Position numbers and translations under genes: made by a program. From Ardenticatenales bacterium (GTDB lineage Bacteria; Chloroflexota; Anaerolineae; Epilineales; Epilineaceae): a stretch of 32,412 nt of DNA. The stretch is taken from the NCBI GenBank assembly GCA_020853525.1, contig JADYYS010000025.1, positions 1 to 32,412 of the forward strand, read 5' to 3'. Below are positions 1 to 32,412 of the stretch, in pieces. How positions within the stretch are numbered: the stretch's first letter is position 1; the number at the start of each line of letters is the position of its first letter. The notes below the pieces were generated by a model. That model had not been told where the DNA came from. It was given only the letters and a program-made list of their open reading frames with translations, and did not search any database.

Positions 1-123
<123 letters not shown>

Positions 124-145
124 TTCCCTCTCTCCTCGCTCACTA

Positions 146-185
146 TGTCTGGAACTGTTAGGCTGTGTCTGGAACGGTTAGGCCT
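146..185. repeat. 20-bp tandem duplication across the fusA stop codon
   Basis: Two adjacent 20-bp units, 146-165 and 166-185, share tgtctggaac-gttaggc and differ at one base in that core. The second unit contains the fusA stop codon (178-180 on the reverse strand), and the first repeats the same TAA-containing sequence downstream of it. The duplication makes up much of the fusA-tuf spacer. No function is evident; it could be replication slippage. Confidence 0.75.
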
Positions 186-2262
186 TGGCCCTCTCGGCGG
201 CCACGGCTTGACTGACCTTCTCCGGCACCCGCTCGTAGCGGGCGAACTCCATCGTGAACGTACCCCGGCCCTGGGTCATCGACCGCAGGTCCGATGCATA
301 GCCGAACATCTCGGCCAACGGCAGGAACGCGCGGATGCTCGTCACGCCGCCGGCGCGCGGGTCCATCGCGTCGATCTGACCGCGGCGGCTATTGAGGTCG
401 CCCATGACGTCCCCGGTGTACTCTTCCGGCACGACGGCCTCGACCTTCATCACCGGCTCGAGCAGGATCGACTTGCCCTTCTGCAACGCTTCCTTCACCG
501 CGAGGCTGGCCGCGACCTTGAACGCCGCCTCGCTCGAGTCGACGTCATGATACGAGCCGTCCTTCAGCGCGACATGGACATCCACGACGGCAAAGCCGGA
601 CAACAGGCCCGTCTTCAGCGCCTCGCGCGTCCCCGCCTCGATGGGCGCGATGTACTCCCGCGGAATGTTCACGCCGACCGTCGCATTCTCGAACGTGATC
701 CCGCCGCCCGGCGCGTTGGGCGTCATGTCGATGATCACGTGGCCGTACTGACCGCGACCGCCGGTCTGGCGGACAAACCGCCCCTCGACCTTCAGCGCCG
801 GCTGCGTGATCGTCTCGCGATACGCCACCTGCGGCCGGCCCACGTTGGCCTGGACGCGGAACTCGCGGCGCATCCGGTCGACGATCACCTCGAGGTGCAG
901 CTCGCCCATCCCGTAGATGAGCGTCTGCCCGGTCTCCTGATCATTGCGGATCTGGAACGTCGGGTCTTCCTCGGCCAGGCGCGCCATCGCCTCGATCATC
1001 TTGTCGTTGTCGGCCTTCGACTTCGGCTCGATGGCCACATGGATGACCGGATCCGGGAACTCGATCGGTTCGAGCATGATCGGCTTGTCCGGGTCGCACA
1101 GCGTGTCGCCCGTCGTCAGATCCTTGGGGCCGATGATCGCCGCGATGTCGCCGGCCGTCACGCCCTTGATCTCCTCGCGCGAGTTCGCATGCATGAGCAC
1201 GAGCCGGCCGAGCCGCTCCGTGCGGTTGCGCGAAACGTTCAGGATCTTGTCGCCCGTGTTCACCGCACCGCTGTACACCCGGATGAACGCCAGCTTGCCG
1301 ACGAACGGATCCGTGACGATCTTGAACACGAGCGCGCAGAACGGCTCGTTCTTGTCCGGATTGCGCACGAGCTCGACACCTTCGCCCGGCTCGGTCCCCG
1401 TCACCGGCGGCACGTCGACCGGACTTGGCAGGTAGTCGATCACGGCATCGAGCAGCGGCTGCACGCCCTTGTTCCGGAGCGCCGTACCGCACAGGACCGG
1501 CACGACCGCGTTCGCCAGCGTCGCACGGCGGATCGCCCGCTTGAGCGTCGGCGCGTCGGGGTGCTGGCCGTCCAGGAACATCATCATCAGCTCGTCGTCG
1601 AACTCGGCGACCCCTTCGACGAGCTTCTCGCGCTGCGCCTCGGCCTCGGCGAGCAACCGCGGCTCGACGTCGCCGATCTCGGGCTTTGCCCCCAGATCCT
1701 CGTCCGTCCAGACCCACTGCCGCATCTCGACCAGATCGACGAGGCCGATGTAGTCGGCTTCGATGCCGATCGGCATCTGGATCCGCACCGGCTTGGCGCC
1801 GAGGCGATCGATGATCATCTGAACGGTCCGGTCCATGTCGGCGCCGGTGCGGTCCATCTTGTTTACGAAGCAGATGCGCGGCACTTCGTACTTGTCCGCC
1901 TGCCGCCACACCGTCTCCGACTGCGGCTCGACACCGGCGACGGCATCGAAGACGACGACACCTCCGTCGAGGACGCGCAGGCTGCGCTGGACCTCGACCG
2001 TGAAGTCGATGTGGCCCGGCGTGTCGATCAGGTTGATCTTGTGCCCGTCCCACTCGGCCGTCGTCGCTGCCGCGGTGATCGTGATACCGCGCTCGCGCTC
2101 CTGGGCCATCCAGTCCATCGTCGCGGTCCCGTCATGCACCTCGCCGATCTTGTAGGTCCGGCCGGTGTAGTACAGGATGCGCTCCGACGTCGTGGTCTTG
2201 CCGGCGTCGATGTGCGCGATGATCCCGATGTTGCGGGTTCGCGATAGGTTCTCGTCAGCCAT
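178..2262 (-). CDS. fusA: Elongation factor G
   Basis: This is a full-length (694 aa) EF-G, the GTPase that drives translocation of tRNA and mRNA on the ribosome. The G1 motif AHIDAGKTT lies at about residues 16-24, followed by the DTPGH (G3) and NKMD (G4) motifs, and the C-terminal domains are intact (for example the [15 protein letters not shown] segment typical of domain V). The ATG at 2262 is chosen; a GTG directly before it (2265) is also in frame. The Shine-Dalgarno GGGAG sits 8 bases before the ATG and 5 before the GTG. The gene follows rpsG in the streptomycin operon and is co-transcribed with it. Confidence 0.98.
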
Positions 2263-2322
2263 CACTCAAGCTCCCATGCGCGCCGATGAGCCGGCGCGCC
2301 GATCTGCGTTCCATCGGGCGAA

Positions 2323-2793
2323 CTACCAACGGTAATGCGCAAACGCCTTGTTCGCATCGGCCATGCGGTGGGTCTCCTCGCGCTTGCGCACGGTCGCCCC
2401 CTGCCCGTTGGCCGCATCCATCAACTCTCCGGCGAGCTTGCTGCTCATCCCCTTGCCGCTGCGCTTGCGCGACACGCCGATGATCCAGCGCATGCCGAGC
2501 GCGACGCGTCGATCCGGCCGAACCTCGACCGGCACCTGATACGTCGACCCACCCACGCGCCGCGGCTTGACCTCGACGAGCGGCATGACGTTGCGCATCG
2601 CCTGCTCGAACACCTCGACGGCCGGGCGCTTCAACCGCTGCTCGATCGTGTCGAACGCGTCATACATGATCCGCTCGGCGGTCGACTTCTTGCCGCCGAC
2701 CATCAGCCGATTGATGAACGCGCCGACCAGACGGTTGTCGTACCGTGCATCGGGCGGCGTCTCACGCTTGGGCGGTCGTGTTCGTCGAGGCAT
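2323..2793 (-). CDS. rpsG: 30S ribosomal protein S7
   Basis: The 156-aa protein has the standard length and sequence of S7, the primary binder of the 3' major domain of 16S rRNA. Recognisable segments include [10 protein letters not shown] at the start, [28 protein letters not shown] and a C-terminus ending [10 protein letters not shown]. The ATG at 2793 is preceded by AAGGAG about 11 bases upstream. It lies between rpsL and fusA as in the classical str operon, but the rpsL-rpsG spacer is long (232 bp) and contains a strong stem-loop, which could allow separate control of S7. Confidence 0.98.
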
Positions 2794-2865
2794 GTCTGAA
2801 GGGTCTCCTTACTCACCGCCCCACCGATCGGGGCCCGTCTCGATCACGGTCACCGGACAGAGAAA

Positions 2866-2925
2866 GATCCCGAGTGTTGGCCGCCGATCGCCCCTCCGGG
2901 AGGGAACCATGCGACGCTCGGGATC
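2866..2925 (-). promoter_or_regulatory. Stem-loop in the rpsL-rpsG spacer (attenuator or S7 control site?)
   Basis: Arms 2866-2877 and 2914-2925 form a 12-bp inverted repeat with one mismatch. A smaller stem (2892-2896 with 2900-2904) lies in its loop. In the direction of transcription the outer stem is followed by TTTCTCT, so it resembles a leaky terminator. In E. coli the S12-S7 intercistronic RNA is the binding site for S7 autoregulation. The position matches that role, but the role here is inference. No gene is visible in the spacer 2794-3025. Confidence 0.5.
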
Positions 2926-3025
2926 TGACGCGGATGCACCCTCTTTTCAGAGGGCCACACCGGTTTGGGAAGCCACGAACAGCACCCCACCTGGTGCGGT
3001 GATGGAATCACCACAGCGGCTCGGA

Positions 3026-3448
3026 CTACTTCTTGGCCTTGGGCCGCTTGGCACCGTACTTCGACCGACCGCGCCGCCGCTTGTCGACGCCGTTGGCGTC
3101 GAGTGCGCCGCGGACGATGTGATAGCGCACGCCGGGAAGATCCTTCACGCGACCGCCGCGAATCAGGACGGTCGAGTGCTCCTGCAGGTTGTGTCCTTCA
3201 CCCGGAATGTAGGCCGTGACCTCCATCCCGTTCGAAAGCCGAACACGCGCCACCTTCCGCAGCGCGGAATTCGGCTTCTTGGGCGTCTGCGTGCGGACGA
3301 TCGTGCACACGCCCCGCTTCTGCGGTGCTCCACCGGTGTCGACCAAGCGACGCCGGAACGTGTTGAACGCAAACCGCAGCGCCGGCGCCTTCGTCTTCTT
3401 CACTTGCTTCGTGCGGCCCTTGCGGACCAACTGATTGATCGTCGGCAC
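3026..3448 (-). CDS. rpsL: 30S ribosomal protein S12
   Basis: The 140-aa protein is S12, part of the decoding centre. The GTG at 3448 is chosen because it gives the universal N-terminus (M)[10 protein letters not shown], has GGAG six to seven bases upstream, and lies about 40 bases after a strong promoter; an upstream in-frame start near 3487 would sit at the transcription start. The [11 protein letters not shown] segment and the [13 protein letters not shown] loop, sites of streptomycin-resistance mutations in other bacteria, look wild type. An extra segment around residues 14-27 ([12 protein letters not shown]...) is of the kind seen in Gram-positive-type S12. It opens the rpsL-rpsG-fusA-tuf operon. 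Confidence 0.98.
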
Positions 3449-3495
3449 TGGAGTCTCCGCTGAGCGTCGGGTGCCGTTCGCAGGCACGAAGGGAA

Positions 3496-3524
3496 AGAAT
3501 ACTGCAGGGCACGCTGCACGTCAA
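3496..3524 (-). promoter_or_regulatory. Sigma70-type promoter of the rpsL operon
   Basis: On the reverse strand TTGACG (3519-3524) is separated by exactly 17 bp from TATTCT (3496-3501). Transcription would start near 3489, about 40 nt before the rpsL GTG. It lies in the 129-bp rpoB-rpsL spacer, where rpoC would normally be, so the ribosomal genes need not depend on rpoB transcription. Confidence 0.7.
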
Positions 3525-3577
3525 GAAATGCGCACCACACGCGTCGCGTCCCGCAGGAACGGCGACGACCGCGTCGC

Positions 3578-7543
<3,966 letters not shown>

Positions 7544-7618
7544 GCCGTGCTCGCTCCTTTAACCGCCGACCGGGCCGGTACGCGAATGGGCTGCGTCCGG
7601 CCGGGATGCAACCGTAGT

Positions 7619-7647
7619 AGCATACGCATCGGGAGGTCGACTGTCAA
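7619..7647 (-). promoter_or_regulatory. Sigma70-type promoter of rpoB
   Basis: The reverse strand carries TTGACA (7642-7647), a 17-bp spacer and TATGCT (7619-7624). The predicted start of transcription is near 7612, about 70 nt before the rpoB ATG. A consensus -35 with ideal spacing in GC-rich DNA makes a chance match unlikely. Confidence 0.72.
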
Positions 7648-7701
7648 CAGCAACAGCCGACGCCCGCCGGGACCGATGCCGACCGTGGCCGGCGCCTGCC
7701 G

Positions 7702-7710
7702 TGCTATACT
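7702..7710 (+). promoter_or_regulatory. Extended -10 promoter element for the NYN gene
   Basis: TGCTATACT (7702-7710) is an extended -10 (TGn plus TATACT). No clear -35 is present. Transcription would start near 7717 and run into the NYN/LOTUS gene at 7864. Confidence 0.5.
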
Positions 7711-7863
7711 GCCAGCCGGAGGCGAAGGAATGGGCCCGGCGCGCAAGGTTGCGCGGGTTCCGTCCTTGATCGCCCCGCTCCCAACTTCGCGGTTCCCCCC
7801 TGTGCCCACCCATACGGCGGGCGGCGGGCACACCGCGCATCACACCAAAGGAATCTCTCCCCC

Positions 7864-9000
7864 GTGGAATCTGACAATCGCTCGTTCGGCGGACCGGACG
7901 TGGCGGTGTTCATCGACTTCGAGAACATCTACATCTCCGTCCGCAACCGCTACGACGCCAGCCCCAACTTCGAGTCCATCATGGAGCTGGCGCAGCGCTA
8001 CGGGCGCGTGACGATCGCTCGCGCCTACGCCGACTGGTATCGCTACCCCCGCGTCACGAACGCACTCTACGCCAACGCCATCGAGCCCATGTACGTCCCG
8101 ACCTACCACTACGACCGCGACGAGGGCCGAACGGGTCGGGCGATCAAGAACAGCGTCGACATGTACCTCTGCATCGACATGATGAAGACGCTGCATGCCT
8201 TCGGGAACATCGGCACCTATGTCCTCGTCACCGGGGACCGCGACTTCATCCCGCTCGTCAACGCGATCCGCCAGCAGGGCAAGCGGACCGTCGTCATCGG
8301 CGTGGCCCAGGCGACGGCCAACCACCTGGCGCAATCGGCCGACGAGTTCCTCTTCTACAGTCAGGTCGACGAGGACATCGTCAACGCCGCCGACAAGGTG
8401 GAGCGCGATCCGTACGAGGTTCTCGTCGAAGCCGTGCGCGCCGCGCGCGAGCGCGGGCACGTCTCGACGCTGGCGACGCTCAAGCTCGTCATGCTCGAGC
8501 TCGTGCCGAGCTTCGACGAGACGAAGACGAAGGACCGGCGCGGTCGCCTGGTCGGGAGCTTCAAGGACTTCGTCCGCGAGGCGGAGCGCCGCAAGCTGGT
8601 GCAGATCTTCTCGAGCGGGTCCGTGAACGAGGTCCTCCTGCCGGGCGAGGACCCGTATGCCGTAAGCCAGTTCGCGCCCGACATGCCGGCCGCGGAGACC
8701 ACGGTCACCGAGGAGGACGTCGACGACGCCGAGCTCGACGCCGCCAAGCTCACGACGAAGGACTGGGCGGTGTTCGAGGAGGCGCTCCGGCAGTTCACCG
8801 AACCGGTGCTCTTCATCCAGATCTACGACGCGCTGAGAGGTCTGCGGAACAAGGAGATCATCGATCTGTCCAACCAGGACATCAAGGCGATGATCAAGAT
8901 CGCGATCAACGAGGGACTGCTCGTCCGCACGACGCGCGGCCCGCACGCGTACTACCAGATCGCGGCCGACAAGCCGTTCCAGCCGGTGATCGCCGGTTAG
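7864..9000 (+). CDS. NYN-domain (LabA/DUF88-like) RNase with LOTUS and winged-helix domains
   Basis: The N-terminal part (about 12-165) is a NYN/PIN-like nuclease domain: FIDFEN (16-21), the aspartates of the SVDMYLCIDM helix, and VTGDRDF (122-128), which together supply the acidic metal-binding site of the family. Residues 182-247 resemble an OST-HTH/LOTUS domain, a fold linked to RNA binding. An acidic linker (TVTEEDVDDAELD) leads to a second winged-helix-like domain at about 301-370. The start is a GTG with AAGGA about 11 bases upstream. It is a likely cytoplasmic RNA-processing or decay enzyme, substrate unknown. It is divergent from rpoB and followed after 64 bp by a secreted-protein gene. 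Confidence 0.88.
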   Translation: MESDNRSFGGPDVAVFIDFENIYISVRNRYDASPNFESIMELAQRYGRVTIARAYADWYRYPRVTNALYANAIEPMYVPTYHYDRDEGRTGRAIKNSVDMYLCIDMMKTLHAFGNIGTYVLVTGDRDFIPLVNAIRQQGKRTVVIGVAQATANHLAQSADEFLFYSQVDEDIVNAADKVERDPYEVLVEAVRAARERGHVSTLATLKLVMLELVPSFDETKTKDRRGRLVGSFKDFVREAERRKLVQIFSSGSVNEVLLPGEDPYAVSQFAPDMPAAETTVTEEDVDDAELDAAKLTTKDWAVFEEALRQFTEPVLFIQIYDALRGLRNKEIIDLSNQDIKAMIKIAINEGLLVRTTRGPHAYYQIAADKPFQPVIAG

Positions 9001-9064
9001 GAGGGGCACGCGGCCAGCCAGCAGCCGAGGAAGAACGGCGCCGATAACGTTGGGAGGGATCACG

Positions 9065-10702
9065 ATGCAGCCTGCACCGGTTTCAAGGACCCGCGGCATC
9101 GAACATGACGCGCACCCGATTGCCGCAAGGCCTTCGCGGATCCGATCGCTGCGCGCCTCCGTCGCTCTCGCGATCGGCGTCGGCGGGATCGGCGTCGCCG
9201 CCGCCGGGGCCGTCGCTTTCGGCTTCCGCGCGATCCCGCCGGTGGCCGCCAGCTCGGAGCGCGTGCTGAGCTCGAAGCCCTATGAGTGCCGCCCCGACAC
9301 CGCACCTTGCCAACGCGTGGCGAATCCGTTCATTCGCGCGGACGTCAACCCGTTCGGCGGCTTCTCCCTCGGGACGACGGGCGGCGACCCCGGGACGACG
9401 CTGGACGACGACCTCGGGTTGCTGTACGGCTTCGTGCCGGGAGGGGCATCGAGCACGGGCTCCGGCTACGTCACCGTCCGGATCAGCGGCCCGAACGGCG
9501 TCGACGACTTCGCGGCGCAGGACGCGGTTGATCTCGTTTCACAGGTCGAAGATGCCACTTCGGTGCGCACGGTCTGGAACCGGCGGACCATGCACCGCGT
9601 CGTGATCACGCAGACGCTGTCGGCGGTCCACAACCCGTACAGCGGCCGGCCCGACCTGCTGGACATGCGCTGGCAGGTCACGAACCGGGACAGCGTCGAC
9701 CTTTCCATCGGCCTGCGTTCGCTGCTCGACATCCAGATCGGCGCGAACGACGGCGCACCGTACTTCGTGCCCGGTGTGGGCACGCTGACGTTCGAGCAGC
9801 AGTTCTCCGGTGCGCAGGTGCCGCCGTTCTGGATCGCGTTCCAGGCGGCCGACTTCGACCCGAGCTTCCTCCGGGGCCTCGGCCTCGTCCGTGACGCCGG
9901 CGTCACGGCGCCCGACGACCTGATCGTGGCGAACTGGCGCAAGATCCAGGAGCAGCCGTTCGACTACACCGTCGATGCGACGCGGGTCATCACCGGCGAC
10001 AGCGCCGTCGCCCTCCTGTGGCGACCGCGGTCGGTCCGGCCCGGCGAGAGCTTCGAGATCAACACACGCTACGGCATCGCCGCCAATCGCGGCGGCCGGG
10101 CGTTCGTGGCGGCTCCGGTGCTCGTCGACTGCGGCACGTCGTTCGAGGCGGCGCTGTTCCTGTCGAACTTCGACCTCGCGCCGCTGAACGGCGGTCGCGC
10201 GACGATCACGCTGCCGGCCGGCATCACGCTCGCGCCCGGCGAGACCGCCGAGAAGTCGCTCGGCTCGATCGCGCCGGCCGACACGGGCTCGGTCGTCTGG
10301 CAGCTGCAGGTGGCGCCCGGCACGGTCGGTCCGCGGCAGATCCGAACGGTGTCGGTGTTCGACGGCGGCCGCACGTTCGAGACGAGCGCCGACCTCACCG
10401 TGCAGTGCATCGCCCCGCCGCCGACGGCGACCCCGGCGCCGACGTCGACCCCGGCCCCGACCGCCACGCCGCTCGCCATCGATCCGGGCGTCTGCGACTG
10501 GGTGTACGGCCGCGTGCCGCGCGTCGTAATCGAGGCGGCGCTGGCCAACCCGGACCGCGTGTACGGCTGGAACAAGCCGCAGAACCCGAACGCGCCGGTC
10601 TCGCCCGTCAACCCGCTCCGGCGACGACTGACCCTGTCGAACCGCGGCGTGCCCTATCACCCGATGAGCAACCCGGTGGTGTTCAAGGCCGGCTGCCAGT
10701 GA
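9065..10702 (+). CDS. Secreted or membrane-tethered protein of unknown function
   Basis: The 545-aa product has a basic N-terminus and a hydrophobic segment at about residues 27-55, which is either a long signal peptide or a membrane anchor. The middle (about 70-450) looks beta-rich and I do not recognise its family. A Pro/Thr/Ala linker (PTATPAPTSTPAP...) at about 453-472 precedes a short C-terminal cysteine-containing region (CDWVYGRV... ending in GCQ). The ATG at 9065 is chosen because GGGAGG lies seven bases upstream; an in-frame TTG at 9050 is less likely. Such linkers are common in Chloroflexota surface proteins. An extracytoplasmic location is inferred; no function can be assigned. Confidence 0.8.
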   Translation: MQPAPVSRTRGIEHDAHPIAARPSRIRSLRASVALAIGVGGIGVAAAGAVAFGFRAIPPVAASSERVLSSKPYECRPDTAPCQRVANPFIRADVNPFGGFSLGTTGGDPGTTLDDDLGLLYGFVPGGASSTGSGYVTVRISGPNGVDDFAAQDAVDLVSQVEDATSVRTVWNRRTMHRVVITQTLSAVHNPYSGRPDLLDMRWQVTNRDSVDLSIGLRSLLDIQIGANDGAPYFVPGVGTLTFEQQFSGAQVPPFWIAFQAADFDPSFLRGLGLVRDAGVTAPDDLIVANWRKIQEQPFDYTVDATRVITGDSAVALLWRPRSVRPGESFEINTRYGIAANRGGRAFVAAPVLVDCGTSFEAALFLSNFDLAPLNGGRATITLPAGITLAPGETAEKSLGSIAPADTGSVVWQLQVAPGTVGPRQIRTVSVFDGGRTFETSADLTVQCIAPPPTATPAPTSTPAPTATPLAIDPGVCDWVYGRVPRVVIEAALANPDRVYGWNKPQNPNAPVSPVNPLRRRLTLSNRGVPYHPMSNPVVFKAGCQ

Positions 10703-10811
10703 TACCGATCGCCGTGCCCCGCCTCCGGTTCGCGCAACGACGCGCGAGCGCATCCCCGATCCCGCGCCCGACCTGCGCCGGACCCGAATGCCTGCGCCGG
10801 GCCGAGGCGCG

Positions 10812-11465
10812 GTGACGCACATCAAGTGGACGGGCGTCACGCGCCCGGAGGATGCGGCCGCGGCAGCCGAGCTCGGGGTGCAGACCGTGGCATGCGTGTT
10901 CAGCGCCCGGAGTCCGCGTTATGTCACGTCGTCGCAGGCCTGGGCGATCCGTCGCGTCCTGCCGCCGACCGTCCGCTTCGTCGGCGTGTTCGTCGACACC
11001 CCGTCGCCCCTCATCCAGCGGATCGTCGACCAGTGCCAACTGGACGCGGCGCAGCTCTTCGGCAGTGAGCCGCGGGCCGAGGTCGAGGCCATCACGCCGT
11101 ACGCATTCAAGGGCGTGACGGTGCGCACCGTTGCCGCCATCGACGCCGCGGCCAAGACCTACGGCCGCCGCACGAAGGAAACGGGCTGGCCGACGCTCAT
11201 GCTCCAACTCGCCGGCGACGTTGCCAAGCGCTGGTCGGCGGTGGCGGCGACGGCGGAGCGCTTCCCGATACTCCTGGCCGGCGAGAGGCTCACCCCGCAG
11301 ACCATTCCCGGTGCGCTCCACGAGGTCGGGCCATGGGGCGTCGACGTCTGGGAGAGCGTCGAGACCGAACCCGGCGTGCTCGACCGCGCCAAGCTGGCCG
11401 CGGTGATCGACGCCGTGCGCGCGTTCGACACGCAGGGGCTGCGCCGCTCGCCCGCCGGTGCGTAG
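10812..11465 (+). CDS. TrpF-like (phosphoribosylanthranilate isomerase family) protein, probably non-catalytic
   Basis: The 217-aa product follows PRA isomerase from end to end: a first-strand motif, TRPEDAAAA, SPRYV, VGVFVD, AAQLFGSE (usual QLHGDE), ILLAGERLTPQTI (usual LAGGLNPENV) and VDVWESVETEPG (usual VDVSSGVE.sPG). The key residues are altered. The catalytic cysteine of KICG is replaced (IKWTG), the catalytic aspartate of LLD is replaced (MLQL), and the glycine-rich phosphate loop GGTG is absent. It is therefore unlikely to isomerise PRA. No other trp genes are nearby. GTG 10812 is chosen by homology (an in-frame ATG exists at 10788); GAGG lies four bases upstream. It overlaps the next gene by 8 bp, so the two are probably translated together. 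Confidence 0.78.
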   Translation: MTHIKWTGVTRPEDAAAAAELGVQTVACVFSARSPRYVTSSQAWAIRRVLPPTVRFVGVFVDTPSPLIQRIVDQCQLDAAQLFGSEPRAEVEAITPYAFKGVTVRTVAAIDAAAKTYGRRTKETGWPTLMLQLAGDVAKRWSAVAATAERFPILLAGERLTPQTIPGALHEVGPWGVDVWESVETEPGVLDRAKLAAVIDAVRAFDTQGLRRSPAGA

Positions 11466-14400
11466 CGTGGCCGCGACCGCGCGGACCGCACTGGCATGCG
11501 CCCTGGGCACGGCGACAATAGCGGCGACCGTGGCGGCGTCCGACGCCGGCCGTGTGCGCGCCGCCCCGACGCCTGCGGCCACTCCCGCAACGACCGTGGC
11601 GCCGCCCGTCGACTTCGCCGACCCGGCGTCGCTCAGCGCCGAGCGAAAGGTGGCGCAGCTGCTGCTCGTCGCCGTGTACGCGCCGGACAGCGCTGCGCCG
11701 CTCGACGAGATCGCACCGCTCGCGGTGGAACTCGGGATCGGCGGCATCGTCCTGCAGACCGGCAGCAACGTGTTCGTCAACCGGCGCGGCGAGCCGCTGC
11801 CGGCGCACATCGCCCAGCTGACGGCCGACATCCAACGGGCGGCTCTGACGCGACCGGACGGCGTGCCGCTGTTCATCGCGGTGGACCATGAGGGCAACGG
11901 CGCGCCGCTGACCCACCTGCGCGAGGGGTTCACGGCCCTCCCATCGGCGATGGCCATCGGCGCCACGTGGGATCCCGCCAACGCGGCGGCCATCGGCGAG
12001 ATCACCGGCCGCGAACTGGCGGCGGTCGGCGTGAACGTCGTCCTCGGCCCGGTGCTCGACGTGCTGGCCAGCACGCACGTCGACAACGGCGGCGACATCG
12101 GCACGCGCGCGTTCGGCGGGCATCCGTACTGGGTGGGACGGATGGGCAGCGCCTACGTGGCCGGGGTCCACGCGGGCAGCGGCGGCCGCGTGTTGACCGT
12201 GGCCAAGCACTTCCCCGGCCACGGCGGCAGCGATCGCCTGCCCGATCAGGACGTCTCGGTGGTCACGAAGGATTTCGCCAGCCTCGAGACGATCGAGCTG
12301 CCCCCGTTCGGCGACGTGACGACCGACCCGCCCGGCGGCGATGCCGCCGCCTCCACCGATGCCCTCATGACGGCCCACATCCGCTACCGCGGCCTGAGCC
12401 GGAACTCACAGCAGGCAAGCCTTCCCGTTTCGTTCGATCGACAGGGGCTGGCGACGCTGTTCGCGCTCGAGCACTTTCGGTTCGGCGCATGGCACAGCGG
12501 CGGCGGACTTGTCGTCTCGGACTCGCTCGGCGTGCCGGCCGTGAAGCGATGGTTCGATCCGAGCGGGCGGACGTTCCCGCACCGACAGATCGCCCGCGAG
12601 GCGCTCATGGCCGGCAACGACGTCCTGATCCTGGCGCAGTTCGCGCAGCGCAACGCCTGGCAGGAGATGCGCGCCAATATCGACGACACCGTCCTCTACT
12701 TCGCCGATGCCTATCGGCGCGATCCGGCCTTCCGCCTGCGGGTGGACACCGCGCTGGCACGCGTGCTCGCCGCCAAGCGCCGCCTCTACCCGTCGTGGTC
12801 GGCCGAACGCGTCGCGGCCAAGCCGGACGCCGTCGCCTCCGACGGCGCCGTCGGAGGCGAGGCAGGCCGCGAGGTCGTGCAGCGGATCGTCGGCCAAGGG
12901 CTGACCGCGTGGACGCTGCCGGAGGTGCCGCCCGGCCGAGGCGATCGAATCGTCCTCATCCATCCCGAGCGGCGGAACGCCCAGCGGCTCTTGACGGACG
13001 ACGGCGGCCCGCTGGCCTGCCCGCTCGAGTCGTGCGGCCTGTCCGACGCGGACTGGCAGCGCCTGTCCGAGCCCGGTCCGACGCTGCTGGAGGGCACGGT
13101 GCTGGCGCGCTATGGACGCCAGGGAGCGGGGCTGATCGCCCCGGAGGACATCCGCTCGTACGCGCTCTGTCAGATCGAACAGGCGCTCAGCCCGGCGCTG
13201 GACATGCCGGCGGGCGCCGAGGCGCCGCCCGGAGACGGCACGGACCTCGGCGCCGTCGGCGCGCCGCCTCCGACGTCCACCGGCGACGGCGCCGCATCGA
13301 CCGCCACCCCGGCCCCGACGCCGCCGCCGGCACTGTTCGGATGCGACCCGGCGCTCGACACCGCGAGCGTGCTGGCCGAACTCGAGGCGGCCGACTGGAT
13401 CGTCGTCGCGTTCGGCGAGCTCGAGCCAGAGGCGATCCGGGCGCTGCGCGGCCAGATCCTGCCCCAGCTCTACCGCATCGCCGCCGTCCACGAGGGACGG
13501 ATCGGCGTGCTCTCGTTCGGTCCCCCGTACTATGTCGACGAGACGAACGCGGCACGCCTCGATGCGCACATCAGCGCCTACACCCGCCTGCCGGCCGCAA
13601 TCGACGCCGCCGTCGCCGCCCTGTTCGGCGACGGCACGCCGTCCGGCCGCTCGCCGGTGACGGTCGAAGAAGCGGGCTACGACCTGGCGGACCGTCTCGA
13701 CCCGGACCCGGCGCTGCCGCTCGTCCTTACGGCCCCCGACCCCGGCGACGGGCCGCCGCCGCGCCGCATCACGCTCCGTGTCGGCCCCGTCATCGACGCG
13801 AACGGGAACCCGGTGCCCGACGGCACGATCGTCGACCTGAGCAGCGATCCGGCCGGCGCGCTCGACCCCGCCGGCAGCCGGATCCTGACGAAGGACGGGG
13901 TGGCGCAAGCCACGGTCACGCTCCTGGAAGGCGGTTCGATCGTCGTGCACGCCCGCTCGGGCGCGGCCGCCGAGGCCGAACCGCTCCGCATCGACGTGCC
14001 CCAGCCACCGACGGCAGTGCCGGCAGCCATGCCGGCCGCGCCGGGCGGGAGGGGGCGCGAGACGGGTCCCGCCGCCGTCGTCGCCGGTGCGGCCGGCCCC
14101 GGCCCGATCGACCTCCTCGCGGCGCTGGCGACAGCGCTCACCGCCGCAATGGGCCTCGCGATCATGCTGCGCGCGGATCGCGGCGCCGCGGCGGGACGGG
14201 CGCTGATCGTCGCCTCGGTGTCGCTGGCCGGGTATTGCGGTTACGCTTCCGCTCTCCGGTTCGGCGCCGTCGACAGGCCGCCCGGCTGGGCGGCGGGGGT
14301 GGACAGCCTGGTCGTGGCGGGGGCGGGCGCGGTCGTGGGGATGCTTGCCGTTATCGTCGGATCATGGTGGCGACGAGATCGAGCGTTGGCCGACGACTAG
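11458..14400 (+). CDS. Surface-anchored GH3 glycosidase (beta-N-acetylhexosaminidase-like) with Ig-like domain
   Basis: A 980-aa exported protein. After a signal-like N-terminus (ALACALGTATIAATVAAS) the GH3 catalytic domain spans about 55-450, with IAVDHEGNG, KHFPGHG (K250) and the nucleophile context VVSDS (D355). The D-S-H loop that supplies the general acid/base of typical NagZ is not evident; GGSDRLPDQD stands in its place. A second domain (about 480-760) includes a Pro/Thr linker. It is followed by an invasin-like Ig domain (about 772-850) and two or three hydrophobic segments (about 885-970) ending in WWRRDR, a membrane anchor. The GTG at 11458 overlaps the TrpF-like gene. A peptidoglycan or extracellular amino-sugar substrate is inference. 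Confidence 0.85.
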   Translation: MRSVAATARTALACALGTATIAATVAASDAGRVRAAPTPAATPATTVAPPVDFADPASLSAERKVAQLLLVAVYAPDSAAPLDEIAPLAVELGIGGIVLQTGSNVFVNRRGEPLPAHIAQLTADIQRAALTRPDGVPLFIAVDHEGNGAPLTHLREGFTALPSAMAIGATWDPANAAAIGEITGRELAAVGVNVVLGPVLDVLASTHVDNGGDIGTRAFGGHPYWVGRMGSAYVAGVHAGSGGRVLTVAKHFPGHGGSDRLPDQDVSVVTKDFASLETIELPPFGDVTTDPPGGDAAASTDALMTAHIRYRGLSRNSQQASLPVSFDRQGLATLFALEHFRFGAWHSGGGLVVSDSLGVPAVKRWFDPSGRTFPHRQIAREALMAGNDVLILAQFAQRNAWQEMRANIDDTVLYFADAYRRDPAFRLRVDTALARVLAAKRRLYPSWSAERVAAKPDAVASDGAVGGEAGREVVQRIVGQGLTAWTLPEVPPGRGDRIVLIHPERRNAQRLLTDDGGPLACPLESCGLSDADWQRLSEPGPTLLEGTVLARYGRQGAGLIAPEDIRSYALCQIEQALSPALDMPAGAEAPPGDGTDLGAVGAPPPTSTGDGAASTATPAPTPPPALFGCDPALDTASVLAELEAADWIVVAFGELEPEAIRALRGQILPQLYRIAAVHEGRIGVLSFGPPYYVDETNAARLDAHISAYTRLPAAIDAAVAALFGDGTPSGRSPVTVEEAGYDLADRLDPDPALPLVLTAPDPGDGPPPRRITLRVGPVIDANGNPVPDGTIVDLSSDPAGALDPAGSRILTKDGVAQATVTLLEGGSIVVHARSGAAAEAEPLRIDVPQPPTAVPAAMPAAPGGRGRETGPAAVVAGAAGPGPIDLLAALATALTAAMGLAIMLRADRGAAAGRALIVASVSLAGYCGYASALRFGAVDRPPGWAAGVDSLVVAGAGAVVGMLAVIVGSWWRRDRALADD

Positions 14401-14595
14401 GGTGTGTTTGCATAGGGTGGCCACGGAAGAGACCGGCGGCTGAAGCCGGCCGGCTGATGGCCTTCGGCCATTGCGCCCGCCGTCGCGGGCGCTTCAAACC
14501 TCGGGGTGCCCGCGAAGGCGGGCACCATGGCGACCCGCTAGGGGCGCCTCCAGCCGGCCAGCTTTAGCTGCCGGAACTGGGTTTGCAGACACGCC
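14401..14595. mobile_element. MITE-like hairpin-rich element
   Basis: The ends GGTGTGTTTGCA (14401-14412) and, inverted, TGCAGACACGCC (14584-14595) form 12-bp terminal inverted repeats with two mismatches. The flanks are CTAG on the left, overlapping the GH3 stop, and CTGG on the right, resembling the YTAR target duplication of IS5-type elements with one mismatch. Inside are four successive hairpins: 14457-14471, 14473-14492, 14506-14525 and 14554-14574 (one bulge). There is no transposase or coding capacity, so it would be non-autonomous if mobile. The rest of the gap (14596-14667) shows nothing recognisable. Confidence 0.5.
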
Positions 14596-14667
14596 CTGGT
14601 ACACCACCGGACACGCGCGAGGGTGCCCCCAGCGTTCGGAACCCGGAGACGCTGTCGTGGCGGATTC

Positions 14668-15687
14668 CTAGCCCATCAGGCTGAGGACCGCCGCCGCCAC
14701 CGCCAGCCCCGCCGCCAGCGCCAGCCGGACCGGCCGCCGGCGCAGCTCGGCCCACCAGGTGGGCGGAAGTTCGGAGCGCGCCGCTCCGGACTCGGCGGCG
14801 GTGGTCGCCGAACCGCCCGGCGTCCCGGCGCGCAGCAGCCGGCGCACGGCCGCGATGCTCTCGGGACGGTCGTCCGGGTGCAGGGCGAGGCATGCCATCG
14901 CGATGCTCCCGAGCGCGGTCCGCGCGGACGGGCGCAGCGTGCGCGGGTCGGCCAGGACGGCCGGGTCGATGAAGCGTTCGCTTGCGCTCGCGGGCGCGCG
15001 GCCGGTCAGCAGGTGGTAGAGCGTCGCGCCGAGGCTGTAGATGTCGGCCCGGGCGTCCAGGGCCGCCCCGTCGCCGTACTGCTCGAGCGGCTGGTAGGCG
15101 CGCGTGCCGGCGCCCGTGGCCACCGTGCGCGCCGAGCCGTCGTCGGTCCGCACCTCGAGCGCGAGGCCGAAGTCGACCAGCTTGAGCTGGCCGTCCGGCG
15201 TCAGCTTGATGTTGGAGGGCTTGATGTCACGGTGGATCACGGGCGGTCGCTGCGTGTGCAGGTAGTGGAGCACCTCGCATAGCGCCTCGGCCCACGACCA
15301 GAGCTCGGACTCGTCGATTTGGCGGTCGCGGCGGCGCGCCTCCTCGAGCACGGCCAGCAGATCGCGGCCGGGAACGAAGTCCATCACGAGGTAGTGCCGG
15401 GCGCCGGACGCCGCCGCGGCCGCCGGCGAGCCGTCGAAGCAGTCCGAGACCTTCGGCAGCGCCGGGTGGTCGAGCCGCGCCAGGGTCGTCGCTTCGGCGT
15501 GCAGCGACCGGCGGAGCACGGCGGTCTCCGCCTCGGGCAGGTCCGCCGGGACGACGATCTCCTTGACGGCACACTGGCGTCCCGGCAGGCGCTGATCGTC
15601 GGCCAGCCAGACGGCACCGCTGCCGCCGGCGCCGATGCGCGAGACCACCCGGTAGCGACGATGGAGGAGGGTTCGGTTCGTGGCCAT
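14668..15687 (-). CDS. Membrane-anchored Ser/Thr protein kinase (Hanks type)
   Basis: The 339-aa product is a eukaryotic-like Ser/Thr kinase. It has the glycine loop GAGGSG (19-24), the ATP lysine K42 in CAVKEI, the catalytic loop HRDIKPSN (D154), DFG, and an activation-segment end GTRAYQPLEQY in place of APE, as is usual in bacterial kinases of this type. A basic linker and one C-terminal hydrophobic segment (LALAAGLAVAAAVLSL) tether it to the membrane, with no extracellular sensor domain. The ATG at 15687 gives MATNRTLLHRRYRV, a normal kinase start; an in-frame start at 15768 would add 27 Pro-rich residues. It is divergent from an FHA-domain regulator, its plausible phospho-target or reader. 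Confidence 0.93.
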   Translation of the reverse strand: MATNRTLLHRRYRVVSRIGAGGSGAVWLADDQRLPGRQCAVKEIVVPADLPEAETAVLRRSLHAEATTLARLDHPALPKVSDCFDGSPAAAAASGARHYLVMDFVPGRDLLAVLEEARRRDRQIDESELWSWAEALCEVLHYLHTQRPPVIHRDIKPSNIKLTPDGQLKLVDFGLALEVRTDDGSARTVATGAGTRAYQPLEQYGDGAALDARADIYSLGATLYHLLTGRAPASASERFIDPAVLADPRTLRPSARTALGSIAMACLALHPDDRPESIAAVRRLLRAGTPGGSATTAAESGAARSELPPTWWAELRRRPVRLALAAGLAVAAAVLSLMG

Positions 15688-15730
15688 GGTGGGTCGAGGG
15701 CGCTCTTGGGGTGCGACGGACGTCGCAGGC

Positions 15731-15760
15731 TTGTCACCAACCGGCGGTGGCGGGTAGGCT
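15731..15760 (+). promoter_or_regulatory. Promoter of the FHA regulator gene
   Basis: TTGTCA (15731-15736), an 18-bp spacer and TAGGCT (15755-15760) read on the plus strand. Transcription would start near 15767, about 90 nt before the ATG. The -10 overlaps the -10 of the kinase promoter on the other strand. Confidence 0.5.
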
Positions 15761-15784
15761 ACGGCCAAGCGGCGCCCGCGTCAA
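15756..15784 (-). promoter_or_regulatory. Promoter of the Ser/Thr kinase gene
   Basis: On the reverse strand TTGACG (15779-15784) lies 17 bp before TAGCCT (15756-15761). Transcription would start near 15749, about 60 nt before the kinase ATG. It shares its -10 bases with the divergent FHA-gene promoter, so one polymerase would exclude the other. Confidence 0.5.
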
Positions 15785-15858
15785 CGCCCGGACGCGGGGC
15801 GAAGCCTACGGCGGACGGTCGACGCCGGCCGCGGACGATCGGTCACGACGAGGCAGCG

Positions 15859-16488
15859 ATGTCGATTCGAAGCTTGTTGATCCTGCAAGAGGGGCCGGGC
15901 CGTCCTTCCGCGTCATGGACGCTGGAGAGCACCGCGCTTACGATCGGCCGCTCGGACAGCTGCGACGTCGTTCTGGTCGACCGTGAGGTGTCGCGGCGGC
16001 ACGCATCCATCCGCCATGAGGGCGACCACTGGGTCCTCTTCGACCTCGAGAGCCGCAACGGGATCCGGCTGAACGGCAACGCGATCGCGCGCGCGACGCG
16101 CCTGCGCGACGGCGACACGATCGAGATCCCGCCGAGCTATCGGTTCGTCTTCCTGGACGGCGACGCGACGGCGTGGACCGAGGCCGGGCACGCGCTGCGG
16201 CTGCGGGTCGACACCGAGAATCGCCGTGTGGTCCTGAACGGCCAGCCGATCGATCCGCCGCTGACCGTGCCGCAGTACCTGCTGATCGAGCTGCTGGCCA
16301 GCGAGCCGGGCCGCGTGTTCACGCGCGACGAGGTGTGCGACCGGTGCTATCCGGGGTTCACCGACGGCGTCTCCGACCTGGCGATCGAGGGGCTCGTGCG
16401 CCGGCTGCGCAAGCGGCTGGCCGAGGTGGCGCCCGGCACGCCGATCATCGCCCACCAGCGCGGCTACGGCTACCAGCTGCTCATCTGA
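15859..16488 (+). CDS. FHA-domain, OmpR/PhoB-type winged-helix transcription regulator
   Basis: The 209-aa protein joins an N-terminal FHA domain to a C-terminal winged helix. The FHA part (about 20-95) shows TIGRSDSCDVVL, SRRHASI and SRNGIRLNG, the residues that bind phosphothreonine. The C-terminal part (about 110-209) is a Trans_reg_C DNA-binding domain: LTVPQYLLIELLAS, the recognition-helix region around VSDLAIEGLVRRLRKRL, and a hairpin wing IIAHQRGYGYQL. The ATG at 15859 has GAGG a few bases upstream. It has no receiver domain, so activity is probably controlled by binding a phosphorylated partner, most simply the divergent kinase. Function is inferred from domains and context; target genes are unknown. 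Confidence 0.92.
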   Translation: MSIRSLLILQEGPGRPSASWTLESTALTIGRSDSCDVVLVDREVSRRHASIRHEGDHWVLFDLESRNGIRLNGNAIARATRLRDGDTIEIPPSYRFVFLDGDATAWTEAGHALRLRVDTENRRVVLNGQPIDPPLTVPQYLLIELLASEPGRVFTRDEVCDRCYPGFTDGVSDLAIEGLVRRLRKRLAEVAPGTPIIAHQRGYGYQLLI

Positions 16489-16529
16489 GGCAAGCGCGCC
16501 CGCGGGCGCCAACGCGCCGGCTCGTTGCC
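16489..16529. terminator. Hairpin between convergent genes
   Basis: The 51-bp gap between the FHA gene and ctaB, which end towards each other, contains a perfect 14-bp GC palindrome (16496-16509) framed by GGCAA (16489-16493) and TTGCC (16525-16529). It could stop transcription from both sides, though there is no long T run. Confidence 0.4.
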
Positions 16530-16539
16530 GCCCGGCCGC

Positions 16540-17586
16540 TCATCGCGACACGTGGAACCAGGCCAGCGCCGCGAACAGCAGCGGCAGGTAGATCACGGAG
16601 ACCTTCAGGACACGCCGCGCCGCCGCACCCGACCGGAGGCGGGCGAACTGGATCGAGGCGGCGAGGAACGCGGCGCCGAGCACGAGCGCGCACACGGCGT
16701 ACGAACCGCCGACCAGCCCGACGCCCACCGGCAACATGCTGGCCGCGATGAGCAGCACCGTGGAGGCGACGATCTGACGGGCGACGAACCCGCCGGCCGC
16801 CTCGCCGTCGGGCAGGATCCGGAAGCCGGCGCGGGCATAGTCCACGCGGTACATCCAGGCGATCGCCAGGAAGTGCGGCAGCTGCCAGACGAACAGGACG
16901 GCGAACACCGTCCAGCCCGCCAGATCGATCTCGCCGCGCGCCACCGCCCAGCCCATCAGCACGGGCAGCGCACCGGGCACGGAGCCGACGATCGTGGCCA
17001 GCGGCGTGTGGGTCTTCAACGGTGTGTACACGCCGACGTAGCTCAGCACACCGCCGACGGCGGCCCACGCCGCGAGCGGCTCGACGCCCCACAGCACCCG
17101 GACGCCGGCCACGGCCAGGATCCCGCCGAACATGCCGGCTGCCCACGGCTTGAGCCGGCCCATCGGGATCGGCCGCATCGCCGTGCGCCGCATCTGGGCG
17201 TCGCGCCGCCACTCCGCCACCTGGTTCAGCGCGCTCGAACCGCACAGCGCCAGCGCGCTGCCGACGAGGAGCGCGACCAGCCGCGACGCATCGTGCTCCG
17301 TCGGCTGCGCGATCACGTAGGACAGCGCGACGACGGCCAAGCCGAGCGTGGCCAGGCGCGGGCGGACGAGGGCGAGGAGGTCGGACGACAGCGTGCCGGC
17401 CGGCGCGGACGCGACGGGCCGAACGGCGGGGTACGTTTCCACAGCGTTGTCGACGCCGCCGTCGAACCCGCCGTCGAGCCGCTGGCCGAGCCCATTGCCG
17501 ATCCCATTGTCGATCCCATTGTCGATCCCGCCGTCGATCCCGCCGTCGATCCCGGCCTCGAACCGGGCCTCGTGTTGTGGGACCAT
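16540..17586 (-). CDS. ctaB: Protoheme IX farnesyltransferase (heme O synthase)
   Basis: The product (348 aa) is a UbiA-family integral membrane prenyltransferase that converts heme B to heme O for terminal oxidases. The first aspartate-rich motif NQVAEWRRDAQMRRTAMRP and the second-loop region YTPLKTHTPLATIVGSVPGALP are present, with several hydrophobic helices. The ATG at 17586 is chosen for its GGAGG five bases upstream; an in-frame ATG at 17640 lacks such a site. Residues 8-47 are ten copies of a tetrapeptide (mostly xGID/xGVD), encoded by a 12-bp tandem repeat. This is an unusual acidic, Gly-rich cytoplasmic extension. No cytochrome oxidase genes are adjacent. Confidence 0.93.
   Translation of the reverse strand: MVPQHEARFEAGIDGGIDGGIDNGIDNGIGNGLGQRLDGGFDGGVDNAVETYPAVRPVASAPAGTLSSDLLALVRPRLATLGLAVVALSYVIAQPTEHDASRLVALLVGSALALCGSSALNQVAEWRRDAQMRRTAMRPIPMGRLKPWAAGMFGGILAVAGVRVLWGVEPLAAWAAVGGVLSYVGVYTPLKTHTPLATIVGSVPGALPVLMGWAVARGEIDLAGWTVFAVLFVWQLPHFLAIAWMYRVDYARAGFRILPDGEAAGGFVARQIVASTVLLIAASMLPVGVGLVGGSYAVCALVLGAAFLAASIQFARLRSGAAARRVLKVSVIYLPLLFAALAWFHVSR
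17450..17569. repeat. 12-bp tandem repeat inside ctaB
   Basis: Ten consecutive 12-bp units (core tcgatcccgccg or tcgatcccattg on the plus strand) run from 17450 to 17569. The middle units are nearly identical and the outer ones diverged. Because 12 is a multiple of three, the array keeps the reading frame and encodes a tetrapeptide repeat at the CtaB N-terminus. Confidence 0.85.
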
Positions 17587-17995
17587 GCGCGCCTCCGTTT
17601 GTCGGCCTGGCAGCCCGCTTGCCGCGGGTGCCCAGCGCATCGGGGCGCCGTCGACGGCCCATTATACGGCTCGCGTCGCCGTCGGACGACGCGCTGCGCG
17701 CGGACGATCCGCCTCGTTCGGCTTGACAGACAGCGGCGAATCGCAAAGATATGGCGGCCACGTGCGCAGGCGGGCGACCTTTGTCAGTTGATCGTCCGCT
17801 TCCAGTCAAGGAAGTGTCGGCAACAGTTGGGTACACTTGCGCGCTGGGGAACGGGGTATCCGGGGTGCCGTCGCAATCGGTGGCGGGGAACGGCACTTCT
17901 TGAGGCAGATCGACCGTCCGGTGGCCCGCATCTCGCTGCGGCCGATGGGCGGTGTCTTCCAGCGATCACGTCACTTGCACACAGGAGAGCAGCGA
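17587..17995. other. Divergent intergenic region, ctaB / lipoprotein gene
   Basis: A 409-bp stretch with no convincing gene. Reading frames that extend the lipoprotein upstream lack a start signal and give an Arg-rich, non-conserved sequence. It holds the ctaB promoter (17661-17689) on the reverse strand. On the plus strand TTGACA occurs at 17723-17728, but only poor -10 candidates (around 17745-17752) follow, so the lipoprotein promoter is uncertain. Confidence 0.55.
17661..17689 (-). promoter_or_regulatory. Promoter of ctaB (consensus -10)
   Basis: The reverse strand has a perfect TATAAT at 17661-17666. The -35 position with 17-bp spacing (17684-17689, TCGTCC) is weak. Transcription would start near 17654, about 70 nt before the chosen ctaB ATG. 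Confidence 0.5.
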
Positions 17996-19411
17996 ATGGC
18001 CTTGACGCAGACGGCCTATTCGGGTCGCATCGCGGCGCTCGCGTCCATGGCGGGACTCGCGCTCAGCATCAGCGCATGCGATATGGTGAGCGGGATCTTC
18101 GGCGGCACGCCCGAGCCGGACAAGGCGGTGGCGCCGTCCACGTACGGCTCGCCGTGCCTTGAGAGCTACGGCTCGGGCGTTTCGTCCATTGCCGCGACGG
18201 CCGACGGCGGGCGGGAGTACTACATCTCGACCGAGCTGCCCTCGAACGTCGACAAGAACGCGTGGGGCAGGGACAGCCGGGCCGTCTACGAGTACGACGT
18301 CAAGCTGGGGCGCGTGCGCCCGATCGCCTCGACGTGGAACTCGGAGGTCGTCATCGAGCCGTACGCCACGGTGGACGTGCTGCGGCCGACGCAGATCCGC
18401 CCGGTCCAGGTGGCCGAGAAGCTCGAACAGGTGCAGGTCGGTGCGGACGGCAAGCGGATCGTGCTGGCGGTGTCGCGCAAGAACCTGTCCGGCGGCTTGG
18501 CCAGCCTGTACAGCGGCAACGTTCCGCCGACCGGCGCGTCGGTCAGCCTTCGTCCCGGGGACGGCGGCGGGCTGGCGGTTGTGAAGCTCAACGACGACCT
18601 CAACCAGGAGGCGATCCAGACGTTCAGCCTCTCGCCGGACGGCAACAAGCTGGCCGCGATCGTCGGCGATCTGAGCGAGCTGCGGGGCTACGATCTCGAG
18701 GCCGACAAGATCGTCGTCTACAGCCTCGGCACCGACAACGCGATCGAGGTGAGCAACGAGCTGCCGACGCCCGCGACGTCGATCGAGATCGACCGCAAGC
18801 CGGCGATCACGGCCAACGGCGCGCAGCTCATCTGGGCGCCGGACAGCACGAAGATCGCCTACGCCACGGCGCTCGGCATCGGCGGCTGGGCGGTCCAGAT
18901 CCTGGACTTCGCCACCGGCAAGCCGACGCTGGTCCACGCCTTCGAGAACACGACGCAGCCGCAGATCGCCTGGGCGGGCGACGGCGCGTCGCTGTACGTC
19001 GTCTCGACGCTCAACAGCACGTCGGAGTCCTTCGGCGACACGTCCATCCACCGCCTCACGGCGGCCAAGGACGGCAAGACGATCGGCGGCGTCGGGATCA
19101 TCAAGCGCCAGGCGAACTGGAAGACGGTGCCGTCGTTCGTGACGCTCGTCGGCGAGAACATGCTCCTCTTCACGTGGGAGAAGCACGTGTTCCGCTTCAC
19201 GGCCGAGGGCGGCGACCTCACGAAGGCGACGTTCGAGCCGCTGACCGAGCACTACCCGCGCGACGTGAAGGTCCTGGCGCAGCCGATCTACGGCAGCGCC
19301 GCGGCGGATCGCGCCGTGTTCAGCATCAGTGCGCCCGGCATCGGCAACCGCGTCGGGGTGTACACCCACCTGTCGTCGGCCAAGTGCCCGGTCCCGACGC
19401 CCAAGGAATAA
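17996..19411 (+). CDS. Lipoprotein with TolB/WD40-like beta-propeller
   Basis: The 471-aa product begins with a lipoprotein signal: basic N-terminus, hydrophobic core and lipobox ISAC with the acylated cysteine at residue 28, followed by Asp. The rest is beta-rich, with propeller-like repeats such as LSPDGNKLAAIVGD and WAPDSTKIAYATA, a pattern of TolB-type or WD40-like propellers used for protein contacts. The ATG at 17996 has AGGAG eight bases upstream, which outweighs an upstream in-frame GTG at 17837. It is probably anchored on the outer face of the cytoplasmic membrane. A strong terminator follows, so it is transcribed alone. Exact function is unknown. Confidence 0.82.
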   Translation: MALTQTAYSGRIAALASMAGLALSISACDMVSGIFGGTPEPDKAVAPSTYGSPCLESYGSGVSSIAATADGGREYYISTELPSNVDKNAWGRDSRAVYEYDVKLGRVRPIASTWNSEVVIEPYATVDVLRPTQIRPVQVAEKLEQVQVGADGKRIVLAVSRKNLSGGLASLYSGNVPPTGASVSLRPGDGGGLAVVKLNDDLNQEAIQTFSLSPDGNKLAAIVGDLSELRGYDLEADKIVVYSLGTDNAIEVSNELPTPATSIEIDRKPAITANGAQLIWAPDSTKIAYATALGIGGWAVQILDFATGKPTLVHAFENTTQPQIAWAGDGASLYVVSTLNSTSESFGDTSIHRLTAAKDGKTIGGVGIIKRQANWKTVPSFVTLVGENMLLFTWEKHVFRFTAEGGDLTKATFEPLTEHYPRDVKVLAQPIYGSAAADRAVFSISAPGIGNRVGVYTHLSSAKCPVPTPKE

Positions 19412-19450
19412 CGCAACGGGCGGCCTAGCCGCTCGAGGAGCACGCGTACG

Positions 19451-19485
19451 GGCCGGGGGGCAGGGATGCCCTCCGGCCTGTTTCG
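19451..19485 (+). terminator. Rho-independent terminator after the lipoprotein gene
   Basis: A 12-bp stem (19451-19462 with 19467-19478, one G-U pair) with a GGGA loop is followed by TGTTTCG. It lies 40 bp after the stop codon and separates this gene from the paa operon. Confidence 0.7.
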
Positions 19486-19548
19486 TGTCCCGCGAAGGCC
19501 CCTCCCCGGCCGGCCGCGGCGTCGAGACGCGGCCAACTCCGGCCAAGG

Positions 19549-19577
19549 TTGACGCCAAACCGCCTGCCCACTACCGT
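19549..19577 (+). promoter_or_regulatory. Promoter of the paaABCD operon
   Basis: TTGACG (19549-19554), a 17-bp spacer and TACCGT (19572-19577) read towards paaA. The predicted transcription start near 19584 leaves about 40 nt before the GTG start at 19628. The -10 is weak. No PaaR/PaaX-type operator palindrome was recognised. Confidence 0.45.
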
Positions 19578-19627
19578 TGGCGATGTCCGAGCCGCTCCCG
19601 TCCGCCGCCCCTGCTGGAGGTCCCGCC

Positions 19628-20611
19628 GTGGTCATGATGTCCGAACTGCCCCTCGGCCCACTGCCCGACGTCCCCGAGGCGACGAGTGATCCCGAGGCGC
19701 TCATCGCGTTCGAGGGTCGGATCGCGCGCGGCGAGCGGATCGAGCCGGGGGATTGGATGCCCGCAGACTACCGGCGCCAGCTGACCCGGCTCATCCAGCA
19801 GCACGCGAACAGCGAGCTGATGGGCGCGCTGCCGGAAGGCATGTGGATTCCTTTTGCGCCCTCGTTCAAGAGGAAGCTGGCGCTGATCGCCAAAGTGCAG
19901 GACGAGGTCGGGCACGCGCTGTACCTCTATCGGGCCGCGGAGACGCTCGGCAAGCCGCGGACGCAGATGATCGAGGAGCTGCTGAACGGCACCTCCAAGT
20001 ACTCGAACGTCTTCAACTACCCGGCCGAGACCTGGGGCGACATCGCGATGATCGGCTGGCTGATCGACGGGGCGGCGGTGGTGAACCAGACGATCATGGC
20101 GACGGGCTCGTACGGGCCGTACGCCCGCGCGCTGAAGCGGATCACGTACGAGGAGGCGTTCCATCTCAAGCAGGGTTACGACGTGACGGTGGCGCTGGCC
20201 ACCGGGACGCAGCTGCAGCGCGACATGGCGCAGGAGGCGTTCAACCGGTGGTGGTGGCCCACGATGATGTTCTTCGGCCCGCCGGACAAGCAGAGCGTCC
20301 ACACCGGGATCCTCCACCGCTGGGGGGTGAAGCCCAAGAGCAACGACGAGCAGCGCCAGGAGTTCCTGCGCAAGTTCGTCCCGAAGATGATCGAGCTCGG
20401 CTTCGACATCCCGGACAAGGACCTGCGCAAGGATCCGCAGACCGGCGACTGGATCATCACCCAGCCGGACTGGGACGAGTTCAAGCGCGTGATCAACGGC
20501 GACGGCCCGATGAACAAGGAGCGCCTGGCGCTGCGCCGGCTGATCTACGACGAGAGCTCGTGGCTCCGGACCGCGCTCGACCGCCACGTCCCGCTGCCGG
20601 CGGCCGCATGA
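19628..20611 (+). CDS. paaA: Phenylacetyl-CoA epoxidase subunit PaaA (catalytic)
   Basis: The 327-aa ferritin-like protein is the di-iron catalytic subunit of the ring-1,2-epoxidase that turns phenylacetyl-CoA into its epoxide with O2. It has the family segments [42 protein letters not shown] and [16 protein letters not shown], plus the two iron-binding E-x-x-H motifs EVGH (E93/H96) and EAFH (E176/H179). The GTG at 19628 is chosen because GGAGG (19616-19620) sits seven bases upstream; in-frame upstream starts (TTG 19577, ATG 19583) would lie at the predicted transcription start. First gene of paaABCD. Confidence 0.96.
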
Positions 20612-20638
20612 GCCGCGCGCACCCTCGGCAGGCCGACG

Positions 20639-21106
20639 ATGTACGGTGACCCGACCGCCGACGCGGATCCGAGCGTGGCGTTCGGCCACGACATGCCGTT
20701 CTATACCCGCGACTGGCACTTCGATCCCTACCACCAGCGCCTGACCGTCGCCCGGCGCGGCGCGCCCGACGCCGTGCACTTCGACACGGAGTGGGGCAAC
20801 TGGGAGGTCTTCATCCAGGAGAAGCGCGGCGAGCACCACACGCACGCCGGAACGCTCCACGCGCCGGACGCCGAGATGGCGATCATGCTGGCCAAGGAGA
20901 ACTACGCGCGCCGCGGGCCGTGCGTGAACATCTGGGTCGTTCCGGAGGACGCCATCGCGGCCTCCGCCTACGAGGACGCGGACATGTTCGAGCACACGAC
21001 GGACAAGATGTACCGCGATCCTGCCGGGTTCCAGGGGCTGCGCAAGAAGGCGCAGGCGGGCAAGGAGCGCGTGGGCGACGAGGCGGCGGCAGGGGGCAAC
21101 CCGTGA
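20639..21106 (+). CDS. paaB: Phenylacetyl-CoA epoxidase subunit PaaB
   Basis: The 155-aa product contains the PaaB core from about residue 55: WEVFIQEKRGEHHTHAG, LHAPDAEMAIMLAKENYARR and the segment ending in NIWVV. PaaB bridges PaaAC heterodimers in the epoxidase complex. This copy is longer than the usual roughly 95 aa, with about 50 extra residues before the core (FYTRDWHFDPYHQRL...) and a charged tail. The ATG at 20639 lies 27 bp after paaA; no strong Shine-Dalgarno is visible. Its stop overlaps the GTG of paaC by three bases, which implies coupled translation. Confidence 0.93.
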   Translation: MYGDPTADADPSVAFGHDMPFYTRDWHFDPYHQRLTVARRGAPDAVHFDTEWGNWEVFIQEKRGEHHTHAGTLHAPDAEMAIMLAKENYARRGPCVNIWVVPEDAIAASAYEDADMFEHTTDKMYRDPAGFQGLRKKAQAGKERVGDEAAAGGNP

Positions 21107-21972
21107 CGACCACGACCCCCTTCGACCTCGCTTCCGCCCCCGCCGACGCCCGCGCCGCACTGGACGCCTACGTCCTGGCGCTCGCGGATGACGCCCTGCT
21201 CCAGGGCCACCGCGACAGCGAGTGGACGGGGCTCGGGCCGATCCTGGAGGAGGACATCGCGTTCAGCAGCATGGCACAGGACGAGATCGGCCATGCGCTG
21301 GTGTGGTACACGCTGCGCGCCGAGCACCTCGGGGCGCCGACGCCGGACGAGCAGGCGTTCCGGCGCGATGCGGCCGGGTGGCGCAACGCACGGCTGGTCG
21401 AGCTGCCGCGGGGCGACTACGCGACCAGCCTGATCCGCCGGACGCTGTTCGACATCGCCAAGGCCATCCAGTACGACGCGCTGCGGCACAGCGCGTGGCC
21501 GCCCTTGGCAGTGGCCGCCGGCAAGCTGCGCCAGGAGAAGAAGTATCACCTCCTGCACAACCAGGCCTATGTGCGGCGCCTGGGCACCGCCGGCGCCGAC
21601 AGCCACGACCGGCTGCAGTCGGCGCTCGACGCCCTGTTCCCGGCCGCGCTCGGCCTTTTCGAGCCGACGGCGGGCGAGGCGGCGCTGACGGCGCTCGGCG
21701 TGGTGACGCCGTCGGCGGCGCTGTCGGCGGTCTGGCTCGGCGCGGTGCGCGCGCTCCTCGCGCAGTCCGGGCTGTCGGCTCCGATCGCGACGGTGGCGGC
21801 AGTCGGCGGCGAAGGTGACGGCGCCGGGGCCGGTGCGGGCGCGGGCGATGTCCTGCGCACGACGGTGGCGCCGGATGTCGGCGGGCGGCGAGGCGAGCAC
21901 ACGGACGATCTGGGGGCGATGCTGGACGCGATGCAGTCGCTCCATCGCTCCGACCCCGAGGCGACGTGGTGA
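21103..21972 (+). CDS. paaC: Phenylacetyl-CoA epoxidase subunit PaaC
   Basis: The 289-aa ferritin-like subunit forms the structural partner of PaaA. Visible family features are SSMAQDEIGHALVWYTL, a middle segment FDIAKAIQYDALRHS, RQEKKYHLLHNQAY, and the C-terminal HTDDLGAMLDAMQSLHRSDPEATW. The first E-x-x-H (DEIGH) is kept, while the second site reads KKYH without the glutamate, in line with a non-catalytic role. A short Gly/Ala-rich stretch (about 232-246) is an internal low-complexity loop. The GTG at 21103 overlaps the paaB stop, with AGGGGG six bases upstream. Confidence 0.94.
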   Translation: MTTTTPFDLASAPADARAALDAYVLALADDALLQGHRDSEWTGLGPILEEDIAFSSMAQDEIGHALVWYTLRAEHLGAPTPDEQAFRRDAAGWRNARLVELPRGDYATSLIRRTLFDIAKAIQYDALRHSAWPPLAVAAGKLRQEKKYHLLHNQAYVRRLGTAGADSHDRLQSALDALFPAALGLFEPTAGEAALTALGVVTPSAALSAVWLGAVRALLAQSGLSAPIATVAAVGGEGDGAGAGAGAGDVLRTTVAPDVGGRRGEHTDDLGAMLDAMQSLHRSDPEATW

Positions 21973-22550
21973 CGGCGCCGGGTGCGGCCTCGGATGCGCC
22001 CTCGAGGGAGCCTGCGAGGGAGTTGACGCCCGAGGCCGTCTGGGACGTCCTGCGCACGGTGAACGATCCCGAGATCCCGATGGTGTCGGTGGTGGACCTG
22101 GGGATCATCCAGGCGGTCGTGATCGACGCAGTCGACGGGGCGGCGGGCGGCGGCTGCGCGGTCCGCATCGACATGACGCCGACGTTCACCGGCTGTCCGG
22201 CGCTGGACATGATGCGCACCGAGATCGCGGCCGCGGTGGCGTCGCTTGGCGCGGCGTCCGTCGAGGTGCGCGTCGTTCTCGACCCGCCGTGGAGCAGCGA
22301 CCGGATCGCGCCGGCCGCCCGCGAGGCGATGCGCGCGATCGGCCTGGCGCCCCCTCCGCCGGCGACGCGCTTCACGGCCGACCCGACGCTCTCCCTCACC
22401 CTGGCCGCGCCGGACGAACCGCCGACGGCGTGCCCGTTCTGCGGCAGCATGGACACCGTGACGGACAACCCGTTCGGGTCGACGTTGTGCCGGTCCGTGC
22501 ATTACTGCAACGGGTGTCGGCAGCCGTTCGAGGCGTTCAAGGCGTTGTAG
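21969..22550 (+). CDS. paaD: PaaD-like Fe-S/maturation protein (MIP18/DUF59 family)
   Basis: The 193-aa protein has an N-terminal MIP18/DUF59 domain (VWDVLRTVNDPEIPMVSVVDLGII; PTFTGCPALDMM) and a C-terminal cysteine cluster: CPFCGS (C155, C158), then a later cysteine near 176 and CNGC (near 181-184). PaaD is needed for phenylacetyl-CoA epoxidase activity, probably for metal or cluster assembly. The GTG at 21969 overlaps the paaC stop (GTGA), matching the paaB-paaC junction; a second GTG directly before it (21966) is equally possible. Last gene of the operon; no PaaE reductase follows. Confidence 0.93.
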   Translation: MTAPGAASDAPSREPARELTPEAVWDVLRTVNDPEIPMVSVVDLGIIQAVVIDAVDGAAGGGCAVRIDMTPTFTGCPALDMMRTEIAAAVASLGAASVEVRVVLDPPWSSDRIAPAAREAMRAIGLAPPPPATRFTADPTLSLTLAAPDEPPTACPFCGSMDTVTDNPFGSTLCRSVHYCNGCRQPFEAFKAL

Positions 22551-22572
22551 GGGCGATGCAATCGCATCGCCC
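22551..22572 (+). terminator. Hairpin after paaD
   Basis: A perfect 9-bp stem, GGGCGATGC (22551-22559) with GCATCGCCC (22564-22572), and an AATC loop starts directly at the paaD stop. There is no T tract, so termination efficiency is uncertain, but its position marks the end of the paa operon. Confidence 0.5.
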
Positions 22573-22627
22573 GCGGGCCCCCGCATCACAACGCACCTCG
22601 GCCTCCACATCATCCCGATCGACAGTG

Positions 22628-22665
22628 TCGCCTCCCAAGCGACGGTTTCGCCCCCCGAGCGACGG
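22628..22665. repeat. Two-copy 20-bp repeat upstream of the HU-like gene
   Basis: Units 22628-22645 and 22648-22665 (tcgcc-ccc-agcgacgg) match at 16 of 18 positions with a 20-bp period. Each can fold on TCGC/GCGA. They lie about 35 bp upstream of the proposed -35 and could be an operator, but chance duplication is possible. Confidence 0.5.
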
Positions 22666-22697
22666 CTGCGCGGCGGCGGCGCGACAGGTTTTCGGCG

Positions 22698-22725
22698 TTC
22701 ACGGCACCTTGACAGGCGTTATCCT
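22698..22725 (+). promoter_or_regulatory. Possible promoter of the HU-like gene
   Basis: TTCACG (22698-22703), a 16-bp spacer and TATCCT (22720-22725) precede the gene at 22788. A consensus TTGACA lies at 22709-22714 but has no -10 at the right distance. Confidence 0.35.
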
Positions 22726-22787
22726 GGCCCCATCGCCCGAGGCGGCTTGCCGGCGGGCGCACGGTCCACCCAACAGGAGACGTCAAC

Positions 22788-23216
22788 ATGGCAACGTGGA
22801 TTCAGGCTCTGTCCGCCTATCGGCCGCGCATCGTCGGCGCCGTGACGGTCGGTCTCGACGAGCTGGCCGACTACCTGGCCGTCGGGACGCTGGTGACGCG
22901 TCCGCTGGCCCGGATGGTCCTCGAGGAGCTGGGCCGCATCGTGCTGCTGCAGCTGCGCGACGGCAAGAAGGTCCGGCTGCCGGGCATCGGCGTGTTCGGC
23001 GTCGAAGTCCGGATGGACGGGACGATGTACCCGACGGTCCGCCTGGCGAGCGAGCTGCGCGACGGGCTGGCGGACATCGACGCCTTCCAGGGGACGATCC
23101 AGCACCGGGAGTCGATCGGGCTGGACCTGGCGTCGCTGAAGGAGCGCTGGGACCGGGAGCACCCGGGCGATGCGCTGGAGATGCCGCCGGGGCGCACGAA
23201 AGCTACGACGATGTAG
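22788..23216 (+). CDS. HU-like (HU-HIG type) DNA-binding domain protein
   Basis: The 142-aa product resembles the HU/IHF fold. A helical N-terminal half (LDELADYLAVGTLVTRPLARMVLEELGRIVLLQL) is followed by the signature DGKKVRLPGIGVFGVEVR, equivalent to the GxxVxLxGFGxF segment of HU. A C-terminal extension (about 95-142) is charged and unassigned. The DNA-bending arm is shorter than in classical HU, as in the HU-HIG group. The ATG at 22788 has AGGAG eight bases upstream. It is monocistronic, with a hairpin terminator downstream. A nucleoid or regulatory role is inferred only from the fold. Confidence 0.72.
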   Translation: MATWIQALSAYRPRIVGAVTVGLDELADYLAVGTLVTRPLARMVLEELGRIVLLQLRDGKKVRLPGIGVFGVEVRMDGTMYPTVRLASELRDGLADIDAFQGTIQHRESIGLDLASLKERWDREHPGDALEMPPGRTKATTM

Positions 23217-23256
23217 CCACTCCGCGTGCGGGAGGGACAACCGAATAGACAGGCGC

Positions 23257-23290
23257 GAGGGGCGGTCCGAGTGGGGGCCGCCCCTCTCTG
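23257..23290 (+). terminator. Terminator-like hairpin after the HU-like gene
   Basis: A perfect 9-bp stem (23257-23265 with 23278-23286) and 12-base loop is followed by TCTG. It lies between the HU-like gene and the next promoter. Confidence 0.55.
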
Positions 23291-23291
23291 C

Positions 23292-23300
23292 TGCTATCAT
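23292..23300 (+). promoter_or_regulatory. Extended -10 promoter of the small gene at 23333
   Basis: TGCTATCAT (23292-23300) is an extended -10 element, almost the same as the one before the NYN gene. No -35 is evident. Transcription would start near 23307, about 25 nt before the chosen ATG. Confidence 0.5.
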
Positions 23301-23332
23301 GCCGCCGCACGTCTGCCATGATCGGAGCCGCT

Positions 23333-23563
23333 ATGCCTGCCACGCCTGACACCCTGTCGATGGACCCGCGCGCCGTACGACTGCGCTTGGCATTCGATCT
23401 GTTCGAGGCAGGTGTGGCGATGGAGCGACTTCGCTTGCGCCGCAACCACCCTGGCCTGTCGGACGCGGAGGTCGAGGAGCTGCTCCGGCGATGGCTGCGG
23501 CGTGAGGGGGAACCGGGTGACGCCAGCGGGAGGGTTGTCCCGTGGCCGCGGACGACACGATGA
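23333..23563 (+). CDS. Small conserved protein of unknown function
   Basis: The 76-aa product is mostly helical and charged. Its core, VRLRLAFDLFEAGVAMERLRLRRNHPGLSDAEVEELLRRWL, fits a small family that I recall as often paired with nucleotidyltransferase (AbiEii-like) genes; this recollection is unverified. The ATG at 23333 has GGAG five bases upstream; an in-frame ATG at 23318 would begin about 11 nt after the predicted transcription start and lacks a ribosome-binding site. Its stop codon overlaps the start of a short reading frame (ATGA), which suggests a coupled partner that is now truncated. No function is assigned. Confidence 0.65.
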   Translation: MPATPDTLSMDPRAVRLRLAFDLFEAGVAMERLRLRRNHPGLSDAEVEELLRRWLRREGEPGDASGRVVPWPRTTR

Positions 23564-23619
23564 ATCCGTTGCAGCGCGTGCTCGGCGCCTCGATGAGATG
23601 CCTGGCGGATCTCGGTTAG
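23560..23619 (+). pseudogene. Truncated coupled reading frame (possible nucleotidyltransferase remnant)
   Basis: An ATG overlapping the stop of the small gene (ATGA at 23560-23563) opens 19 codons, MNPLQRVLGASMRCLADLG, and stops at a TAG inside the first full copy of the 22-bp repeat array. The peptide resembles the start of AbiEii-like nucleotidyltransferases (an N-terminal helix before the conserved GG-S segment), but the rest is absent. It is either a gene cut off by the array or a chance short frame. Confidence 0.35.
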
Positions 23620-23741
23620 ACAGCCGTCGTGTCTAACCGAGACAGGACGCATGTCTCGGTTAGACACGACGCGAGTCTCGGTTAGATCTTCGGGCGATCT
23701 CGGAAGGACACGGCGCGGGTCTCGGCGTTCGACCCGAGGGG
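23588..23741. repeat. Phased 22-bp repeat array with an inverted unit
   Basis: The 11-bp word TCTCGGTTAGA occurs exactly at 23610, 23654 and 23676, and in inverted form (TCTAACCGAGA) at 23632. Degenerate copies lie at 23588 and 23698 (8/11) and 23720 (6/11). All seven start positions are exactly 22 bp apart. Around 23630-23666 the repeats form a perfect 15-bp inverted pair with a 7-bp loop. The array lies between the truncated frame and the oxidoreductase gene; the remaining stretch to 23802 shows nothing else. Confidence 0.85.
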
Positions 23742-23802
23742 TGTAGACTCCGGGCGGCGGGATCGAGTTTCCGAGTCCCGCTTTCGGCAACCGAGGTGCA
23801 CC

Positions 23803-24783
23803 ATCAAGGCGATCGTTCAAGACAGATATGGTTCCGCCGATGTCCTGCAGTTCAAGGACATCGCCAAGCCGGAGCCTGGCGACGACGATGTGCTCGTCCG
23901 CGTCCACGCCGCGGGCGTCGACCGGGGCGTTTGGCATCTGATGACGGGGCTGCCGTACCTGATGCGGGTCATCGGGATGGGCTTCCGCGCGCCCAAGGTG
24001 GCGGTGCGGGGCCGGGAGGTCGCCGGGACGGTCGAGGCGGTCGGCCGGAACGTGACGGCGTTCAAGGCGGGCGACGAGGTCTACGGGTTCAGCGACGGCA
24101 GCTTCGCCGAGTACGTGTGCGCCAAGGCGACGCAGCTCGCGCCGAAGCCGAAGAACGTCACGTTCGAGCAGGCGGCGGTGGTGCCGGTGTCCGCGATCAC
24201 CGCGCTCCACAGCGTCCGCGACGCGGGCGATCTGAAGGCGGGCCAGAAGGCGCTGATCATCGGCGCCTCGGGCGGCGTCGGCACGTACGCGGTGCAGATC
24301 GCCAAGGCGATCGGCGCCGAGGTGACGGGCGTCTGCAGCACGGGCAAGGCGGACCTCGTCCGGTCGATCGGCGCCGACCACGTGATCGACTACACCCGCG
24401 AGGACTGCACGGACGGCTCGCGCCGCTACGACCTCATCGTCGACACGGGCGGCCGGCGGCCGTTGTCCCAGCTGCGGCGGGCGTTGAACGCCGATGGGAC
24501 GTTGGTGGTGGTCGGCGGCGAGGGCGGGGGCCGGTTTATGGGCGGCTTCTTGCGCGGGATGCTGGCACCGCTGCGGGCGATGGGGTCCAAGCAGAAGCTG
24601 AAGGGGCTCATGCCGGACGAGCGGAAGGACGACCTGGTCGCGCTGACGGGGATGATCGAGGCCGGCCAGGTCGTGCCGGTCGTCGACAAGGCGTTTCCGC
24701 TGGGCGAGGCGGCGGAGGCGGTGCGGTACATGGAGCAGGGGCGGGCGCGGGGGAAGGTGGTGGTGCGGGTTTTGCCGGGGTGA
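23803..24783 (+). CDS. MDR-family NAD(P)-dependent quinone/alcohol oxidoreductase with apparent ATC start
   Basis: The 326-codon frame encodes a zinc-independent medium-chain dehydrogenase/reductase. The N-terminal segment KAIVQDRYGSADVLQF leads into VLVRVHAAGVDRG, REVAGTVEAVGRNV, GDEVYGF and the NAD(P)-binding GASGGVG (154-160). The position where relatives have ATG (MKAIVQ...) reads ATC at 23803-23805, with GAGG six bases upstream exactly as a ribosome-binding site should be. No in-frame ATG, GTG or TTG lies between the preceding repeats and that point. The next usable start, GTG at 23890, would remove 29 conserved residues. Either a rare AUC start, a silencing mutation or a base error. The substrate is unknown. 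Confidence 0.8.
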   Translation: MKAIVQDRYGSADVLQFKDIAKPEPGDDDVLVRVHAAGVDRGVWHLMTGLPYLMRVIGMGFRAPKVAVRGREVAGTVEAVGRNVTAFKAGDEVYGFSDGSFAEYVCAKATQLAPKPKNVTFEQAAVVPVSAITALHSVRDAGDLKAGQKALIIGASGGVGTYAVQIAKAIGAEVTGVCSTGKADLVRSIGADHVIDYTREDCTDGSRRYDLIVDTGGRRPLSQLRRALNADGTLVVVGGEGGGRFMGGFLRGMLAPLRAMGSKQKLKGLMPDERKDDLVALTGMIEAGQVVPVVDKAFPLGEAAEAVRYMEQGRARGKVVVRVLPG

Positions 24784-24823
24784 GGGCGGAATCACGCCCC
24801 CCGTTACGATAGGAGACCCAACC

Positions 24824-25123
24824 ATGTACGGCACGATCATGCGCGGATCCGTCCGCCCGGAAGACCGAGCGGCGCTGGTGGCCGCGATCGAAGCGGGCGA
24901 GAGCGTGGCGGTGCCGGGCTTCCTCGGCTCGCGCCTGCTGATCCCGGACGAGCGCGCGGACGAGGTGTGGTTGGCGGTGTTCTTCACGGACAAGGCGGCG
25001 TACGAGCGGAACGCGGCGGATCCGGGGCAGCATGCGCGGTATGTGGCGATGCGGGGGTGGATGACGGGGGATCCGGAGTGGGTGGATGGGGGGTGGGTGG
25101 GGTTGGGGCCGGAAGGGGGGTGA
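24824..25123 (+). CDS. Small dimeric alpha/beta-barrel (ABM/YCII-like) protein
   Basis: The 99-aa product resembles the dimeric alpha/beta-barrel superfamily (antibiotic-biosynthesis-monooxygenase-like): MYGTIMRGSVRPEDRAALVAAIEA, a middle strand VPGFLGSRLLIP, and EVWLAVFFTDKAAYERNAADP. Catalytic residues cannot be named with confidence. The ATG at 24824 has AGGAG eight bases upstream. It lies 40 bp after the oxidoreductase gene and may be co-transcribed with it. Its last 35 bases on the coding strand are extremely G-rich and form a G-quadruplex-type motif, encoding a Gly/Trp/Val-rich tail. Confidence 0.7.
   Translation: MYGTIMRGSVRPEDRAALVAAIEAGESVAVPGFLGSRLLIPDERADEVWLAVFFTDKAAYERNAADPGQHARYVAMRGWMTGDPEWVDGGWVGLGPEGG
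25088..25120 (+). other. G-quadruplex-type motif
   Basis: Five runs of three or more G separated by short loops (25088-25120) lie at the 3' end of the small barrel-protein gene and just before the promoter of the toxin-antitoxin operon. The sequence alone meets the G3+N1-7 rule; folding is not shown. Confidence 0.6.
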
Positions 25124-25126
25124 GCT

Positions 25127-25155
25127 TTGGCGAACCCATGCCCGGGTGATACCAT
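25127..25155 (+). promoter_or_regulatory. Promoter of the toxin-antitoxin operon
   Basis: TTGGCG (25127-25132), a 17-bp spacer and TACCAT (25150-25155) with an extended TG (25147-25148) precede the antitoxin gene by about 90 bp. No obvious operator palindrome for autoregulation was found. Confidence 0.45.
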
Positions 25156-25245
25156 CGACGCACATACCCTGCGATCGGGCACTCCTCATGTCGGCGAACT
25201 TCGGACGCGTCGTCGCGCATGTCACGGCCAGTGGAAGGAGCAGAA

Positions 25246-25470
25246 ATGCCGCCGGTAACAATCGATGAAATCGAAGAGCGTATGCGGCAGCTGCCTCCAG
25301 AGAAACTCTCCGTCGTGTATGACTTTGTCTCGTACCTGCTGGATCGTGATCTTGCCGACCTCTTCGGAGACGCTTCATCGGATGCACGCGCTACTATGCT
25401 GGCATCCGAGGCCGTGCTCGGCCGCGACTGGCTGCGCGAGGAAGAAGATGAGGCGTGGGCAGATTTGTAA
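25246..25470 (+). CDS. Antitoxin-like protein (partner of a PemK/MazF-type toxin)
   Basis: The 74-aa, strongly acidic protein contains TIDEIEERMRQLPPEKLSVVYDFVSYLLDR, the pattern of DUF2281-like antitoxins, and ends in a charged tail rich in Glu and Asp (REEEDEAWADL) able to mask a toxin. The ATG at 25246 has AAGGAG five bases upstream; an upstream in-frame ATG (25219) lacks one. It overlaps the toxin gene by 16 bp, the usual antitoxin-first order. Antitoxin identity rests on size, charge and position rather than a named domain, so it is moderately sure. Confidence 0.72.
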   Translation: MPPVTIDEIEERMRQLPPEKLSVVYDFVSYLLDRDLADLFGDASSDARATMLASEAVLGRDWLREEEDEAWADL

Positions 25471-25787
25471 GGGGCGACGTGGTGGTGGCGCCTTTTCCGT
25501 TTTCGGATCTGAGCGCTGCAAAGAAGCGACCCGCGTTGGTCGTTGCTCAGCTTACCGGAGACGACGTCGTTCTTTGTCAGATTACCAGCAGGCAAGTGAC
25601 AGATGAGTATGCAATTGCTTTGTCTGAGAGCGACTTCATGTCCGGAAGTTTGCGTCAATCCAGCAACATCCGACCCAATCGCCTCTTCACGGCCGATACA
25701 GGCATCATTCTGTACCGTGCTGCGACGATCAGCCAGTCCAAGATGAAGGATGTGCAGGACAAGCTCATCCACATGTTCTCAGACTAG
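25455..25787 (+). CDS. PemK/MazF-family toxin (mRNA endoribonuclease)
   Basis: The 110-aa product has the family opening VRGDVVVAPFPFSDLSAAKKRPALVV, then DDVVLCQITSR and SNIRPNRLFTAD, matching the MazF/PemK beta-barrel fold that cleaves mRNA at specific short sites and is inhibited by its antitoxin. The start is GTG 25455, inside the end of the antitoxin gene, so the toxin is translationally coupled. Base composition is lower in GC than its neighbours (many T-ending codons), which suggests recent acquisition. It stands at the left side of the restriction-modification island. Confidence 0.9.
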   Translation: MGRFVRGDVVVAPFPFSDLSAAKKRPALVVAQLTGDDVVLCQITSRQVTDEYAIALSESDFMSGSLRQSSNIRPNRLFTADTGIILYRAATISQSKMKDVQDKLIHMFSD

Positions 25788-25857
25788 GGCGCCATCAAAC
25801 AACAAGGGTTTCGCTGAGAACCCCCGGCATCCTCCTGCACCGTGAAGGGTCAAGCAG

Positions 25858-27306
25858 ATGACTGTTCCCACGCCGCCCTCCGCTCTGCCTGACGCGGACG
25901 ATCCGGACGACGAAGCCATCGTTCGGGTCACCGTCACCCAGGAGCTTGAGCAAGCCGCCCAGTTTGCGCGGACGCTCGATCCAGCGGCCTTCAAGAGCGG
26001 CGACTGGTTCGTGCAGCTGACACGCCAGCTTGTCCGCACGTACGACCAGAACGCCAGGGCATCGTACTTCCTGAACAAGTACCGGGGCTTTCCGCCGGAC
26101 GACATCGCAGACGCGCGCGTGCGGACAGGCGTGCGCTACGCCACCATCACGGGCGGCTTGACGGGTGTGAGCGTGACCGCGAATCAGCTCTTGGCCGTAC
26201 CGACCGCCGGCACCTCGCTCATGATCATGACGGGGGCCATCGGGGCCGAGATGATCTGCCTGAGCAGCATCCAGATGCGGCTCGTGCTCGACTTGGCCAC
26301 GATCTACGGCCAAGCGTTCGACGCGGACGATCCCGAGGACATTCTCACGGTCTTCAACTATGCACTTGGTGCTGCACCGGTTGGAGCGGCAGGAAAGGTG
26401 ATCCAGAAGGCGGCGGTACATGGGTCGCGGACGGTCGTGAAGAAGGTGGTGAGCAAGGGCACGCTCAAGTCGGTTCAGGATCTCGGTCGACTCGTGGGGA
26501 TCAAGATCCTGCAGCGTTCGATCATCAAGTATGCGGCGCCGGTGGCATCGGCAGCGGTAGGGAGCGGGTACAACTACATCACGACGAAGAGTCTCGGCGC
26601 TGTTGCCAAGGCGCACATGCGCAATCGGGGGCGAGCGTCAGGCGAGCTGCGTACGATGCTCAGCACCGGCGCGGCAGCGGCTGGACTGGCCTTGCCGGCG
26701 GCCATGATGGTCATGGCCAAAGCCGATGGCGTGCTGCAGGGAGCGGAGAAGGAGCTCTATCGCGCGCTCCTGGCCAACGTCGATCAGGGTGACGAGGCCG
26801 CGCTCGAATTCGAGCGGCTGATGCGCGATCGTACTGCACTGCTGAGTGCCCTGGCGACGGCGGATTCACCGGACATGCGATCCGGCATTGTGGAAGCGCT
26901 CGGACTGATGGCTGCCTATGACGGCGACCTGTCGCAGGCTGAGACGGAGTTTCTGACGGAGGTCGCGGCGCACCTCGGTGTCGACATCGACTTCGAGGCG
27001 CTGGCGAAGCAGGCCGATACGTATCGCGTTGCGTCCGATGGCGAGGGCGCCATGGCGCGTGCGCGCGGTGCGGTCGAGCAGGCGGCGCGGTCGGGGAGTG
27101 ACGTGGCGGCGGCAGTCGGTGGGCGGATGCGGGAGGGGGCAACGAAGGCGGGGGCGGCGGCCTTGGCGGTTGCGCGAGGCGTTCGGCGGCGCAAGGCGTC
27201 GTCGGAGATGCCTGACGGATCACCGCTGGACGTCGAGGGGGTGGACCTGGGCCTGACGACGGAGGAGATCGACATGGTGGTGCAAGAGGGTCGGAGGCCG
27301 ACGTGA
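25858..27306 (+). CDS. EcsC- and TerB-domain protein
   Basis: The 482-aa product has three parts. An acidic N-terminus is followed by an EcsC-like region (about 85-265) with hydrophobic, glycine-rich segments (ATITGGLTGVSVTANQLLAVPTAG, TVFNYALGAAPVGAAGKV, VGSGYNYITTKSLGAVAKAHM). Residues about 275-395 resemble a TerB (tellurite-resistance) helical domain, with MVMAKADGVLQGAEKELYRAL and GLMAAYDGDLSQAETEFL, typical acidic metal-binding loops. The C-terminus is Ala/Arg-rich. It is probably membrane-associated. The ATG at 25858 has AAGGG about nine bases upstream. Only 34 bp separate it from hsdM1, so it is probably part of the same operon. A role in defence is inferred from context. Confidence 0.72.
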   Translation: MTVPTPPSALPDADDPDDEAIVRVTVTQELEQAAQFARTLDPAAFKSGDWFVQLTRQLVRTYDQNARASYFLNKYRGFPPDDIADARVRTGVRYATITGGLTGVSVTANQLLAVPTAGTSLMIMTGAIGAEMICLSSIQMRLVLDLATIYGQAFDADDPEDILTVFNYALGAAPVGAAGKVIQKAAVHGSRTVVKKVVSKGTLKSVQDLGRLVGIKILQRSIIKYAAPVASAAVGSGYNYITTKSLGAVAKAHMRNRGRASGELRTMLSTGAAAAGLALPAAMMVMAKADGVLQGAEKELYRALLANVDQGDEAALEFERLMRDRTALLSALATADSPDMRSGIVEALGLMAAYDGDLSQAETEFLTEVAAHLGVDIDFEALAKQADTYRVASDGEGAMARARGAVEQAARSGSDVAAAVGGRMREGATKAGAAALAVARGVRRRKASSEMPDGSPLDVEGVDLGLTTEEIDMVVQEGRRPT

Positions 27307-27340
27307 GTTCCCTGATGCACCGACGGGCGTTGACCAACCT

Positions 27341-28834
27341 ATGACCCTCGCCGAACTGAAATCCCACCTCTGGAATTGCGCCGAGATCCTCCGCGGCAGC
27401 GCCGTCGACCGCACGGATTGGAAGGCGTACATCCTGCCGCTGCTGTTCTTCAAGCGGCTCAGCGATGTCTGGGACGAGGAGACGGCCGAGGCGGTGGCGG
27501 ACTTCGGCGACGCCGATCCCGTCGACTACCCCGAGGTTCACCGTTTCGTCCTGCCGCCCGGCTGCCACTGGGACGACGTCCGCGCGACGCCGGCGAACGT
27601 CGGCGCTGCGTTGTCGCACGCGATGCGGGAGATCGAGCGGGCGAATCCGGAGACGCTGTACCGGGTGTTCGGGGCGGCGGACTGGGGCAATCGGGAGATG
27701 TTGACCGACGAGATCCTCAAGGACCTGATCGAGGGGCTGTCGGCGGTGGCGCTGGGGAACGCGGCGGTGGGGACGGATGTGCTGGGGGACGCGTACGAGT
27801 ATCTGATCGGGAAGTTCGCGGACATCACGAAGCGGAAGAAGGCGGGGGAGTTCTACACGCCGCGGAGTGTGGTGCGGATGATGGTGGACATTCTGGACCC
27901 GCAGTCGGGGGAGAGCATCTACGATCCGGCGTGCGGGACGGGCGGCATGCTGCTCGGGGCGATCGAGCACGTGCAGCGGGCGGGCGGGGATCCGCGGACG
28001 TTCTTCGGGAAGATCTATGGGCAGGAGAAGAACCTGACGACGGCGTCCATCGCCCGGATGAACCTGGTGTTGCACGGGATCGAGGATTTCCAGATCATCC
28101 GCGAGGACACGCTACGCAGTCCGGCGTTCACGGACTCGGCGCGGGGGTGGCTGGCGACGTTCGATTGCGTGATCGCGAATCCGCCGTTCAGCTTGAAGGA
28201 GTGGGGGCGCGAGGTCTGGGAAAACGATCCGTGGGGGCGGGTGCAGTTCGGGCTGCCGCCGGAGAGCTACGGTGACTACGCCTGGGTGCAGCACATGGTG
28301 CACTCGATGGCGGTCGGCACGGGGCGGATGGCTGTGGTGTTGCCGCAGGGGGCGTTGTTCCGGAAGGATGCGGAGGGGCGGATTCGGCAGAAGCTGCTCG
28401 AGAACGACCTGGTGGAGGCGGTGATCGGGCTGGCGCCGAACATCTTCTACGGTACGGGCCTGGCGCCGGCGGTGGTCGTGTTGCGGCGGAGCAAGCCGGC
28501 GGAGAGCAAGGGGCGGGTGCTGATCGTCGATGCGTCGAGCCTGTTCCGGAAAGGGCGGGCGCAGAACTACCTGGAGCTGGAGCACGCGCAGCAGATCGCG
28601 GCGTGGGTGCGGGCGTTCGAGGATGTGCCGGACCGGGCGAAGGTGGTGTCGCTGGATGAGATCAAGCAGGAGGACTGGACGCTGAACATCAGCCGCTACG
28701 TGCTGCCGCCGATCGGCGAGGACATTCCGCCATTGGCCGATGCGGTGGCGGCGTTCAAGGCGGCGCTGGCCGAGTGCCGCGCGGCCGAGGACCGCCTGCG
28801 CGAGGTGTTGACCGAGGGGGGCTGGCTGGCATGA
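27341..28834 (+). CDS. hsdM: Type I restriction-modification methyltransferase, HsdM copy 1
   Basis: The 497-aa protein is an N6-adenine methylase subunit of a type I R-M system. The N-terminal HsdM helical domain (LRGSAVDRTDWKAYILPLLF, FKRLSDVWDEE) is followed by the methylase domain with AdoMet motif I DPACGTGG (D195) and catalytic motif IV NPPF (N280). The target-selection segment GEFYTPRSVVRMMV is present. No clear Shine-Dalgarno precedes the ATG at 27341, which fits translation coupled to the upstream gene. It overlaps the second hsdM by four bases (ATGA). Third codon positions favour G. Confidence 0.95.
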   Translation: MTLAELKSHLWNCAEILRGSAVDRTDWKAYILPLLFFKRLSDVWDEETAEAVADFGDADPVDYPEVHRFVLPPGCHWDDVRATPANVGAALSHAMREIERANPETLYRVFGAADWGNREMLTDEILKDLIEGLSAVALGNAAVGTDVLGDAYEYLIGKFADITKRKKAGEFYTPRSVVRMMVDILDPQSGESIYDPACGTGGMLLGAIEHVQRAGGDPRTFFGKIYGQEKNLTTASIARMNLVLHGIEDFQIIREDTLRSPAFTDSARGWLATFDCVIANPPFSLKEWGREVWENDPWGRVQFGLPPESYGDYAWVQHMVHSMAVGTGRMAVVLPQGALFRKDAEGRIRQKLLENDLVEAVIGLAPNIFYGTGLAPAVVVLRRSKPAESKGRVLIVDASSLFRKGRAQNYLELEHAQQIAAWVRAFEDVPDRAKVVSLDEIKQEDWTLNISRYVLPPIGEDIPPLADAVAAFKAALAECRAAEDRLREVLTEGGWLA

Positions 28835-30351
28835 GCAAGGCGCCGGAGCACATGAGCCAGCAGGAGCTGGAGGCCTATCTGTGGGGCGCGGCGAAGCTCC
28901 TGCGGGGGCTGATCGACGCGGGCGACTACAAGCAGTACGTGTTTCCGTTGCTGTTCTTCAAGCGGCTGTCCGATGTCTGGGACGAAGAGTACGCGACGGC
29001 GCTGGCCGAGACGGACGGCGACGCGGCGTACGCCCGCTCGACGGCCGACGATCGCTTCCGCATCCCCGACGGCGCCCACTGGTCCGACGTGCGCGACGCT
29101 TCCCGCGATGTCGGCCGGGCGCTGCTCACTGCGTTCCGGGCGATCGAGGCGGCGAACTCGGAGCGGCTGGCGGGGGTGTTCGGGAACGCGTCGTGGACGG
29201 ACAAGGCGCAGTTGCCGGACGAGACGTTGAAGAATCTGATCGAGCACTTCTCGCAGCACACGCTGAGTCTGGCCGAGGTGCCCGAGGATGAGCTGGGCAA
29301 CGGCTACGAGTACCTGATCAAGCAGTTCGCGGACGACAGCGGCCACACGGCGCAGGAGTTCTACACGAACCGGACGCTGGTCCACTTGATGGTGCAGATG
29401 CTGGAGCCGCAGGCGGGCGAGACGATCTACGATCCGACGGTGGGCACGGGCGGGATGCTGATCTCGGCGCTGGCCGAGGTGAAGCGGCGGGGCGGCGATG
29501 CGCGGACGCTCGGGCTGTACGGGCAGGAGCTGATCCACATTACGGCGGCGATCGCGCGGATGAACCTGGTGCTGCACGGGGTCGAGGACTTCGAGGTGGT
29601 CGCCGGCAACACGCTGAGCAACCCGGCGTTCATCCAGGGCGATCGGCTGCGGACGTTCGACGTGGTGCTGGCGAACCCACCATACTCCATCAAGAAGTGG
29701 AACCGCGACGCCTGGCTGACGGACTCGTGGGGCCGCAACTTCCTGGGCACGCCGCCTCAGGGCCGGGCGGACTACGCGTTCTTCCAGCATATCCTGAAGA
29801 GCCTCGACCCGCAGACGGGCCGCTGCGCGATCCTCTTCCCGCACGGCGTACTGTTCCGCAACGAAGAGGCGGAGATGCGGCGCAAGCTCGTGGAGTCCGA
29901 CCTGCTGGAGTGCGTGCTCGGGCTGGGGCCGAACCTGTTCTACAACTCGCCGATGGAGGCGTGTGTGGTGATCTGCCGGACGCGGAAGCCGGCAGAGCGG
30001 AGGGGGAAGGTGTTGTTTATCGACGCGGTGCGGGAGGTGGCGCGGGAGCGGGCGGTGAGCTTTCTGCGGCCGGAGCATCAGGCGCGGATTGTGGCGGCGT
30101 ATCAGGCGTTTGCCGACGAGGCGGGGTTCGCCAAGGTGGCGACGATGGACAAGGTACTAGAGAAGGGCGGGAACCTGTCGATCCCGCGGTACGTTAGGCC
30201 GGTCGGGAATGGGGCGACGGACGTGGACCGGCAGGACCTGAAGTCGGCGTGGGCAGCGTTCGATGGGGACGGGCGGGAGTTCTGGCTCCAGATGGATGCG
30301 TTGGTCGATATGCTCGACAACGTTGTCGCCGAGGAAGTGCTTGATGCCTGA
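28831..30351 (+). CDS. hsdM: Type I restriction-modification methyltransferase, HsdM copy 2
   Basis: A second complete HsdM (506 aa), paralogous to but clearly different from the first. It has the same N-terminal domain (LLRGLIDAGDYKQYVFPLLF), EFYTNRTLVHLM, AdoMet motif DPTVGTGG (D201) and catalytic NPPY (N282). Both copies therefore look active. The ATG at 28831 overlaps the hsdM1 stop (ATGA), preceded by GAGGGGGG, and fixes the start despite an open frame upstream. Its stop overlaps hsdS by 8 bp. Two M subunits encoded in tandem with one S is atypical; a mixed M1-M2-S enzyme is a reasonable hypothesis. Confidence 0.94.
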   Translation: MSKAPEHMSQQELEAYLWGAAKLLRGLIDAGDYKQYVFPLLFFKRLSDVWDEEYATALAETDGDAAYARSTADDRFRIPDGAHWSDVRDASRDVGRALLTAFRAIEAANSERLAGVFGNASWTDKAQLPDETLKNLIEHFSQHTLSLAEVPEDELGNGYEYLIKQFADDSGHTAQEFYTNRTLVHLMVQMLEPQAGETIYDPTVGTGGMLISALAEVKRRGGDARTLGLYGQELIHITAAIARMNLVLHGVEDFEVVAGNTLSNPAFIQGDRLRTFDVVLANPPYSIKKWNRDAWLTDSWGRNFLGTPPQGRADYAFFQHILKSLDPQTGRCAILFPHGVLFRNEEAEMRRKLVESDLLECVLGLGPNLFYNSPMEACVVICRTRKPAERRGKVLFIDAVREVARERAVSFLRPEHQARIVAAYQAFADEAGFAKVATMDKVLEKGGNLSIPRYVRPVGNGATDVDRQDLKSAWAAFDGDGREFWLQMDALVDMLDNVVAEEVLDA

Positions 30352-31588
30352 CGGCGCGGCGAGGGTCGGCTGGCGCACGCACCGCTTCGATGAGATGGCG
30401 GTCATGGTCAATGATCGCGTCGACGACCCATCGCTAGCCAATGTCGACTACTACGTCGGCCTTGAGCATCTCGACTCGGATTCGCTTACCATTCGCCGCT
30501 GGGGAGCACCATCCGATGTCGAGGCGACCAAGTTACGGTTTCGCGCTGGCGACATCATCTTTGGTCGTCGCCGGGTTTATCAGCGCAAGCTAGCGGTAGC
30601 TCACTTCAACGGCATCTGCTCTGCGCATGCGATGGTGCTTCGGGCCAAGGCCGACGCAGTCCTTCCCGAGTTCCTGCCCTTCTTCATGCAGAGCGACTTG
30701 TTCATGGAACGGGCGCGACAGATCTCAGTGGGCTCGCTCTCACCGACGATCAATTGGAGGACACTTGCGAACGAGGAGTTCGCGTTGCCGGCGGTGGAGG
30801 AGCAACGGCGAATGGCCGACGTGCTATGGGCTTTGGAGGATCTCAAACGCGCCGTAATTGCCCAACAATCTCGCGAGCTGTCGCTGTCGAATGCGCTCTT
30901 CCGCTCGATGGCCGGTTTGATAACATCGGAGGACGAGACAGCCATCATTCGTGGCGAATTGAAGACGACTCGGCGCGGCTGGCCCATTCGTGCCGTGTCT
31001 GAGATTTGCACAAGGGATCGGCAGGGCGTGCAGGTTGGGCCCTTTGGCGGATCCGTGTCGAACCGCTATTTTTCCACCAGCGGGGTGCCCGTCCTCAAGA
31101 TCAACAACATATCCGAGGACGGCAACTTGGATCTCGAAGACGTGGTGCATCTCGAGGAGGCGCAGGCCGGCGCTCTTTCGCGACGTTACTCGGTCCGTGC
31201 CGGAGACCTTGTAACCGCGGCGCAGGCGACAATTGGCCGAACTGCAATTATTGATAAGAGAGTTGATGGCGCAATCATTTCGCAGCACCTTATCCGAATT
31301 AGTACTAGGCTTGACGTGTGCCTGCCCGATTGGCTCCATTCATGTTTCTGTGCGCCGCTTGTGCTACGGCAGCTCCATAGTGTGGTTCAAGGAGGAACGA
31401 GAGCGGGACTGAACACTAACGACGTGGCAAACATCCTCATTCCGGTGCCTCCATTGGTTGATCAAGAGCTCTTTGTTGGACAAATGGCGACTGCACGTGG
31501 ACTCCGTCGCGCCAATATAGATCGCGCAAAGCAAACTGATAGACTAAAGCAGAGCATGATGGTCGCAATGAGGCGCATTGATGTTTAA
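30344..31588 (+). CDS. hsdS: Type I restriction-modification specificity subunit HsdS
   Basis: The 414-aa protein has the two-half HsdS plan. TRD1 spans about 1-165 (HRFDEMAVMVNDRV... SPTINWRTLANEEFALPAVEEQRRM), then a helical spacer (ADVLWALEDLKRAVI). TRD2 spans about 215-375 (VQVGPFGGSVSNRYFSTSGVPVLKINNI ... GLNTNDVANILIPVPPLVDQEL), then a second helix. It sets the bipartite DNA target for both methylation and cleavage. The ATG at 30344 overlaps hsdM2 by 8 bp, with GAGG upstream. The TRD2 half is visibly richer in A and T than the flanking hsdM genes, typical of TRD exchange. The recognised sequence cannot be read from the protein. Confidence 0.94.
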   Translation: MPDGAARVGWRTHRFDEMAVMVNDRVDDPSLANVDYYVGLEHLDSDSLTIRRWGAPSDVEATKLRFRAGDIIFGRRRVYQRKLAVAHFNGICSAHAMVLRAKADAVLPEFLPFFMQSDLFMERARQISVGSLSPTINWRTLANEEFALPAVEEQRRMADVLWALEDLKRAVIAQQSRELSLSNALFRSMAGLITSEDETAIIRGELKTTRRGWPIRAVSEICTRDRQGVQVGPFGGSVSNRYFSTSGVPVLKINNISEDGNLDLEDVVHLEEAQAGALSRRYSVRAGDLVTAAQATIGRTAIIDKRVDGAIISQHLIRISTRLDVCLPDWLHSCFCAPLVLRQLHSVVQGGTRAGLNTNDVANILIPVPPLVDQELFVGQMATARGLRRANIDRAKQTDRLKQSMMVAMRRIDV

Positions 31589-32312
31589 TGAATCCAACAC
31601 CGTAGAAGCCTACATCCGCGATCGCCTCACCGGCGCCATCACCCACCACACCGCCGTCGGCCCCGGCCTCGCCCGCCGCCTCGGCCAAGTGTCCGGCCTA
31701 GGCTGGCACTACCTCTCGCCGCAGAACCTGCCGCGCCTGCCGCATGAGGTCCTCGTCGAACCGCACCTGCGCGAGGCGCTCATCCGCCTCAACCCCGGCA
31801 TCGCCGCCCAGCCCGACCGCGCCGACGACGTCCTCTACAAGCTCCGCGCCATCATCATGGGCGTCCGCGGCGACGGACTCGTCAAGGCGAACGAGGAGTT
31901 CGCAGCGTGGCTCACGGGAGAGCGGTCGATGCCGTTCGGGCCGGACGGGGAGCACGTCACCGTTCAGCTCATCGACTTCGACGACATCGAGCAGAACCAG
32001 TACGTCGTCACGAATCAGTTCACGGTCCGCGCCGGGGCCACCGAGAAGCGCGCCGACCTCGTGCTGCTCGTCAACGGCATGCCGCTCGTCGTCATCGAAG
32101 CCAAGACGCCGGTGCGGTCCAGCCAGAGTTGGTTCGACGGGGCGATTCAGGTCAACGAGGATTACGAGCACAACGTGCCGGAGCTGTTCGTCCCAAACGT
32201 CTTCTCGGTGGCCACTGAGGGGAAGGAGTACCGCTACGGGTCCATCGGGCTGCCGATCGAGAACTGGGGGCCGTGGCGGGTCGAGGCGGAGGGCGTCGGG
32301 AAAGATGTGTAA
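31581..32312 (+). CDS. hsdR: HsdR N-terminal nuclease domain, truncated or stand-alone
   Basis: The 243-aa product matches only the N-terminal endonuclease region of type I restriction subunits: NTVEAYIRDRL, GWHYLSPQ, the PD-(D/E)xK active site D159 (KRADLVLL) with E173-x-K175 (VIEAKTP), then the NVFSVATEGKEYRYG segment. A stop at 32310-32312 ends it just before where the ATP-dependent helicase motor should begin; normal HsdR is about 1000 aa. The ATG at 31581 overlaps hsdS by 8 bp, with GAGG seven bases upstream. It is either a broken hsdR or a deliberate nuclease-only subunit. The sequence to the window end shows no helicase coding. Confidence 0.88.
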   Translation: MFNESNTVEAYIRDRLTGAITHHTAVGPGLARRLGQVSGLGWHYLSPQNLPRLPHEVLVEPHLREALIRLNPGIAAQPDRADDVLYKLRAIIMGVRGDGLVKANEEFAAWLTGERSMPFGPDGEHVTVQLIDFDDIEQNQYVVTNQFTVRAGATEKRADLVLLVNGMPLVVIEAKTPVRSSQSWFDGAIQVNEDYEHNVPELFVPNVFSVATEGKEYRYGSIGLPIENWGPWRVEAEGVGKDV

Positions 32313-32336
32313 CCGGAAGGTGACGTAGGGTCGGAG

Positions 32337-32394
32337 GGAGAACGGTCTCCGGACGATGGCGATCCGGGCCAGGGCGCATGGGCGCCCCGGCCCG
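32337..32394 (+). terminator. Two strong hairpins after the hsdR fragment
   Basis: A small stem (32337-32341 with 32346-32350) is followed by a 13-bp stem with one mismatch and an ATGG loop (32365-32377 with 32382-32394). There is no T run afterwards (C-rich sequence instead). They may end the operon transcript, or belong to an inserted structured element that interrupts hsdR. Confidence 0.45.
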
Positions 32395-32412
32395 GCTCCC
32401 CCCCGCCCGGAC

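Follow-up and report, generated by a model that had tools for sequence, protein, structure and literature searches.

The window, a 32,412-nucleotide stretch of an Ardenticatenales bacterium contig, contains an array of palindromic units set at an exact 22-bp step downstream of an antitoxin gene and upstream of an oxidoreductase gene. Its genome contains nine or more such arrays at scattered places, with at least four kinds of core and a single period of 22 bp. Arrays laid out like this turn up in distant bacteria too, often next to the gene of an unusual HU-like DNA-packing protein. The array may be a set of cooperative binding sites for dimers of an HU-HIG-type protein, and so a dispersed protein-binding element, a reading with about an even chance of being correct. 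It probably marks a place where HU-like proteins line up on the chromosome.

The array is real, and phase-position scoring against TCTCGGTTAGA resolves five good units at 23610-23708 with a step of exactly 22 bp, flanked by two marginal positions in the same phase.

23610..23620, + strand: unit 1, exact TCTCGGTTAGA, 11/11; 13-bp dyad A-TCT-N5-AGA-C
23632..23642, - strand: unit 2, inverted word (TCTAACCGAGA), 11/11; TGTCT-N5-AGACA dyad at 23630-23644
23654..23664, + strand: unit 3, exact word TCTCGGTTAGA, 11/11; TGTCT-N5-AGACA dyad at 23652-23666
23676..23686, + strand: unit 4, exact word TCTCGGTTAGA, 11/11
23698..23708, + strand: unit 5, degenerate (TCTCGGAAGGA), 8/11; dyad bases 5/6
23588..23598, no strand assigned: marginal first position, CCTCGATGAGA, 8/11, within the coding remnant and possibly a chance match
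23720..23730, no strand assigned: marginal last position, TCTCGGCGTTC, 6/11, with the dyad mostly lost (3/6 bases kept)

The secure array is confined to 23610-23708 because the first marginal position is coding and the last keeps just three of six dyad bases. An initial annotation of this DNA had described seven phase positions at 22 bp with individual scores, and rescoring against TCTCGGTTAGA agrees with it exactly. The perfect 15-bp inverted pair that it placed in the array centre is likewise present, as the 15-mers at 23630-23644 and 23652-23666 are exact reverse complements. The array unit is the dyad R-TCT-N5-AGA-Y, and the spacers between units are non-conserved. Because each unit is itself a dyad, nothing but its asymmetric centre of 5 bp sets a "direct" unit apart from an "inverted" one, and the inverted unit 2 is the same pseudo-palindrome, flipped. 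Across the units of six arrays from this genome, the base 3′ of the unit is a pyrimidine in 24/24 and the base 5′ a purine in 22/24. Three copies of the exact 11-mer at 22-bp steps occurred in 0/100 first-order Markov windows.

The word TCTCGGTTAGA has 13 exact matches in the 4.27-Mb genome, all within four 22-bp arrays on contigs C25 (the window), C27, C33, and C52; the possibility raised earlier, that the word might be common genome-wide without periodicity, is thus set aside. The reversed-pattern control of TCTCGGTTAGA has no matches in the whole 4.27-Mb genome. A three-unit pattern finds six arrays in the whole genome and nothing else, which adds C19 and C59 with variant cores. Pairs of TCTN5AGA with gaps of 3-30 across the whole genome fall at the 22-bp period in 16 of 16 cases, and the control gives 0. 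A scan with no assumed core, run at periods 16 to 40 over 1.44 Mb of this genome that had not been selected for arrays, finds three further arrays, all of period 22 and with cores unrelated to TCT.

C19: three-unit-pattern array, cores TCTCAGTGAGA/TCTCACCGAGA
C59: three-unit-pattern array, core TCTGCGTTAGA
C19:305: core-agnostic array, core ATCACCGTGAT, period 22
C7:324-422: core-agnostic array, core TTCTTSMAGAA, period 22
C28:5049-5147: core-agnostic array, core TTCTTGAAGAA, period 22

Other periods from 16 to 40, multiples of 3 excepted, yield no arrays in the same 1.44 Mb; the multiples of 3 give few matches, and those printed are GC-rich and coding-like.

The genes around the window array are as follows.

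22788..23216, + strand: gene for an HU-HIG protein of 142 aa (HU/IHF superfamily), the candidate binder of the array
23318..23563, + strand: Rv0078B-related antitoxin gene, 81 aa (Pfam PF18993, E 1e-16), between the HU-HIG gene and the array
23560..23622, + strand: 19-codon frame with translation MNPLQRVLGASMRCLADLG*, ATGA-coupled to the antitoxin gene, with its TAG stop in unit 1
23803..24783, + strand: zinc-type NAD(P) oxidoreductase, MDR family (Pfam ADH_N, ADH_zinc_N_2)

The initial annotation held that the array truncates a short coupled frame, and this proves correct: MNPLQRVLGASMRCLADLG* overlaps the upstream gene by ATGA and stops in unit 1. Judged from sequence, the frame may be the opening of a partner gene that has been lost and whose place the array now occupies. 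The homologue in the same-family genome G002 (L231) is interrupted by an internal TGA stop. The oxidoreductase frame (IKAIVQDRYGS...) opens with ATC at 23803-23805 where ATG is expected; either this start codon is a rare one or the sequence is in error. Farther along the window, 25219-25787 holds a second apparent toxin-antitoxin pair whose second protein is PemK/MazF-like by eye, and 27341-30351 holds two overlapping tandem genes similar to type I restriction-modification methylases, apparently paralogues.

All six TCT arrays of this genome are intergenic. At least four arrays of the genome lie between convergent genes (C27, C52, C19, and C19:305), those on C25, C33, and C59 lie between co-directional genes, and none lies between a divergent pair. 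Arrays fetched by pattern from elsewhere, with orientation assigned by a rough ORF caller, fall between convergent ORFs in 20 cases, co-directional in 42, and divergent in 9; another 35 lie inside a called ORF and 18 are unresolved. An HNH-endonuclease-like gene split across two frames adjoins the C27 array (L050 5379-6036).

A phased operator for an ordinary helix-turn-helix (HTH) regulator of the TetR, MarR, or two-component type, acting on the oxidoreductase or other genes with the HU genes incidental, is an unlikely explanation. Dyads spaced by two turns do look like cooperative HTH operators such as those of BvgA, and the window array lies 62 bp before the oxidoreductase coding sequence. 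Against this stand the convergent placement just described with its lack of divergent cases, the lack of isolated exact copies of TCTCGGTTAGA outside arrays, and the several unrelated cores that share one period in a single genome. Moreover, a tally of 144 array-flanking ORFs from other genomes shows no HTH family outranking the HU-type ones in frequency. A consensus scan finds no sigma-70-like promoter near the window array. Arrays that sit at 3′ ends, in many cases with converging genes on either side, give little reason to see an oxidoreductase operator here. The interpretation in the initial annotation is partly supported as a whole, but a regulatory link to the oxidoreductase is not upheld: across genomes the more consistent neighbor is an HU-family gene, in the window that at 22788-23216.

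The candidate binding protein, an HU-HIG-type member of the HU/IHF superfamily, is encoded in the window at 22788-23216, and its stop codon lies 394 bp from the first exact unit. Its product matches Pfam PF18291 (HU-HIG) with E 5e-8 and 33.4 bits, above the model's cut-off of 26.2, and matches profiles of solved HU chains with E 7e-9. The AlphaFold model (pLDDT 88) predicts an HU fold, with an HU core at TMt 0.92 to 4p3v and 1.2 A over 74 columns, and has a short beta-hairpin where HU has long arms. A paralogue is encoded beside the C28 array.

The HU idea arose from the data, as HU-DNA_bdg and DUF4469 are the most frequent families in the tally of the same 144 flanking ORFs. Profile searches locate HU-HIG or HU-DNA_bdg genes no more than 430 bp from an array at ten loci in at least eight genomes (L097, L100, L108, L112, L145, L182, L192 with two genes, L218, own C28 as L334, and the window), and find none in the remaining approximately 720 kb of the pattern-fetched blocks. 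Under random placement, the probability that all 7 or 8 HU matches fall near arrays is about 6e-6 or 1e-6. In six cases the array precedes the HU gene, at a distance of 45-230 bp, and in five it is downstream. With 10 HU-HIG matches, this genome leads the 396 genomes of its class; besides those of the window and C28, the matches are on C65, C64, C49, C62, C3, C13, C71, and C36. The sole TCT array of another genome (G220) sits 56 bp upstream of an HU-HIG gene. Against the link, just two of this genome's nine known arrays have an HU-HIG gene close by, and in other genomes the majority of arrays lack such a neighbor. G001, a genome of the same family, also combines 9 HU-HIG matches with the lack of any TCT array.

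The only independent test of the HU idea is a reverse one, in which loci were fetched by HU-protein similarity alone and scanned with no assumed core. Locus L371 contains a 22-bp array with core TTCCGTAAGAA approximately 100 bp upstream of its HU gene. In Bacteroides finegoldii (L375), four units of TAAAGC-N3-GCTTTA (core AAGCN3GCTT) recur at 22 bp approximately 440 bp upstream of the gene, and the near-identical relative L377 also carries a 22-bp array. Prevotella nigrescens has a weaker array 3.2 kb from its HU gene, and the core-agnostic scan finds no array at L372 or L373. All matches in the reverse test are at 22 bp, against a background of one 22-bp match in 595 kb. L370 is not counted because it is the contig of L192, which had been found earlier by its array. 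Independent positive lineages are few, two or three.

Two related observations come from these loci. L192/L370 and L371 are contigs from viral collections, each with two neighboring HU-HIG genes and a 22-bp array, and their cores differ. On pTS2 of Treponema saccharophilum (L376 4705-4821), five palindromic units GCGYNATTA...CGC lie directly downstream of an HU-DNA_bdg gene with steps of 23, 23, 24, and 23 bp.

Similar arrays are present in other Chloroflexota and in Bacteroidota, with cores that differ by genome. TCT-core arrays are absent from 99 relatives at up to one mismatch. In the two same-family genomes, the stretches scanned for any core, 224 kb in G001 and 144 kb in G002, contain no array. 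This bears on the second doubt raised in the initial annotation, absence from close relatives, for the part of each genome covered. A relaxed three-unit pattern matches 15 of 396 genomes of the class. Once simple tandem repeats (steps of 17 or 21 bp) and a few isolated irregular matches are set aside, what it picks up are 22-bp arrays, in some of which one step is 21 bp. One matching genome, G332, coincides in coordinates with the Anaerolineae MAG Bin_81R, which places the window in the Anaerolineae. Among 84,980 species genomes there are at least 116 stretches, many of them in Prevotella and its relatives, and the cores are genome-specific. In Candidatus Physcousia equi (G100), whose core is GTTTCT-N5-AGAAAC, the 2.4-Mb genome contains 152 two-unit pairs, and of the pairs listed almost every one is spaced at 22 bp. 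The cultured laboratory strain Marinifilum flexuosum DSM 21950 carries an array of this type as well. Hallella arrays have the core TCATCT-N5-AGATGA, and in both Physcousia and Hallella the half-sites alternate every 11 bp. The abundance of pairs also makes the Physcousia genome a rich source for a binding-site profile.

The idea that the arrays are neutral minisatellites, functionless tandem duplications of a 22-bp unit, is improbable. Loci L074, L155, and L167 have near-identical spacers and look like recent tandem duplications. In this genome and in Physcousia, however, unrelated spacers separate exact dyads, units are inverted in place, and the 22-bp period is held across phyla. Hallella mizrahii (L106) and Prevotella UBA7764 (L131) share an orthologous array whose flanks are 93% identical; its units and spacers differ between the two, and the 22-bp step is kept.

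Whether the units act as duplex sites or as hairpins can be judged from covariation, since paired positions in RNA or cruciform stems should covary. In 108 Physcousia units, the frequencies of Watson-Crick partners across the dyad and those expected under independence are 0.66/0.70, 0.81/0.82, 0.81/0.82, and 0.44/0.48, and no excess over independence occurs in the Physcousia, Hallella, or Bin_81R sets. The R/Y combinations of this genome's arrays, counted by eye (A-C 10, A-T 6, G-C 6, G-T 5), also match independence. The pooled bin-243-like Chloroflexota set shows paired changes at two dyad positions, which possibly come from the pooling of genomes. A symmetric protein dimer on duplex DNA is favored because the dyads lack covariation in the cleanest sets and their flanks are symmetric; from these sequence patterns, the evidence favors units that would bind dimers on duplex DNA rather than form RNA hairpins.

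REP/BIME-like palindromes that fold as RNA or DNA hairpins, whether they form mRNA 3′ ends, serve as gyrase sites, or arise from a REP-associated Y1 transposase, are a rather unlikely source of the arrays. Like REPs, the arrays sit at the 3′ ends of genes and between convergent ones, Y1 transposase genes exist in the genome (C9:35322 and C59:59277), and the C52 array is a near-perfect palindrome of approximately 84 bp. The missing covariation and the common A-C mismatches at R/Y positions argue against hairpins, spacer symmetry is significant in C52 only, and the two Y1 genes have no known array, of the nine, in their vicinity, with no TCT array at either Y1 locus. The C52 palindrome (L052 5039-5125) includes the spacers and is unlike the other arrays. 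An RNA hairpin or cruciform was rejected for lack of covariation in the cleanest sets and because a long palindrome occurs in C52 only. An intrinsic terminator, sought as a GC stem followed by a T run, is absent from 23200-24000, and the array matches no Rfam RNA family.

The preferred reading, binding by HU-HIG-type proteins, can be set out as a mechanism. Homodimers of a DNA-binding protein would occupy each R-TCT-N5-AGA-Y dyad. The 22-bp step would equal two helical turns with one half-site per turn, so the dimers would share one face of the duplex; neighbors on one face would therefore touch, bind cooperatively, and form a short nucleoprotein patch. The initial annotation had proposed dimers on the same face, and the exact two-turn phasing, dyad units, and BvgA-like geometry agree with it, while dimer binding itself is what we infer from that geometry. 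It counts against this reading that the classical HU-family protein bends DNA from the minor groove with weak sequence specificity. A protein of the HU-HIG type is the most likely binder, and in this genome it could be the 22788-23216 product or one of its approximately nine paralogues. Perhaps each paralogue reads its own core, which would explain several unrelated cores of the same period in one genome. Arrays upstream of an HU-HIG gene may autoregulate that gene, and those at gene 3′ ends may serve as chromosome-organizing or boundary patches.

A broader proposal, held tentatively and at somewhat less than an even chance, is that the arrays belong to an undescribed cross-phylum chromosome-organizing system in which HU-HIG families each have cognate 22-bp-phased palindromic arrays and their dimers polymerize along one face. 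Such a system would place cognate arrays at gene 3′ ends and beside their own HU-HIG gene, and would entail sequence-specific array binding by one branch of the HU superfamily. The HU-HIG reading, if right, would give recognizable DNA sites to a sizeable part of the HU/IHF superfamily that has no assigned function, and the DNA targets, autoregulation, and genome-organizing role of HU-HIG proteins would become directly testable. The sequence rule, dyads at exactly 22 bp with free spacers, is scored weakly by ordinary repeat finders and is usable in any genome. An open-access literature search found nothing on topic for HU-HIG or 22-bp arrays, and the earlier remark that no named element has this form holds to the extent that none turned up there.

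Several known systems share parts of this form. The phage lambda operators OR and OL are imperfect dyads of approximately 17 bp, a few bp apart and cooperatively bound. The arrays resemble them in their dyads; lambda, however, has three sites at one locus with the repressor gene, whereas here 3-6 units recur at many loci. The iterons of plasmid R6K are 22-bp direct repeats beside the rep gene and share the period of approximately two turns, but the present arrays are chromosomal dyads with unrelated spacers and no rep gene seen adjoining them. Plasmid iterons were rejected as an identity for the arrays on the grounds that units occur in both orientations and that no replication-initiator family is among the flanking genes scanned.

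REP and BIME elements are likewise dispersed extragenic palindromes, often between convergent genes. REP palindromes carry a GTAG tag at the stem base, flank a Y1 transposase gene, and have variable spacing (PMC3733652), whereas the present units are short dyads in a fixed 22-bp phase with no GTAG tag and no stem covariation in the cleanest sets.

TIGR arrays have an edge-spacer-loop-spacer unit of approximately 36 nt, short spacers, and a Nop-domain Tas protein (PMC12045711). They share with the present arrays short unique spacers between locus-specific repeats, and a guide-RNA array of the CRISPR or TIGR kind, its spacers 9 to 11 nt long, would account for palindromic, locus-specific repeats with unique spacers of fixed length. 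This is a very improbable explanation, as the arrays have one repeat type in both orientations within a single array, a period of 22 and not about 36, no 36-nt unit, and no Rfam match, and the Nop-domain protein (PF01798) is absent from the genome. TIGR-Tas, which the 9-bp spacers had suggested, was rejected on its missing Nop protein and wrong period.

The closest likeness in phasing, compared here by spacing alone, is to BvgA. At the Bordetella fha and ptx promoters, BvgA dimers bind head-to-head with centers 22 bp apart, one monomer per turn, on the same face (PMC7250471). BvgA arrays abut the -35 element of regulated promoters and many of their sites are weak, whereas the units described here are near-identical, have several cores per genome, lie mostly at gene 3′ ends, and are linked to a protein that is HU-like.
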